Positions 1 through 64,000 of a stretch of 64,000 bases of DNA are shown in pieces. Below the pieces are notes generated by a model. That model was not told the DNA's origin and made no database searches. It saw only the letters and a program-made list of their open reading frames with translations. The stretch spans positions 1 through 64,000 of the forward strand of contig CAIOGZ010000092.1 of NCBI GenBank assembly GCA_903858015.1. Reading direction: 5' to 3'. The position numbers and the translations under genes are program-made. The stretch comes from an uncultured cyanobacterium. GTDB taxonomy: Bacteria > Cyanobacteriota > Cyanobacteriia > PCC-6307 > Cyanobiaceae. Every line of letters begins with the position of its first letter. Position 1 is the first letter of the stretch.

Positions 1-91
1 CGCTGTCGATGCCGTCGCTGATGACCGTTGCAAGGGAGAGTCATGACCCGCCGCTGACGCGGCCGGCATCGGCTCCCCCATCGCTTCCGGG

Positions 92-141
92 TGGCTCACT
101 TTTGGTGTCGGCGCTGGCTCAGTTTTCGATGTCGGCTGACA
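92..141. mobile_element. possible IS21-family end remnant
   Basis: Two near-identical 21-22 base units (92-112 and 115-136) share the pattern TGGCTCA(C/G)TTTT followed by TGTCGGC, and the second runs into TGTCGGCTGACA. From memory, spaced direct copies of a TGGCTCA-TTTT-type sequence occur at the ends of IS21-like elements. No istA or istB reading frame is visible inside the window, so this would be an end only, with the rest lost or lying to the left of base 1. Confidence 0.25.
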
Positions 142-680
142 CCAACCCTTGCATGCAGCGGAGAGACTGGCAAACCAAGACTTCGTTTGCATGCTATCTG
201 ACGCCGGTGATGCTCGCCTTAAGGCCTATAAAGTGAGCCGGCCACTGCTAAAGCCAGGGCGCTGACGGAGCTGAACAGTGAGGGCGTCGTACCTAGCGAA
301 ACAGGTGTTCAGACGGGTTGTCGCCAAGGGATGCTCTGGACAAGTGGAAGGCAACAGCTACAACGTTGCAGCGGCTCTGGTGCGCCAGAACGTGATGGTG
401 CAGACCCGCGCCCAGCAGGCCCTGATTAGCCAGGCAGCCCGTAGCCGGTCCCCACCCGTTCCAGGCCGACTTTTTAGCCCAGAAATGGTGGGGTGCCCAT
501 TCGTGGCGCGCCATACCAGCCAGGCGGCGAATCAACGCTGCCGCCGGGTGATCGCCCGCCACTGGGCTGGACTGGTGCCGCAGCGGGGGATTGCGGCTGC
601 CCTACCCAGGGGAGCAAGGCTGCGGCTGTGGCGGTAAGGCCGCGATCCGCAGCTACGTTGATGGGTTGCTGGAGGATGCC
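142..680. other. decayed stretch without a recognisable gene
   Basis: Short open frames exist on both strands (for example 278-637 plus and 293-562 minus), but none gives a protein I recognise and none has a convincing ribosome binding site. The stretch lies between a possible IS end and a broken gmhB copy, so it is most likely eroded island DNA. Confidence 0.5.
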
Positions 681-908
681 GCCCGTCAACGAAGCGACAG
701 GAGTCCGCTGGATCACCACATCGAACTCGGCCACGGCCATGGCATCCTCCGGGGGGTCGGTGGAGCGAAAAAGAAAGCGGTGCGCAGAACTGGCGGCAAG
801 CGCGGCTCGGATATCGCTGGCTCGATCAGCGAGCAACACAGATCTGGGAAGGTGAAGGCTCCAGTCCCTGGCAGCCCTGAGAACCATGCCAGGTTTAGGC
901 TTCCGATC
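681..908 (-). pseudogene. truncated second copy of gmhB (3' part)
   Basis: Bases 710-900 align without gaps to 2147-2337 inside the intact gmhB at about 90% identity by hand count, and similarity extends to GCCCGTCAAC at 681/2119, beside the gmhB stop. Translation keeps family stretches such as RASDIRAALAA and DPPEDAMAVAEF but lacks the N-terminal half with the catalytic aspartates. LLGDRASD of the intact copy has become LLADRASD here. The fragment cannot encode a working phosphatase. It has the same orientation as gmhB, so the two copies are direct repeats flanking the methyltransferase gene, consistent with a local duplication or recombination scar. Confidence 0.85.
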
Positions 909-1100
909 AGCATCTCACCGGCCTGGTGTCTGAACTGGCAGGCCTGGGCGAGCGAATCGTGCCCTACTGCCGCAGCTCCTCAAAACCATCCTCCAGCTAC
1001 AGCCTCGGCCGCAAGGGCGTGCAGAGCTGATCTGATTCGTTACCAGACGCTGGGTGGATCGTCTAGATTGAGGAGGGTTTCCCTAAAAGGAGATAGCTAG

Positions 1101-2078
1101 ATGACTCTGGCAAGGTGCTGCAGTGAGAAGCGGATCCTGGTTCCTCTCATACAAAGCGGAGAGCTTGTATACCGCCACCATGAGGACCAAAAAGTCGCCG
1201 CAATCTCCTGCAGTGAATGCGCCTACGTTGGGTTCCAGCCTCCATCGGAAGCCGAGCTGTCACGCTACTACTCGGAGCATTATGGCAAGAATTCTGGTGA
1301 CTGGTACAGCATGGAGGCAGACTATCAAGAAGCGAAGGTCACAGAGAGAGCAAGCCACGTGGAAACGATAGCAAGCAAATACCTGACCGAAATAAGCGGC
1401 CTTACAACAATGGAGATTGGCTGTGCCTTCGGTGGGACGGTCATGGAGCTGAGGCGCAGGGGATTGAATGCCTACGGCGCGGACCTTAACAGCGATGCGA
1501 TCAGCCAGGGCAGAGCTGGAGGCAATGAGTTCATTTTTGCGGAGCCGGCCGAGTCGGTTCTACGAGACAAAGGAGAAAGCGCACATATTGTCTATGCATA
1601 TCACGCCTTAGAACACATCCCTGACGTGCATGGCTTCCTGAACAGTATAAAAACATGTCTTGCCGATCAAGGTGTGATGGAGTTTCACGTTCCCAATGGT
1701 GCCTATCTCAAGGCGTGGAAGCAGGGATTTGAGAGCTGGAACTGGTTCGCCTATCCCGACCACCTCCATATGTTCTCCCCCCGATCAGCCCTCTGCCTAG
1801 CAAAGACAACTGGACTGGAACTACTTGACGTGACCTCGCGGCGTTGCGAGGAACCTGTGGATTGGTTGCGTCGCTGGACGGGGTGGACCAGCGAAGATGT
1901 TCCAGAAATCCTGATCGATAACATGCTCGAGCAGGCCATGTTAATGGATGAACTGACTATGACATTCTGCGTATCAGGATCATCGTTATGTGATCAATAC
2001 GCTCAAAAGATCGAAGAAACGCGTCAGCGTTGTCTAGAGAATGGACGCATCGAGAAATCACTGAGAACAGTACGATGA
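1101..2078 (+). CDS. class I SAM-dependent methyltransferase
   Basis: Predicted cytoplasmic methyltransferase of 325 residues. Near residues 105-115 the SAM-binding loop reads MEIGCAFGGTVME, a glycine-rich motif I equivalent. The acidic strand end YGADLNSDAI follows, then YHALEHIPDV, the H-x-L-E-H-I/V motif of the Methyltransf_11/23 type. The N-terminal part carries a short CSEC pair and an FQPPSEAELSRYY-like segment, typical of sugar methyltransferases that start with a small metal-ribbon region. A strong Shine-Dalgarno (AAAAGGAGAT at 1085-1094) fixes the start. The gene is convergent with the heptose operon and is bracketed by the two gmhB copies. By context it probably methylates a sugar of the surface glycan; the substrate is unknown. 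Confidence 0.85.
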   Translation: MTLARCCSEKRILVPLIQSGELVYRHHEDQKVAAISCSECAYVGFQPPSEAELSRYYSEHYGKNSGDWYSMEADYQEAKVTERASHVETIASKYLTEISGLTTMEIGCAFGGTVMELRRRGLNAYGADLNSDAISQGRAGGNEFIFAEPAESVLRDKGESAHIVYAYHALEHIPDVHGFLNSIKTCLADQGVMEFHVPNGAYLKAWKQGFESWNWFAYPDHLHMFSPRSALCLAKTTGLELLDVTSRRCEEPVDWLRRWTGWTSEDVPEILIDNMLEQAMLMDELTMTFCVSGSSLCDQYAQKIEETRQRCLENGRIEKSLRTVR

Positions 2079-2123
2079 CAAGCACCGCAGCAAACACCCA
2101 ACAGTTCTGAGCACCCACGCCCG

Positions 2124-2663
2124 TCAACTGAGGAGCTGGAGCTGCTGGATCACCTCGTCGAACTCGGCCACGGCAATGGCATCCTCCGGAGGGTCGTTGG
2201 AACGATAAAGAAAGCGGTGCGGAACACCGGCGGCAAGCGCGGCTCGGATATCGCTGGCTCGATCACCGAGCAACACCGATCTGGAAAGGTCAAGGCTCCA
2301 ATCCTTGGCAGCCTTGAGAAGCATGCCAGGTTTAGGCTTTCGGTCGTGGCTGTCCTGCCGATAAATGCCGATGCCATGCTCGGGATGATGGGGGCAATGA
2401 TAAACGGCATCAACCTCGGCAGCCTCAGCACGAAAACGTGTCTGCATCCAAGCGGACAGGGCTTGAAACTGTTGCTCGCTATAATAGCCACGGCCGATTC
2501 CAGCCTGATTGGTTACAACAATAATGCGGTAGCCGAGCCGGCGGCAGCCACGCACAAGGCTGAAGATGCCTGGCATAAACTCAAAGTCATCGACACGATG
2601 CACATAGCCACGATCAACATTAATCACGCCATCGCGATCAAGAAACAAAGCCGGTCTCAGCAT
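2124..2663 (-). CDS. gmhB: D-glycero-D-manno-heptose 1,7-bisphosphate phosphatase
   Basis: HAD-superfamily phosphatase removing the 7-phosphate from heptose 1,7-bisphosphate, the third step of nucleotide-activated heptose synthesis. The nucleophile motif FLDRDGVINVD is near the start, followed by VVTNQAGIGRG (motif II), RKPKPGM (motif III lysine) and LLGDRASDI (motif IV). The zinc loop is unusual: CPHHPE is present, but the downstream paired cysteines of E. coli GmhB are replaced by QDSHDRKP. The start is ATG 2663 or TTG 2672; TTG would give a TTGA overlap with the hddC stop. It is the last gene of the tight heptose operon. A truncated near copy lies at 681-908. Confidence 0.9.
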   Translation of the reverse strand: MLRPALFLDRDGVINVDRGYVHRVDDFEFMPGIFSLVRGCRRLGYRIIVVTNQAGIGRGYYSEQQFQALSAWMQTRFRAEAAEVDAVYHCPHHPEHGIGIYRQDSHDRKPKPGMLLKAAKDWSLDLSRSVLLGDRASDIRAALAAGVPHRFLYRSNDPPEDAIAVAEFDEVIQQLQLLS

Positions 2664-2668
2664 GGCGA

Positions 2669-3358
2669 TCAATACCTATCCGCAAGCAGCGATTGGGCGC
2701 GGAAAAAATCTTCTGGGATGCCGATATCAATAAACTGACCCTCTGTCACGAAAGCCGTCAGAGAACCGCTCTGCGCCAAGGGCATAAGAACGTCCTGCTC
2801 CAGGGAAAACGCCACACCAACAGCAAGATTGTCGAGCTGAGTGTTCGAAAACACGCAACAGCCAGCATTGATGAAACCAGGGCCGCTGCCACCCTTTTCG
2901 GTGAAGGCTGTGACCCGGCCTGCCTGGATAACGAGGCGGCCGTAGCGTGCCGTGTCCGGCACAGACCGGGCCACAATGATAGAACTCCTCCTGCTCTGCC
3001 AGAGGGCCTCCACCTGGGAAATCTCTAGGTCCAGGAAGGTATCGCCATTGAAGATATAGACATGATCGGATTCGACGCAATCCATGGCCAACCGGACTCC
3101 TCCACCGGTACCCAAGGGGCGGGGCTCGACCACGGAAACAATCGTCATCCCGGCAAAGTGGTCGCCAAAAAAAGCGGAGATCGAATCGGCCATGAAGCCA
3201 AGCGACAGAATGACGCGCCGAAAGCCTTTGCTGGCAAGGTCGCGAAGCAGAATTTCCAAAAAGGGGCGCCCTGCGATTGGCGCCATCGGTTTCGGCAGAT
3301 CAGGAACAACCTCACGAAGACGGGTACCAAAACCACCCGCCAGAACAATCGCTTCCAT
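2669..3358 (-). CDS. hddC: D-glycero-alpha-D-manno-heptose 1-phosphate guanylyltransferase
   Basis: Nucleotidyltransferase of 229 residues expected to join heptose 1-phosphate to GMP from GTP, giving GDP-D-glycero-alpha-D-manno-heptose. It starts with the sugar nucleotidyltransferase signature LAGGFGTRLREV, then LPKPMAPIAGRPF. FNGDTFLDLE holds the metal-binding aspartate, and GFINAGCCVF matches the sugar-binding strand. ATG 3358 overlaps the gmhA stop as ATGA. HddC rather than another sugar-1-phosphate enzyme is inferred from its neighbours GmhA, HddA and GmhB, which together make the alpha/GDP branch. Confidence 0.87.
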   Translation of the reverse strand: MEAIVLAGGFGTRLREVVPDLPKPMAPIAGRPFLEILLRDLASKGFRRVILSLGFMADSISAFFGDHFAGMTIVSVVEPRPLGTGGGVRLAMDCVESDHVYIFNGDTFLDLEISQVEALWQSRRSSIIVARSVPDTARYGRLVIQAGRVTAFTEKGGSGPGFINAGCCVFSNTQLDNLAVGVAFSLEQDVLMPLAQSGSLTAFVTEGQFIDIGIPEDFFRAQSLLADRY

Positions 3359-3942
3359 CAGGGCAGATCAGAGAAGATGGCTCGTTCAACAAGCCCACAA
3401 AGAATATGGCCCAAAACGGCATGTCCCTCCTGGATCTTGGGCGTATCCGCACTCGGTACCGCAAAACAATGGTCGCAGAGGCTATGCATGGGCCCGCCGC
3501 GGTTGCCAGTCATGCCCACCGTGGCAACTCCTTGCTGACGGGCTGCCTGAAGAGCCGCAAGGATATTCGCGGAAATACCAGATGTGGAATAGGCGATCAG
3601 CACATCACCCGGGCGGGCATGGGCCTGAATCTGACGCGAGAAGATCCTCTCATAGGCATAGTCGTTGGCAATAGACGTAAGGATGGATGAATCTGTGGTC
3701 AGGGCAATAGCGGGCAAGCCTGGTCGATCAAAGGCAAAGCGACTAACAAATTCGCCGGCGATGTGTTGTGCGTCCGCAGCACTACCACCATTGCCCGCCA
3801 ACATCAGCTTGTTGCCGGATCGGAAGCAATCAATGCACACTGCTGCAACCTGCTCAACCGTAGCCAGGAGGCGAGGGTCAGCAAGCATGGCCGCCAGAAT
3901 CCGTTGCGTCTCTTGGATCTGGCTTGTGATGTATTCGTTCAT
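3358..3942 (-). CDS. gmhA: sedoheptulose 7-phosphate isomerase
   Basis: SIS-domain isomerase (194 residues) converting sedoheptulose 7-phosphate to D-glycero-D-manno-heptose 7-phosphate, the first committed heptose step. It contains GNGGSAADAQHIAGEFVSRF, the family hallmark, then LTTDSS, YSTSGISANI (phosphate-binding serines) and QEGHAVLGHILC with the catalytic His/Gln region. An ATG at 3954 is also in frame. I prefer ATG 3942 because GGAG sits seven to eight bases ahead of it and the ATG overlaps the hddA stop as ATGA. Both ends of the gene overlap neighbours by ATGA, so translation is probably coupled along the operon. Confidence 0.93.
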   Translation of the reverse strand: MNEYITSQIQETQRILAAMLADPRLLATVEQVAAVCIDCFRSGNKLMLAGNGGSAADAQHIAGEFVSRFAFDRPGLPAIALTTDSSILTSIANDYAYERIFSRQIQAHARPGDVLIAYSTSGISANILAALQAARQQGVATVGMTGNRGGPMHSLCDHCFAVPSADTPKIQEGHAVLGHILCGLVERAIFSDLP

Positions 3943-4991
3943 CAGAGTCTCCATGCCTGAGTGCCATGTTGGGTGAAATGGCAGTTGCTCACTTGGCCTC
4001 CCATCTTACCGAGAGCCCGAATCACATCCATGCGTTTCTCGGTGGGGACAAAAAACCACATAAAGCCGCCTCCACCAGCACCTGATACCTTGCCCGCCTC
4101 CGCCCCAGCAGCACAGGCCGTTCGATAGATCTCCTCAATGTGAGGGGTGCTGACGGTGGAGGCCGAACGCTTCTTATTCTCCCAACCCATACGCATCGAC
4201 TCGACAAAACCAGGGAAATCTCCCCGCAGAATGCACTCCTTCATCACCAAGGCCTCCTGCTTGATGCCATGCATCGCAGCGATGGCGTTAGAGTCACCTT
4301 GAACGACATTGGCGCTCTGGGAAGCGATGATGTGCGCTGACTCCCGAGAAACGCCGGTGAAGTAGAGAACAAGCGATGCCTCCAGCTCGCAGATGACCCA
4401 ATTCTTGATGCGCAGTGTATTGACAATAACACGATCCTCGCCATAAAACTCCATAAAGTTTACGCCCCCAAAGGTGGCAGAATATTGATCCTGGCGACCG
4501 CCCTGGAGCCGACAATCAATCCGTTCAATGCGATAAGCCAGCAGAGCAATCGCATAATCATCAAGGGCGAGGTTGAAAAGTTCAACAAAGGCCTTGATCA
4601 TCGCCACCACGAGCGTGGAAGAAGAGCCGAGACCAGAACCGACCGGAGCATCGCAGAACGTGCTGAGCTCGAGGGGCAGCGGCACACCGTTGTTGTAAGT
4701 ACTGATAAAATGATTATAGGCAGCTTTGTGAAGATTCAAGCAGCCATCCAGTTCGAGATTGGCGGCAGCAGTACAGAGACATTCGACCTGTTGATCCGAA
4801 GCCTCAAAGCGAAGCATCCCGTCTTCGCGATAGCGCAACACGGCATACGCATAGCGATCGATGGTGACATTGAGGACATACCCCCCATGCAGATCACAGT
4901 AAGGGGAGACATCCGTTCCACCACCCGCAAGCCCAAGGCGTAAGGCCGCCCGGGAGCGGATCAGACCAGGGAGACGCTTGCCGTCTGTCAT
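3942..4991 (-). CDS. hddA: D-glycero-alpha-D-manno-heptose 7-phosphate kinase
   Basis: GHMP-superfamily kinase of 349 residues that phosphorylates heptose 7-phosphate at C1 in the alpha configuration, the step separating the GDP-heptose branch from the ADP-heptose (HldE) branch. RLGLAGGGTDVSPYCD near residue 20 and VGSGLGSSSTLVVAM near residue 115 (phosphate-binding loop) are typical, and KVSGAGGGGFMWFF near residue 300 is the third GHMP motif. The start ATG 4991 immediately follows the upstream glycosyltransferase stop, with no gap. It is fourth from the end of the minus-strand operon. Confidence 0.92.
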   Translation of the reverse strand: MTDGKRLPGLIRSRAALRLGLAGGGTDVSPYCDLHGGYVLNVTIDRYAYAVLRYREDGMLRFEASDQQVECLCTAAANLELDGCLNLHKAAYNHFISTYNNGVPLPLELSTFCDAPVGSGLGSSSTLVVAMIKAFVELFNLALDDYAIALLAYRIERIDCRLQGGRQDQYSATFGGVNFMEFYGEDRVIVNTLRIKNWVICELEASLVLYFTGVSRESAHIIASQSANVVQGDSNAIAAMHGIKQEALVMKECILRGDFPGFVESMRMGWENKKRSASTVSTPHIEEIYRTACAAGAEAGKVSGAGGGGFMWFFVPTEKRMDVIRALGKMGGQVSNCHFTQHGTQAWRL

Positions 4992-6245
4992 TTAGGCCTC
5001 TTGATGCAGATTGCGGAGCGCTTTCCACATTGTATCTGACGAAAACCGGCTGGAGAGAGCGGTGCGGGCAGACTGAACCCTGGAGATCCAAAGCTGATCA
5101 TTGTCAATCAAAGGCTGACATTGCTTGGCGAAGTCAGCGGGATTATGGGCCAAGCCTACATTGTTGAACAACTCATCTAGACCCTGCAAGCCAATCTCAG
5201 TCGTAACGACAGGACAACCCCGAACAACAGCCGAAACGACCTTGTGTTTAACCCCAGCGCCGAAACGAAGCGGAACGATGACCAGACGACTTTCTAAATA
5301 GAGCGCATCAAGGCGCTGCTCTGGGACCCACCCCGTCAGGGTGATCCCCAACTCCGATCGATGCACGCGTCTTCGCAGCGGAGCGGGAGGCGCAGAACCG
5401 GCAATGACTAGCTTTGCCTCGGGTACAGATTGTCTAATTCTAGGCCATATCTCGTCAACTAGCCAGATAGCCGCATCAACATTAGGCAAGTGACCAAAGT
5501 TGCCAACAAACAGGAGCTGGGCCCCGGCGGGAGGAACGGCTGCAGCCAACTTAGAAAAGTCAAACCCATAGGGGGGCAATTCCATGATCTTGGCTTCTGG
5601 CACGGCAGACTTCAGAGCATCAACCTCTTGAACTGATGGATAAAAGCTCAGATCCACAGCGCCGCAGATGTATTTCTCAAGCATGTGGTATCTGCAAGCA
5701 ACTAGGCCCAGCTCCCAATAGCCAGTTAGGACAGCTTCTTGCGCAAACCGTTCACCATGCAGATCGTGACCATAGTAAACAAGCTGAAACTGACGATTCT
5801 TCAGCCAAGGAAGTAGGTAGGCAGCAAGAGCAGGACGACTTAGAAAGACGACATCAAACCTGGCGGCATTGCCATGCAGCCAGTTGGGCAAGGCAGCCGC
5901 CCGCCTGGAAGACAAAACAACACGGATGCCCTTCGAGGAAAGGTAGGATCTCAGTTCTGGCCGATCGATCTGATCAAATGGCCACAGATAGACTTGCCAG
6001 CCATGATCAACAAAGAGCTGCATAAACTGGCAGATCGAAACTGCACCAGCATCCCTATCATCTCGAGGCATGCTGCCGTCAACAAACAATATGGCAGGCG
6101 CTGAACGCTCACAATCTCCTTCTACAGGCAAGGGAATGTGCGTAGCCCTTGAGGCAAAAAAATGCCGGAGCGTGAGCAATAAAAAGATCAGACGAGGCCG
6201 TGACGCCAGATCAAGCTTCAAAAACCTCTTGAAGCGCTCAAACAC
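4992..6245 (-). CDS. GT4-type glycosyltransferase
   Basis: Predicted GT-B fold glycosyltransferase, 417 residues, GTG start. The C-terminal half has the GT4 pattern: LLFVGNFGHLPNVDAAIWL, AKLVIAGSAP, GWVPEQRLDALY and RFGAGVKHKVVSAVVRGCPV, the nucleotide-sugar binding region with a K-x-x-E-like loop in which the acidic residue is not obvious. It is nine bases downstream of the FkbM-type gene and directly abuts hddA, so it is co-transcribed with the GDP-heptose genes. It could transfer the heptose or another sugar of the exported glycan; donor and acceptor cannot be read from sequence. Confidence 0.85.
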   Translation of the reverse strand: MFERFKRFLKLDLASRPRLIFLLLTLRHFFASRATHIPLPVEGDCERSAPAILFVDGSMPRDDRDAGAVSICQFMQLFVDHGWQVYLWPFDQIDRPELRSYLSSKGIRVVLSSRRAAALPNWLHGNAARFDVVFLSRPALAAYLLPWLKNRQFQLVYYGHDLHGERFAQEAVLTGYWELGLVACRYHMLEKYICGAVDLSFYPSVQEVDALKSAVPEAKIMELPPYGFDFSKLAAAVPPAGAQLLFVGNFGHLPNVDAAIWLVDEIWPRIRQSVPEAKLVIAGSAPPAPLRRRVHRSELGITLTGWVPEQRLDALYLESRLVIVPLRFGAGVKHKVVSAVVRGCPVVTTEIGLQGLDELFNNVGLAHNPADFAKQCQPLIDNDQLWISRVQSARTALSSRFSSDTMWKALRNLHQEA

Positions 6246-6254
6246 AAAAAGACC

Positions 6255-7979
6255 TCATCTCAGAATGCCAAGCTCTCGATATGTGACTACTTGTTGATGA
6301 TGCACAAAAAATCCGTTGATTCTTGTTCGGTCAGACGTGGCAGAGATAACGAGACTAAAATCATCTCTCTGCGCCACCAAATAACCCAAGCCCAACAGAT
6401 ACTGGATCAAGGCTTCATTGTTCGCCCCTCCTTCCGCCATAATTAGCGGCTGATGCTCTAACAGCAGCTGCTCAGCGCCACGCAGCACAGGATACTCCAT
6501 CCCCTCAACGTCAATTTTAATGGCAACAATGGCCCGCTCTCTGAACGTATTAGGATTCGATTGGATCACGTCATCTAATCGTTGAACGGGGACTCGGAAT
6601 GAAACGAGGCGGTAATCAAAATTCTGCAAGTCAGTCATCCAATGGCGAATGTACGACACGACATTCGAGGCAATACCCTCCAGATTGGGCTGTTCAGCCG
6701 CAGTTGTCAGAGCACTCAATGCTTGATTATTCACAACGGGCACTGTAAAAATCAGCTCTGACGGCTGATCGGACAAAGCCGTCATGAAGTACTGATAGCG
6801 CTGGCCCCTCATTTCAGAGACAGCCGCGAGGCAAGGGCGGTACATCGGAATTGCCTCAAAAGATACAATGCCGCTTTTGGCCCCACTAGCCTCAATGGAG
6901 GAAACGGAATAGCCCCAATTGGCACCTATATCAAGAATCAGAGATTGCGGATCCTTGAAACCGCGAAAGACTACGTAGTCCTCATCGTGAAGGGAATCCC
7001 GGGCCAACATGTCGGGAACAAATGAGGGATCGCCATCTAGGGTTATGGAGGAAAGATCGGTGCCCACTCGATCCGGATGACGGACTAAAGATTGAAAATG
7101 TGCTTTGGTGAGCTCTAACAGAGATGACTCCAGATTTGGATCATGGATCTCAAATTCATGCCTGTCCGGCTGCCGCAGCTCCTGGGCTGAGGGCGGCGTG
7201 TCGCCACGAGCTAGGGGCGAAGATTCATCCTTGAAAGGGCGCAATGCCGTTCCTAAGAAGGGAAGATGCTGGGCAAGCCTGGCTCTGCGACTCCTGAGGG
7301 CGTTTGGGGCGGATGCTACCTCCCCCTGACGCAGATCAGCAGGATAATGATCCTTGCTGAGAAAGGAAGCCACTTCGGAGGAAATGGCATGTAACTCAGC
7401 AACGATTCGTCCATGTTGGAGGGGAGAAGCGGTGAGTATGGGACCTAGAGTAGGGAGAGGACGGTATGATTTCCTGTCTCCCATCAAGATGAGCAGGGGG
7501 CATCGGGCATTGTTGAGGGACTGCATCAGCGACCCATGGCCCGTGATCGCGAGATCCATAGCGGCAGCGATCTGCGCAAAGATGTCGTCCGGAATGGTCA
7601 GGGAAGAAGCAATGCAGAAGTTGCTGTATCCATGCTTACGTAACCAGAGGACCGCATAAGACTGGAAGACATCGTCGGCAGTGAATCCCTCGGGATCAGA
7701 ATCGGAATGGGAGTAGAGAAGGAAGAATGGATGCGGACAGCTAAGTAGAATCTGATCCAGAACAAGTGCAACAAAAAGCTGGCGATGTAGATCCGTGTAC
7801 TGGTCAAAAAGACTACGAAAGCTCTGCTCGCAAAGGTTCAGAAGAATAGTGGGTTCCCCGCTTCGGCGATGCTCATGAAGCAGAGAGGCGATGACAGAAA
7901 ATTCGCGATTTTCGGGTGTCATTGATGTGTTGCTATACGTTGAATGAAAGTTGAGGCGTGGCTGACCACCCAGCACCAA
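6255..7979 (-). CDS. FkbM-family methyltransferase with extra N-terminal domain
   Basis: Protein of 574 residues in two parts. The C-terminal part (about 320-574) is an FkbM methyltransferase: LILDIGANWGYSVSS is the SAM loop, IVSFEAIP the acidic strand end, and IKIDVEGMEYPVLRGAE the family signature. The first 230 residues match nothing I can name. They contain ITGHGSLMQSLNNARCPLLI, which resembles the sugar-nucleotide half of GT-B enzymes. A low-complexity linker follows. The longest frame starts at TTG 7979; ATG 7922 is an alternative. FkbM proteins usually O-methylate sugars, so this may be a bifunctional glycan-modifying enzyme. Gaps of nine bases on both sides place it in the operon. Confidence 0.83.
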   Translation of the reverse strand: MVLGGQPRLNFHSTYSNTSMTPENREFSVIASLLHEHRRSGEPTILLNLCEQSFRSLFDQYTDLHRQLFVALVLDQILLSCPHPFFLLYSHSDSDPEGFTADDVFQSYAVLWLRKHGYSNFCIASSLTIPDDIFAQIAAAMDLAITGHGSLMQSLNNARCPLLILMGDRKSYRPLPTLGPILTASPLQHGRIVAELHAISSEVASFLSKDHYPADLRQGEVASAPNALRSRRARLAQHLPFLGTALRPFKDESSPLARGDTPPSAQELRQPDRHEFEIHDPNLESSLLELTKAHFQSLVRHPDRVGTDLSSITLDGDPSFVPDMLARDSLHDEDYVVFRGFKDPQSLILDIGANWGYSVSSIEASGAKSGIVSFEAIPMYRPCLAAVSEMRGQRYQYFMTALSDQPSELIFTVPVVNNQALSALTTAAEQPNLEGIASNVVSYIRHWMTDLQNFDYRLVSFRVPVQRLDDVIQSNPNTFRERAIVAIKIDVEGMEYPVLRGAEQLLLEHQPLIMAEGGANNEALIQYLLGLGYLVAQRDDFSLVISATSDRTRINGFFVHHQQVVTYRELGILR

Positions 7980-7988
7980 GTAAGGATA

Positions 7989-9941
7989 TCACGGCTTTAT
8001 GGGCGAACGGTTCTGAGACCTTGCTCGGGAGCACATCAGATCTAATTCTTGATTCATCTGCACATCAAAGTTCATGGAGGTCAGCACACAGTGCGCCTCT
8101 ATGACCCGATCTCTCCGGGCAGCCAATGCCGAGGGATTACAAGCAAGCTCGGTCAAGTCATTGACCATGTCGATATCTGTAAGACTACCCGGCAGAGCTT
8201 GTTGGACCATGAGTGGCAGGCCACGCATGGCGTGGGGTGTGCAAACAATTGGCAACTCAGTCTGGATAGCTTCTAAGGATTTGATCGCTATTCCACCCCC
8301 ATTAGTGATCGGAAGAAGTATCAAGTTGGCCCGTTGGTACTCCGCTTGAAGGTCGTCAACAAGGCCGGCAAATTTTACATTTGGGTGGGAGTAATCCTCA
8401 AAAGAACGATTGATATTGCCAATGATAGTCAACTGATAGGGCAGGGATTTGATCTTGGGCCAGACTCGTTTCAGAAACCATGCCAGACTTCGCTCATTAG
8501 CCGGATTGCGACTGGCAACGATGAGGGCTTGCAAGACAGGCGATCGGCACGGGGCATTACTGACCGGCTTGGGAACGGAATCAGGGACAGGAATATAATA
8601 AAAAAAGTCACCGCTTGGTCGATATTTCTTGACAAGCTCAATCTCCTCCCGACTAACCATCGTTACTCGATCAGCAACATCCACAATCGCAAGCTCCTCC
8701 TTGAGGCATTCCGTAAAGGGGGCGGCCCGCATGCGAGCGTTCTGATGATAATCATGGGAGACGTAATTAAGCGATTGAATGTCGTGGGTATCCAAAAAAA
8801 CCGGCACGTTAGGCTTGAGGCCCTTGGCCAAGGGGAGTGTAAAATAATGATTCACGTAAAGATAATCGATTCGGGCGCTTGAAATTAACCGTTTCAAGCC
8901 GCGAGGCACCACGCATTGCTGGTAGAAGATTGGCATATATCCAGCAACCGTTTTCGGACGCCGAATAATCGTAAAAAAGATCATGACTAAGAGTGAGACC
9001 GGCAGGAAAGCACGCCTCAAATTGATATGAAAAGCAGGGGAGAGAGTTTCCTCGACTTCGGCTATTTTTTCAGCAATATCTGCTCGGCCACAAAATACGG
9101 CATAGGGCTGTAGTGCTACGTCGATAAGGATTGAGCCTCGCGCCTGGAACAACTTTGAAAGCTTGGCAAACGTGGTCGCCGACCCGCACTTCATCCAGTC
9201 GGGGCGAAAAAAAAGTACTTTTTCCGGATTTCGGGTCGTCAGCTGACTGTTCTTGAGCAGATCGGCCCAATCGGCACTAGCGCATTTTTTGGCCAACAAA
9301 GGTTTCTCCACCAAAGAATCAAACTCAAGGGCCTGCAGAGGAAATGGAGTATCAGGCTGACTCGGTACGGCTTCCGATCCGTCCAGAAGGACTGTGACAC
9401 CCCAGTGACGCAGGGTGGCCAGCTTAAGTGGGTCCCAATCAGAGGAATCCAGCAACACCAAAACGATGCCTGCCGGCACCTCATTGGCAAAAAGAAAAAT
9501 AAGCTCAACAAGCTTCAGGCCGCGATCGAGACTGTGGGCGAAGATCACGGCCCTCGAATTAGGCTTATTCCAGGCCATCATCCAACGAAGTGATGAATAG
9601 AGGTTGGAGTCAATATTAGAAAACCAGTGATAACTAGGACTGAACTTGAACCGGGACAAGACATGGCGCCGAATCCTGCCGATTCCTCTGTAATGGGGCG
9701 CTTTACCGCTTGACCTCTTACGCTCAGCTTTAACAATCTGCCGACTCAGGTGAGGTCCCCGATAACGGCCGAGGATGCGTGCCTGCACATTGATAGATTC
9801 CGGCAATGTTTCCTCAATACGTACAAGATATGAAAACGCTCTGTAATCATCTAAGGCTCCAAGGGTTTCAAAGATAGCGTATACGGTATGCAAGGGATGA
9901 CCGACTTGCGGCAGAGTCATGATTGCTTCTTTTTCGGTCAT
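7989..9941 (-). CDS. large GT4-type glycosyltransferase
   Basis: Protein of 650 residues, first gene of the minus-strand heptose/glycan operon. From about residue 330 it follows a GT4 layout: FLDTHDIQSLNY and REEIELVKKY in the acceptor half, then ALIVASRNPANERSLAWFL, LTIIGNINRSFEDYSHPNVK, GLVDDLQAEYQRANLILLPI and GGGIAIKSLEAIQTELPIV, with the donor-binding K-x-x-E. The first 300 residues are unlike standard GT-B N-termini, and a hydrophobic segment (PVSLLVMIFFTIIRR) near residue 315 suggests membrane association. ATG 9941 begins MTEKEAIMTL. It probably adds a sugar during assembly of the exported polysaccharide. Confidence 0.78.
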   Translation of the reverse strand: MTEKEAIMTLPQVGHPLHTVYAIFETLGALDDYRAFSYLVRIEETLPESINVQARILGRYRGPHLSRQIVKAERKRSSGKAPHYRGIGRIRRHVLSRFKFSPSYHWFSNIDSNLYSSLRWMMAWNKPNSRAVIFAHSLDRGLKLVELIFLFANEVPAGIVLVLLDSSDWDPLKLATLRHWGVTVLLDGSEAVPSQPDTPFPLQALEFDSLVEKPLLAKKCASADWADLLKNSQLTTRNPEKVLFFRPDWMKCGSATTFAKLSKLFQARGSILIDVALQPYAVFCGRADIAEKIAEVEETLSPAFHINLRRAFLPVSLLVMIFFTIIRRPKTVAGYMPIFYQQCVVPRGLKRLISSARIDYLYVNHYFTLPLAKGLKPNVPVFLDTHDIQSLNYVSHDYHQNARMRAAPFTECLKEELAIVDVADRVTMVSREEIELVKKYRPSGDFFYYIPVPDSVPKPVSNAPCRSPVLQALIVASRNPANERSLAWFLKRVWPKIKSLPYQLTIIGNINRSFEDYSHPNVKFAGLVDDLQAEYQRANLILLPITNGGGIAIKSLEAIQTELPIVCTPHAMRGLPLMVQQALPGSLTDIDMVNDLTELACNPSALAARRDRVIEAHCVLTSMNFDVQMNQELDLMCSRARSQNRSPIKP

Positions 9942-10452
9942 TGCTCGCAGGGGCGTTCGCGATCTTGGTAATCCAAAGACTATACAGCATCGGAGGGCAA
10001 TTTTTCCAAGCTTCTACTCGCGCTCTGGAGGGGACGAATCTGGTTAAAATTAAAAGTACTAAACAGCATAGCCCCGATCCAGGCGAAACACTGATTGCCA
10101 AGCCAGAAACAAGTCAGGCTGCCAGCTACAGCCTTGCCCAAAACATGCACAAGCCAATCAGATCTCAGTCGAACTTCTACTTATGAGTACTGATACTGCA
10201 GTTGGCTTAATACCTGTCCCAAATCTGGCAACTTGGTTGCTGTGCGATTGTGATTTCATCCGGCCGTCGACAGGGCAGGGCCTAAGGAGCGCAATTGAAT
10301 CGCGCTCCACCATTCAGTAGTGGCAGTGTGGCCTGGTTAAAGCTGGGCCAATAGCGGAACCGGATCGGGACAGTTGTGGCTCGTGCGATATACTCAGTTG
10401 GTAAACCCCACGATCCAGGTCCACCTCACGAGTGAGATGTCCTCCCTGAGCC
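9942..10452. other. divergent intergenic region of the glycan island
   Basis: About 510 bases separate the minus-strand glycan operon from the plus-strand exporter genes. The stretch is AT-richer than its surroundings and has no convincing coding frame. It should hold promoters for both operons, but I see no unambiguous -35/-10 pair or operator. Confidence 0.5.
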
Positions 10453-11244
10453 ATGAGAGATGACCATACCGTCGAGGCTGAACCAGTTCTGGAACTTGAA
10501 CATGTGAATCTCGAAATCCCCGTCTTCAGCTCCGAGAGCCGCAGCATTGGTTCGGTTTTCCTACGAACATTGACCGGTGGCAAACTCAAACGCGATCGTG
10601 GTCATGCATGCATAGACGCTTTGCGTGACCTCAACGTATCGATTAAAAGTGGTGAAAGAATTGCTTTGATTGGCCACAATGGGGCCGGCAAGAGCACCTT
10701 CCTAAGACTGATCAGCGGCATCTACCAACCGAGTAGTGGCGTACTCAAGGTTCACCAGTTTGTCTACCCGATGATCAGCAGAAGCTTCATCACGAGTCCC
10801 GAACTGAGTGGATTCCAGGCAATCAAAGCCCACTATTTAACTATCCACGGAAATTTACAGGGTTTCTCGGTGTTTGCCCAGAATGTCATCGACTTCTGCG
10901 GCCTTGGTGACTTTATCTATTTGCCCATCAAAGGCTATAGCCAGGGTATGGCGGCTAGACTTTTGTTTGCCATGCTGACCGGAATCCCCCACCAATGCCT
11001 GGCCATCGATGAAGGTTTTGGCGCCGGGGACAGCCGCTTTGTGGAAGCAGCTCAGAACCGACTTGATCGCTTTCTGGAAACTGCCGGCACCCTGCTCCTG
11101 GCTTCCCATTCCGACTCGCTTCTGCAACGCTTCTGTGAACGAGGCCTGGTATTTCACCAGGGGCGCATCGTGATGGATGCAGATCTAAATGAGGCACTTG
11201 CATTTTACCACAGCGAGCAATTTACCGAAATCAGTCATGTTTGA
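10453..11244 (+). CDS. wzt: polysaccharide ABC transporter ATP-binding protein (Wzt/KpsT-like)
   Basis: ATPase subunit, 263 residues, of an ABC-2 exporter moving a lipid-linked polysaccharide across the inner membrane. Walker A is GHNGAGKST at about residue 74, the signature is YSQGMAARLLF near 162, Walker B with the Wzt-specific tail is CLAIDEGFGAGD near 182, and the H-loop is LLASHSDS. It ends shortly after the ATPase domain and lacks the C-terminal carbohydrate-binding domain of the long Wzt class, so chain-end recognition by Wzt is not expected. The permease starts three bases later. Confidence 0.9.
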   Translation: MRDDHTVEAEPVLELEHVNLEIPVFSSESRSIGSVFLRTLTGGKLKRDRGHACIDALRDLNVSIKSGERIALIGHNGAGKSTFLRLISGIYQPSSGVLKVHQFVYPMISRSFITSPELSGFQAIKAHYLTIHGNLQGFSVFAQNVIDFCGLGDFIYLPIKGYSQGMAARLLFAMLTGIPHQCLAIDEGFGAGDSRFVEAAQNRLDRFLETAGTLLLASHSDSLLQRFCERGLVFHQGRIVMDADLNEALAFYHSEQFTEISHV

Positions 11245-11247
11245 GCC

Positions 11248-12102
11248 ATGAATCAGTCCCCCAGCTCCATTCCGCACAATCACATCCCGGATCTTCTCAA
11301 GCTGTGGCAGTTGAGTCAACAATCCCCATGGGGACAACTTAGGTTTGCCTGGCATAGCAGGCGTGTGTGGTGGTTTACCGCGACAGCACGAACAAAGGCC
11401 CGCTATGTGCGCACGAAGCTCGGCAATCTCTGGCTTGGCTTAACCAATCTCTTGTCCATTGCCGCTCTCGCCGCCGTCTACGGTACCGTATTTAAGGTTG
11501 AAAACTTTAGAGAGTATGCTGTCTACCTCGGCGTCGGCCTGGTGCTTTGGAATTCTCTCTCAGGAGCGATTGGAAGCGCACCCCAACTGTTTGAGCAGAA
11601 CCGAGACAGCATTAACAATATCAATCTTCCGCCGCTCTTCTATGCCCTAGAGGAGTGGGCATTTCAATTGCAGACTTTTTTGCAGTCCTTTGCCATGGTC
11701 CTGCTCGGATTGACGCTGTTGCAGCACAGCCTACTCTTGAATGTACTAGTTTATGGACTGCCTGGAATCCTCAATTTCGCCGTCTTCTTATTCTGGCTAC
11801 CCCTGCTGGTCTGCCTGGTTGGGGCTCGGTTTAAGGATTTCTATCAGCTGGTTCCGATTGTCTTGCAACTCGTCTTCTTGCTCTCTCCGATCCTGTATAT
11901 GAAATCTAATCTGGGTTCCATGAATTGGATCACTTCCTTAAATCCCCTCTATAATTCCTTCAGCCCGCTTAGGGATTCTGTGATCCATGGCCATCCCGCC
12001 GTTCATGCCAATCTGATCCAGCTGATCAGCAACCTTATCGGACTCTACGTCTCATTGGTTTTCCTGCGCAAAGAGCGCAAGATTCTGCCTTTCCTGGTTT
12101 AA
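11248..12102 (+). CDS. wzm: polysaccharide ABC transporter permease (Wzm-like)
   Basis: ABC-2 type permease of 284 residues with about six hydrophobic segments (for example LSIAALAAVYGTVF, YLGVGLVLWNSLSGAI, FAVFLFWLPLLVCLVG and LVFLLSPILYM). The N-terminal TKARYVRTKLGNLWLGLTN resembles the amphipathic helix and RYR-L-G-LW signature of Wzm/KpsM/TagG permeases. Only three bases separate it from the ATPase gene, so the two form one exporter. Permease-second order is the reverse of many O-antigen clusters. It is convergent with the glycosyltransferase at 12153-12977. Confidence 0.9.
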   Translation: MNQSPSSIPHNHIPDLLKLWQLSQQSPWGQLRFAWHSRRVWWFTATARTKARYVRTKLGNLWLGLTNLLSIAALAAVYGTVFKVENFREYAVYLGVGLVLWNSLSGAIGSAPQLFEQNRDSINNINLPPLFYALEEWAFQLQTFLQSFAMVLLGLTLLQHSLLLNVLVYGLPGILNFAVFLFWLPLLVCLVGARFKDFYQLVPIVLQLVFLLSPILYMKSNLGSMNWITSLNPLYNSFSPLRDSVIHGHPAVHANLIQLISNLIGLYVSLVFLRKERKILPFLV

Positions 12103-12152
12103 GCCCAGCGGGCTGCCGCTGAGCCAGAAAAAGAACAATCATTCCCAAGCGT

Positions 12153-12977
12153 TCACCATAATTTCCAGCCCCACTTGCTGAAATACAGCCAGGAGCTGTG
12201 AATGTTGACCAGACCCAGCCATAAACTCTGATAACTACCGCGGCCCCAGTCGTGCCTGATCGATTTGACGGGCAGGTGCACACACCTGCCAAGTCGCCTC
12301 AGCTTACGGGTGATATCAGCATCTTCAAGATAGAGAAAGAAGTGTGGATCAAAGCCATTGACGGCAACAAAAGCATCCGCCCTGATTAGCATGCAACAAC
12401 CGCTTAGATAGGGGACCTCAAAGGTTGTGGCGTAATCATGGTCGCCCATGACATACCACCGGTCATAGCGTTTCAGCCAAGCGGGTTTCAGCCATCCCGG
12501 GATGAAGCGGCGACTTAATAGACCAAGAACCGTTGGATCGCGTTTGCAGAGTTTCTGAATTCTGTCCTCACCATCCCTGATCTGCGGCACGGCAAGGGTC
12601 ACATCTGGATGGCCTTTAAGCCAGGCAAGCAAGCCGGGAAAGCAGTCGGGATCCCAACTGAGATCAGTATTCATGACCCCCAGATAAGTTGGAAGCTGGG
12701 GCAGTTGACGCACCAACTGATTCACCGCTTTGCCATAGCCAGGATTATCAAGTAAAGCCAGGAAGTGATCGGCACGGCTGGCAAGTTGATCAATCGGTTC
12801 ACCAGGGCGATGATCATTGACAACTATACTGTAGCCGATGGCAGCTGGCAAAGAGGCTAGGCAAGCCCGCAACCGGGCTACCTCCTGAGCAGAGGGATGG
12901 AAGGCCACAAAGAGAAGCATTAGCTCCCGCTGATTAAGCACTGTTTCTTCCCGCATCTCCGTGGAATGTGGTAGCAA
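12153..12977 (-). CDS. family 2 glycosyltransferase (rhamnosyltransferase-like)
   Basis: GT-A fold family 2 glycosyltransferase, 274 residues. It shows IVVNDHRPGEP, NPGYGKAVNQLV, VMNTDLSWDPDCF (the D-x-D equivalent is NTD), YLSGCCMLIRADAFVAVNGF and HFFLYLEDADITRKLRRLGR, the E-D-x-D/E metal/base motif of WbbL-like transferases. In-frame later starts exist at residues 8 and 20; the longest frame is given. It is convergent with wzm and is the last glycan gene before the GC-rich core. Confidence 0.85.
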   Translation of the reverse strand: MLPHSTEMREETVLNQRELMLLFVAFHPSAQEVARLRACLASLPAAIGYSIVVNDHRPGEPIDQLASRADHFLALLDNPGYGKAVNQLVRQLPQLPTYLGVMNTDLSWDPDCFPGLLAWLKGHPDVTLAVPQIRDGEDRIQKLCKRDPTVLGLLSRRFIPGWLKPAWLKRYDRWYVMGDHDYATTFEVPYLSGCCMLIRADAFVAVNGFDPHFFLYLEDADITRKLRRLGRCVHLPVKSIRHDWGRGSYQSLWLGLVNIHSSWLYFSKWGWKLW

Positions 12978-13122
12978 AGATTCCAGAGGCGCTCACTGAA
13001 TGTCCGCTTGCCATGCTTCCCCATGACAAAAAGGGCCGAACAGCCGGCTGGACGGCAGCGAGCCAATCCCAAGGGGCCGCCACCGATGCCAACCTAGCTT
13101 CAACAAAACCAAGCCCCATCCA

Positions 13123-13614
13123 CTAGCAAAGCTCTGACCTCCCCAGCGCCCCCATCAAACTCCCCATCTCCAGCGCCTGCATCGCGTAGCTCCAGCCCAG
13201 ATTGCTCTTGATTCCAGCCCGCTCCAGGGCCTGCTGCAGGGTGTCGGTGGTGAGCACGCCGAAGATCACCGGGATGCCGGTGTCGCGGGCCACGGCGGCC
13301 ACGCCCTTGCCCACCTCGGCCACCACCACATCAAAGTGGGGGGTGTCACCGCGGATCACCGCCCCCAGGGTGATCACCACCTGGTAACGGCCGCTGGCGG
13401 CGAGGCGCTGCGCCACCAGGGGGATCTCAAAGCTGCCGGGCACCCAGGCCACATCCAGCTGCCCACTGGTGGGGGCCGTATCGATGCCGTGGCGGGACAA
13501 GCAATCGAGGCAACCGCTCAACAATTTGCCCGTGACCAGGTCGTTGAACCGGGCGACCACCACGGCGATGTTCAGACCCGCCGTATCGGTGAAGCGACCT
13601 TCGAATACCGTCAA
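13123..13614 (-). CDS. ribH: 6,7-dimethyl-8-ribityllumazine synthase
   Basis: Penultimate enzyme of riboflavin synthesis, condensing ribitylaminouracil with 3,4-dihydroxybutanone 4-phosphate; the family assembles into cytoplasmic shells. At 163 residues it has normal length. It contains [14 protein letters not shown] (substrate-binding Phe and Asn), [14 protein letters not shown] and [14 protein letters not shown] with the catalytic His in the usual place, and [14 protein letters not shown]. It lies four bases downstream of psbZ on the same strand, the usual cyanobacterial arrangement, and divergent mutS is on the far side of psbZ. Confidence 0.96.
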
Positions 13615-13618
13615 AACT

Positions 13619-13807
13619 TCAGACCACGAAAAAGCTCACGCCCCAGTTGAGCAGAACGAGGGCCACCCAGGCGGCGCCACCGATCAGGATCAGGCGGTTG
13701 GAGCGGCCGCTGTCCTCGCTGCTGGCGTAGAGCACCGGGATCGCCACGATCAAGGCGAACGACAGCACCACCAGGGCCAGGACGGTGAGGGTGTTGATGA
13801 TCTGCAT
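13619..13807 (-). CDS. psbZ: photosystem II reaction centre protein Z
   Basis: Small thylakoid membrane subunit of photosystem II (Ycf9), 62 residues, the standard length. Two hydrophobic helices ([19 protein letters not shown] and [20 protein letters not shown]) are joined by the hydrophilic loop [11 protein letters not shown], which matches the family layout. PsbZ sits at the PSII periphery and affects antenna interaction and dimer stability. It is transcribed with ribH and divergently from mutS across a 263-base gap that holds paired palindromes. Confidence 0.95.
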
Positions 13808-13989
13808 GAGAGGTGCTGGGGGAGGGCGCGGCGGCCGGATCAGGCAGTGGTGGGATTCTCACACGCAACCCCCAGGCGCCTGGGGAGCCCCTGGGCTTCC
13901 TTCACAAGTTGTGGGGCATGGCCTGGAGCTGGGGCCTGGAGCGGGGGCCTGAAGCGAGGCGGCAGGGGCGGCAGGGGGCGATCAGGCCA

Positions 13990-14035
13990 CCACCGATGGT
14001 GGCGATGTAATTGGCTAACCACCATCGATGGTGGT
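13990..14035. repeat. paired palindromes in the psbZ-mutS divergent region
   Basis: Two related inverted repeats lie 36-81 bases before the mutS start. The first is CCACC-GAT-GGTGG at 13990-14002 and the second is the perfect 18-base palindrome ACCACCATCGATGGTGGT at 14018-14035. They share the CCACC/GGTGG arms and their centres are about 30 bases (three helical turns) apart, as expected of a dimeric regulator binding twice. They could instead be a cruciform or a simple ACC/GGT repeat. Confidence 0.6.
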
Positions 14036-14070
14036 GGTGGTAAAATTGGCTTTCTCCCACCCCCAGTGCC

Positions 14071-17000
14071 ATGGTGGCGCCAGCCGGCCAGCAGCTGTCC
14101 CTGGTGGCTGCACTGGATCTGCAGGGGAGCCTCTTCCCGGAGGCCGCCGCTGCCGCTGGATCTGGCCAAGCCGGCCCCAGCTCTGACGCTTCCACCCCAG
14201 GGGCCGACCACGCCGATGGCCCCCTCGACGACGATGGCCTGCTGCAGGCCGATGCCGCGGCCAGGCCGCGCCGGCGCCGGGTCGCGGCCGCTGGCGCCCA
14301 GCCCTCCCGACGGGCCCTGGAGCCGGAGAGCGGCGCTGGCGAGCCTGGCGCAGCTGCCCCAACGGCCAGTGTCAAGGCCAGCACCAGCCCCCAGGGCGAA
14401 GCTGTGGCGCCAAGCCAGGGCAGCACCGCAGCAATCAGTTCATCAATCAGCCCAACCCTCGCCAGCGGCCCTTCCCCTGGCTCCCCCCAGCCGCCCGAAG
14501 GCGACCTGCCCCGCTGGCACCACCACAGCCTGCTGAACCCGGCGGCCCTGCCGCCGGCGTTGCGCCACTACGTGGAACTCAAGGCCGCCCATCCCGAGCG
14601 GGTGCTGCTCTACCGCCTTGGCGACTTCTACGAGTTCTTCTTCGAGGACGCGATCCTGCTCTCGCGCCTGCTGGAGCTCACCCTCACCGGCAAGGAGGCC
14701 GGCAAGGCGATCGGCCGCGTGCCGATGGCGGGCATCCCCCACCACGCCGCCGAGCGCTACTGCGCCGAACTGGTGCGCCACGGCCTCAGCGTGGCGCTCT
14801 GCGACCAGCTCGAGGCCACGCCCGCCAAGGGGGCCCTGCTCCGCCGCGGCATCACCCGGGTACTGACCCCCGGCACCGTGCTGGAGGAGGGGATGCTCAC
14901 GGCCCGGCGCAACAACTGGCTCTGCGCCGTGGTGCCGGCCAGCGGCGGCCGCTGGGGGTTGGCGGTGGCGGATGTCAGCACCGGCGAGTTCCGGGTCACC
15001 GAGCGGGAGGGGAGCGGAGCCCTGCACCAGGAGCTGCTGCAGCTCGAAGCGGCGGAAGTGCTCTGGCCTGAACCCCAAGCGGACCCCGCGCCCCCCCCCG
15101 CCTGGTGCCCCGAGCCGCAACGGCTGACGGCCCTGCCCCGCACCCCGTTTGAGGCCCCCCAGGCCCGGGCCCGGTTGCTGGCCCACTTCCGCCTGGCCAG
15201 CCTCGATGGCCTCGGCCTCGGCGAACACCCCTTGGCGATGCGCGCGGCCGGCGGCCTGCTGGCCTACCTCGACACCACCCAACCGATCCCCGTGGTGGCG
15301 GCGCCAACGGCCCCAGCCAGCGCCGACGGCGGCAGCGGAGTGGGCCCCATCCCCCTGGAGCCGCCCACGCTGTGGCACGCCGGCGACCAACTGGTGCTCG
15401 ATGCCCAGACCCGCCGCAACCTCGAACTCACCCGCACCCAGCTCGGCGGCGGCCTGCAGGGCTCGCTGCTCTGGGCGCTCGATCGCACCGCCACCGCCAT
15501 GGGCGGCCGCTGCCTGCGCCGCTGGATCGAAGCCCCCCTGGTGGACCGCGCCGCGATCCTGGTGCGCCAGGAGGCCGTGGCTGAACTGGTAGAGCACCGC
15601 CCCCTGCGCCTCGCCCTGCGCCGGCTGCTGCGGCCGATGGGGGATCTGGAGCGCCTGGCGGGCCGCGCCGGCGCCGGCAGCGCCTCGGCCCGCGATCTGG
15701 TGGCCCTGGCCGACGGCCTGGAACGGCTGCCGCGGTTGGCGGCTCTGCTCAAGGACTGCCGCAGCCAACCCCTGCAAGCCCTGGGCCAACCCTGGCCTGA
15801 GCTCGCGGCCCTAGCGGCCGAACTGCGCCACCACCTGCTCGACACCCCGCCCCTGGCCCTGGGCGAAGGCGGCCTGATCCACGACGGCGTCGACCCCCTG
15901 CTCGATGGCCTGCGCAACCAGCTCGACGACCAGGACGGCTGGCTGGCCGAGCAGGAGGCCAACGAGCGCCGCGCCAGCGGCAACCCCAACCTGCGGCTCC
16001 AGTACCACCGCAGCTTCGGCTATTTCCTGGCGGTGAGCCGGGCCCGGGCCGCCAGCGTGCCCGACCACTGGATCCGCCGCCAGACCCTGGCCAACGAAGA
16101 ACGGTTCGTCACCCCCGCCCTCAAGGGCCGCGAAGGGCGCATCCTGCAGCTGCGGGCCCGCGCCGCCCAACGGGAGTACGAGCTGTTCAGCGGCCTGCGC
16201 GCCCGGGTTGGCGAGCGGGCCGGGCCGATCCGCGCCGCCGCACGCCTGGTGGCGGAGCTCGATGCCCTCGCCTCCCTGGCGGAGGTGGCGGCCAGCGGCG
16301 GTTACTGCCGCCCCGAGCTGGTGGAAGGCCGGCAGCTGCTGATCGAGGCCGGCCGCCACCCGGTGGTGGAGCAGCTGCTGGTGGAGGAGAGCTTCACCGC
16401 CAACGACCTGGCCCTGGGGGGCGTTGGCTTGGCTGCCCCCGACCTGCTGGTGCTCACCGGGCCCAATGCCAGCGGCAAGAGCTGCTACCTGCGCCAGGCG
16501 GGGTTGCTGCAGCTGATGGCCCAAATCGGCTCCTGGATTCCGGCCCGCTCCGCCCGCCTCGGCATCGCCGATCGGATTTTCACCCGCGTCGGCGCCGTCG
16601 ACGACCTGGCCAGCGGCCAATCCACCTTCATGGTGGAGATGGCCGAAACCGCCAACATCCTTCACCACGCCAGCGAGCGCTCCCTGGTGCTGCTCGATGA
16701 GATCGGCCGCGGCACGGCCACCTTCGATGGCCTCTCGATCGCCTGGGCGGTGGCGGAACACCTGGCCGGCGACCTCCGCGCCCGCACGATCTTCGCCACC
16801 CACTACCACGAGCTCAACGAGCTAGCCGAGCTGCTGCCCAACGTGGCCAATGCCCAGGTGCTGGTGGAGGAAACCGGCGAGGAGCTGGTGTTCCTGCATC
16901 GGGTGGTGCGGGGCGGCGCCAGCCGCAGCTACGGCATCGAGGCCGCCCGGCTGGCGGGCGTGCCCGCTTCGGTGGTGCTGCGCGCCCGCCAGGTGCTGGG

Positions 17001-17097
17001 CCGGATCGAGGCCAACAGCCATGTGGCCGTGGGCCTACGGCCGGCCGAAACGCAACCCGCCGAAGCCAGGCCAGACGACCTGGCCCGCGCCGCCTGA
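14071..17097 (+). CDS. mutS: DNA mismatch repair protein MutS
   Basis: Mismatch-recognition ATPase, 1008 residues against about 850-900 for most MutS1 proteins. The excess is a Pro/Ala-rich N-terminal extension of roughly 150 residues. The mismatch-reading motif [11 protein letters not shown] lies near residue 183, Walker [10 protein letters not shown] near 796, Walker [17 protein letters not shown] near 871 and the ABC His motif THYHELNEL near 909. The extension contains QLSLV and QGSLF, which resemble sliding-clamp binding pentapeptides, while the short C-terminus lacks one. The start is ATG 14071 after the palindromic pair; a later start would remove the extension. Divergent from psbZ-ribH. 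Confidence 0.96.
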
Positions 17098-17126
17098 AAC
17101 CACCCTGCCTGCTGTAGGCACTGGGA

Positions 17127-17816
17127 TCAGGGCGGCGTCGCCCTGGTCTCGGCGCTGAGCGGGCTATCCAACCAGGCGCGCCGCAACAGCGCATTCACCG
17201 CCGCAGCCACCAGACCAGCTCCGCCCCTGCTGCCCTCAAGCCGGATCTGGACCAAGCCGCTGGCCGCCAGATGGCGTTTGCTCTCGGCTACCCCAACGAA
17301 GCCCACGGGCATGCCGATCACCAGGGCCGGCGCTGGCAGGGCCGCCACCGTGCCGGGCGCCACCCGCCCTAACAGCAGCTCCAGCGCCGTGGGGGCACTA
17401 CCGATCAAGACCACCGCACCGGGATGGGCCTCCAGGGCCCGCTCCATGCCGATGGCGGCCCGGGTCCCCCCCAACGGCGCTGTGGCGGGAGCCCAGTCCA
17501 GAACCGTATGGACCGGATTGGCGAAGGTGCGGCGGGCCATCGGCGCCACGGCACTGGCGGCCATGGCCGTGTCGGTGAGAATCACGGCTCCCGCAGCCAG
17601 GGCTGCCATACCCCGCTCACAGGCCCCCGGACTGAACCGCAGGCAGGCTGTAATCGAGGCGTCGCCACAGCTGTGGACCAGCCGCTCCAGCAACTCCTGC
17701 TCCACCCCCTCCAGCCCCGTCTCCCCCAGCAGCGAGCGGATGCGGCGCACGCTTTCGCGGAAGATCGGGTGATCGAAGCCTGCGGCGTCTGGGCCTGCAG
17801 CGTCCGGTTTGGTCAA
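17127..17816 (-). CDS. cobH: precorrin-8X methylmutase
   Basis: Cobalamin-ring enzyme (CobH/CbiC) moving the C11 methyl group to C12 to give hydrogenobyrinate or its cobalt form. SCGDASITACLRFSPGA, VILTDTAMAASAV, NPVHTVLDWAPATAP and PALVIGMPVGFVGVAESK are family-typical. The longest frame begins at ATG 17898-17900 inside the upstream gene. I chose TTG 17816, which overlaps the epimerase stop as TTGA and gives 229 residues, close to family length. With cbiD at 56-57 kb it shows the strain makes a corrinoid, probably pseudocobalamin. Convergent with mutS. Confidence 0.92.
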   Translation of the reverse strand: MTKPDAAGPDAAGFDHPIFRESVRRIRSLLGETGLEGVEQELLERLVHSCGDASITACLRFSPGACERGMAALAAGAVILTDTAMAASAVAPMARRTFANPVHTVLDWAPATAPLGGTRAAIGMERALEAHPGAVVLIGSAPTALELLLGRVAPGTVAALPAPALVIGMPVGFVGVAESKRHLAASGLVQIRLEGSRGGAGLVAAAVNALLRRAWLDSPLSAETRATPP

Positions 17817-18760
17817 GGCGAGCCTGCCGACAAACGGCGCTGCAGCGCATGGTGCCACATGCTGGCCAGCCCTTCGGCCAGGGGGAAGGCGGGCTGCCAT
17901 CCCGTGGCAGCCTCAAGCTTGGCCGGATCGAGCACGTTGGCCGCAACGTCAAAGGGCCGTTCGGGCAGATGGGTTACGTTGACACCAAAACCATCGGCCG
18001 CGGCCAGGCTTTCAAGCAAGCGAAGCAAATCAAGGTTGGAAGCCCCGATACCGGTACCGAGATTATAGATCTCACCAACTTTTCCCCGTTCCAAAGCCGC
18101 CACGATGCCAGCGGCGACGTCAGCCACATGGATGTAATCACGCACAGTTCCCTGGGCCCCATAGATCTCCACGCTTTGGCCTCGCTGAATTGCATCAATC
18201 GCTGCCGCCATAAATCCCTGCCCAACACCGGTACGCTGGTTTTCACCATAGGCATTCGCAGGCCGAACGATCAGAACCGGAAGATCCATGGTGGCATGGA
18301 ACATTCGCGCATAGGAATCAATCGTGAGCTTGGTGATGCCATAGGGACTGATTGGATTGGTGGGATGATCTTCCCTAATCGGCAGTGATTGCGGCGCCCC
18401 GTAGACCGTACCGCCGGAGGAAACGTTTAGCAACCTCCGCGCCCCCGCTTGGGCGACTTCCTGCAACAGGGCTACATTGGCGGGCAGATTGGAGATCAAG
18501 TCAAAGGTTGGATCGCCAAAGCTTGTTTTCGGAACGGTGGAATAGGCCAGGTTCACTACATCACAACCCGGATTCAGCAAGGAGCGAAGTAGGCCAAGAT
18601 TCGCGTAATCCCCCTGCACATAGCGACAGCCAGGCAGCAAACACCTGGACTCTCCCGGGCCCCGACCGAGAATCACCACCTCACGGCCGGCCTCGACCAA
18701 AAGCCTTGACACCTCGCTGCCGATGAAGCCGGCACCGCCAATGACGAGCGTATGGGGCAT
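17813..18760 (-). CDS. NAD-dependent epimerase/dehydratase (extended SDR)
   Basis: Extended short-chain dehydrogenase, 315 residues, probably acting on a nucleotide sugar. The cofactor loop GGAGFIGSEV starts at residue 8, VSSGGTVYG carries the catalytic serine, YGITK the catalytic Tyr/Lys, and RPANAYGENQ plus GTVRDYIHVADVA follow as in GalE-like and GDP-sugar enzymes. Its base composition is less GC-rich than cobH and holA. It lies inside an otherwise standard cobH-holA neighbourhood, which suggests an inserted surface-sugar gene. The stop overlaps the probable TTG start of cobH. The precise sugar is not determinable. Confidence 0.87.
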   Translation of the reverse strand: MPHTLVIGGAGFIGSEVSRLLVEAGREVVILGRGPGESRCLLPGCRYVQGDYANLGLLRSLLNPGCDVVNLAYSTVPKTSFGDPTFDLISNLPANVALLQEVAQAGARRLLNVSSGGTVYGAPQSLPIREDHPTNPISPYGITKLTIDSYARMFHATMDLPVLIVRPANAYGENQRTGVGQGFMAAAIDAIQRGQSVEIYGAQGTVRDYIHVADVAAGIVAALERGKVGEIYNLGTGIGASNLDLLRLLESLAAADGFGVNVTHLPERPFDVAANVLDPAKLEAATGWQPAFPLAEGLASMWHHALQRRLSAGSP

Positions 18761-18811
18761 CGGGGGCCTTGACGTTGTCAGGCCATGATCGCGCTACCTC
18801 GGGCTGGCTGC

Positions 18812-19813
18812 ATGCCCATCCACCTCTACTGGGGCGACGACGAAGCCGCCCGCAACCGCGCCGTGGAGGCCCTCGTGGCACAGCTGGTGGATCCGGCCTG
18901 GGCCGCGATCAACCTCAGCCGCCTGGACGGCAACGACGCAACCCAGGCGGGCCAGGCCCTGGAGGAGGCCCGCACGCCCCCCTTTGGCGGCGGGGCGCGC
19001 CTGGTGGTGCTGCAACGCAGCCCGTTCTGCAGCCAGTGCCCGGCTGAGCTAGCCGAACGGCTGGACGCCAGCCTGTCCCTGATTCCGCCCCACTGCCACC
19101 TGGTGCTGGTGAGCGGGGGCAAACCCGATGCCCGCCTGCGCACCACCAAGGCGCTCAAGAAGGTGGCCGCAGAACACAGCTTCCAGTTGCCGGCCATCTG
19201 GGATAGCGGCGGACAGATCGAGCTGGTGGAGCGCACGGCCCGGGAGCTCGGCTTGCGCCTGGAGCCGGCGGCGGCCGAGGCCCTGGCGGAGGCGATCGGC
19301 AGCGATAGCGCCAGGCTGGCCTCCGAACTGGAGAAGCTGGCCCTGTTTGCCGCAGCCCCAGGACCTGGCGGCCCGAATCGCCAGGGCGCGGCGATCGGCG
19401 TGGCCGCGGTCGAAGCCTTGGTGGGCGGCCGCAGCACCAGCAGCCTGGCGGTGGGGGATGCCCTGCTGGCCGGCCAACCGGCCGACGCCATTGCCCTGGT
19501 GGATGCGCTGCTGGCCGCCAACGAACCAGCCCTGCGGATCGTGGCCGCCCTCAGCAGCCAGATCCGGGGGTGGATCTGGGTGGCCCTGCTGGAGCAGCAA
19601 GGCGAGCAGGACGTGGCCGTGATCGCCAAGGCGGCTGGCATCGGCAACCCCAAGCGGATCTACGTGATGCGCAAACAACTCCGCGGCCGCAGGCCGGGCA
19701 GCCTGGTCTGCTTGCTGGGCCAGGTGCTGGAGGTGGAGGCGGCGCTGAAGCGGGGGGCCGATCCCGGCGAGGCCTTCCGCGACGGATTCCTGCTGTCCCA
19801 ACCGGAAGCCTGA
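18812..19813 (+). CDS. holA: DNA polymerase III subunit delta
   Basis: Clamp-loader delta subunit, which opens the sliding clamp during DNA replication. The protein is 333 residues, starting MPIHLYWGDDE, the normal N-terminus of this family; an upstream ATG at 18785 would add nine residues. ALEEARTPPFGGGARLVVLQ matches the domain I strand and clamp-contact region. AEAIGSDSARLASELEKLAL and ALVGGRSTSSLAVGDALLAG match domains II-III of HolA. Divergent from the epimerase with 51 bases between starts, followed by lysC on the same strand. Confidence 0.93.
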   Translation: MPIHLYWGDDEAARNRAVEALVAQLVDPAWAAINLSRLDGNDATQAGQALEEARTPPFGGGARLVVLQRSPFCSQCPAELAERLDASLSLIPPHCHLVLVSGGKPDARLRTTKALKKVAAEHSFQLPAIWDSGGQIELVERTARELGLRLEPAAAEALAEAIGSDSARLASELEKLALFAAAPGPGGPNRQGAAIGVAAVEALVGGRSTSSLAVGDALLAGQPADAIALVDALLAANEPALRIVAALSSQIRGWIWVALLEQQGEQDVAVIAKAAGIGNPKRIYVMRKQLRGRRPGSLVCLLGQVLEVEAALKRGADPGEAFRDGFLLSQPEA

Positions 19814-19965
19814 GCCCCCCGGATCCCTGGCCGAACAGCAAGCCGGCTGCCAGGGCGTCGATGCGAGCGGGGCGGCTGAGACGGGGCCGCTGTGACGGGG
19901 CCGCTGAACTAGGGACGCTTCCGGCTGACACGGATAATCGAAGCCATCCCCCCCAGCCTCCCCCG

Positions 19966-21840
19966 ATGGGCCTGCTCGTCCAGAAGTTCGGAGGCACCTC
20001 CGTGGCCGATGTGGAGCGGATCCAGGCTGTGGCCCAGCGGATCGCGGCCAGCCGAGAGCAGGGCCACGATCTGGTGATTGTGGTCTCAGCGATGGGCCAC
20101 ACCACCGATGAACTCAACGGCCTGGCCCGGGCGATCAGCGCCGATCCTCCCCGGCGCGAACTGGACATGCTGCTGGCCACCGGCGAACAGGTGTCGATTG
20201 CCCTGTTGGCGATGGCCCTCCATGCCCTGGGGGTGGCGGCGGTTTCGATGACGGGCCCCCAGGTGGGCATCGTGACCGAATCAGCCCACGGCCGGGCCCG
20301 CATCCTGGAGGTCCGCACCGATCGCCTGCGGCGCCTGCTGGACGACGGCCAAGTGGTGGTGGTGGCCGGCTTCCAGGGCACCAGCAGCGGCGCCGGCGGC
20401 ACCCCCGAGATCACCACCCTGGGCCGGGGCGGCTCCGACACCTCCGCGGTGGCCCTAGCCGCTGCCCTGGGGGCCGATGCCTGCGAGATCTACACCGATG
20501 TGCCAGGCGTGCTCACCACCGACCCGCGCAAGGTCAGCGATGCCCAGCTGATGGAATCGGTGAGCTGCGACGAAATGCTGGAACTGGCCAGCCTCGGTGC
20601 CGCCGTGCTCCACCCCCGGGCCGTGGAAATTGCCCGCAACTACGGCGTCCCCCTGGTGGTGCGCTCCAGCTGGAGCGATGCCCCCGGCACCCGCCTCACC
20701 AGCGGCAGCGCCCGACCGATCGGCAGCGAAGGGCTGGAGCTGGGTCGACCGGTGGATGGGGCCCAACTGGAGGAGAACCAGGCGGTGCTGGCCCTGGCCC
20801 ATGTGCCCGACCGACCGGGGGTGGCCGCCGCCCTGTTCGAAGCCCTCGGCAAGGCCGGCCTCAACGTGGACCTGATCGTGCAGGCCACCCACGAAGGCAA
20901 TAGCAACGACATCGCCTTCACCTTGGCCAGCAACCAGCTGGACACGGCGATCACGGTCTGCCGCGACCTGCTGGCCGCGCTCGGAGCCGATGGCGCCCAG
21001 CTCAGCCACCAGGCGGGGATGGCCAAGCTCAGCATCTCCGGCGCCGGGATCATGGGCAGGCCGGGGGTCGCGGCCCGGCTGTTTGACAGCCTCTCCCGGC
21101 TGGGCATCAACCTGCGGCTGATCGCCACCAGCGAGGTGAAGGTGAGCTGCCTGGTGGAGGGCCATCAGGGGGCCAAGGCGCTGCGGGCGGCCGCCAGCGC
21201 CTTCGAACTGACCGAGCAGCAGCTGCGGCAAGCCCCGCCAGCCTGTAGCCCCAGCAGTGCCGCCGTCTGCGGCGTGGCCCTCGACCGCGACCAGGTGCAG
21301 GTGGCGGTGCGCGGCGTACCCGACCAGCCCGGCGCGGCGGCGGCGATCTGCCGGGCCCTGGCCGATGCCGGCATCAGCCTCGACGCCATCGTCCAATCCG
21401 AGCGCACCCACGGGCTAGCGCCCGCGCTCAGCCGCGACATGGGCTTCATCCTCAAACGTGATGACCGTCCCGGCGCCGAGCGGGCCCTGGCCCCGGTGCT
21501 GGCCAGCTGGCCCGGCGCCCGCTTCGAACAGGGGGCCGCCATCGCCCGGGTGAGCGCGGTGGGGGCGGGGATGGCCTGCACCGCCGGCACGGCGGCCCGC
21601 ATGTTCCGCAGCCTGGCCGCGGCGGGGATCAACATCGAGCTGATCGCCACCAGCGAAATCCGCACCAGCTGCGTGGTGGCCGAAGCGGATGGCATCCGGG
21701 CCCTACAGGCGGTGCATGGCGCCTTCGGCCTAGGGGGGAGCACCCAGCACGAAGCCGAGGGTACGGAAGCACCGCAGACAGAAGCCGGCGGTGGATCGCC
21801 GCTCAGGCCTTGCCCACCAGCTTCTGGCGCAGCCCCTTGA
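19966..21840 (+). CDS. lysC: aspartate kinase
   Basis: First enzyme of the aspartate pathway to lysine, threonine and methionine, phosphorylating L-aspartate. The start [20 protein letters not shown] is canonical. The frame is open upstream to 19570, but this ATG gives the family N-terminus. The kinase domain spans about 1-260 ([31 protein letters not shown]). The remaining 350 residues hold repeated ACT units ([73 protein letters not shown]), the four-ACT form usual in cyanobacteria and indicating feedback control. Its last 38 bases overlap uvrB on the opposite strand. Confidence 0.96.
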
Positions 21841-23809
21841 TCCGATCGCGCAGGTTGGCCGCCGTCTCGAACTCCAGGTTCTTCGCCGCCGCCTTCATCT
21901 TGTCCTCCAGCTGGGTGATCAGCTCCGGCAGGGCATCGAGGGGCACCCCATCGTGGGCGGCCTGGTCGACGGCCTCCTCCAACTGCTCGTCATTGAGCCG
22001 GCGGGACACCTCGAGGAAAGCCAGGATCGCGTTGCCGGCGCGCTTGCCAGCGGGCGTGGGGGTGATGCCGTGCTTGACATTGTGGGCGTGCTGGATGGCC
22101 CGGCGGCGTTCGGTTTCCGTAATCGCCTTCAGCATCGAATCGGTGAGGTTGTCGGCATAGAGCAGGGCCTTGCCCTCCACATGGCGGGCGGCACGGCCGA
22201 TGGTCTGGATCAAGGAGCGCTCGGCCCGCAGGAAGCCCTCTTTATCGGCATCGAGGATCGCCACCAGCGACACCTCCGGTAGATCCAGGCCTTCGCGCAG
22301 CAGGTTCACCCCCACCAGCACGTCGTAGCTGCCGTTGCGGAGGTCCTGGATGATCTCGATCCGCTCGATCGAGTGGATCTCCGAGTGGAGATAGCGCACC
22401 CGCACGCCATTTTCGGCCAGGTAATCGGTGAGATCTTCAGCCATGCGCTTGGTGAGGGTGGTGATCAACACCCGCTCCTGCTTGTCGGCCCGAACCCGGA
22501 TCTCCCCCAGCAGATCATCCACCTGGCCATCGGTGGGTCGCACCTCCACGATCGGATCCAGCACGCCGGTGGGGCGAATCACCTGCTCGGCCACATGCCC
22601 CTGGCTCTGGGCCAGCTCCCAGGCCCCGGGGGTGGCGCTGACGAAGATGGTTTGCTTGGCCTTCTCCCAGAACTCCTCCCCCTTGAGGGGGCGGTTGTCG
22701 GCGGCACTGGGCAGGCGGAAGCCATGCTCGATCAACACCTGCTTGCGGCTCTGGTCGCCGTTGTACATGGCCTGCAACTGGGAGCAGGTCACGTGGCTTT
22801 CATCCACCACCAACAGCCAGTCGTCGGGGAAGTAATCAATCAGGCATTCCGGTGGCGTGCCAGCCGGCCGCCCGGCCAGGTGACGGGCATAATTTTCGAC
22901 GCCATTGCAATAGCCAACCTGCTCCAGCATTTCCAGGTCGTAGGTGGTGCGCTGCTCCAGCCGCTGGGCCTCCAGCAGACGACCCTGGAGATTGAGCAGA
23001 TCGAGCCGATCGCGCAGCTCGGCGCGGATCTCCTGGATCGCCCCCTCCAGCCGCTCCTTTGGGGTCACAAAGTGCTTGGCCGGATAGATATTGATGGTTT
23101 CCAGGCTCTGCAGAATCTCGCCGCTGGTGGGATCCACGTAGCGAATCGCCTCGACCTCGTCGCCAAACAGCTCGATCCGCACCAACCGATCTTCATAGGC
23201 CGGGCCAATCTCCAGCACATCGCCGCGAACCCGAAAGCGGCCCCGGGCGATCTCGATGTCGTTGCGAGTGTATTGGTTATTCACCAATTCCCGCAGCGAA
23301 GCGCGCAGGTCGAGGCTTTCGCCCACCCGAAACGGCACGGCAGCCTTGAGGTATTCCGAGGGAATTCCGAGGCCATAGATGCAGCTGATCGAGGCCACTA
23401 CAATGACATCCTTACGCTCAAACAGGGAGCGGGTGGCAGAATGGCGCAGCATATCGATCTCTTCATTGATCGATGCCGTTTTGGCTATATAGGTATCCGA
23501 AACTGGTACGTAGGCCTCGGGTTGATAGTAATCGTAATAGGATATAAAGTATTCAACGGCGTTGTTCGGAAAGAACTCACGCAGTTCGTTGCAGAGCTGG
23601 GCCGCCAGGGTTTTGTTATGGGCCAGCACCAAAGTGGGCCGCCCGGTGTGGGCGATCACATTGGCGATCGAGAAGGTCTTGCCCGTGCCGGTGGCCCCTA
23701 GCAGGGTCTGGTAGCGGTCGCCAGCCTCCACCCCTGCCGTCAGGGCCGCGATCGCCGTGGGTTGGTCCCCCTTGGGCTCGTAGGGGGCGTGGAGCTGGAA
23801 CGGAACCAT
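21803..23809 (-). CDS. uvrB: excinuclease ABC subunit B
   Basis: DNA damage verification subunit of the UvrABC nucleotide excision repair complex; 668 residues, full length. Walker [17 protein letters not shown] is near residue 37, the damage-inserting beta-hairpin region [12 protein letters not shown] near 93, and VDESHVT the DEAD-like box. Helicase motifs include [14 protein letters not shown] and [18 protein letters not shown]-terminal UVR motif ([20 protein letters not shown]) binds UvrC. The 3' end overlaps the convergent lysC by 38 bases. Confidence 0.97.
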
Positions 23810-23907
23810 CTCTCCATTGTCCTTGAAATCGCCGCCTGGCGTGGAGGGGGGTGAACCGGAAACCCCTCCCTGCCGCCTGGGCTAGCGCATCGAACCCAGC
23901 AGCAAGA

Positions 23908-24336
23908 TCAACCCAGCGCCGGTCCGCCAACCAGGCCCATCGCCCGCAGCAGCGGCACATGCAGGCCGAGCGAGCGCAGGGCGATGAAGCTCAGCACGCT
24001 GTAGACAAGGGCGCCGGTGGCAGCGCTGAACAGGCCATTGCGAAGCCGGAAACCCTGGATCAGCCAGGCCGTGAAGCCGAACAGCAGGATCGAGATCAAC
24101 CACTCAAACAGAAAGCCCAGCGGCAGCAGGCCACCCAAGGTGGTGACCATCCTGAGCGGGGCCAGCAGGAGGCGCAGGGGCCAAACCAACACGGTGCCAG
24201 CCAGGCCAATCACCAGGGCCGACACCAGGGCGATCGGAAAGTTCACCATCTCCACCCCCAGGGGTAGGCGGGTGATCAGCAGGAGGATGGCTGCCCGCAC
24301 CGGCCATTGCAGTAGCCAGACGAGGGAATGGCCCAT
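23908..24336 (-). CDS. phage-holin-family (superfamily IV) membrane protein
   Basis: Membrane protein of 142 residues with four hydrophobic segments (LLQWPVRAAILLLITRLPLG, FPIALVSALVIGLAGTVLV, LLPLGFLFEWLISILLFGF and SAATGALVYSVLSFIALRS). The arrangement fits the four-helix phage holin family conserved in cyanobacteria and actinobacteria, where it is a chromosomal gene of unknown role rather than a lysis protein. There is no phage gene nearby. Same strand as uvrB and the ycf23 gene, about 100 bases from each. Confidence 0.72.
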   Translation of the reverse strand: MGHSLVWLLQWPVRAAILLLITRLPLGVEMVNFPIALVSALVIGLAGTVLVWPLRLLLAPLRMVTTLGGLLPLGFLFEWLISILLFGFTAWLIQGFRLRNGLFSAATGALVYSVLSFIALRSLGLHVPLLRAMGLVGGPALG

Positions 24337-24437
24337 GGATAGCCTTCAACAATCATGTCGAGCTTAAGGGTAGGTGGCCGAGCGCAAGCCCACAACCCAC
24401 GCCTTAACCCCACCCCCAGACCGGCGCTAGAGCGCCC

Positions 24438-25241
24438 TCAGGCCTGGGCCGCAACCCCAGCGCCGCCACCAACCAGCCGCGCTGGGGCCTCGATCGCCTC
24501 CCGCAGGCCCCGCACCACCGCCACCATGGCCAGCGGATCGCCCAGCCGGTTCACCACCGATCCCACCCCGACGCCGGAGGCGCCGGCGGCCAGGGCCAGC
24601 GGCACGGTCACGGCCGAAAGACCGGAGGCGCACAGTACGGGCAGGGGCTCAGGGCTGGCCGCCGCCAGGGCGCGGCTGATCGCATGGGCGGCGGCCAGGG
24701 TGGGGGCAGCCTTCTCGATCAGGCCCAGGCTACCGGCGCTGAACGGCCGGGCGCTGGTGCCGCCCTCGGTCTGGATCAGGTCGGCACCGGCGGCCTGGAG
24801 ATCAACGGCGAGCTGCTCCTGCTGGTCGAGGGGCAGCCGATGGGGCACCGTGACCGAGAGCACCACAGCAGGCAACAGGGCCCGGCTGCGGCGGGTCAAC
24901 TCCAGCACCTCGGCGGCGCTGAAGACGCGGCCTTGGGCATAGAAGGCATCGAAGTTGCCGATCTCCACCATGGTGGCTCCGGCGGCTACGGCGGCGGCGA
25001 AGAGCTCGGGATCCACGGCGGACACGCAGATCGGCAGCTGGGGGCAGGCCGCCGCCACCGCCTTAACCAGGCTCGGATCGCAGGCGATGTCCACGAGGTC
25101 GGCGCCACCGGCGGCGGCGGCACGGGCGATCGACAGCACCGAAGCCTGGTCGAAGTTGGTGAGGCCGGCGATCACCTTGAGCAACCGACGCCCAGCGATC
25201 GCCTGCCGCAGGATTGGGGGCAGGCTGGTGAAACGCGACAT
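24438..25241 (-). CDS. ycf23: DUF561/Ycf23 family protein
   Basis: Predicted TIM-barrel protein of about 267 residues (DUF561), homologous to plastid Ycf23; molecular function unknown. LLKVIAGLTNFD, AGGADLVDIACDPSLV, PICVSAVDPELFAAAV, GATMVEIGNFDAFY and LIQTEGGTSARPF are typical. The frame is open upstream to 25382, but that part is Ala/Gly-rich and overlaps tilS, so I chose ATG 25241 (MSRFTSLPPILRQA); ATG 25253 is an alternative. Divergent from tilS with 35 bases between starts. Confidence 0.88.
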   Translation of the reverse strand: MSRFTSLPPILRQAIAGRRLLKVIAGLTNFDQASVLSIARAAAAGGADLVDIACDPSLVKAVAAACPQLPICVSAVDPELFAAAVAAGATMVEIGNFDAFYAQGRVFSAAEVLELTRRSRALLPAVVLSVTVPHRLPLDQQEQLAVDLQAAGADLIQTEGGTSARPFSAGSLGLIEKAAPTLAAAHAISRALAAASPEPLPVLCASGLSAVTVPLALAAGASGVGVGSVVNRLGDPLAMVAVVRGLREAIEAPARLVGGGAGVAAQA

Positions 25242-25276
25242 CGGAAGCAACATCGGAAGCCATTGGAAGTCCTGGC

Positions 25277-26308
25277 GTGATTGTCCCATCCGAAGCCGCT
25301 GCAGCCGGCTGGAGTCCCCACCACCTGCGGCTGCACCGCCACCTGCTGCGCCAGCCGCTGCTCCTGCCCCCGGGGGCGCCACTGCTGCTGGCGGTGTCAG
25401 GGGGCCAGGATTCGATGGCCCTCACCGCCCTGCTCCACGACCTGAGCCGCCTGCACCACTGGCCGTTGACCCTCTGGCACGGCGACCACGGCTGGCGGCC
25501 CGAATCGGCGGCCCAGGCCCGGCAACTGGCGACCTGGGCGCAGCAGCGCAGCCTCGCCTTTGATCTGGAGCGGGCCGATCCAGCCCCGGCCGGAGAAGCT
25601 GCGGCGCGGCAATGGCGCTACGACTGCCTGCAGCGGCTGGCGGCGGCGCGCGGTTGCCGCCATGTGGTGACGGCCCACACCGGCAGCGACCGGGCCGAAA
25701 CCCTGCTGCTCAACCTGGCCCGGGGCAGCCACCACCGCGGTCTGGCCAGCTTGCCCGCCCTGCGGCCCCTTGCGGCCCCAGCCCTGCTGGTGCGGCCCCT
25801 GTTGCCGTTCAGCCGGCAGGACACCGCCAGGATCTGCCGCGAACTGGCGCTGCCGATCTGGGAGGACGGGACGAATCTCGATGCCAGGTTTGGGCGCAAC
25901 CGGATCCGGGCCGAGGTGATGCCGGTGCTGGAGCAGCTCCATCCCGGGGCCGGACGGCGGATCGGCGCCCTGGCCCAAAGGCTGGAGGAGGAACTGCACG
26001 ACCAGGATGAACTGGTGGCCCTAGCCCTCCAGTCCCTCCGCCCGCCCCGGGATCCCGGCGGTCGGGTGCTGTTGCGCCCCGGCCTCGCCCAGCTCGGCCG
26101 CGCCAACCGCCGCCGGCTGCTGCAGCACTGGCTCGTGGCCCAGGGCGCTCCGGCGCTGACGGGGCGCAATCTGGATGACCTAGCCGCCCGGCTTGATCGG
26201 CAGCGGGGTCCTGGCCAACAGAATCTGGCCGCTGGCTGGCTGTTGCACTGGGATCGGAGCACACTGGTGCTCCAGTGCCCCGCAGCCCCCGATCCCGGCC
26301 ATGGCTGA
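25277..26308 (+). CDS. tilS: tRNA(Ile)-lysidine synthetase
   Basis: Modifies C34 of the CAU-anticodon isoleucine tRNA to lysidine so that it reads AUA. The PP-loop LAVSGGQDSMAL is near residue 38, WHGDHGWRPES and TAHTGSDRAETLLLNLARG follow, and RNRIRAEVMPVLEQLHPG matches the TilS N-domain end. The 343-residue length fits the short cyanobacterial form with a reduced C-terminal domain. GTG or ATG use near the start is uncertain. The next gene starts inside its last codons. Confidence 0.93.
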   Translation: MIVPSEAAAAGWSPHHLRLHRHLLRQPLLLPPGAPLLLAVSGGQDSMALTALLHDLSRLHHWPLTLWHGDHGWRPESAAQARQLATWAQQRSLAFDLERADPAPAGEAAARQWRYDCLQRLAAARGCRHVVTAHTGSDRAETLLLNLARGSHHRGLASLPALRPLAAPALLVRPLLPFSRQDTARICRELALPIWEDGTNLDARFGRNRIRAEVMPVLEQLHPGAGRRIGALAQRLEEELHDQDELVALALQSLRPPRDPGGRVLLRPGLAQLGRANRRRLLQHWLVAQGAPALTGRNLDDLAARLDRQRGPGQQNLAAGWLLHWDRSTLVLQCPAAPDPGHG

Positions 26309-27035
26309 ATCCGCCCCTGCCCACGACCCAGCTGCCCGCTATCGAGCCCTGGAGCGGGCCTACACCGAAGACCGCTGGCCTGATGTGCTGCGCGACGGGG
26401 AAACCCTGATCGCGGCCCTGCAGGAGCAGCGCGATGGCAACAGCGAGGACCTACGCAGCCGGGCCCAGTTGCTGCTGGGGCACGCCTATCTCTACGGCCT
26501 GCGGACCCCCGCCTCAGCCCGCGCCTACTACCAAGCCGTGCTGGCCGGCCCGGCCAATGCTGAATTGCATCGCCTCGCCGCAGCGGCCCTTCAGTATTGC
26601 CAGCCCGTCTCCCCTGGGGCCTGCCCCGACCCAGGGCAGCCCCAGCCAGCAGCAGTGCAACAGCAGCCAACGGCTAACGAGCCCCCTGCCGACAAGCTGG
26701 CGGCCAGCGGCCAGATTGATCCATTTCTGGCCAGCGTGGCAAAGGCGGCGAAACGACCAACCACGGCGCTACCTCGCCCCCCCCTGGCCACCCCCTGGCT
26801 GGTGGCCGAGGTGGCTGAGGAGTTGGAGCTTGGGGCGGAGACGGAGCTGGAGGTGGTGCTGGAACCGGAACTGCTGGAAGTGGTCCAGGCCGATCCCAGC
26901 CTGGTGGAGGAGCTGGAGATCATCGCCACTCAACCGCAGGGATCAGGAGCGGCTCGCCCCAGCGATCCAGATGCCAACCTCAACGACCCGGAGCTGCTGG
27001 CCGGCCTGCTGCGGGTCGTTGTTGGGGCGCCCTGA
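26301..27035 (+). CDS. hypothetical protein, acidic, TPR-like N-terminus
   Basis: Protein of 244 residues starting at ATG 26301, which overlaps the tilS stop by eight bases. The first 100 residues (YRALERAYTEDRWPDVL, LLGHAYLYGLRTPASARAYY) look like tetratricopeptide-type helical pairs. A Gln/Pro linker leads to a strongly acidic C-terminus with runs such as EVAEELELGAETELEVVLE. No enzyme motif is visible. Coupling to tilS suggests co-expression, not necessarily shared function. I do not recognise the family beyond its occurrence as a conserved cyanobacterial neighbour type. Confidence 0.7.
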   Translation: MAESAPAHDPAARYRALERAYTEDRWPDVLRDGETLIAALQEQRDGNSEDLRSRAQLLLGHAYLYGLRTPASARAYYQAVLAGPANAELHRLAAAALQYCQPVSPGACPDPGQPQPAAVQQQPTANEPPADKLAASGQIDPFLASVAKAAKRPTTALPRPPLATPWLVAEVAEELELGAETELEVVLEPELLEVVQADPSLVEELEIIATQPQGSGAARPSDPDANLNDPELLAGLLRVVVGAP

Positions 27036-27060
27036 GCTGGGCGCCCTGGGCTTGAGGGCC

Positions 27061-29088
27061 TTAATCCGCCGTCGCTGCGGAGCGACGGCGGCGGATGCGA
27101 CCGGAGGGTTCGAGATCCTCGGCGGCAGGGGCACTGGCCTGGGGGGCAGCGGCAGCGGCGGCCGCCAAAGATGCGGCGGCAGCCACCGAAGCGGTAGAGG
27201 CGACAGGCGCGGGCACGACGGCAACCCCGGCGCGCGGCGCTACGTCCCGCACCAGCTCGCGCGACAGCTCACGCCCCCCATCGCGACGCCCCCGCGGAGC
27301 AGGACGGTTATCGGGTTCGACGTCGGCGCGGCCCTTGTAGGCGGGCGTTCCGGCCGGGGCAGGCTGCACCAGGCAGATGATCAGGGGCTCCACCTGCAGT
27401 TCGCGACGCAGGCGGCGTTGCAGGCCCAGCTCCACCTCGCGCTGCACCCCCACCCAGTCCACATCCGGAGCCTTGCCGCCGGTGTTGCGCGCCAGCTGAT
27501 TCCAGCGGTTTTCGAGCACCCAGGTGATCTCCCGCTCGGCCCAAACCGAAAGCTTGCGAGGATCGGCGCTGGTCACCACACCCCGCAGGTTCACCCGGGG
27601 CGGAGCTGCCATCACGCCATCGGTGGTGATCACGGCCAGGAGGGTAATGACGCCATCCTCGGCCAGCTGCTGGCGCTCCTTGAGCACGCGGGCATCCACA
27701 ATTCCATTGCGGGAAGCATCCAGTAACTCGATACCGGCCTTGACCGGATCGCCCTTGCGGATCGAATCGGGGGTGAGCTCCACCACATCGCCGTTGTCGA
27801 TGATCAGGGTGTGGTCGGCCGGCACGCCCATCGAGTGGGCGGTTTTGGCGTGGGCCACAAGCATGCGGTGCTCGCCATGCACGGGCACGAAGAACTTGGG
27901 CCGCGCCAGGGCCAGCATCAACTTGTGGTCCTCCTGGAAGCTGTGACCAGACACGTGAATACCTTCCCCCTTGCCGTAGACCACCTTGGCGCCGAGCATC
28001 ATCAGCCGGTCGATGGTGTTGACCACGGAGATGGTGTTACCCGGAATCGGGCTGGCGGAGAAGATGATCGTGTCGCTGCTCTTGACCTGCACCTGGGGAT
28101 GGTCGCCGCGGGAGATGCGGCTGAGGGCAGCCAGGGGCTCCCCCTGGCTGCCGGTCATCAGCAGCAGGGTTTCGCGGTCGGGCAGATCGCGGATCTGCTT
28201 GATCGGCACAAACAACTCATCCGGGGCCCGCATGTAGCCCAATTCGCGCGCCTTGGCGATCACGTTGAGCATGGAGCGACCGAGTAGGCCCACCTTGCGG
28301 CCATTCTTGAGCGCCAGTTCCAGGATCATCGAGACCCGGTGAATCGAGCTGGCGAAGGTGGTAATGATCACCCGACCCTCCGCCTGGGAGATGTGGCGAT
28401 CCAGGTTGGGGAACACGGAGCGCTCGGGCGGGCAGAAGCCTGGCAGTTCGGCGTTAGTGGAATCACTGAACAGGCACAGCACCCCCTTTTCGCCGTAATC
28501 GGCCAGGCGCTGGATGTCGAAGTGCTCGCCATCTACCGGGGTATGGTCGAATTTGAAGTCACCGGTGAACACAATCACGCCCGCCGGAGTGGTAATCGCC
28601 AGCGTGTAGCTGTCGGCCATCGAGTGGGTGTTGCGGATGAACTCCACCGAGAAGTGCTGACCCACCTTCACCACCTCGCGGGGCGAAACGGTCTGCAGGA
28701 TGGTGCGGTCCATCACACCGGCCTCTTCCATCTTGCCGGTGAGCATCGAAAGGGCGAGGCGGGGCCCGTAGATGATCGGAATATTGAAGTTCTTAAGGTG
28801 ATGGGGAATGCCACCGATATGGTCTTCGTGGCCGTGCGTCACGATCATGCCGCGGATGCGTTTCTGGTTCTCACGCAGGTAGCTGGTGTCCGGCAGCACC
28901 ACATTCACCCCGTGCATGCCGTCACTGGGGAAGGCCAGGCCGCCATCCACCAGCATCAGGTCGTCGCCGTACTCGAACACACAGGTGTTCTTGCCGATCT
29001 CGTGCAGGCCGCCGAGGGGAATCACCCGTAGGGCGGGCTGGCCCTTGCCGTTACCGCCGTGCTGCTGGACACCGTTGGAAATGGTCAT
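27061..29088 (-). CDS. rnj: ribonuclease J
   Basis: Metallo-beta-lactamase/beta-CASP ribonuclease with endo- and 5'-exonuclease activity in mRNA decay and rRNA maturation. PLGGLHEIGKNTCVFEYGD opens the domain, VTHGHEDHIGGIPH (near residue 84) is the zinc motif, FTGDFKFDHTP the metal-bridging aspartate, SDSTNAE and MTGSQGEPLAALSRIS belong to beta-CASP, and FVPVHGEHRMLVAHA is the last metal motif. At 675 residues it has a long disordered tail, rich in Ala and Arg and ending in RRRRSAATAD, as in other cyanobacterial RNase J. Downstream of dapA on the same strand and convergent with the TPR-like gene. Confidence 0.95.
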   Translation of the reverse strand: MTISNGVQQHGGNGKGQPALRVIPLGGLHEIGKNTCVFEYGDDLMLVDGGLAFPSDGMHGVNVVLPDTSYLRENQKRIRGMIVTHGHEDHIGGIPHHLKNFNIPIIYGPRLALSMLTGKMEEAGVMDRTILQTVSPREVVKVGQHFSVEFIRNTHSMADSYTLAITTPAGVIVFTGDFKFDHTPVDGEHFDIQRLADYGEKGVLCLFSDSTNAELPGFCPPERSVFPNLDRHISQAEGRVIITTFASSIHRVSMILELALKNGRKVGLLGRSMLNVIAKARELGYMRAPDELFVPIKQIRDLPDRETLLLMTGSQGEPLAALSRISRGDHPQVQVKSSDTIIFSASPIPGNTISVVNTIDRLMMLGAKVVYGKGEGIHVSGHSFQEDHKLMLALARPKFFVPVHGEHRMLVAHAKTAHSMGVPADHTLIIDNGDVVELTPDSIRKGDPVKAGIELLDASRNGIVDARVLKERQQLAEDGVITLLAVITTDGVMAAPPRVNLRGVVTSADPRKLSVWAEREITWVLENRWNQLARNTGGKAPDVDWVGVQREVELGLQRRLRRELQVEPLIICLVQPAPAGTPAYKGRADVEPDNRPAPRGRRDGGRELSRELVRDVAPRAGVAVVPAPVASTASVAAAASLAAAAAAAPQASAPAAEDLEPSGRIRRRRSAATAD

Positions 29089-29229
29089 CTAAGGAAGGGA
29101 AAACGTTGGGAAGGTTGGCTGGGAGCTTGATCTAGTGGTCGCTGGGTCTTGGATCTGGGGCTTGGACTGGATCGGTTCCGGTCGCAATGGGAACGGCCGG
29201 CGGTCGCCGGGCCGCAGGAAGCCGAGGCG

Positions 29230-30162
29230 TCAGGTAGGACGCAGGGCAGCCAGGATCGAGCTGAGGCGTTCGCGCACGGTGCTGTCGGCGGCAAGGAGGG
29301 GAAGTCGGGGGGCACCCACCGGCCAGCCGCCAAGCTCCAGGGCGGCCTTGACGGGAATGGGATTGGTGGTGCAGAACAGGGCTTGACAGAGCGGCAGCAA
29401 GGCCTCGTGCTGGGCCAGCGCCCGGGCCGTATCGCCGGCCAGAAAGGCCTCGATCAGCTCGCGGATCGCCGGACCGGCCACATGGCTGGCCACACTCACC
29501 ACCCCCACGGCACCCACGGCCAGCATCGGCAGGGTGAGGGCGTCGTCGCCGCTGTAGATGGCCAGCCGCTCAGCACCACAGCGTTGACGCAGGCGACTCA
29601 CTTCCTCGGTGCTGCCGCTGGCCGCTTTGTAGGCCACCACGTTGGGCAGATCCAGCAGGCGGGCCGTGGTCTCCGGCGCCAGGCTGCAGCCCGTGCGGCC
29701 GGGAATGTTGTAAAGCATCAGCGGCAGCTGGGGAGCCGCCGCAGCCACGGCCCTGAAATGGGCCTCTAGGCCCTCCTGGGGCGGCCGGTTGTAATACGGA
29801 ACCACAACCAGGGCGCCATCGGCACCCAGGGCCGCCGCCTCAGCGGTGGCTTCCACCGCCTCGGCGGTGCAGTTGCTGCCACTGCCGGCCAGCAGGGCTG
29901 CTCGGCCTGCCACCGCCGCCTTGACCGCCGTGAACAGGGCCTGTTGCTCAGCCCAGGTGAGGGTGGGCGACTCGCCGGTGGTGCCGCAGAGCACCAAGCC
30001 ATCGGAGCCGTGGCGCACCAGATGGTCGGCCAGCCGCGCGGCCAGCTCGAGATTCACCGAACCATCAGCGGCGAAGGGGGTGACCATGGCGGTCACCACC
30101 CGGCCAAAGGGAGCAACGGAACTGGGCGCCGTACTGATCGGGCTGGCCAAGGAAGCGCTCAT
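29230..30162 (-). CDS. dapA: 4-hydroxy-tetrahydrodipicolinate synthase
   Basis: Condenses pyruvate with aspartate semialdehyde in lysine/diaminopimelate synthesis. [24 protein letters not shown] (catalytic Tyr), [12 protein letters not shown] and [14 protein letters not shown] (Schiff-base lysine) are all present in a 310-residue protein of normal length. ATG 30162 overlaps the asd stop as ATGA, so the two consecutive pathway enzymes are translationally coupled. With lysC at 20 kb the window encodes most early steps of lysine synthesis. Confidence 0.96.
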
Positions 30163-31223
30163 GAGCCAACCTCCCCAAGCAGCAACTCGGCGATCTGGAT
30201 GGCATTGAGGGCAGCCCCCTTGCGGATCTGGTCACCGCAGAGCCAGAGCTCCAGGGCGTTGGGTTCGCTGCTGTCCTGGCGAATGCGGCCCACGGCCACC
30301 GGATCGCGACCGGTGACATCGATCGGCATCGGGAAGCGGTTGGCCTCGAAATCCTCGATCAGCTCCACCCCGGGGGCCACCGCCAGCAAGGCCCGGGCCT
30401 CCTCCACCGGGAAGGGCTCCAGGAACTCAATGTTCACGGCCTCGGAATGGGCCCGCAGCACCGGCACCCGCACGCAGGTGGCCGAGAGGCGTAGATCCGG
30501 CAGATCCATGATCTTGCGGGTTTCGTTGAGCATCTTCATTTCCTCCTCGCAATAGCCGTTCGGCTCCAGGGGGGAGTTGTGCAGGAAAAGGTTGAAAGCC
30601 AGCGAGTGGGGCAGCACGCTGCTCTGGGGCTCCCCCCCCTCCAGCACGGTGCGGCTGAGCTGGCGCAGCTCCTCCATGGCCCGGGCACCGGCGCCGCTGG
30701 CCGATTGGTAGGTACTGAGCACCACCCGCCGGATCGGCCGCCGCGCCGCCAGGGGCGCCAGGGCCAGGCTGAGCAGGATCGTGGTGCAGTTGGGGTTGGC
30801 AATCAGGCCGCGGTGGGTGAAGGCCGCTGCCGGATTCACCTCAGGCACCACCAAGGGCACCGTTGGATCGAGGCGGAAGGCACTGGAGTTGTCGATCACC
30901 ACGGCCCCGGCCGCCACCGCCTGGGGGGCCCAGAACCGGGAAACCGAGCCACCGGCCGAAGCCAGCACCAAATCGATCCCTTCGAAACAACCCTCTTGCA
31001 CCGGCTGGACCGTCAGCCCCTCCCCCTGCCAGACGAGCTGCTGACCCGCCGAGCGGGGCGAGGCCAACGGCAGCAGCTCGGCGACCGGGAACTGGCGCTG
31101 CGCCAGCAGATTGAGCAGTTCTTGACCCACGGCGCCGGTGGCGCCCAGCAGGGCGACCCGGAGCGGGCGCCGGGGGAAGCGAACCGGAGGGGACTGACGA
31201 AGGGAGAGGGAGGAAGGGGTCAA
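30159..31223 (-). CDS. asd: aspartate-semialdehyde dehydrogenase
   Basis: NADPH-dependent reduction of aspartyl phosphate to aspartate semialdehyde. [18 protein letters not shown] is the cofactor loop, [18 protein letters not shown] carries the active-site cysteine, [15 protein letters not shown] follows, and the sequence ends in an ordinary family C-terminus. The longest frame starts at TTG 31223; the 15 or so residues before [13 protein letters not shown] are not conserved in the family, so the true start may be slightly later. It heads the asd-dapA-(rnj) group and is divergent from tig across a 400-base G-rich gap. Confidence 0.95.
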
Positions 31224-31627
31224 TGGAGCAGGGGAGCGGGTCGGGGTTGGCGGAGGGAAAGAGGGAACCGAAGCGAACGCGAAGCGGGGTTAGGGGAAGG
31301 TCTGGGCCGGAATCCGCAACGGATCGGGCTTGCTTGTTGGACCTGGAGGAAAGGCCTGGCCGGGGCTTGGAGCTGGGCTGGGGGAGGGGTCTGGGGGCCT
31401 GGGCTGGCCTGAACTGGACTGGTCGGAGCTGATTGCGGCGGAAGGTGCTGCCGGGTGCGGTGCTGGAGCGGAGTCCAGCGCGGTTATGGAAAAGTCCGCC
31501 CGACCTGGGGGGTCGGCGGCGGATGGGGATATCGACACGTCGGTGCGTCTCCAAAACAATACGCAAGCGAAGGCCCAATCGGCCACTTTCTAGGATTGGC
31601 GATTGCCCCGCCGACCGGCCCCCGTCC
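31224..31627. other. asd-tig divergent intergenic region, G-rich on the plus strand
   Basis: About 400 bases lie between the asd and tig starts. Short open frames cross the region but have no family-like content. The plus strand is heavily G-biased between about 31200 and 31420, with many GGG runs. Promoters for both genes should be here; I cannot place them with confidence. Confidence 0.55.
31375..31403 (+). other. canonical G-quadruplex motif upstream of tig
   Basis: Five consecutive G-runs of 3, 5, 4, 5 and 3 bases are separated by loops CT, A, TCT and CCT, which meets the strict G3+/loop 1-7 rule with one run to spare. It lies on the tig coding strand about 225 bases before the start codon, so it could fold in DNA or in a long tig leader RNA. 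Confidence 0.6.
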
Positions 31628-33097
31628 ATGAGTCCTGCCGCCAGCTCCGCCCCCGCCGATTCAGCCACCCCCCAGGCCGGCGCGGGCCTGAAGGTGAGCA
31701 CCAGCCCCCGTCCCCAGAGCCGGTTGGCCGTGGAGCTGGGGGTGCCGGGCGGCCGCTGCAAGAGCAGCTACGACAGGGCCCTCGACCAGCTCAGCCGTAG
31801 CGTGAAACTGCCGGGTTTCCGCAAAGGCAAGGTGCCCAGGGCCGTGCTGCTGCAGCAAATCGGCCCGCTGCGGGTGCGGGCCACGGCCCTCGAAGAGCTG
31901 GTGGACAGCGTGTTCCAAGAAGTTGTGGAGCAGGAAAAGATTGCCGCCCTCAGCCGCCCGGTGCTGGAGGGTGGCTTCGAGGCCGTGCTGGAGCGGTTCG
32001 AGCCCGGCACCGACCTGACCTTCACCCTCGAGCTTGATGTCGAGCCCACCCCTACCCTCAAAACCACCAAAGGCCTGAAGGCCGAAGCCGAACTGGTGCC
32101 GTTCGAGCCCAGCCGCGTCGATGAGCTCCTGGACCAACGCCGCCGCGAGCTGGCCACCCTGGTGCCCGTCGAGGGACGCGCCGCCGCCAGCGGCGATCTG
32201 GCCAGCATCGCCTTCAGCGGCAGCTTCACCGACACCGGCGCCGCGATCGAGGGCGGCAGCAGCGATGGCCTGGAGGTGGAGCTGGAGGAGGGCCGCATGA
32301 TCCCCGGCTTCGTGGCAGGAATCCTTGGCATGGCCCCGGGCGAAAGTCGCGAGGTGACCTGCAGCTTCCCGGAGTCCTACCCCCAGGAGGATGCCGCCGG
32401 TCGCGAGGCTTGTTTCAGCATCACCCTGCTCGACATCAAGAGCCGCGAACTGCCCCCGCTCGATGACGCCTTCGCCCAGCAGGCCAGCGACAAAGCAACC
32501 CTGGCCGAGCTGCGCGCCGACCTCGAAACCCGCCTCAAGGAGGACGCCGAACGGCGCCAGCGCACCAACCGCCACGAGGCCCTGCTCGAAGCCCTGGTCG
32601 AGCAATTGGAGGTGCAACTGCCCGAAACCCTCGTCCAGGAGGAAGTGCGTCAGCTGATTGGCCAGACCGTCGAGCAGATCGCCCAACAGGGCATGGATGT
32701 CAAGAAACTCTTTACCCCCGACCTGGTCCGCAGCCTGATGGACACCTCCCGGCCGGAGGCGGAGCAGCGCCTACGCCGCAACCTGGCCCTGCGGGCCCTC
32801 GCCAGCGCCGAGACGATCGCCGTGGACCCCCAGGCGTTGGAAGCCAAGCTGCGCGAGGTGAGGCAAGGCCTGAGCGACAGCAGCCGCATCGACCCAGCCC
32901 GGCTGCGCAGCGCCGTCAGCGATGACCTGCTGCGGGAGACCCTGCTGGAGTGGCTGGAGGCCAACAGCACCGTCAGCGAGAAGGCGCCGGCCGCAGCGGA
33001 TGCCAGTGGGGGCCCTGATCAGGCAACCAACGACGGCGACGACGACGCTGAACAAACTGACCCCAAGGCCAACCAGCCCAAGGCCGACAAGTCCTAA
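31628..33097 (+). CDS. tig: trigger factor
   Basis: Ribosome-associated chaperone and peptidyl-prolyl isomerase. The ribosome-binding signature appears as [19 protein letters not shown] near residue 60; the FKBP-like domain follows, and a helical C-terminal arm runs to about 460, ending in an acidic Asp/Glu/Asn tail. Length is 489 residues from ATG 31628, typical for cyanobacteria; the frame is open further upstream but that part has no homology. First gene of the conserved tig-clpP-clpX order. Confidence 0.95.
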
Positions 33098-33312
33098 GCG
33101 CCCGATCGCAACGACAGCCAACCCCCAGCTAAGAACTAGGAAAAGCTGGATAAATCCAATAAAACCAGGAGGGCGATCGCAACCCCGACCCAAGCGAGCC
33201 CCGATGGCTGCTACGACGCTGCAGCGGGGCGGGTCCCCGCTGCCAACCGGGCACAGCGCTGCGCCGCTGCCCATAGATTGCCCTTTGGTCCTCCCCTGCG
33301 AGCCTGCGCCGC

Positions 33313-34071
33313 GTGATCAACTACCCCACCGACGCCCCAGCCCCCGGCGCCATCCTGTCGATGGCCAGCCCCAGCCCCCTTGCCGAAGGCAGCGCTGGCC
33401 TGCGTCGCCACCCCGTGCATAGCCACTGGCAAGGCCCGAGGCCGTGGAATGGGATCGGCAGCCAACCGCCCCTGGCCAGCCCGGGGGTGCTCCCCACCGT
33501 GGTGGAGCAATCGGGCCGGGGCGACCGCGCCTTCGATATCTACTCGCGCCTGCTAAGGGAGCGGATCATCTTTCTGGGCACCGGCATCGACGACCAGGTG
33601 GCCGACTCCCTGGTGGCCCAGCTGCTCTTCCTCGAAGCCGAGGATCCTGAAAAAGACATCCAGATCTACATCAACTCGCCGGGCGGTTCGGTCACGTCCG
33701 GCCTGGCGATCTACGACACGATGCAGCAGGTTGCCCCCGACATAGTGACAATTTGCTACGGCCTTGCGGCCAGCATGGGGGCCTTCCTGCTCTCCGGCGG
33801 CACCAAGGGCAAGCGGCTGGCCCTGCCCAACGCCCGGATCATGATCCACCAGCCCCTCGGCGGGGCCCAGGGCCAGGCGGTGGACATAGAGATTCAGGCC
33901 CGGGAAATCCTCTACCTCAAGGACACCCTCAACGGCCTGCTGGCTGAGCACACCGGTCAGCCGCTCGACAAGATTGCCGAAGATACCGACCGCGACTACT
34001 TCCTTTCTCCGCCAGAAGCGGTTGAATATGGCCTGATCGACCGGGTGGTCGACGACACCACCACGGCCTGA
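33313..34071 (+). CDS. clpP: ATP-dependent Clp protease proteolytic subunit
   Basis: Serine protease subunit that forms the ClpP chamber used by Clp[15 protein letters not shown] holds the nucleophilic serine, [15 protein letters not shown] the histidine and [20 protein letters not shown] the aspartate, so it is an active ClpP rather than ClpR. The frame begins at GTG 33313 and includes about 60 poorly conserved residues before [20 protein letters not shown], where most ClpP proteins start, so the true start may be later (for example ATG 33361). It follows tig by 215 bases and precedes clpX by 100. Confidence 0.95.
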
Positions 34072-34171
34072 ACGGAATCGCGAGCTTGCCGCCGGGCCCG
34101 ATCGGGCCCAGCCGCCGACCAACCCTCCCCATCGCTGACCCGTCGCTGACCCGTCGCCGCCCCGTCGCCGC

Positions 34172-35530
34172 ATGCCCAAATTCGATGCCCACCTGAAGTG
34201 CTCCTTCTGTGGAAAATCCCAGGAACAGGTGCGCAAGCTGATCGCTGGGCCGGGTGTCTACATCTGCGACGAGTGCATCGATCTCTGCAACGAGATCCTC
34301 GATGAGGAACTGGTCGAAAGCCATGGCGGCCATGGCGCCAGCCGCCCAGCTCCCGACACCAACCGCAAAGCGGCCAGCAAGAAAGCATCCAAACCGGCGC
34401 CCACCCTGGCCCAGGTGCCCAAGCCCCAGGACATCAAAGGCTTCCTCGACCAGCAGGTGGTGGGCCAGGAGGCTGCCAAGAAGGTGCTGGCGGTGGCCGT
34501 CTACAACCATTACAAACGGCTGGCCTGGCAGGGGGATGGCAAGGGGGAAACCGATCGCAGCGCCACCCGCCTACATAAATCCAACATTCTGTTGATTGGC
34601 CCCACCGGTTGCGGCAAAACGCTCCTGGCCCAGTCCCTGGCGGAACTGCTCGACGTGCCCTTCGCCGTGGCCGACGCCACCACCCTCACCGAAGCGGGCT
34701 ACGTGGGGGAAGATGTGGAAAACATCCTGCTGCGGCTGCTGCAGAAGGTGGGGATGGATGTGGAGCAGGCCCAGCGGGGCATCATCTACATCGACGAAAT
34801 CGACAAAATCGCCCGCAAGAGCGAAAACCCCTCGATCACCCGGGATGTGTCGGGCGAAGGGGTGCAACAGGCCCTGCTCAAGCTGCTGGAGGGCACCGTA
34901 GCCAACGTGCCGCCCCAGGGGGGCCGCAAGCACCCCTATCAAGACTGCATCCAGATCGACACCAGCCAGATCCTGTTCATCTGCGGCGGTGCCTTCGTGG
35001 GCCTCGAGGATGTGATCCAGAAGCGGATGGGTCGCAACGCAATCGGCTTCCTGCCCGAGGCGGCCCAGGGCCGCCCCCGCCATGGCAAGGAACGCCTGGC
35101 CACCGAAGTGCTGCGCCAGCTCGAGCCCGACGACCTGGTGCGGTACGGCCTGATTCCCGAGTTCATCGGCCGTCTGCCGGTCAACGCCGTGCTGGAGCCC
35201 CTCGATCAGCGCACCCTGGCGGCGATCCTCACCGAACCGCGCGATGCCCTGGTGAAGCAATTCCAGACCCTGCTCAGCATGGACAACGTGCGGCTGGAAT
35301 TCGAGCCGGGGGCGGTGGAGGCGATTGCCACCGAAGCCCATCGCCGCAAAACCGGCGCCCGCGCCCTGCGGGGCATCGTGGAGGAACTGATGCTGGACGT
35401 GATGTACGACCTCCCCTCCCGCGGCGACGTGGAGAGCTACACAATCACCCGTGAGCTGGTGGAGCAGCGCAGCAAGGGCCAAGTGCTGCCCCTGGGCGCT
35501 GCTGAACGGGGTGAGCAGGCAAGCGCCTGA
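34172..35530 (+). CDS. clpX: ATP-dependent Clp protease ATP-binding subunit ClpX
   Basis: AAA+ unfoldase that feeds substrates to ClpP. The N-terminal zinc domain has four cysteines (CSFCGKS and CDECIDLC). Walker A is [12 protein letters not shown] near residue 148, Walker [10 protein letters not shown] near 212, and [10 protein letters not shown] and [14 protein letters not shown] follow. The IGF-type ClpP-contact loop reads NAIGFLPEA. Length 452 is normal. ATG 34172 begins [15 protein letters not shown], as in other cyanobacteria. Confidence 0.97.
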
Positions 35531-35657
35531 AGCTGGAGAGAAGCGCCCAAGGCGGGGAGAGCGATAGGCGGGCAATCCCCACCCCGCTTGCGGCGGTAGC
35601 GGCGCCCGCCGGGGCGAAGCTAGATGCAGTTTCCGGGCCCAGCTGCCCCAATCCCGA

Positions 35658-36398
35658 TTGGCCCTCGCCGACCACCTGCAGGCCCCCCGCCAGCACGGCC
35701 TGTTCAACCACCATGGCATCGACCTCGGCGACGGCAGCGTGGCCCACTACCTGGAGGGCCGCGCCATCCTGCGCAGCCCCAAGGAAGAGTTCAGCCGCGG
35801 CCAGCCGATCAGCTCGGTGGACTACCCGGAAGGCAGCTGCTCGGCGCCGGGTGTCACCGTGCGCCGGGCGATGGGGCGCCTGGGCGAGCAGAACTACAAC
35901 CTGCTATTCAACAACTGCGAGCACTTCGCCCACTGGTGCAAGACCGGCCGCCACCGCAGCAGCCAGGTCGAAGACTGGCTCCACACCGGCAGCCTCGGCG
36001 CCCTGGCCTTCGGCCAGTTCCTGCCCGCCGCCCTGCTCACCGGCGTGCGGATGCTGCTGCGCCAAGGCATCACCGTGGAGCCGGAGCACCTCGAAAAAGG
36101 TCGCGACCTGGCCCTCAAAAGCCTGGAGCAGCTCGATGGCCTGCGGGCCAAGTTGCAGGGAAGGCTGGAAGAAGAGCTCGCCAAGGCCGAACTGCGCTGG
36201 GGCAGCAATGAGCAACCCAGTGATCAGTTTGTGCAGCTCCGGCTCGCCGCCCAGAAGCTGGCGGATCAGCTCAGCCAGGTGGAGGAGATGGAGGCCAAGA
36301 TTGAGGGGATGCTCAAAGGCAAAGAGGCCGACAGCCCGTCGCCGCTGCTGCCCCTGCCAGCGTTGAGCCAGCCGTTGTTGAAAGGTCACGAGCTCTGA
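35658..36398 (+). CDS. LRAT-domain protein with C-terminal coiled coil
   Basis: Protein of 246 residues. The N-terminal 110 residues match the LRAT branch of the NlpC/P60 fold: HHGIDLGDGSVAHY supplies two histidines (19 and 30) and FNNCEHFAHWC the nucleophile Cys87. Family members are thiol acyltransferases or hydrolases acting on lipids or acylated proteins. A hydrophobic stretch near 115-130 is followed by a charged helical region (about 138-220) likely to form a coiled coil. The start is TTG 35658; no ATG is in frame upstream. It sits between clpX and a glycosyltransferase where clpX and dnaX are often neighbours, so it is probably an accessory gene. Substrate unknown. Confidence 0.8.
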   Translation: MALADHLQAPRQHGLFNHHGIDLGDGSVAHYLEGRAILRSPKEEFSRGQPISSVDYPEGSCSAPGVTVRRAMGRLGEQNYNLLFNNCEHFAHWCKTGRHRSSQVEDWLHTGSLGALAFGQFLPAALLTGVRMLLRQGITVEPEHLEKGRDLALKSLEQLDGLRAKLQGRLEEELAKAELRWGSNEQPSDQFVQLRLAAQKLADQLSQVEEMEAKIEGMLKGKEADSPSPLLPLPALSQPLLKGHEL

Positions 36399-37129
36399 CA
36401 ACGTCAGCAGGCCGCCACGCCCCGCTGTTAGATGGCGACAACAGGCTATTCCGGCAAGAGATTCCCGGTTGCCGCGTCTGAGGCGAATACGGCTGCGGCA
36501 GCTCCACGATCTGGGTGACCCACCACAGCAGAGCCCGAATTCTGGGGGTGGATTCCTCAGCCGCCTGGATCACCACGGTGCGAGCAGCCACGGCCGCTCA
36601 GGCCTAGGTGATCACGAGTGAGGCGATCAACCGCAGCGAGCTGGGCGAGTGGGGCTATGCAACCGCCATCTTTACCGCTTCCAGAACTAGATGCAAACCC
36701 CTCTGTCAAGCGACATGGCTGCTTGAAACCCGATCTGGTGCTGCTCGATGGCCGCTTGGCGGCTCAATGAGCAGCCCATGGTCCGGTTTCTGGAACTGCC
36801 GATGGCCCCGCCGGAGGTCTGGCGGCCGCTGAGTTAGGAGCACGTCTCGGTGGAGGAAACCCTCATGCTGGCCTGGGCGTCGCCCAGCTCCCTGGAGCGG
36901 ATCGATGGGTCCAACAACGATCCGCCCCACCCCTTGGTGGCAACGGCTTTGGCTCAAATGCCAGCCAAGCCTAAGCAGCGAGCCAAGGGGGATTTCAGGG
37001 GTTGTTGATCTCTAACCACATCAACCACTCCAGCTGTGACGGAGAAGCGAAGATCTTCCACAAGTCCAGCGATACCGGAGCCTATCTCAGTCACTAGAGA
37101 AGACTAAGCAAATACAAAAAGCACGCACA
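36399..37129. other. gene-free stretch with decayed coding remnants
   Basis: No intact gene is visible in 730 bases. Plus-strand pieces around 36600-37000 look protein-like but change frame and carry stops; one short run is VEETLMLAWASPSSLERIDG near 36850. I cannot assign a family. The stretch lies in the accessory interval between the LRAT gene and a low-GC glycosyltransferase, so it is most likely an eroded inserted gene. Confidence 0.45.
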
Positions 37130-38188
37130 TCAGTGACTGTTAGACTTTGATCGCGAAATTTTGTGGCGAATCTTTTCCAGGATCGGCGGCGCAAAAAGAA
37201 TGTATAAATCTTTAAGTCGCGACCGCAATGAGTGCAGATCTCGATGGAGGCCGCCATGATCCAGGTCGATTCGCCTCTGATCCTGATTATTGGCCAGCAA
37301 CTCCCTGAGTTGTGGAGTAATCTCTATTTGGCCTGCAAGGCCATGAGATTCGGCGATGGCGAACAACCGATGCCATTCAGATATAGCGCTAATCCCCAAA
37401 CTTTCGGCCTGTCGCAGAATTTCTCTAGAAATAAGACAGTCCTCTTCTTGGGTCTTTACAATATCTCGAGCAAGATGAGCTTGAACATCTGACCCGGAAT
37501 GGCGACGGTAAAAGAGAGAGATATTTCGGCCTATGGCGATATCTCCCTGCATAGCCAGTCGCCATATATAAAGCCTATCGTTGGATGGATACCTGCCATA
37601 AACAGGATCGCCAGCTGAAGTGAGCACAGCCGCTTGATGGGACTCAGTTAAAACGACGGCGGCCCAGATATTCAGTGGGGTATTGGCAAGGCAATGGACA
37701 GCCACCTCCTTGGGACCCCATACTCGAAAATCATCAAGTGCGCGCTCCGGATTCAGCGGAATCTGAAGAAAACTTCCCGAGAATTTTTCAAAGGGCATAC
37801 AGCATTCATTAGCAACTGCTACGCATTGGCCAAAGAATGCATGGACGGATTGGCGCTCCTGGAAACACCTGTGAGCTTCTTCAAGATGATAACGAGACCA
37901 CATGTCGTCATCCGCCAGGAGTGCCACATATTTAGTTTCAGCTTCTCGCGCAAGGCGGATGCCGTTCTCTTGCGCTGTAATGGCACCCTGCTGATGAATG
38001 TATCTTATGGGCAACTCCTTGGAAAATTGTGCAGCCACATCACGAGACTCTCCACCGACACCACTATCGCTGATCACCACTTCGTGAATGAGGTCTTTCC
38101 TTGACTGTAAAGCAATGCTTTCAAGTGCATTCTTAAGCATGCTAGGCCTGTTGTAGGTTGGCATTAGCACGGTTATCGTCGAGGTCAT
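37130..38188 (-). CDS. family 2 glycosyltransferase
   Basis: GT-A glycosyltransferase of 352 residues. ITVLMPTYNRPSMLKNALES is the standard family 2 start, EVVISDSGVGGES the nucleotide-binding strand, and YVALLADDDMWSRYHLEEA carries the D-D-D metal motif. RYPSNDRLYIWRLAMQGDI and LFYRRHSGSD follow as in other surface-glycan transferases. Base composition is clearly less GC-rich than the flanking clpX and dnaX, indicating transfer. It is alone on its strand with gene-free DNA on both sides. Donor and acceptor unknown. Confidence 0.87.
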   Translation of the reverse strand: MTSTITVLMPTYNRPSMLKNALESIALQSRKDLIHEVVISDSGVGGESRDVAAQFSKELPIRYIHQQGAITAQENGIRLAREAETKYVALLADDDMWSRYHLEEAHRCFQERQSVHAFFGQCVAVANECCMPFEKFSGSFLQIPLNPERALDDFRVWGPKEVAVHCLANTPLNIWAAVVLTESHQAAVLTSAGDPVYGRYPSNDRLYIWRLAMQGDIAIGRNISLFYRRHSGSDVQAHLARDIVKTQEEDCLISREILRQAESLGISAISEWHRLFAIAESHGLAGQIEITPQLRELLANNQDQRRIDLDHGGLHRDLHSLRSRLKDLYILFAPPILEKIRHKISRSKSNSH

Positions 38189-38480
38189 GCACTATGCAAG
38201 CAGATGCCTGATTTTACCACAAAAACAAGTTGCGGCGATTTCGACTTTGATCGCTTGCCATGCAAAGCCAGCCATAGAGCGCTTGTTTCCACAAAGGGTG
38301 CGGGGCGCCGGGTAATGGTAATGGCAATGGGTTGGCGAGCACTCAGAATTGAGATTTTAATCACTCAAGCAAACGATTTGGCACTACTTCCCATTTGATT
38401 AACTATGCCAATCGATCAACCTCGTTTTTTCGGCGTGACACCCTACGCAGATGTCCTGATCGCGAGTAATATGGATTTGT

Positions 38481-40430
38481 ATGTCTAAGAATTACCAGCC
38501 CCTCCACCACAAATACCGCCCCCAGCGGCTCTCGGAGCTGGTGGGGCAGGAGGCCATCGCCGCCACCTTGGCCAACGCCCTGCGCACCGGGCGGATCGCC
38601 CCGGCCTACCTGTTCAGCGGCCCCCGCGGCACCGGCAAGACCTCCAGCGCCCGCATCCTGGCCCGCTCGCTCAACTGCGTGGCCAGCGACGGGCCCACGC
38701 CCGAGCCCTGCGGCACTTGTGAGCTCTGCACCTCGATCGCTGCCGGGAATGCCCTCGATGTGATCGAGATCGATGCCGCCTCCAACACCGGCGTCGACAA
38801 CATCCGCGAGCTGATCGAGCGCTCCCGCTTCGCCCCGGTGCAGGCGCGCTGGAAGGTGTATGTGGTGGATGAGTGCCACATGCTCTCCACGGCGGCCTTC
38901 AACGCCCTGCTCAAGACCCTGGAGGAGCCGCCGCCCCAAGTGGTGTTCGTGCTGGCCACCACCGATCCGCAGCGGGTGCTGCCCACGATCCTGTCGCGCT
39001 GCCAGCGCTTTGATTTCCGGCGCATCCCCCTGGAGGCCCTCGAAAAGCACCTCACCTGGATCGCCGCACAGGAAGCGATCGGCATCACAGCCGAGGCCCT
39101 GCAGGTGGTTGCCCAGCGGGCCCAGGGGGGCCTGCGCGATGCCGAAAGCCTGCTCGATCAGCTCAGCCTGCTGCCGCCACCGATCGAGCCCCTGGCCGTC
39201 TGGGAGCTGCTGGGGGCCGTGCCCGAGCAGGAATTGCTGCTGCTGGCCCGGGCCATGGCCGAAGCCGAGCCGCTGGGGGTGATTGAGGCCTGCCGCCAGT
39301 TGCTGGAGCGGGGCCGCGAACCGGGTGCCGTGCTGCAGGGGCTGGCCAGCCTGCTGCGGGATCTGCTGTTGGCCGGGGTGGCGCCGGATCGGCTGGAGCT
39401 CACCAGCGTGTCGCCGGCCATGCGGCCGGAGCTGCCCGCCGTGGCGCGATCGATCGGCAAAGCGCGGTTGCTCCACTGGCAGGCCCAGCTCAAGGGCAGC
39501 GAGCAGCAGCTGCGCCACAGCATGCAACCCCGCCTCTGGCTGGAGGTGCTGCTACTGGGGTTGTTGGCCGAACCCCAGGCCAGACCTGAGCCAAAACGCC
39601 CCGTCGAAGACGCTCCGGCCCAGGCCAGGAGTGGAGCAGAGGCTTCGGCGCCGGTCAGGACGACCGCACCGGCAGCGGGCGCCCGGGCTGCGGAAGCAAC
39701 CGCGCCGGCGCTGATCACAGCCCATGCACCAGGCCCCACGACCTCTGGTCCGCCCGAGCCGGCCAGCAGCACGGCGCCGGGCAACCAACCGGAACCGGGC
39801 GTTCCCAGCAGGCATGGCCAACCCGAAACTCCCGCCCCGGGAACAGCTCCGGGGACACCAGCCAGCTCGCCGAACCTTGGTGAGCTCTGGCAGCAGATCC
39901 TGGCGGGCCTAGAGCTGCCCTCCACCCGGATGCTCCTCTCCCAGCAGGCACACCTGCACCGGCTCGACAACAGCCGAGCCCTGGTGCGGGTCTCTAGCAA
40001 CTGGATCGCCATGGTGCAGAGCCGGCTGCCGCTGCTGGAGGGCGCCCTCACCAAGGCCCTCGGGAGCCCCAGGCAGGTGACGCTGGAAGCCAGCGACCAG
40101 AAGGATGCTGCGCCGATCGCTGCACCGTTGCCGGTAACGCCACCAGTTGAAGCCATGGTCTCGATGGCAGCGGCGCGACCCGCATCCCGGATCGAGGCTC
40201 CGCCGCTGGTGCCGAAATCCGAAGCACCGGCTTCGTCCGCAACAGCAGCTTGGCCCCAACCTGAAGCCGCCAGCAGGGGCCCGAGCGACGCTGCCCCCCG
40301 GCCGCCTACGCCCAACGACAGTCAACGAGCGATGGGCATCAGCTCGAGCGGCAGACTTGATGAAAAAGCAAAGCTCTTCGCCGATTTCTTCAATGGTGAG
40401 GTGGTGGCTGGCGACGATCAGCCAGGCTGA
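38481..40430 (+). CDS. dnaX: DNA polymerase III subunit gamma/tau
   Basis: Clamp-loader ATPase, 649 residues. Walker A is GPRGTGKTSSAR near residue 49, the zinc site uses CVASDGPTPEPCGTCELC, Walker B is VYVVDECHML and sensor 1 is VLATTDPQRVLPTILSRCQR. Domain III continues to about 370. A Pro/Ala-rich linker leads to a tau-type C-terminal domain (LGELWQQILAGLELPSTRML). No intein interrupts the ATPase core, unlike some cyanobacterial DnaX. No strong slippery heptamer is evident. Its last 13 bases overlap the convergent glycosyltransferase. Confidence 0.95.
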   Translation: MSKNYQPLHHKYRPQRLSELVGQEAIAATLANALRTGRIAPAYLFSGPRGTGKTSSARILARSLNCVASDGPTPEPCGTCELCTSIAAGNALDVIEIDAASNTGVDNIRELIERSRFAPVQARWKVYVVDECHMLSTAAFNALLKTLEEPPPQVVFVLATTDPQRVLPTILSRCQRFDFRRIPLEALEKHLTWIAAQEAIGITAEALQVVAQRAQGGLRDAESLLDQLSLLPPPIEPLAVWELLGAVPEQELLLLARAMAEAEPLGVIEACRQLLERGREPGAVLQGLASLLRDLLLAGVAPDRLELTSVSPAMRPELPAVARSIGKARLLHWQAQLKGSEQQLRHSMQPRLWLEVLLLGLLAEPQARPEPKRPVEDAPAQARSGAEASAPVRTTAPAAGARAAEATAPALITAHAPGPTTSGPPEPASSTAPGNQPEPGVPSRHGQPETPAPGTAPGTPASSPNLGELWQQILAGLELPSTRMLLSQQAHLHRLDNSRALVRVSSNWIAMVQSRLPLLEGALTKALGSPRQVTLEASDQKDAAPIAAPLPVTPPVEAMVSMAAARPASRIEAPPLVPKSEAPASSATAAWPQPEAASRGPSDAAPRPPTPNDSQRAMGISSSGRLDEKAKLFADFFNGEVVAGDDQPG

Positions 40431-41233
40431 CGCCAACAACGCCTGACGATCCAGATCAGGCGGTTGAGCAGCAATTGCAAGGCTAATCCGGGACCGGGAT
40501 TGCTGCCACAGCCCAGCACAAAGCGATGGGGAGGCAAAAGCCAGCAAGCACGCCAGCCAAAATAGCGAAGGGCGTTGCGTTCCTTTTCGGCCAGGAAAGG
40601 CTCATCCACCCGCTGGGAGGAGGCACCGGTGCAGGCATACGAAGCGACAGGCACGGGAACGTACTGGAAACGGCCCTTGGCGAACAGCCTAATATTGTAG
40701 TCCCAGTCGGCATAGAGCGCATAGCGGGGGTTGTAAGCAATCCCAAGCTCCAGCATCCTGGAGCGGCGGTAGAAGGCCGATTGATGGCTGAGGTTGCGCT
40801 CCATGAAGCGGGGCAGATCCCAGCTCTGGCCATAGCGGTAGCCGGGATCTTCAATCCACACATCACCGTGGACAACCAGCACATCCTGGCCAACCGCCTG
40901 CAGACAGGATGCCATCGCTGCAAAGGCATCAGCACTGATCAGGCAATCATCGGCGCCCATCACATAAAGCCAATCACCCCTGGCCAGGGCCACGCCATGA
41001 TTCATGGCCTCATAGATCCCCGAGCCCTTCTCCACAGCAACGCAATGGCTGATTGCCGCTTCGCTCAGAAGCCGAGTCGCCAAGGCCACGGTTTCGTCAT
41101 TGGAGCCGCCATCCACCAACACAATTTCAAACCGATTCCAGTGCTGCTCAGCCAGGGAGCCCAGCGAACGGGGCAAATGCCGGGCAGCATTCAACAGCGG
41201 CATCACAACGGAGATGAGCGGAAGGTCACTCAT
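40418..41233 (-). CDS. family 2 glycosyltransferase (WcaA-like)
   Basis: GT-A glycosyltransferase of 271 residues. ISVVMPLLNAARHLPRSL, FEIVLVDGGSNDETVA, EKGSGIYEAMNHGVALARGD and YVMGADDCL (metal motif) are typical of family 2 enzymes of exopolysaccharide clusters. NLSHQSAFYRRSRMLELG and LYADWDYNIRLFAKG follow. It overlaps the dnaX 3' end by 13 bases and overlaps the DUF5672 gene start-to-stop by four (ATGA), so the two accessory genes form a coupled pair inserted beside dnaX. Confidence 0.88.
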   Translation of the reverse strand: MSDLPLISVVMPLLNAARHLPRSLGSLAEQHWNRFEIVLVDGGSNDETVALATRLLSEAAISHCVAVEKGSGIYEAMNHGVALARGDWLYVMGADDCLISADAFAAMASCLQAVGQDVLVVHGDVWIEDPGYRYGQSWDLPRFMERNLSHQSAFYRRSRMLELGIAYNPRYALYADWDYNIRLFAKGRFQYVPVPVASYACTGASSQRVDEPFLAEKERNALRYFGWRACWLLPPHRFVLGCGSNPGPGLALQLLLNRLIWIVRRCWRQPG

Positions 41234-42120
41234 CGAAGTGCCTCCAAAAAATCGAGGGGAAAAGTTGATAGCCAGAAATCGCGATCATGCTTTTCCCAGG
41301 CATGGCAACCGAAAGGACGCTTGACTCCATACTCTTTAAAGGTTTGGCGCGGGTTGGTTTCAACGGAAAAAGCCGCTGCCTCATCCATAGTGGGTATTCG
41401 AATCCAGCTATACACACAAGGAGCATAGACGGAAATGACATGATCCTCCTGGATACCGATGCGGGCGTAATGGGCAAGCGTGTTTCGCCAGCCGAACGAC
41501 ATGGCGACAAAGAGGCACAAGCGCTTGACAAACAACAACGGACGTTGAGACGGAGGAAACAGGTGGTAACGGCGAAACAAAGTCATCCGCCAGGCAAGCT
41601 TCCGCCATCGAAAAACCGGCATGTAAAGCCAGAGCGGTGATTCACAGATGCGGATCATCTCACTGACGCAACGCAGTGACAATCCGCCATTGCCAACGCC
41701 CACATCGGGCGTATCGGATCCAAGGTGGCCTGTCCAGGGGGCGCCGATATAGCTGTAATTCTTGGCTAGCCAGGCAGCGAGATCGTCGCGCAGAATCCAG
41801 GCATCTAACTGAAAGATCAAAAGATGGGTCCAATTGGCAAACAATCGATAAAACCAACTCTGCAACAACATTTGATTGTATGTAGCCACTGAAGCCAGCC
41901 AGTGATCGTCAATTGGTATCACTTCAATACGCTCTAGCTCAGACTGGGACAATCGGCAGCGATCCAAGAATACAGTCATGTCAATCGACCGCTTATGAAT
42001 AATTCGAATCGAGTAGGGCTGAGTTCTGCTGACACAGACACGCAAAGCGAGCATCTCAGCCCGACTCAGCTGCATAGAATACACCGGAACCACAATGACG
42101 CAGGAAGGCTTCAATGTCAA
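41230..42120 (-). CDS. DUF5672 family protein, probable glycosyltransferase
   Basis: The core carries DUF5672 features: LLIFQLDAWILRDDLAAWL, YSYIGAPWTGHL, VGVGNGGLSLRCVSEM and QEDHVISVYAP. These are found in glycan clusters and resemble a GT-A fold with a D-x-D equivalent. The open frame reaches 42270 but would overlap the upstream transferase gene by 104 bases, so I place the start near TTG 42120 (or TTG 42114), just before KPSCVIVVPVY; this is uncertain. Base composition is lower in GC than neighbours. Coupled by ATGA to the family 2 transferase downstream. Confidence 0.75.
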   Translation of the reverse strand: MTLKPSCVIVVPVYSMQLSRAEMLALRVCVSRTQPYSIRIIHKRSIDMTVFLDRCRLSQSELERIEVIPIDDHWLASVATYNQMLLQSWFYRLFANWTHLLIFQLDAWILRDDLAAWLAKNYSYIGAPWTGHLGSDTPDVGVGNGGLSLRCVSEMIRICESPLWLYMPVFRWRKLAWRMTLFRRYHLFPPSQRPLLFVKRLCLFVAMSFGWRNTLAHYARIGIQEDHVISVYAPCVYSWIRIPTMDEAAAFSVETNPRQTFKEYGVKRPFGCHAWEKHDRDFWLSTFPLDFLEALR

Positions 42121-42166
42121 ATCAACGCAATTTGGTCGAACGTACGGATTGGAAAAACCAGGCAAG

Positions 42167-43594
42167 TTACGCCCCACTGGATTCAGCAGCAATCTCAATG
42201 CCGCCAACTTCAGGATCAGCGGCAAGGTCGTGCCCTGCCTGCCATGCCTCCTCGATCCCAGCAGCCCCATGGGCCGTCTTCGCCCAGACCAGCGTCTTGG
42301 GCAGCAGGGCCATCTTCAGCGCCACCCACGGGATCACCACGAACCAATGCATCAGGTAGCCCATCGCCAAGGCGATATTGGCCGGGGTGGGTTTAGGCAG
42401 CGGTGGGCCTTCGGCCGGGCGACCGCAGCCGGCAGCGAGGGAATAGCCCGAGAGGCCCAGCGCCACCACCGAGAAGGGCCCCATCCCCGGCGGCGTACCG
42501 GTGAGCAGGGCGCCGGCGAGGTCGGCCACGGTCATCACCGGCAGCACGTACTGGAGCACGAAGAACGCCGCCAGGTCGAGTTTCTGGGCGCCATTAAGGC
42601 GACCGAAAACCAGCTGGTCGCCGTAATCCAGGAAGCGTTGCAGGCCCCCTTCGGCCCAGCGCTGGCGCTGGCGCCACAGGGCCGCTAACGACAGCACAGC
42701 CTCCTCGCACACCGGCGGATTCCAAAGCACCCCTATAGGCAATCCGGCCAGCAGGAAACGGAAGCTCAGATCAAGGTCGTCGGTGATGGTGGCCTCGTTG
42801 AAGCCACCAGCGGTATGGACCGCATCGCGGCGCAGCAGCTGGCCATTGCCGCGCAGCTCGGCCACGCCCCCCCGGGCCAGGCGCCGCTCCTGGATGAAGG
42901 CATCGAAGGCCATCTCCATCGCCTGGGCCCGGGTGAGCCAGTTGGCCTCGGCATTGACTTCAGCCTTGCGCAACTGCACCGCCGCCCAGCCGCCTGTCTC
43001 GGCGAAGGGGATCAAGCGTTCGAGCAGATCGGGCGCCAGATCGGCATCGGCATCGAGCACCAACAGCCAACGGCCCTGCAGCTGGGGGAGCACCAAATTG
43101 AGCGCCCCCGACTTCCCGCCGCCCGCATCCCGGCTGCGCCGCAACACCCGCAACTGGGGGTAGAGGCCCTGGAGCTCGGCCAACCGCTGGGGGGTGCTGT
43201 CGTGACTGCCGTCGTCGATCACCCAGAGCCGCAGCTGCTCGGCTGGCCAGCGCAGCCGGGTAACCCGCTCCACCAGCCGGCCGATCACCGCCTCCTCATC
43301 GCGGGCAGCCACCACCACATCCACCGCCGGGGCAGTTGGAGAGTCAGCTGCTGGGGCCCCAGCGGTGTCAACGGCGTTGCCCCCCGGGCCATCAGCCAAG
43401 CCGTCGCTCGGCTCGGGGGGCCTCAGGACCACCGTGCGCACCACGTAAGCCCCCAGCACACTGGCCAAGCCCACGGCCGGCAGCATCCTGGCCAGCGGCG
43501 CCAATCCATGGGGCACCATCCCCAGCAGCCCGCAGCTCAGCAGGAACAGGGCGGCCTTGCGGCGGCGGCGATCGTCAGAGCTGCCGCCTCCCAT
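42167..43594 (-). CDS. membrane family 2 glycosyltransferase, probable beta-monoglucosyldiacylglycerol synthase
   Basis: Processive-type GT2 enzyme of 475 residues. A first membrane segment near residue 30 precedes the catalytic domain: VDVVVAARDEEAVIGRLVE, LWVIDDGSHDST, LLVLDADADLAPD (D-x-D), TITDDLDLSFRFL and RQRQRWAEGGLQR (the Q-x-x-R-W signature). Three or so C-terminal hydrophobic helices follow. Architecture and length match cyanobacterial MgdA (Sll1377), which makes the glucolipid precursor of thylakoid galactolipids from UDP-glucose and diacylglycerol. Unlike the two genes after it, it has core-like GC content. Other GT2 polysaccharide synthases remain possible. Confidence 0.75.
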   Translation of the reverse strand: MGGGSSDDRRRRKAALFLLSCGLLGMVPHGLAPLARMLPAVGLASVLGAYVVRTVVLRPPEPSDGLADGPGGNAVDTAGAPAADSPTAPAVDVVVAARDEEAVIGRLVERVTRLRWPAEQLRLWVIDDGSHDSTPQRLAELQGLYPQLRVLRRSRDAGGGKSGALNLVLPQLQGRWLLVLDADADLAPDLLERLIPFAETGGWAAVQLRKAEVNAEANWLTRAQAMEMAFDAFIQERRLARGGVAELRGNGQLLRRDAVHTAGGFNEATITDDLDLSFRFLLAGLPIGVLWNPPVCEEAVLSLAALWRQRQRWAEGGLQRFLDYGDQLVFGRLNGAQKLDLAAFFVLQYVLPVMTVADLAGALLTGTPPGMGPFSVVALGLSGYSLAAGCGRPAEGPPLPKPTPANIALAMGYLMHWFVVIPWVALKMALLPKTLVWAKTAHGAAGIEEAWQAGHDLAADPEVGGIEIAAESSGA

Positions 43595-43733
43595 GCCCAG
43601 CCCAAAACTTCAACAACTCTAAAGCGCCCCTGGGGCAGCAGCGGCCGCAGATCCCGCAGCGCACGCTTCCACCCCCTAGGAAGCCCCAGCGACCAGCTGG
43701 TTGGCCCAGGGGGCCGCGGCTGGGCCAACCAGC

Positions 43734-45437
43734 TCAGCCTCCGGCCTGCAGAGCGGCGCCGATCGCCTCCAGCGGCTGCAAGCGGGCACCGGGGTAATAG
43801 TGCTGCAGGATCCGGTCGCTACTCCAGCCACGGCGGGCCAGATCGATCGCCCCGGCCTGGGACAGGCCGGCCCCATGGCCGAAACCGCCCCCATCCACCC
43901 ACCAGGCCCCCTCCCCGGCCGGCGCCAGTAGGAACAGGGTGCTGGGCAAACTCCGCAGGGTGCGGCGAATGGCATCGCGGCGCAGCACGACAACGCCGGC
44001 GGAGCCACCGATCTCCAGGGCCAGCACCCGGCCGCTCTCCCCCCGCTGCAGCACGGTGAGCCGGCGGGGTTGTCCCACCGAACTACCCCTAGCCGCCAGG
44101 GCGGCGCTGATCTGGCCGGCGGTGAGCTGCCGCCGCCAGCGGAACAGGGGGTGGTCGGCCCCGTAGGCCCCCGGGCCGCCCTGCAGCAGCTCCGGCAGGG
44201 CGCTGGCGGCCAGGGGCAGCGGGTGGCGGGCAGCGAAGGCGGTGGAGCCATCGGCGAAGGGCCGCAGATAGGGCGCCGGCTCAACATCCCAGGCCTCGTG
44301 GAGGCCAGCGGCGATACCGCCGTTGCTGGCGTGATACACGGCCTGAATCGGCTGTCCGCCAGCGGCCAGCACCTGGCCGTGGCTGGCGGCGATCGCCTGG
44401 CGCACGGCGCTGCCGGCCTGGCTGGGGTCGCTATACACCTGGCACTGGGTGTCGGCGCAGAGGTGATAGCCATCCAGCCGATAGCGCCCCCGGTTGCGTA
44501 GCGCCCAGGTGCGGGCGAGCACCGCCTGGGCGGCGAGGGCGGCCGGGGGCGATCCGGCCCCGATCTCATGGGGCACCACCCCCTCGAGGTAGCGCTCCAG
44601 GGGCACCTCCTCCACCAGGCTCCAACCGCCATGGGCATCGGCGAGCAGGCGGAACGGCCCGCCATAAATCCCCTGCTTCCAGCGCAGTCCGGCGGGGGCC
44701 TCGATCCGGATCGGCCCCTGCAGCTGCACCGCCCCCTGGGGACGGCGCAGCTCCAGCAGCAGGCGCCTGGTCTCGCGGCGTTCCACCAGGCGGGAGGGGA
44801 TGTCGGCCGGCAGCGGCGCCTCGGCGGCCGCCCACACCTCCCATTCGCCGGGCCGGGCAATCCGGGGCTGGGCGCCGGCGGCAGCCCAGCGTTGGGCGGC
44901 CGCCTCAGCGCTTTCGTAGCTCGCGAAGGGGCCCAACACCCGGCGCCGCAGGCTGAAGGGTTGGCCCAGGGTCTGCCAGCGCCAATGCAGGCTGAAGGCC
45001 GGAGCCTCGAAGCGTTGACCGGCCCCATCCACCAGGGTGAGCAGCCCGCCGGCGGCCGTCAGCTGCAATGGCGCTGCCGGGGCAGCGGCTGGGGCGGCAG
45101 TTGGCTCAGCGGCCGGAACAGCAGCCGGGGCAGGGCCTAGCCGGGCCGCCAGCGCCACCCAGAGCACGGGGTTGGCTGGCTGCAGCGGCGGCGGCGGCGG
45201 CACCGGCCAATGGAGCGGGGAGGCCTCGGCGGCGCTGGCCCCTGGCGCCCCGGGGGGAGGCGGCGGCAGCGGCGGCAAGGGGGCGCGATCGGAGGCCTGG
45301 CAACCGCCGCTCAGCGTTAGCAGAGCCGCCAGCAACCAGGGCCGCAGCAGCCTGGGCGGGCAGGAGGGGGCAGCCGAATCAGCCACGGCGTTGGCCCAGG
45401 CAGACGGGACAGCAAGGGGGGCGGCGGGGCGAGGCAT
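43734..45437 (-). CDS. SpoIID/LytB-domain lipoprotein-like protein
   Basis: Protein of 567 residues with an N-terminal signal ending in a lipobox-like LSGGC near residue 46, then a Pro/Ala-rich linker. The SpoIID domain contains [62 protein letters not shown] and [19 protein letters not shown]. In Bacillus SpoIID is a lytic transglycosylase that cuts stripped peptidoglycan; cyanobacterial homologues are presumed cell-wall enzymes in the periplasm. A SPOR-like segment ([20 protein letters not shown]) near 170 may bind peptidoglycan. Divergent from rpmI with 68 bases between starts. Confidence 0.88.
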
Positions 45438-45505
45438 CGGCCGGAGGGCTTGGAGAAGGGTTGAGTCGCGGGGTACTCTGCTTGTTTGTGCCAGCGCTGC
45501 TTGCG

Positions 45506-45703
45506 ATGCCGAAGCTCAAGACCCGCAAAGCCGCCGCCAAGCGGTTCAAGGTGACCGGCAGCGGCAAGTTCCTGCGCCGGCACGCCTTCCGCAACCACCT
45601 GCTAGACCACAAGAGTCCGAAGCGCAAGCGCTGGCTTGGCACCATGGCCGTCGTCGACGAGCGCGACGCCGACAATGTGTCACGGATGCTGCCCTACGCC
45701 TGA
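45506..45703 (+). CDS. rpmI: 50S ribosomal protein L35
   Basis: Ribosomal protein of 65 residues. [20 protein letters not shown] is the universal N-terminus, followed by [20 protein letters not shown]. The start ATG 45506 gives the exact family length although the frame is open far upstream. The promoter must lie in the short gap shared with the SpoIID-like gene or inside that gene. rplT follows after 101 bases; infC is not adjacent in this window. Confidence 0.98.
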
Positions 45704-45804
45704 AGCGGCGCCTGCAACAGCCCCCGCCGCCGATCGTTCGCGATCGAGCTGCGGCACAGCCAATCCTCAATCCAGTCTTTCCTCCCTACCCATTTCCCTG
45801 ATCC

Positions 45805-46152
45805 ATGGCTCGCGTCAAGAGGGGCAACGTCGCCCGTAAACGCCGCAACAAGATCCTTCGCCTCGCCCGCGGTTTCCAGGGCAGCAACGGCAGCCTGTTC
45901 CGCACCGCCAACCAGCGGGTGATGAAGGCCCTGTGCAATGCCTACCGCGATCGGCGCCGTCGCAAGCGTGATTTCCGCCGCCTCTGGATCGCCCGCATCA
46001 ACGCGGCTGCCCGGATCAATGGCACCAGCTACAGCCGTTTGATCGGTGGCCTCAAGAAGGCCGATGTGCTCCTCAATCGCAAGATGCTGGCCCAGCTTGC
46101 CGTGGCCGATCCCGCCAGCTTCAGCGCGGTGGTGGGCGCCGCCGCAGCCTGA
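45805..46152 (+). CDS. rplT: 50S ribosomal protein L20
   Basis: Ribosomal protein of 115 residues binding 23S rRNA early in assembly. [20 protein letters not shown] begins it, [22 protein letters not shown] and [20 protein letters not shown] follow, all characteristic. In other bacteria L20 represses its own operon at a leader RNA; the 101-base gap after rpmI shows no obvious pseudoknot by eye. A Ycf37-like gene starts 14 bases downstream. Confidence 0.98.
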
Positions 46153-46166
46153 GCTCCGGCTCCCCC

Positions 46167-46796
46167 ATGCAGGAACTGCTTCCCCAGGCCTATCTGATCG
46201 GGCTGATCGTGTTGCTTGGCGCCGCTGCCGTGTTGGTGGGCAGGCAGATCCTGCGGGTCCGCAAGGATGAGCAGAACCTGGCCAAGCTCAGCGCCAGCGG
46301 CCCTGGCGGCGGCACCCCGTCCGACTCGGCTGGCCTCTACGACCTGGCCTCGGTGCAACTGCGCAAACGGCTCTACGGCCAAGCGGTTGACAACCTCAAG
46401 TTGGCCCTGCGCAAGGCCCAGGCCGAGAAGGCCCCCGACGAGGCCAAAGCCTTGATCGAAAACGCCTACGGCTTCGCCCTGGCGGCCCAAAGCAAATTTG
46501 CTGAGGCGATCCGTCACTACCGCATCGCCCTCCAGGCCAAGCCCGACTATCCGGTGGCCCTCAACAACCTCGCCTATGCCCTAGGCAAGCAGGGGGCCCA
46601 TGGCGAGGCCCTGGCCACCTACACCAAGGTGCTCAGCCTCGAACCCACCAATGCCACGGCCCGCAAAGGGGTCAAAACCATGCAGCGCCGCAGCGGCGGC
46701 CCGGGTAATGGCCCCTCCGGCGGGGGCGACGATTCCTCCAGCGGATCGCCTCCTAATCGCACCGCTGCTGGCCAAGGCCTGGGCAAAGCCGCCTAG
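46167..46796 (+). CDS. TPR membrane protein, Ycf37-like
   Basis: Protein of 209 residues: one N-terminal transmembrane helix (AYLIGLIVLLGAAAVLVGRQ), then a tetratricopeptide region from about 55 to 165 (YDLASVQLRKRLYGQAVDNL, ALIENAYGFALAAQSKFAEA, IALQAKPDYPVALNNLAYAL, KVLSLEPTNATARKGV), ending in a Gly/Ser-rich tail. This layout matches Ycf37 of Synechocystis, a thylakoid protein that aids photosystem I assembly. Position 14 bases after rplT suggests co-transcription. The family call rests on architecture and recalled similarity. Confidence 0.78.
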   Translation: MQELLPQAYLIGLIVLLGAAAVLVGRQILRVRKDEQNLAKLSASGPGGGTPSDSAGLYDLASVQLRKRLYGQAVDNLKLALRKAQAEKAPDEAKALIENAYGFALAAQSKFAEAIRHYRIALQAKPDYPVALNNLAYALGKQGAHGEALATYTKVLSLEPTNATARKGVKTMQRRSGGPGNGPSGGGDDSSSGSPPNRTAAGQGLGKAA

Positions 46797-46814
46797 GGCG
46801 GCTGGCGCTTGCCT

Positions 46815-47381
46815 TCACCACAGGCCACGAATCGGTTCGCCAGCCTCGCTCCCCTCTGCAGCCAACCGATTGGAACCCGGCACCGGCACCAACTGCAGCC
46901 GCCCCCCCATGCTGGTGAGCCGGTTGCCATTCCAACCGGAGAGACTCAGGCCCTGGAGACCCTGAAAGCCGCCGCCGAAGCCGAGTTCAGCCGGTGGCGC
47001 ATCGCCGAGCACCAACAGATCCAGTTGGTCGGACTTGGCGTTGAGGTTGCCCTGCACCGGCGCTTCGCTGCCGGCGATCGTGATCCGGCCCCGGAGCACC
47101 ACCATCTGACCAACGGCGCTGCTGGGGGCTAAGGAGAGTTGCACGGGCACCGGCCCAGCCCCCTGGAAGGGCAGGTAGCTGCCATTCCAAAGCCTGGGCA
47201 TCTGGACGGCGATCAACTGGGCGCGGCCGATCGGATCGAAGGTCTCCACAGGGGCCGCATCGATCAACAGGTTGCCGCCTAGGCGGGAGGAGGGCGACAC
47301 CACCGGCGCGTAGGTATCGCTGGGCAGGGGCGTCAGGGCCAGCAGCAGCGGCAAGGCCGTAGGGGCGAGCGGCAGCGGCAT
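46815..47381 (-). CDS. hypothetical secreted or membrane-anchored protein
   Basis: Protein of 188 residues. The N-terminus is a plausible signal sequence (PLPLAPTALPLLLALTPLPS). The rest is beta-rich, with LIAVQMPRLWNGSYLPFQGA, VVLRGRITIAGSEAPVQGNL and repeated Gly/Leu segments, suggesting a small barrel or sandwich. I do not recognise the family, and no catalytic motif is visible. Convergent with the Ycf37-like gene (18 bases) and divergent from thiG (82 bases). Confidence 0.65.
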   Translation of the reverse strand: MPLPLAPTALPLLLALTPLPSDTYAPVVSPSSRLGGNLLIDAAPVETFDPIGRAQLIAVQMPRLWNGSYLPFQGAGPVPVQLSLAPSSAVGQMVVLRGRITIAGSEAPVQGNLNAKSDQLDLLVLGDAPPAELGFGGGFQGLQGLSLSGWNGNRLTSMGGRLQLVPVPGSNRLAAEGSEAGEPIRGLW

Positions 47382-47463
47382 GGCAGTCGGATCACAGAAC
47401 CAGAGCGCAGACTAAGGGGGCTAGCCGCCGCCGCGACCACCGGTTTTGAACCCTTTCGCCCCA

Positions 47464-48336
47464 ATGCCAGCTGCCATGCCCGCCGCCAGCCCAGCCCCCG
47501 ATCCCGGCACCACCAGCAGCACCGCCAGCGCAGCGGATGGCGGCTTGCTGATCGGCGGCAAACCCTTCCGAAGCCGGCTGATGACCGGCACCGGCAAGTA
47601 CCCCTCCCTGCTGGTGATGCAGGCCAGCCTGGCGGCCAGCGGCTGCGAGATCGTCACCGTGGCGGTGCGGCGGGTGCAGAGCCAGGCCCCCGGCCACGGC
47701 GGCCTGCTTGAAGCGATCGACTGGAGCCGCTTCTGGATGCTGCCCAACACGGCCGGTTGCGCCAGCGCCGAAGAGGCCATCCGGGTGGCCCGACTGGGGC
47801 GGGAACTGGCGAAGCTGGCCGGCCAGGAAGACAACAACTTCGTGAAGCTGGAGGTCATCCCCGACAGCCGCCATCTGCTGCCCGATCCGATCGGCACCCT
47901 CCAGGCCGCCGAGCAACTCGTCAAGGAGGGCTTCACGGTGCTGCCCTACATCAATGCCGACCCCCTGCTGGCCCGCCACCTGGAGGAGGCCGGCTGCGCC
48001 ACGGTGATGCCGCTGGGTTCGCCGATCGGCTCCGGCCAGGGCATCCGCAACGCCGCCAACATCGCCCTGATCATCGAGAACGCCCGCGTGCCGGTGGTGG
48101 TGGACGCCGGTATCGGCGTGCCGAGCGAAGCGGCCCAGGCGATGGAGATGGGCGCCGACGCCCTGCTGATCAACAGCGCCATCGCCCTGGCGGGGGATCC
48201 GGCGGCGATGGCCAGGGCCATGGCCCTGGCCTGTGAGGCGGGCCGCACCGCCTTCCTGGCAGGGCGGCTGCCGATCCGCGCCGAGGCCAGGGCCAGCTCC
48301 CCCCTGGAGGGAAGGCTGGTCCAGGCCGGGCCCTAA
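47464..48336 (+). CDS. thiG: thiazole synthase
   Basis: Forms the thiazole phosphate of thiamine from deoxyxylulose phosphate, dehydroglycine and ThiS thiocarboxylate. [55 protein letters not shown] (Schiff-base lysine) and [20 protein letters not shown] are diagnostic. About 30 Ala/Pro/Thr-rich residues precede the conserved GGKPF start; ATG 47464 is preferred over TTG 47446, and ATG 47476 is possible. 290 residues from the chosen start. Confidence 0.95.
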
Positions 48337-48419
48337 GCCCAGTGTGAAGCGTCTGTGACAAATCCGGCCGCGACGGGCTTGCAGCTGAACCCCGGTCCAT
48401 AGGGTTCCGGCACCCGCCC

Positions 48420-48593
48420 ATCTCCCGCAGACAGGTCAGCGAAGCAGACGGCGGCAGGCTCAATGCCTTCGCCAAGGAACCCCGCCTGGTGGTGATGGAC
48501 AGCGGTGATACGAACGGCCCCAACCGCCTGCTGCTGATCGGCGGCGTAGCCCTGCTGGCGCTGCTGCTGGCCGTGGCGGCCGGCAGCAGCTGA
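48420..48593 (+). CDS. Psb34/Ssl1498-like small membrane protein, start codon unclear
   Basis: An open frame ending at TGA 48591-48593 encodes a short protein: a hydrophilic half with SEADGGRLNAFAKEPRLVV, then one transmembrane helix, LLLIGGVALLALLLAVAAG. The E-x-GG-(R/K)-LN-x-FA-x-EP pattern followed by one helix is that of the Ssl1498/Psb34 family, which binds CP47 during photosystem II assembly. The frame is open from 48348, but no ATG, GTG or TTG precedes the conserved segment. The coordinate given is an ATC at 48420; translation may begin at a non-standard codon, or the start may be lost. It is too short and oddly started for routine gene finding. Confidence 0.6.
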   Translation: MSRRQVSEADGGRLNAFAKEPRLVVMDSGDTNGPNRLLLIGGVALLALLLAVAAGSS

Positions 48594-48675
48594 TCCAGCC
48601 GCATGGTCCCGGAGCCACCGGGCTTAAGGCCTGTAGTAGCTTGCCATCGGGCAATGGCTCGACCAGGAGACAGGG

Positions 48676-49872
48676 GTGAAGGTTCTCGTTCTCGGCGGCG
48701 ACGGCTTCTGCGGGTGGCCCTGTGCGGTGAACCTGTCGGATGCCGGCCACGACGTGGTCATCGTCGACAACCTCAGCCGGCGCAAGATCGACATCGACCT
48801 TGAGGTGGAGTCGCTGACGCCGATCAGCACGATCAGCGAACGGCTGCGGGCCTGGGACCAGGTGGGCGGCAAGGCGATGCGCTTTGTGCACCTCGATATC
48901 GCCCGCGAGTACGACCGGCTGCTGGAGCTGCTCCGCAGTGAACGGCCCGATGCGGTGGTCCACTTCGCCGAACAGCGGGCCGCCCCCTATTCGATGAAGA
49001 GCAGCGCCACCAAGCGCTACACGGTGGACAACAACGTCAACGGCACCCACAACCTGCTGGCCGCCATCGTGGAGAGCGGCCTGGATGTGCACATCCTCCA
49101 CCTGGGCACGATGGGGGTGTACGGCTACGGCTCCCATCGGGGAGCCACGATCCCCGAGGGCTATCTGACGGTGGAGGTGCCCCAAGCCGATGGCAGCCGC
49201 TTCACCGAGAAGATCCTGCACCCCACCGATCCGGGCAGCGTCTACCACATGACCAAAACCCTGGATCAACTACTGTTTTATTACTATAACAAAAACGATT
49301 CGGTTCGGGTCACCGATCTACACCAAGGCATTGTCTGGGGTACCAACACCGCCCTCACCGATCGGGATCCCCGCCTCACCAACCGCTTCGATTACGACGG
49401 CGACTACGGCACGGTGCTCAACCGCTTCTTGATGCAGGCGGCCATTGGCTATCCCCTCACCGTCCACGGCACCGGCGGCCAAACCCGCGCCTTCATCCAC
49501 GTGCGCGATTCGGTGCGCTGCGTCCAACTAGCGCTCGAGAATCCCCCCACCCCTGGCGAAAAGGTGAAAATCTTCAACCAGATGACCGAAAGTCACCAAG
49601 TGGGCCAACTGGCCCAAAAGGTGGCCGATCTAACCGGGGCCGAGATCCGCTTCCAGGCCAATCCCCGCAAGGAGGCGATCGAAAACGACCTGATCGTGGA
49701 CAACCGCTGCTTCATTGAGCTGGGGCTCAAGCCCACCACCCTCGATGACGGCCTGCTCGCCGAAGTGGTCGATGTTGCCCGTCGCTGGGCCGACCGCTGC
49801 GACCGCTCCCGCATTCCCTGCCTTTCGGCCTGGACCACGCGCCAGGCGGAAGCCCTGCGCACACCCGCCTGA
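48676..49872 (+). CDS. sqdB: UDP-sulfoquinovose synthase
   Basis: Makes UDP-sulfoquinovose from UDP-glucose and sulfite for the thylakoid sulfolipid SQDG. GTG start after AGGAGACAGGG; the protein opens with VLVLGGDGFCGWPCAVNLSD, the SQD1/SqdB Rossmann loop. HFAEQRAAPYSMKSSATKRY, LHLGTMGVYGYGSHRG, YHMTKTLDQLLFYYYNKND (catalytic Tyr/Lys) and DLHQGIVWGTNT are family hallmarks. Length 398 is normal. sqdX follows after 16 bases, forming the usual two-gene sulfolipid operon. Confidence 0.97.
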   Translation: MKVLVLGGDGFCGWPCAVNLSDAGHDVVIVDNLSRRKIDIDLEVESLTPISTISERLRAWDQVGGKAMRFVHLDIAREYDRLLELLRSERPDAVVHFAEQRAAPYSMKSSATKRYTVDNNVNGTHNLLAAIVESGLDVHILHLGTMGVYGYGSHRGATIPEGYLTVEVPQADGSRFTEKILHPTDPGSVYHMTKTLDQLLFYYYNKNDSVRVTDLHQGIVWGTNTALTDRDPRLTNRFDYDGDYGTVLNRFLMQAAIGYPLTVHGTGGQTRAFIHVRDSVRCVQLALENPPTPGEKVKIFNQMTESHQVGQLAQKVADLTGAEIRFQANPRKEAIENDLIVDNRCFIELGLKPTTLDDGLLAEVVDVARRWADRCDRSRIPCLSAWTTRQAEALRTPA

Positions 49873-49888
49873 CCCACCCCCAGCGCCC

Positions 49889-51025
49889 GTGAGGATCGCC
49901 TTCTTTACCGAAACCTTCCTGCCGAAGGTTGACGGCATTGTCACGCGGCTGACCCGCACCTTGCCCCACCTGGTGGCGGCCGGTGACGAGGTGCTGATCT
50001 TCTGTCCAGAAGGCGCGCCCGAGGGCCATGCCGGAGCCCAGGTGGTGGGGGTGCCCGCCATGCCCCTGCCCCTTTACCCCGAGCTCAAGCTGGCCCTGCC
50101 CCGTCCTGCGGTGTCGGAGGCGCTGGAGCGCTTCCGGCCCGATCTGGTGCATGTGGTCAACCCCGCCGTGCTGGGTCTGGGGGGCATCTGGCTGGCCAAA
50201 ACCCGCCACCTCCCCCTGGTGGCCAGCTACCACACCCACCTGCCGAAGTACCTCGAGTACTACGGCATGGGCATGCTGGAGCCGCTGCTCTGGGAACTGC
50301 TCAAGGCCGCCCACAACCAAGCCGAGCTCAACCTCTGCACCTCCTCCGCCATGGTGGAGGAACTGACGGCTAAAGGGATCGAGCACACCGCCCTCTGGCA
50401 GCGGGGTGTCGATACCGAACTATTCCGGCCGGAGCTGGCCAGCAGCGCCATGCGGGCCCGCCTGCACGGCGGCCATGCCGATACCGGCAACCTGCTGCTC
50501 TACATCGGGCGGCTTTCGGCTGAGAAACAGATCGAGCGGATCCGCCCCGTGCTGGAGGCCTTGCCCCAGTCGCGGTTGGCCCTGGTCGGGGACGGCCCCC
50601 ACCGCCAGCAGTTGGAACGGGTGTTTGAGGGAACGGCCACCACCTTCGTGGGCTACCTGGCCGGCGATGAGCTGGCCTCCGCCTACGCCAGCGGCGATGC
50701 CTTCGTCTTCCCCTCGAGCACCGAAACCCTGGGGCTGGTGCTGTTGGAGGCGATGGCGGCTGGTTGCCCGGTGGTGGGGGCCAACCGCGGCGGCATCCCC
50801 GACATCGTCAACGATGGTACAAATGGCTGCCTGTTCGACCCCGACCAGCCCGCCAGCCTGATCACGGCAGTCCAACGCCTGCTGGGCAATCCAACCACCC
50901 GCGCCGAGCTGCGCCGCGCCGCCCGGCTAGAGGCGGAGCGGTGGGGCTGGGCTGGCGCCACCAGCCAGCTACGCAACTATTATCGCCAGGTTCTAGACCG
51001 GCGCCCCCTTGCCCTGGTGGCCTGA
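49889..51025 (+). CDS. sqdX: sulfoquinovosyl diacylglycerol synthase (glycosyltransferase)
   Basis: GT4 enzyme transferring sulfoquinovose from UDP-sulfoquinovose to diacylglycerol at the membrane. It starts at GTG 49889 (RIAFFTETFLPKVDGIVTRL, the typical GT4 N-terminus); the frame is open back to 49715, but that would overlap sqdB. VASYHTHLPKYLEYYGMG, LLLYIGRLSAEKQIERIR, ALVGDGPHRQQLERVF and FPSSTETLGLVLLEAMAAGC (E-x7-E) are present. 378 residues. The pairing with sqdB decides the function. Confidence 0.95.
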   Translation: MRIAFFTETFLPKVDGIVTRLTRTLPHLVAAGDEVLIFCPEGAPEGHAGAQVVGVPAMPLPLYPELKLALPRPAVSEALERFRPDLVHVVNPAVLGLGGIWLAKTRHLPLVASYHTHLPKYLEYYGMGMLEPLLWELLKAAHNQAELNLCTSSAMVEELTAKGIEHTALWQRGVDTELFRPELASSAMRARLHGGHADTGNLLLYIGRLSAEKQIERIRPVLEALPQSRLALVGDGPHRQQLERVFEGTATTFVGYLAGDELASAYASGDAFVFPSSTETLGLVLLEAMAAGCPVVGANRGGIPDIVNDGTNGCLFDPDQPASLITAVQRLLGNPTTRAELRRAARLEAERWGWAGATSQLRNYYRQVLDRRPLALVA

Positions 51026-51097
51026 GCCAGCCGAAGCAGCGGCGGCCCAGCCTCCCTTCACCTCCCCCGGTTCAGCGCCCCCAATTCAGGCCCCAGG

Positions 51098-52876
51098 TCA
51101 GGGTCTGGGCTTGATGCCGGCATCGGGGCGATCGCCATTGGCGGGATGGAACCAGGCCTCCATCATGATCTTCACCATCGGCGCCGCCACGGTGCCCCCG
51201 TAACCACCGGAATTCTCCCCGAACGCCACGATCACCAGGGTGGGCTGCTCAGCCGGGGCGTAACCGCCAAACCAGGCATGGTCGGGGCGGGGGGGATCCT
51301 CGCCGGTGCCGGTCTTGCCTGCCACCGGGGGCAGGGTCGGGTCGTTGAGGATCGCGGCGGTGCCCTCCGTGACCACCATCCGCAGGCCCTGGCGCAACAC
51401 CCGCAGCGTTGTGGGCTTGAGGCCAAGCCAGCGGCGCGGCAGCGGCTGATCCACCAGATGGGGTGTCACCAGCCAGCCGCCATTGGCCACAGCGGCATAA
51501 AGGCGGGCCATCTGGATCGGTGTCACCGTCACCGCCCCCTGGCCAATCGAGGAAGTGATCGTATCCACCGAATTCCAAGGCTCGCCCAGCACCCTCAGCT
51601 TCCAGGTCTGATCCCCCAACAGGCCCGGACTTTCCTCATCACGGATCTCAACGCCGGTATGGCTGCCATAGCCCATGCGGCGGGCAGCCTTAAATAACTC
51701 ATCGGGCCCCACCTTCAGGCCCATCTGATAATAAAAGCTGTTGCTGCTCACCGCCAAAGCCTTCTGGAAACCGATCCAGCCGTAGGCGCCATGGTCGCCG
51801 TAGCACTGGCCGTTGTAACAAAACGAAGCCATGGTGGGCAGGGTGGAATCGGGCGAAAACTTGCCCGATTCAAGGCCTGCGATGGTGGATACAATCTTGA
51901 AAGTGCTGGCCGGTGGAAATCCCTGAAAGGCACGGTTGAGCATCGGAGCCTCGGGCCGATTGAGCTCGTTCCATTGCGCCGTGGTTGGCCCATCGGCAAA
52001 CACATTGGGATTGAAAGTAGGGCGACTGGCAATCGCCAAGATGGCGCCAGTCTGGGGATTAAGGGCCACGATCGCGCCCTTGGCTACGGTGTCGAGGGCG
52101 CGCTCAGCGGCCCGTTGCAAATCAAGATCGATGGTGAGGCGAAGGTCGCGGCCGGGGCGGGCCGGCTTGTCGCCCAGCACCCGCTGCACCCGGCCCGCGG
52201 CATTGACCTCCAGCTGCTGACCACCCCATTCGCCGCGCAGATGGGATTCGTAGCTTTTTTCCAAGCCGCTGCGGCCGATTCGATCGCTGAGGCGATAACC
52301 CTTGTCCTTGAGGCGGGCGTATTCCTCCTCGGTGAGGCTGCTGGTGTAGCCAATCACGTGGGCCGCCAGGGTGCCGGCCGGGTAGCTGCGCAACACATCA
52401 ATCGCCACCTCAGCCCCCGGCAGGGCCGCTGCCTGCTCCCGGAAGCGCAGAACCTGGAGCGGCGTCAACGGCCCGCTGAGCGGCACGCGGAATCCGTCGC
52501 TATCGGCCTTATGCAGCCGGCGTTGCTGTTCTAGTTGGCCAGCTGGAATTCCAAGCAGCCGAGCCAGTTGGTCCCGCAGGGCTGGCCAGCGCCGTTCCTG
52601 GGTCAGCCGGGGCTGGTAGTAGAGGCGATAGGTGAGCTGATTGGTGGCCAGCACCTGGCCCTTGTGGTCGAGCAGGCGACCCCGCACCGGATCGCGGGGG
52701 ATCAGCCGGATCCGGTTGTCATCGGCCATCGCCTTGTGCTCCGGCCCATGCAGCAGCTGCAGCCAGGCCAGCCTGCCCACGATCGCCAGAACGAACAGCA
52801 GCACCAGCGCCATCAGCAACCCAGGCTGCCGACCCACACCGGTCTGGCGGCTGACCCCGTAACCGATCTGCGCCAT
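51098..52876 (-). CDS. mrdA: penicillin-binding protein 2
   Basis: Class B peptidoglycan transpeptidase for cell elongation. One N-terminal membrane helix (LLMALVLLFVLAIVGRLAWL) precedes the dimerisation domain and the penicillin-binding domain, with PPASTFKIVS (nucleophile near residue 324), SSN (near 377) and AGKTGTGE (near 519). 592 residues from ATG 52876, which overlaps the upstream stop as ATGA. The frame is open to 52987, but that extension lies inside the upstream gene. Convergent with sqdX. Confidence 0.95.
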   Translation of the reverse strand: MAQIGYGVSRQTGVGRQPGLLMALVLLFVLAIVGRLAWLQLLHGPEHKAMADDNRIRLIPRDPVRGRLLDHKGQVLATNQLTYRLYYQPRLTQERRWPALRDQLARLLGIPAGQLEQQRRLHKADSDGFRVPLSGPLTPLQVLRFREQAAALPGAEVAIDVLRSYPAGTLAAHVIGYTSSLTEEEYARLKDKGYRLSDRIGRSGLEKSYESHLRGEWGGQQLEVNAAGRVQRVLGDKPARPGRDLRLTIDLDLQRAAERALDTVAKGAIVALNPQTGAILAIASRPTFNPNVFADGPTTAQWNELNRPEAPMLNRAFQGFPPASTFKIVSTIAGLESGKFSPDSTLPTMASFCYNGQCYGDHGAYGWIGFQKALAVSSNSFYYQMGLKVGPDELFKAARRMGYGSHTGVEIRDEESPGLLGDQTWKLRVLGEPWNSVDTITSSIGQGAVTVTPIQMARLYAAVANGGWLVTPHLVDQPLPRRWLGLKPTTLRVLRQGLRMVVTEGTAAILNDPTLPPVAGKTGTGEDPPRPDHAWFGGYAPAEQPTLVIVAFGENSGGYGGTVAAPMVKIMMEAWFHPANGDRPDAGIKPRP

Positions 52877-53286
52877 CAGGCCAGGCGACGCTCCAGTTCG
52901 TTGAGGCGGGCGCTGATCCGGGCCAAGTTGGCCTGCAGTTCGAGCGCGTCGTCGACACCGCCCTCGGCTTGGCCTGGGGCGGCCCACTCGGCAACGGCAG
53001 CCCCGGCGGCAGGGGATTCACTCTGGAAGGGCACATCCCGCACCTCCACCTTCATCACGGGGTTGCCCAGCCCCGGCTGAACGCGGTCGAGGCTGTCGCG
53101 CAGCTCTCTGGCCACGGGCTCGCCCTCCTGCTTGAGTCGGTCGATCGAATCGCTGGGGTTGCCCTCAAAGGCAGCGAAAACCTCCCGGGGGCCACCCTTG
53201 CGGGCGCGTTCCACAACGGCCAAACCCACCGGCAGCACGTCCTGCATGAGGGTGAGGCGCAGGGCGTCGAGTGGATCGGCAGCCAT
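52876..53286 (-). CDS. conserved hypothetical protein
   Basis: Small protein of 136 residues from ATG 53286 (MAADPLDALRLTLMQDVLPV); TTG 53343 would add 19 residues. The open frame extends further but overlaps the upstream gene with low-complexity Arg/Pro/Cys sequence. The middle (AVVERARKGGPREVFAAFEG, RLKQEGEPVARELRDSLDRV) and the end (LELQANLARISARLNELERR) are helical and suggest a short coiled coil. It is coupled to mrdA by ATGA, so a cell-envelope role is possible but unproven. Family not recognised. Confidence 0.7.
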   Translation of the reverse strand: MAADPLDALRLTLMQDVLPVGLAVVERARKGGPREVFAAFEGNPSDSIDRLKQEGEPVARELRDSLDRVQPGLGNPVMKVEVRDVPFQSESPAAGAAVAEWAAPGQAEGGVDDALELQANLARISARLNELERRLA

Positions 53287-53422
53287 GGGGGCCAAAAGGG
53301 TGAAGCTCCAGTCTGCCGTGCCAAAGCGATCGGATGGGACCAACCCCGACCCGCATCGGCCCGATCGCCCCCCCAGCCTGGCCGCGCGGCGGCGCCGGCC
53401 GGCCGGCCGCAGCGCTGCGGTC

Positions 53423-54049
53423 TCAGCGCAGCGGCCGTTGGAGGCTCGGGTCACCCCCCAGGGCCCCAAAGGGGCGCTGGCTGCCCAGCCACCAGCCGCC
53501 AGTGGCGGCGAGCACCAGCAGCAGCGAGAGGGGCAACAGGGCGCGGCGGGTGGCCGGCAGGGCCAACCACTCGCTCCAATCGCGCAGCACCCGATCCCGG
53601 TCGAAGCGGCGCCGCTCCCGCAGCGCTTGCTGACCGCGCCGCCGCAACGCCCGCTCCACCCAGCGCTCGAAGGCCCTCTTCTTGGTGACGGCCATCTTGC
53701 GCTCCACCTCAAGCAACTGGCCCGGGGTGAGCTCGGGGTTGAAGGTGCTGATCAACTCCAGGGTCTTGAGAAACATCTCCACGGCTCCGTCCTTGATCGG
53801 CCCCTCCTGCCCATCGAGCAGGGTCCAGTCGAGCTCGGGGTAGAAGCGCAGGCGGTTGGCCTGGATCTGCTCCTCCGGCAGCTGGCCGGGTTCGCGCAGC
53901 CAGCGATCGGTGTTGGCGTCGAAGCGGCGCCAATAGAGGAAGGGGTTGAGGTAGACAGTTTTGCCGGCGACCAGGATGCTGTCCTGCTGGAGGCGGCGCT
54001 GCAACTGGGGGTCCGGATCGGCGCTAACGGCGGTAGTCACGGCGGTCAC
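53423..54049 (-). CDS. conserved hypothetical membrane protein
   Basis: Protein of 208 residues. The soluble N-terminal part contains VAGKTVYLNPFLYWRRFDAN, IQANRLRFYPELDWTLLDG and EVERKMAVTKKRAFERWVER; a basic region precedes one C-terminal membrane helix (LLPLSLLLVLAATGGWWLG). No enzymatic motif is visible. It lies between guaA and the small gene before mrdA, all on the minus strand. I recognise it only as a cyanobacterial-type conserved protein of unknown role. Confidence 0.75.
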   Translation of the reverse strand: MTAVTTAVSADPDPQLQRRLQQDSILVAGKTVYLNPFLYWRRFDANTDRWLREPGQLPEEQIQANRLRFYPELDWTLLDGQEGPIKDGAVEMFLKTLELISTFNPELTPGQLLEVERKMAVTKKRAFERWVERALRRRGQQALRERRRFDRDRVLRDWSEWLALPATRRALLPLSLLLVLAATGGWWLGSQRPFGALGGDPSLQRPLR

Positions 54050-54127
54050 GGGGCCGGGGTCAGGTGCCCGATCGTATCGGGGTCGGCCAGGGGGGGCCAG
54101 ACGAACGGCGAGCGAAAGCCAAGCCGA

Positions 54128-55783
54128 TCACTCCCACTCGATCGTGCCGGGGGGCTTGCTGGTGATATCCAGCACCACCCGATTGACGCCCTTCACCTCG
54201 TTCACGATCCGATTCGAAATCTGCTCCAGCAGGTCGTAGGGGAGGCGCGACCAGTCGGCGGTCATGCCATCTTCCGACGACACGCAGCGCAGCACCACCG
54301 GGAAGGCGTAGGTGCGCTTATCGCCCATCACCCCGACACTGCGCACCGGCAGCAGCACGGCAAAGGCCTGCCAGATCTCATCGTAGAGGCCGGCATCGCG
54401 CACTTCCTCACGCACGATCAGGTCGGCATCGCGCAGGATGTTGAGCTTGTCGGTGGTCACCTCGCCGAGGATGCGGATCGCCAGGCCAGGGCCAGGGAAG
54501 GGATGGCGGCCCACGATCTCCTGGGGCAGGCCGAGGCTGCGGCCCACCTTGCGCACCTCGTCTTTGAATAGGCGGCGCAGGGGCTCCACCAGCTTGAACT
54601 GCAGATCCTTGGGCAGGCCGCCCACGTTGTGGTGGCTTTTGATCTTCACCGCCACCCGCTCGCCGGTCTTGGGGTCGATGTTGGTGCCGGCGCTCTCGAT
54701 CACATCCGGATAGAGGGTGCCCTGGGCGAGGTAATCAAAGGGCCCGAGCCGCTTGCTTTCCTCCTCAAATACCCGGATAAACTCAGTGCCGATCAGCTTG
54801 CGCTTCTCCTCGGGATCCGTAACACCTTCGAGCTTGGTGATGAAGCGCTCGCGGGCATGGATGTATTCCACATTGATGTGGAAGCGCTGATCGAAGAACT
54901 CCACCAAAAACTCGGGCTCGCCTTTGCGCATGAAGCCCTGGTCGATGAACATGCAGGTGAGCTGATCGCCGATGGCGCGGTGCAGCAAAAAGGCCAAGGT
55001 GGAGGAATCGACGCCACCGGATAGGGCCAAAAGCACCCGCTTATCGCCCACCTGGGCGCGCACATCGGCGATCGCTTCGTCGATGAAGGCGGCGGTGGTC
55101 CAATCGGGGCTGCAGCCGCAGATGTGGTAGACGAAATTGCGGATCAGGGCCATGCCACAACTGGAATGCACCACCTCGGGATGGAACTGCACGCCGTAAA
55201 GCTGGCGGCCATGGTGGGCCACCGCCGCCTCGGGGGTGTTGTCGGTGTGGGCCAGGCGCACGAAGCCCTCGGGCAGGCGCTGCACCGAATCGCCATGGCT
55301 CATCCACATCGTGGAGCCGTCGTCCACATTGGTCAGCAGGTCGGTGGGGTCGTCGACATGCAGCGGCGCCTTGCCGTATTCGGCCCGGCCGGCGGCCACC
55401 ACGGCGCCGCCCAGCTGTTGCACCATCAGCTGCATGCCATAGCAAACCCCCAGCACCGGAATACCCAGCTCCCAGAGGGCCGGATCACAGCGGGGCGCCC
55501 CGTCTTCGTACACCGAGCTGGGCCCACCGCTGAGGATGATGCCCTTGGGGTCCAGGGCCCGCAGCTCGGCGGCGCTGGTGGTGTAGGGCAGAACCAGGGA
55601 GAACACCTCCGCTTCGCGCACCCGGCGGGCGATCAACTCGGAATACTGGGAGCCGAAATCAAGGATCACCAGCGCCGGCGGGCGGCTCGATCCACTGGTG
55701 GGATCCCGGCCGGGAACCATCGACCCCAGCTGGGCCGCCCCGGGGGCCTGGCCAGCGGTGGCGGGGGGTGGCACGGCGGTCAT
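54128..55783 (-). CDS. guaA: GMP synthase (glutamine-hydrolysing)
   Basis: Converts XMP to GMP. The N-terminal class I amidotransferase has [47 protein letters not shown] (catalytic Cys) and [11 protein letters not shown] (catalytic His/Glu). The ATP-pyrophosphatase domain has [19 protein letters not shown], and the dimerisation domain ends with the family terminus [12 protein letters not shown] 55783 gives 551 residues; the frame extends to 55828. A poorly conserved 40-residue leader precedes the first strand. Confidence 0.97.
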
Positions 55784-56071
55784 GGCGGCTAGCGGGGGGG
55801 ACGGACGACCCGGGACCAAGGCCAGCACGGAACCAGAATCAAAACTGGCAACGCCAGCGCCACCAGGATCCGGGACCGAACCGAAACAAGGCCGGAAGGC
55901 GCGGCGACCCCGACCAGGGCACCGGCAATGCCGACCACCCTAGGAGGCGCCCATGGCCCAGACAGAACACCCGGGCCCCAGGGGCCTTTCCCAACCGCCT
56001 CGGCCCAGGAGGCTGGCTGAAGCAGGCCAACAACCCCTAAGGCAACCCAGCCGCAACTGACAACTCCTGCA

Positions 56072-57355
56072 TCAACCCCCCCCCAGCGGCCCCAGGGCGC
56101 ACACCTGGCGGCCCCGATCAAACAGCACCGCCCCCACCGCCATCGCACTGACCCCGTGGCGAGCCAAATACTGGGCCGAACGCGCCTCAATCGCGGCCGC
56201 CAACCGGGCCCGCAACCGCCCCGCCAGCTCCGGATCGCTGGCCGCCAGCGCCGCCAAGCCCGCCTCCACCGTGGCCGCCGCATGCAGCGCCTGCAGCCGC
56301 GCCCCGGCCAGCCCCTCCAGGGCCGCCAGGGCGGTGAGCACCTCGGCGCGGCCATCGGCCAGGTGGTGGTGGGTATGGAAGATGCCGCCCGCCAGCTTGA
56401 TCAGTTTTCCCTGGTAACCGAACAGCAGCAAACGCCGCACACCCCCCTGGGCGGCGGCCACCAGCAGCGGCCCCACCCAGTTGCCCGCCTTGAGCAGCAA
56501 CTGCCGGGGCAACCCCAGCCGCGGTGCCAGATCCAGGCCATTTTCTCCCAGCACCAGGATCAGATCGCCACCAAAATCCGGCGCCGCCAGCCGCAACGCC
56601 AACGCCGCCAGGGTGCGATCGAGCTGGAGCGGATCGGCGCTGGCCTGGGTTTCGGCCTGGGTGCCGATCAGGGCCAGCCCGTCCACCACCCCGAAGGCCG
56701 CATTGCTGGTGCGCTCCGCCAGGGCGCGGCCCGCCGGCAACACCAGCTTCAGCTGCAGCACCCGGCCGGCCGGCACCAGCGGGCGCAGGTTTGCCTCCAG
56801 CAAGGCGCGGGCATAGGCCGACAAACACACCTGGCCGCTGCCGGCGTGTACCCCCACCCCCTCCCCCGCCTCGAGCTGTAGCCAGTCCGCGGGCCCGCCG
56901 CCAGGGACTGAGAGCGATTGATCAGGTCCAGCGGGCGATCCGGCCCGTGCAGGCTCCCCCCAGCGCGCCAGCACCCAAACCACCAAATCGCGGGTGAGAT
57001 CGAGGCCGTCGCCCGGGTCGCAGCGGGTCTCGCCCAGGGCCCAGCCATCGGCCAGCAGCGCCGCCGCCCGCACCGGTAGCGCTGCCGTAGCGGCTAGGTC
57101 AGGCAACACCAGGGAGCGCAGCGCCGCGAAAGCCTCCCCGCGCAGGGCCGCCACGGCGGCGCAGGCGGCAGCCGCCACCCACACCGGCAAGATGTAACCG
57201 CGGCGGGGACCGGGCGGTAGGGAAGGGTCGGTGGCGGCAGGGTTGGCGGCAACAGCGGCAGGGCCGGCAGAGGCCCCGTTGGCGGCATCGGGCGCCGGAT
57301 CGAACAATGGATCTGGCAGTGGATCTGGCAATGGATCTGGCAATGGATCTGGCAA
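56072..57355 (-). CDS. cbiD: cobalt-precorrin-5B (C1)-methyltransferase
   Basis: Methylates C1 of the corrin ring in the oxygen-independent cobalamin pathway. RRGYILPVWVAAAACAAVAA opens the conserved domain; GETRCDPGDGLDLTRDLVVW, ALIGTQAETQASADPLQ and LLLFGYQGKLIKLAGGIFHT (the GY-x-GK-x-x-KLA signature) follow. No in-frame ATG lies close to the domain. The ATG at 57466 would overlap the divergent aminotransferase start, so I suggest TTG 57355, the first of several TTG codons in a 12-base repeat encoding PDPL units. Start therefore uncertain; 427 residues as given. Confidence 0.9.
   Translation of the reverse strand: MPDPLPDPLPDPLPDPLFDPAPDAANGASAGPAAVAANPAATDPSLPPGPRRGYILPVWVAAAACAAVAALRGEAFAALRSLVLPDLAATAALPVRAAALLADGWALGETRCDPGDGLDLTRDLVVWVLARWGEPARAGSPAGPDQSLSVPGGGPADWLQLEAGEGVGVHAGSGQVCLSAYARALLEANLRPLVPAGRVLQLKLVLPAGRALAERTSNAAFGVVDGLALIGTQAETQASADPLQLDRTLAALALRLAAPDFGGDLILVLGENGLDLAPRLGLPRQLLLKAGNWVGPLLVAAAQGGVRRLLLFGYQGKLIKLAGGIFHTHHHLADGRAEVLTALAALEGLAGARLQALHAAATVEAGLAALAASDPELAGRLRARLAAAIEARSAQYLARHGVSAMAVGAVLFDRGRQVCALGPLGGG
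57307..57355. repeat. 12-base tandem repeat at the cbiD 5' end
   Basis: Four tandem copies of a 12-base unit, AATGGATCTGGC with one variant (AGTGGATCTGGC), lie just before the conserved part of cbiD. On the cbiD strand each unit reads Leu-Pro-Asp-Pro and offers a TTG start in all but the variant copy, so changes in copy number would keep frame but change the N-terminus and the number of possible starts. Confidence 0.85.
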
Positions 57356-57428
57356 AGAAGAAGCGATCGATCGTTTTTTATGGTGGTCGATTGTGCGCGA
57401 TCCAGCCGCACGCCGCGCCCCCCACCCC

Positions 57429-58583
57429 ATGCAGGACAAACTCACCCTGATGATCCCCGGCCCCACCCCGGTGCCGGAAACCGTGCTGCAGGCCCTGGGG
57501 CGCCATCCGATCGGCCACCGCAGCGCCGATTTTCAAAAGATCGTCAAGCACACCACCGAGCAGCTGCAGTGGTTGCATCAAACCAAGCACGAGGTGCTGG
57601 TGATCACCGGCAGCGGCACCGCCGCGATGGAGGCCGGCATCATCAACACCCTCAGCCGCGGCGATCGGGTGCTCTGCGGCGACAACGGCAAGTTCGGCGA
57701 GCGCTGGGTGAAGGTGGCGAAGGCCTACGGGCTGGAGGTGGAGGTGATCCAGGCCGAGTGGGGCCAGCCGCTCGACCCTGAAGCGTTCAGGGTCGCCCTG
57801 GAAGCCGACAGTGCCAAAACGATCAAAGCGGTGATCCTCACCCACTCGGAAACCTCCACCGGGGTGATCAACGACCTGCAAACCATCAGCAGCTACGTGC
57901 GGGCCCACGGCACCGCCCTCACGGTCGCCGACTGCGTCACCAGCCTCGGCGCCACCAACGTGCCGATGGACGACTGGGGCGTGGATGTGATCGGCTCCGG
58001 CTCCCAAAAGGGGTACATGATGCCGCCGGGCCTCAGTTTTGTGGCCATGGGCGAGCGGGCCTGGCAGGCCTACAAACACTCCAACCTGCCAAAATTTTAT
58101 CTGGATCTGGGCAAGTACCGCAAAGCCGCCGCCGACAACAGCAACCCCTTCACCCCCGCCATCAACCTCTACTTCGCCCTTGAGGCGGCCCTGGAGATGA
58201 TGGAGAAGGAGGGCCTTGAAGCGATCTTCGCCCGCCATGCCCGCCAGCAGCGGGCCACCAGCGCCGCCATGCAGGCGATCGGCCTGCCCCTCTATGCCGC
58301 CGCTGGCCACGGCAGCCCGGCGATCACCGCCGTGGCACCGGAGGGCATCGATGCCGAATCGCTGCGCAAGGAGGTGAAGAACCGCTTCGACATCCTGCTG
58401 GCCGGCGGCCAGGATCACCTCAAGGGCAAGGTGTTCCGCATCGGCCACCTCGGCTTCGTCGCCGACCGCGACATCCTCACCGCCGTGGCGGCGATCGAGG
58501 CCACCCTGCAGGACCTCGGCCTGGGCAAGGTGCCCACCGGCGCCGGCGTGGCGGCGGCAGCGGCGGAACTGGCGAAGGGCTGA
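57429..58583 (+). CDS. alanine/serine-glyoxylate aminotransferase family protein
   Basis: PLP-dependent class V aminotransferase of 384 residues. MQDKLTLMIPGPTPVPETVL starts the fold, VLVITGSGTAAMEAG is the cofactor pocket, VILTHSETSTGVINDL and TVADCVTSLGATNVPMDDWG (PLP-binding Asp) follow, and GSGSQKGYMMPPGLSF holds the Schiff-base lysine. In cyanobacteria the family serves photorespiratory glyoxylate-to-glycine transamination. ATG 57429 is chosen; the open frame to 57231 lies inside the cbiD leader. Divergent from cbiD. Confidence 0.92.
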   Translation: MQDKLTLMIPGPTPVPETVLQALGRHPIGHRSADFQKIVKHTTEQLQWLHQTKHEVLVITGSGTAAMEAGIINTLSRGDRVLCGDNGKFGERWVKVAKAYGLEVEVIQAEWGQPLDPEAFRVALEADSAKTIKAVILTHSETSTGVINDLQTISSYVRAHGTALTVADCVTSLGATNVPMDDWGVDVIGSGSQKGYMMPPGLSFVAMGERAWQAYKHSNLPKFYLDLGKYRKAAADNSNPFTPAINLYFALEAALEMMEKEGLEAIFARHARQQRATSAAMQAIGLPLYAAAGHGSPAITAVAPEGIDAESLRKEVKNRFDILLAGGQDHLKGKVFRIGHLGFVADRDILTAVAAIEATLQDLGLGKVPTGAGVAAAAAELAKG

Positions 58584-58657
58584 GGCGAGGGCCAAGGGCT
58601 GAGGCGAGGGCGAGAGACTCTGGGGGTCTGGGCCCCTAGCCCCCATGCCCGAGGTGA

Positions 58658-58689
58658 CGCCGGCGAGACTTGCTAAGGTTTCGCCGGCG
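58658..58689. repeat. inverted repeat between the aminotransferase and tRNA-Gly
   Basis: Nine-base arms CGCCGGCGA (58658-58666) and TCGCCGGCG (58681-58689) flank a 14-base spacer. The arms are perfectly complementary. No T-tract follows, so it is not a standard Rho-independent terminator; it may still end the aminotransferase transcript or be a protein site. Confidence 0.55.
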
Positions 58690-58816
58690 ATCTCTAGGGA
58701 ACGGGTTCAGCCCGGATCCGCAGCCAAGCACTCCTGACCAGGAAGCGAAATTGAGCCATCTCAATCACTCCATTCTGCAAGGATCAAGCAAAGCGAAAAG
58801 TGGCAATCGCGCCAAT

Positions 58817-58888
58817 GCGGGTGTAATTCAGTGGTAGAATGTCAGCTTCCCAAGCTGAACGTCGCCGGTTCGAATCCGGTCACCCGCT
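58817..58888 (+). tRNA. tRNA-Gly (anticodon CCC)
   Basis: A 72-base cloverleaf can be drawn: acceptor GCGGGTG pairs perfectly with CACCCGC, the D arm holds TTCAGTGGTAGAA, the anticodon stem TCAGC/GCTGA encloses loop TTCCCAA (anticodon CCC, reading GGG), and the T arm GCCGG-TTCGAAT-CCGGT is canonical. CCA is not encoded. It lies at the start of a short debris-filled accessory interval, a common integration site position. Confidence 0.95.
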
Positions 58889-58913
58889 TTTCAGTTCAGG
58901 ACTGAAATTTGTT
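58889..58913 (+). terminator. Rho-independent-like terminator after tRNA-Gly
   Basis: Arms TTTCAGT (58889-58895) and ACTGAAA (58901-58907) are perfectly complementary with a five-base loop and are followed by TTTGTT. The stem is AT-rich and so only moderately stable, but its position right after the tRNA fits transcript termination. Confidence 0.55.
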
Positions 58914-58973
58914 GTCGCTCAAGCGATTCGTTCGCTTGGCACTCGCTAGCAGCGTGCCAGAGGTTGATTGCAG

Positions 58974-59057
58974 ATGAAAGATGATGCCCGCGATTGGTGC
59001 AACCTTCTCACAGGGCTCCTAACGGCTGGGTCGTTTCATGAGCAAACGCGACCGTGA
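58974..59057 (+). CDS. 27-residue ORF coupled to a RelE/ParE-like toxin
   Basis: ATG 58974 opens a 27-codon frame whose stop TGA overlaps the toxin ATG as TGATG, the spacing expected for an antitoxin gene. The peptide (MKDDARDWCNLLTGLLTAGS, then FHEQTRP) is far shorter than known RelB/ParD/Phd antitoxins and shows no DNA-binding fold. It may be a remnant, a leader peptide or chance. Confidence 0.3.
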   Translation: MKDDARDWCNLLTGLLTAGSFHEQTRP

Positions 59058-59338
59058 TGCCCTATGAGCTGGCCTTTCATCCCGAGGCCCTGCGGGAATG
59101 GCGGACCCTGAGCGCAGGGATCCGGGAGCAGTTCAAGAAGAAGTTGACCGAACGGCTGATCGAACCGCAGATTCCCGCCAGCAAGCTGCGGGGCTCCAGT
59201 CATCGCTACAAGATCAAACTCCGCGCCACTGGTTTCCGTTTGGTCTCCGAAGTGCGGGATTGCGAGGTGCTGGTGCTTGTTGTGGCAGTGGGCAAGCGGG
59301 AGCGCAATGCTGTCTACCGCCAGGCCGATCAGCGCTGA
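59057..59338 (+). CDS. RelE/ParE-superfamily toxin
   Basis: Protein of 93 residues with the RelE layout: YELAFHPEALREWRTLS, FKKKLTERLIEPQIPASKL, SSHRYKIKLRATGFRLVSEV and VLVLVVAVGKRERNAVYRQA. RelE enzymes cut mRNA on the ribosome. The conserved basic residues (Lys, Arg in YKIKLRATGFRL and the C-terminal GKRE) and a late tyrosine are present, so it could be active. A preceding GTG at 59054 is in frame. No normal-sized antitoxin lies upstream or downstream, which makes this an orphan next to a tRNA in a decayed interval. Confidence 0.82.
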   Translation: MPYELAFHPEALREWRTLSAGIREQFKKKLTERLIEPQIPASKLRGSSHRYKIKLRATGFRLVSEVRDCEVLVLVVAVGKRERNAVYRQADQR

Positions 59339-59344
59339 AGCCCT

Positions 59345-59470
59345 ATGGCTGACGCCAGGCCCTCTGAGCTCGATCAGCTGCGCCGGGAGAACGCCCGACT
59401 GATTGCCCTGCTTGAGGCCCACGGCATCACCTGGAGATCCGGCGGACCTGCCGTGCCCCCGTACACCTGA
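59345..59470 (+). pseudogene. truncated N-terminus of a TOTE-type conflict/helicase protein
   Basis: A 41-codon frame begins seven bases after the toxin and reads LDQLRRENARLIALLEAHGI, then TWR. This short coiled coil followed by (E/T)WR is how large TOTE conflict-system primase/helicase proteins commonly start, as I recall. Here it ends after a Pro-rich stretch at TGA 59468-59470 with nothing downstream. It is best read as the stub of a lost defence gene; an independent small protein is possible. Confidence 0.4.
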
Positions 59471-59543
59471 TAAGACGGGATCGATTTGGCCACTTCGGTG
59501 CGATGGAAGTGGGCCACTTGATATCAGAGGTAGTGAGAAACCG

Positions 59544-59765
59544 CTACGGCTGCAGGCCAAACAACAGCACGGCGGCGTGCGACGGGCGGTCGCCATGCAA
59601 GAGGTTCAGCTGGATCAGCAATTCATCGGGCGTAGCGGCTTCGCTCCGGGGAAATCCCCGGACTGCCCGGGGCGAACCTTGAAGTGCCGGCCACAAGCCC
59701 AGGGCCATGGTGGCTTGAAGCTGGCGCAGCGGCTCGAAACGCAACCTGCCATCGGCGTCAACCAC
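59544..59765 (-). pseudogene. fragment of a Schlafen/AlbA_2-domain protein
   Basis: The 73-codon minus-strand frame ends with FPRSEAATPDELLIQLNLLH, then GDRPSHAAVLLFGLQP, which resembles the segment after the AlbA_2 domain (leucine-rich helix, then T-N-A-A-(L/V)-LLFG) of RecG-like transcription or defence proteins. The fold's N-terminal half and everything after LLFG are absent. Fragment only. Confidence 0.45.
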
Positions 59766-59993
59766 AATCTCGATCGGATCTCCTTGCCAATAAACGCGTC
59801 AACTAGGTAGTAACCCCCAACCGCAACGACCGGTCAGAACGGCTACCGCGCCGGCCCGGCCCCGTCGCCGAGCCTAGGCAAAGCCCTCAAGACCAGAGCA
59901 GCCACCATGGTGTCCACCCTTGGCTTCAGCCCTGCGCCCACAGCGTTGCAACGCCCAGCCAACGCCGCCGCCCCAACAACCGCCGCCGTCGTG

Positions 59994-60401
59994 ATGGATT
60001 CCAGCACCGCCTTTGCCGCCATCGCCCTGGCCGCCGTGTCTTGGGATGGGGTGCTGACCATGGCCGGCTCGCGGGCCCTGCGCCATGCGCTCGACTACCG
60101 CCAGCCCTACCAGCAGCTCGGCCAGGCCAGCATGGTGGCCCTGATGGATCAGCTGCTGGCTGAATTACGGCGGGTTGGGCCCCAGCACCTGATGGTGGAG
60201 GCCGCCGAACAGCTCAACCCCCGCCAGCGACTCACCGCCTATGCGGTAGCGGCCGAAATCATGCGCTCCGATGGCCCCCTGCTGGCCGATGAGCACAACA
60301 TCCTCACCAACCTGGCGACCACCCTGGAGCTGAGCGAAACGCAAACCGCGCCGCTGCTCAGCAGCATGGACGTCCTCCACGCCGACCTACTGGAGGGCTG
60401 A
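59994..60401 (+). CDS. TerB-like tellurite-resistance family protein
   Basis: Helical protein of about 135 residues from ATG 59994; the frame is open to 59907. VALMDQLLAELRRVGPQHLM, RQRLTAYAVAAEIMRSDGPL and ADEHNILTNLATTLELSETQ fit the TerB fold, with the acidic D/E positions in the R-S-D-G and D-E-H segments. Cyanobacterial TerB-like proteins are common, and their role is unknown. It ends one base before the convergent NDH-2 gene. Confidence 0.75.
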   Translation: MDSSTAFAAIALAAVSWDGVLTMAGSRALRHALDYRQPYQQLGQASMVALMDQLLAELRRVGPQHLMVEAAEQLNPRQRLTAYAVAAEIMRSDGPLLADEHNILTNLATTLELSETQTAPLLSSMDVLHADLLEG

Positions 60402-61955
60402 TCAAGCTGCCGCTTCAGCTTCGGCGTGCCGGTCGCCAGCGCAGGCTGGGCCAGCCTCGGAGCTGATCGCCAGGCCTGGATTCGGCTGCTGCCGATCCGA
60501 GCGCACCAGCCCCACGTCCACCCCCAGGTGCTGGTCAGGCCTGCCGGTGATCAGCAGGGCGGTGCGCTGGCGGGTGGCGATTTGCCACATCCATTTGCTG
60601 AATAGGGCGATGCGGTTCTCGGTGTCCGGGATGAACGCCAAATGGGCCAGGGCCCACAACACCCAGCCCACCAGCCCCGTCAGCCGCACTCCCCGCAGGT
60701 CGGCCACCGCGTACCAGGGGCCAATCACCGCCATGCTGCCCAGGTCAAGCCACCGGAAGGGGGGGTGCTGGCGGCCGGCTAGGGAAGCCAGGATCTGGGC
60801 CGCCACCCAACCGCCCGCCTGCACCGCCGGCCCTGCCATGCCTGGTAACGGGGTGGCTGTGGGGGTGTGGGTGTAACAAGCCAGGTCGCCCACCGCCCGG
60901 ATCTCCGGATAGCCGGGGATGGAGAAATCCGGCTCCACCAGCAGCCGCCCGCCCCGATCCAGCGGGCAACCGCATTGATCGGCCAGCAACCGACCTAGCC
61001 GGGAGGCCCGCACCCCAGCGGTCCAGCAGATGGTGGCCGCCTCCAGGATGCCGCCCGCAGGCACTTCCGGGACGGCTGCCCCCGCGGCTGCTGACTCCCC
61101 CGCCGGCGCCCCCTCTGCGGCCGAAGCGCCCGGCGCCGCCCCAGCCCCAACGACGGTGCTGCGCAGTTCCACCCGCCCGGCCTCGATCGCCTTCACCATC
61201 GCCTCGAGGCGCAACTCCACCCCCTGGCCCACCAGGTAGCGGGCCGCAGCGGCCGAGAGCTCAGGGTGCATGCTGGGCAGCACCCGATCCACCGCATCCA
61301 CCAACACCACCCGGCAGTCGGCGGCATCGAGCTGCTTGAAATCGAGGCGCACCGAGCGCTGCATCAGCTCGATCAACGAGCCGGCCAGTTCGCAACCGGC
61401 CGGACCCGCCCCCACCACCACGGCGGTCTGCAGAAAGCGGCGGCGCTCCAGGTCGCTGCTTTGCTCCGCCTCCTCCAGGGCCATCAGCAGCCGCCGGCGG
61501 ATCTCCTCGGCGTGCTCAAGGATCTTCATCGGCGGTGCCAGCGGCCGCCACTCCTCGCGGCCGAAATAGCTACTTCCCGAACCGCTGGCCAGGATCAGGT
61601 AGTCGTAGCCGAGCCGCTGACCGTTCAGTTCCACCTCCCGGGCCTGGGGATCGATGTCCACCACCTCCCCTAGCAGGATCTGGATATTGGGGGCCTGGCC
61701 CACCATCTGGCGCAGGGGCGAGGCCACGTCCGCCTCGCTGACCAAGCCGGAAGCCACCTGGTAAAGGAGGGGCTGGAACAGGTTGAAGTTGCGCTTATCG
61801 ATCAGGGTCACCCGCAGCTGCTGGCCGGCCAGGGTGTGGCAGGCCTTGAGGCCAGCGAAGCCGCCCCCCACGATCACCACATGGGGGCAGGCGCGCAGGG
61901 CCTCGCTTGGCGGCTCAAGCTCGAGGTAAAAGCGTTCTGGGGGCATCGGCCCCAT
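60402..61955 (-). CDS. ndh: type II NAD(P)H dehydrogenase (NDH-2)
   Basis: Single-subunit membrane-associated flavoprotein passing electrons from NAD(P)H to quinone without proton pumping. HVVIVGGGFAGLKACHTL is the FAD loop, LASGSGSSYFGREEW and AVVVGAGPAGCELAGSLIEL the NAD loop, and TICWTAGVRASRLGRLLA and AVGDLACYTH follow. About 35 residues of Ala/Gly/Pro-rich sequence (near 265-300) interrupt the second half, an insertion not usual in the family. 517 residues; the C-terminal tail may anchor it to the membrane. Confidence 0.92.
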   Translation of the reverse strand: MGPMPPERFYLELEPPSEALRACPHVVIVGGGFAGLKACHTLAGQQLRVTLIDKRNFNLFQPLLYQVASGLVSEADVASPLRQMVGQAPNIQILLGEVVDIDPQAREVELNGQRLGYDYLILASGSGSSYFGREEWRPLAPPMKILEHAEEIRRRLLMALEEAEQSSDLERRRFLQTAVVVGAGPAGCELAGSLIELMQRSVRLDFKQLDAADCRVVLVDAVDRVLPSMHPELSAAAARYLVGQGVELRLEAMVKAIEAGRVELRSTVVGAGAAPGASAAEGAPAGESAAAGAAVPEVPAGGILEAATICWTAGVRASRLGRLLADQCGCPLDRGGRLLVEPDFSIPGYPEIRAVGDLACYTHTPTATPLPGMAGPAVQAGGWVAAQILASLAGRQHPPFRWLDLGSMAVIGPWYAVADLRGVRLTGLVGWVLWALAHLAFIPDTENRIALFSKWMWQIATRQRTALLITGRPDQHLGVDVGLVRSDRQQPNPGLAISSEAGPACAGDRHAEAEAAA

Positions 61956-62053
61956 CTAGCACCTCTGCCCGGGTGCCAGGGGTGGCAACCGCTTCACCCA
62001 GCCGCCATCCGCCCCTATGGAGCCAGGCGGGGTGGGCACCGGCAGGTTGGCCC

Positions 62054-62326
62054 TCACTCCGCTTCGCGCAGCAGCAGTTCCTCCACTTCTTCGGTGATGC
62101 CACAATCGTTGTAGAGCGCTGCCGGCGGAAACATCAGCTGGCGCAACCACTCCACCAGCAACCGCCGGTCTTGCATGGCGGTGGACAGGGCCGTCAGATC
62201 GGTGCCGAGGGTGCCCTCGATCAGGATCTCGTGGCCGAGGCTTTCCAGCTCCATGCAGATCACCCGATAGAGGCTGTAGTCCTTCGGGCTCAATTCACGC
62301 AGGCTGTAACGGCGATTGCTTGGCAT
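62054..62326 (-). CDS. conserved hypothetical protein
   Basis: Small protein of 90 residues from ATG 62326 (MPSNRRYSLRELSPKDYSLY); an upstream start would add 11 residues. Segments VICMELESLGHEILIEGTLG and DLTALSTAMQDRRLLVEWLR are helical and uncharged enough for a soluble domain. No motif is recognised. It lies alone between ndh and the divergent desaturase-type gene. Confidence 0.65.
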   Translation of the reverse strand: MPSNRRYSLRELSPKDYSLYRVICMELESLGHEILIEGTLGTDLTALSTAMQDRRLLVEWLRQLMFPPAALYNDCGITEEVEELLLREAE

Positions 62327-62590
62327 GGAGCTCCGCAGAGCAGAGAACTCACCTTTCAACTTTATGGAACCCAGCAGACCCCTAGGCCCAGCCGCGGCAG
62401 GCCTGGAGCAGAGCCACGGCGGTTCGGGGCTGTTGGCCGCGGCAGTGTCGCCAATCCGGCACCGATGCCAGACCGCTCCAGCCGAGGCGGTTGGCTTCTA
62501 TCACAATCAGTCGGTGGGCCAACCCGGTGGCCCTGGCCTGGTCTGCCCCATCCACCCTCCCATCCCCGCTGTGATCGAAGCCCCGTGTTG

Positions 62591-63289
62591 ATGCTCCGGT
62601 CGCTGGCCTGGGTGACGCTGGGCATGTACGCCATCTTGGTGGCCCGCACCCTGCTGCTCACCGCCGTAGCCACGGCCCTAACCGCCGCCGCACCCGCCAG
62701 CGGCCCACCCCGCCGCCCGCCCAGCGGCCACGACATCCGCCTATCGCTCGGCTCCAGCTGGGTGTTCGCCCTGGGCGGCGCCGTGGTGATCCAGGCCGAT
62801 GGCCTCGGACTCACCCGCTTGATCCATGGCCCCGGCAGCCCTTGGTGGCTGGCCCCCCTCGGGTTCGCGGCGGTGCTGCTGTTGCAGGACGGCGTCTTCT
62901 ATGCGGTGCATCGCCTGCTGCACCACCGCCGCCTCTACCGCTGGCTGCATCAGGGCCACCACCACAGCCACCACCCCACCGCCTGGACCGCCTTCGCCTT
63001 CGATCCGGGCGAGGCCCTGCTGCAAGCGGCTTTCCTGGTGGCCGTGGTGTTCCTGATCCCCCTGCAGCCGGCCACCCTGCTGGCCCTGCTGCTGACGATG
63101 AGCGGCTGGGCGGTGCTCAACCATCTCGATCCGGAACGGCTGCCGGCTGGCATGCCGCTCGCCTGGTTGGACCAATGGTTGATCGGCCCCCGCCACCATG
63201 GCCACCACCACCGCCGACCAGGCCTCCACTTCGGTCTTTACTTCACCCTCTGGGACAAGCTCTGCGGCACCGAGGCTCCGAAGCCCTGA
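62591..63289 (+). CDS. sterol desaturase/fatty acid hydroxylase family protein
   Basis: Integral membrane di-iron oxygenase of 232 residues. Several hydrophobic helices surround the histidine boxes HRLLHH, HQGHHHSHH and HHGHHH, the standard metal ligands. DPERLPAGMPLAWLDQWLIG and FGLYFTLWDKLCGT match the family C-terminus. ATG 62591 is used because the long upstream open frame to 61907 is not family-like. Substrate could be a carotenoid, sterol-like lipid or fatty acid; not determinable. Confidence 0.88.
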   Translation: MLRSLAWVTLGMYAILVARTLLLTAVATALTAAAPASGPPRRPPSGHDIRLSLGSSWVFALGGAVVIQADGLGLTRLIHGPGSPWWLAPLGFAAVLLLQDGVFYAVHRLLHHRRLYRWLHQGHHHSHHPTAWTAFAFDPGEALLQAAFLVAVVFLIPLQPATLLALLLTMSGWAVLNHLDPERLPAGMPLAWLDQWLIGPRHHGHHHRRPGLHFGLYFTLWDKLCGTEAPKP

Positions 63290-63337
63290 ACCAAGGCTGC
63301 TGCTGCGGGGCCTGTCGCCGCTTCCTGCCGCCAGTGC

Positions 63338-63377
63338 CTACGGCCACTGCCTTACGGCCACTGCCTACGGCCACCGC
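63338..63377. repeat. short 13-14-base tandem repeat
   Basis: Three near-identical units, CTACGGCCACTGC, CTTACGGCCACTGC and CTACGGCCACCGC, follow directly on one another just after the desaturase-type gene. A weaker fourth unit follows. Confidence 0.75.
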
Positions 63378-63531
63378 CTGCAGCCACTGGCCTGCAAGCC
63401 CCTAGGGCCGGCAGCCCCTACGACCCGGAGCGCCCAGCGACCGCAGAGCGAGCGGAGGGCGCCAGAGATCAGGCCAAAGCATGGGCCTAAACCAGATTGC
63501 CTAGACCAGTTGGCCTAGGCCATTGCCCGAG

Positions 63532-63622
63532 ACCATTGACCCAGACCATTGACCCAGACCATTGACCCAGACCATTGACCTGGGCCATTGGCATAGACCA
63601 TTGACCTGGGCCATTGGCATAG
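63532..63622. repeat. 13/26-base tandem repeat array
   Basis: Three perfect copies of ACCATTGACCCAG (63532-63570) are followed by two perfect copies of a 26-base unit, ACCATTGACCTGG plus GCCATTGGCATAG (63571-63596 and 63597-63622). The 26-base unit is itself two diverged 13-base units, so the array shows two levels of expansion. Diverged units extend left to about 63487. Confidence 0.93.
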
Positions 63623-63958
63623 ACCAAACATCTACACCAATTGGACACCCCGACAGGCAGTGCCAATCATGTAGCAAGCCTGGCCTACCCCAACGCTAAT
63701 CATATCTTTCGCCTACATGGCCAATCCAGGCGCCATGACTTGGATCACAGCCACCCTCCGCTAGCTGTGCTATGAAGTGATCAGTATGATACTTGTAGCG
63801 CATCTGTAGCCAAATGATTAACAGATTCTTGACCCGATCACCACCGCGCAACAGTGTCAAACCAGCGCAGATCTGCACCAATCAGCCCAGCAATGCCCCT
63901 CACCCGCGCCTTAACGACGTAGATTTGCTTGTGTCAAGCAACGATCCACCCCACTCCC

Positions 63959-64000
63959 ATGGAAAAGTCACAAATTCTGATGGCGATGCGCAAACCACTT
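63959..64000 (+). CDS. possible start of a gene running off the window
   Basis: ATG 63959 opens a frame reading MEKSQILMAMRKPL to the window end with no stop. The preceding sequence is AT-richer, but no clear Shine-Dalgarno is visible. Too little is present to identify it. Confidence 0.3.
   Translation, partial: MEKSQILMAMRKPL

Follow-up and report, generated by a model that had tools for sequence, protein, structure and literature searches.

The question raised by this locus is whether a psb34-like reading frame that lacks a standard start codon is a gene with an exotic start or a gene that has lost its start. The frame lies on the forward strand of the window, by which we mean the whole stretch of 64,000 nucleotides that was analyzed. 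Inspection of the open reading frames showed it to be open over 81 codons (48348 to 48593), up to a TGA stop codon at 48591 to 48593. It also confirmed the claim of a preliminary description that no ATG, GTG or TTG stands ahead of the conserved part of this Psb34-like frame, as the earliest canonical in-frame start is the GTG at 48489 to 48491 (+), downstream of the conserved DGGRLNAFAKEP. From the analyses below, the most likely reading of the window psb34 is that of a recently dead gene, without an exotic start.

A profile built on ten Psb34 proteins of the genus matched the frame with an E value of 8.6e-26 over model positions 2 to 54, i.e., without the Met, whereas the NCBIfam model NF033486 (Psb34) gave 35.9 bits (E value of 4.9e-9), under its curated cutoff of 45 bits. 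By itself, NF033486 is a weak test for psb34, as genes similar to those of high-light-inducible proteins (HLIPs) also match it; one such gene of the same genome scored 38.0 bits, slightly above the window frame, and weak matches were found in 12 of 14 control genomes. A Pfam search of the frame returned no family. Alignment showed the N-terminal DGG[RK]LNAFAKEP motif and one hydrophobic, helix-like stretch, the helix being predicted from the sequence only, and no HLIP stretch. Thus, like Psb34 (Ssl1498, NF033486), the frame encodes the DGGRLNAFAKEP motif with a single hydrophobic stretch after it, in about 54 residues, at a locus shared with the psb34 genes of the relatives. It differs from Psb34 by its missing start codon, its score under the curated cutoff and changed residues at positions that nearly all relatives conserve. 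Its N-terminal motif is very similar to that of the HliA/B-type HLIPs, from which it is set apart by the absence of an LNGRMAM stretch. Judging from its sequence, the frame is a true relative of Psb34 and no chance match, the homology being clear with the genus profile.

In the window, as elsewhere in the genus, the order is thiG-psb34-sqdB. The homologous coding region, including the TGA, spans 48429 to 48593 (+) and is described here as a psb34 remnant on the basis of homology and relaxed constraint (see below). It is preceded by an intact open reading frame at 47446 to 48336 (+), which we take to be thiG-like, and followed by another at 48676 to 49872 (+), presumably sqdB-like; ThiG-like and SqdB-like proteins also adjoin psb34 upstream and downstream, respectively, in the relatives that were read.

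We compared the start region across the genus, using 42 genomes including that of the window, 34 of the others having psb34 in place. At exactly the homologous codon, all 34 congeners have ATG, and the window has AGA (48429 to 48431, +). The surrounding sequence leaves little ambiguity, with ATG followed by CAG or CAA, GTN and AC in the relatives and AGA CAG GTC AGC in the window. Four genomes (G021, G026, G029 and G038) had no ThiG-like match and are therefore uninformative on psb34; their assemblies apparently do not include the locus, part of a SqdB-like gene being present in G021. Among 299 confirmed relatives in named genomes, the best 80 loci comprise 79 with ATG and 1 with TTG. This is a top-scoring and not an independent sample, as many of these loci come from genomes already counted among the 34, and three belong to a single strain. 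The sole TTG-started psb34 among those 80 is L103. As it stands, the frame thus lacks the start codon expected of a translatable gene, and no non-canonical start is conserved in the relatives. Of the options considered in the preliminary description, the loss of the start is the one supported.

To place the change, we relied on a thiG-sqdB concatenation tree (50 rows), whose backbone is weakly supported in parts, without effect on the group of the window. The window groups with G022 and G007 with a support of 98, and G034 comes next with a support of 100. These three nearest relatives have all kept ATG, so the start change most simply occurred on the window's own branch and, among the genomes compared, belongs to the window lineage. 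A lesion without counterpart in the nearest relatives is what a pseudogene would present.

A conserved leader or promoter-like box, CCATAGGGTT, lies at 48397 to 48406 (+), and its CCATA is present in all 35 sequences compared, that of the window among them; the extended form CCATA(A/G)(C/G)GT is present in the window and in 34 relatives. This box is possibly a promoter element, judging from its conservation; scans of 48200 to 48800 gave no sigma-70 promoter match, at the box or elsewhere in that interval, and no terminator. In all 35, it ends 26 to 31 bases 5' of the start codon, and the corresponding spacing to AGA in the window is 27, indicating that AGA, and not the ATC at 48420 to 48422 (+), marks the old start. 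That ATC had been proposed as a candidate start. However, G034 has an in-frame ATC 9 bases upstream of its real ATG, the same distance as in the window, and an in-frame ATA at -30, inside the CCATA box, precedes the ATG in five other relatives (L006, L012, L014, L021 and L155), as it does the AGA in the window. Since relatives with a genuine ATG have them in frame as well, these triplets represent ordinary leader sequence. The comparison of upstream regions suggested in the preliminary description therefore yielded a lost ATG, present in 34 of 34 relatives, and left the proposed ATC/ATA start unsupported, all the more so as constraint on the protein is relaxed. We also considered that ATC 48420 might be the old ATG shifted by a 9-base insertion, and rejected this on account of the CCATA spacing and of the ATC at -9 in G034.

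A Shine-Dalgarno-like tetramer was found within 20 bases of the start in only 2 of 35 leaders, that of the window not being among them. As nearly all leaders of the genus are without such a site, initiation of psb34 probably depends on AUG. Prokaryotic AUG starts have been described as being under purifying selection, and switches from AUG to GUG or UUG as tending toward compensation by a stronger Shine-Dalgarno sequence (PMC5622118).

We then asked whether the protein is still constrained. In a comparison with 80 other distinct Psb34 proteins, 20 columns are conserved at 95% or more; the window departs from 5 of them, the next highest count being 2. The departures are T4S, E6A and M20L and, nearer the C terminus, V to L and I to S. 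At a threshold of at least 97%, it departs at 3 of 18 columns (next, 1), and at 1 of the 13 invariant columns, a count matched by two or three other rows. In a second set of 41 distinct rows, the window psb34 departs at 5 of 26 conserved columns, followed at 4 of 26 by WH7803, an outgroup. In the same genome, ThiG departs at 2 of 196 columns (rank 6 of 49) and SqdB at 2 of 300 (rank 13 of 48); comparison of psb34 with these two neighbors gave a Fisher p value of 2e-5, with a conservation threshold of the analyst's choosing.

Substitution ratios were summed over pairs for the 33 genus genomes in which all three genes could be used, 2 of 35 (L007 and L149) being left out as they have no usable neighbor gene. 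For psb34, pN/pS was 0.715 in pairs involving the window and 0.407 in other pairs, the window being the highest of 33. For thiG plus sqdB, the values were 0.188 and 0.156, and the window was barely the highest of 33 (next, 0.187). With pN alone, it ranked 2 of 33 for psb34 and 3 of 33 for thiG plus sqdB. At positions where the three nearest relatives agree, the private differences of the window psb34 are 5 nonsynonymous and 1 synonymous; the same count gave 2 and 6, respectively, for G034, and 0 and 1 for L018 against four others. Taken together, these sequence comparisons point to a constraint on the window psb34 that is relaxed relative to the neighboring genes, as would be the case for a pseudogene, on the basis of small numbers. 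Counter-evidence is that, by the same measures, the window's neighbor genes also evolve rather fast. Decay appears to be slight, with the core DGGRLNAFAKEPR unchanged, no stop codon or frameshift, and 81 codons open.

Three other explanations need to be weighed against a lost gene, and we consider all of them unlikely. Full-length or nearly full-length Psb34 might be made at a low level from a non-canonical start, i.e., the ATC at 48420, the in-frame GTC at codon 3 (48435 to 48437, +), a theoretical candidate given the sigR precedent below, or the AGA itself. Such starts exist, as infC begins with ATT in Escherichia coli and with ATC in Streptomyces, and sigR begins with GTC (PMC5472188). As in those genes, the conserved part of the window frame is not preceded by ATG, GTG or TTG; the frame is also open upstream, and the CCATA leader box has been retained. 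The resemblance stops there, as the homologous codon is ATG in the relatives and constraint on the protein is relaxed, with replacements at conserved Psb34 positions. The 20 bases that precede AGA contain no Shine-Dalgarno-like tetramer, which, with the leader-like nature of ATC and ATA, makes this explanation an improbable one. Its most elaborate version, in which low-level Psb34 from AUC 48420 or GUC 48435, held down by initiation factor 3, would reset the balance between Psb34 and HLIPs on CP47 through a start-codon change and not through gene loss, seems to us very doubtful. More generally, an absent start codon is by itself no evidence for a new kind of initiation.

It is just as hard to credit a truncated, helix-only peptide initiated at GTG 48489, or at ATG 48495, with AAGGA at 48474 to 48478 as the ribosome-binding site. 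The GTG is in frame and would yield a product of 34 residues that includes the helix, and AAGGA, which belongs to the former coding region, ends 10 bases ahead of it. However, this product would be without the conserved N-terminal motif, which is reported to contribute to the binding of photosystem II (PSII) assembly intermediates (PMC9458560), and conserved columns are altered in both its helix and its C terminus (V to L and I to S). As for a sequencing or assembly error, the start region is known from a single assembly of 100 contigs, and no second record of the strain was found in searches that may omit records of the genome itself. Nevertheless, two wrong bases would be needed in one codon, and the other unusual replacements, which are concentrated in psb34, would be left unexplained; the chance that the missing start is an artifact therefore seems slim.

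We thus favor, with good confidence, the view that the window psb34, a dispensable gene, recently became a pseudogene through loss of its start and is now decaying. An ssl1498-type psb34 of what is, judging from named relatives, a Cyanobium-like cyanobacterium, in its usual place between thiG and sqdB, would have been inactivated by a change from ATG to AGA on the branch leading to the window genome. Transcription of the region may continue, given that both the CCATA box and the reading frame have been kept, and loss of the AUG should abolish the synthesis of full-length Psb34. If the pseudogene reading is true, no GGRLNAFAKEPR-type peptide should arise from the psb34 frame. Our literature search found no paper on psb34 as a pseudogene, nor on cyanobacterial pseudogenes created by start-codon loss.

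Work on Synechocystis provides a context for dispensability. According to that report, Psb34 has an N terminus in common with HliA and HliB, with which it probably also shares a binding site on CP47 (PMC9458560). Psb34 presumably displaces them from CP47 in the course of PSII assembly. The psb34 deletion strain was described as growing much like the wild type, with no apparent growth phenotype, and HliA/B enter PSII in it; of the Psb34-less strains, which differed in the presence of HliA or HliB, a single one grew more slowly, in intermittent light, namely that also without HliA (PMC9458560). By analogy with that deletion, HLIPs would keep the CP47 site in the window organism in the absence of Psb34.

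No second psb34 turned up when the genome of the window was searched with the window peptide, with NF033486 and with the genus profile, so that the intact copy elsewhere envisaged in the preliminary description did not materialize. The other matches were two genes on contigs C91 (19837 to 19980) and C88 (2908 to 3048), which we presume to be HLIP-like, and weak matches at C92:13652 and C20:23249. These two HLIP-like genes share the N-terminal motif of Psb34; their match to the genus profile is confined to it (model positions 3 to 23), and both carry LNGRMAM. In the C88 gene, VP replaces EP in the motif. No further record of the mutated stretch was found in viral contigs.

The window is not the only member of the genus with a psb34 lesion. 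In G040, a deletion has taken the CCATA box and the N terminus of psb34, both deletion ends carrying GGAGCC, and in G037, a deletion that spares the CCATA box has left only the last part of the gene. G041 has no psb34 between thiG and sqdB, a reading that rests on a short thiG-sqdB gap whose junction is poorly placed in the alignment. These are draft assemblies, 90, 95 and 84% complete for G040, G037 and G041, respectively. G040 is sister to G031 (support, 100) and G041 to G024 (support, 99), both of which have kept psb34, and G037 stands outside the latter pair (support, 100). The separate branches imply four separate lesions, including that of the window, unless psb34 was regained. Thus, psb34 has probably been lost repeatedly in the genus. 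The window pseudogene is probably young. The four lesions, each different and each in its own lineage of the one genus, constitute, beside relatives that keep the gene, a natural knock-out series for a PSII assembly factor. As the Synechocystis deletion showed no apparent growth phenotype, the strains with lesions could reveal when Psb34 is dispensable. From the match list, there was no clear pattern between psb34 loss and extra HLIP copies. Among small-genome members of the family, seven of nine had matches with E values of 0.001 or better, which may be HLIPs. Two genomes, G126 and G258, have two and three strong psb34-type matches, respectively, on different contigs, reflecting duplication or a mixed assembly. 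Finally, a stretch of the form TGTAGTAG(C/T)TT, at 48632 to 48642 between psb34 and sqdB, recurs in those relatives for which this gap was printed, and is a possible sqdB promoter candidate.
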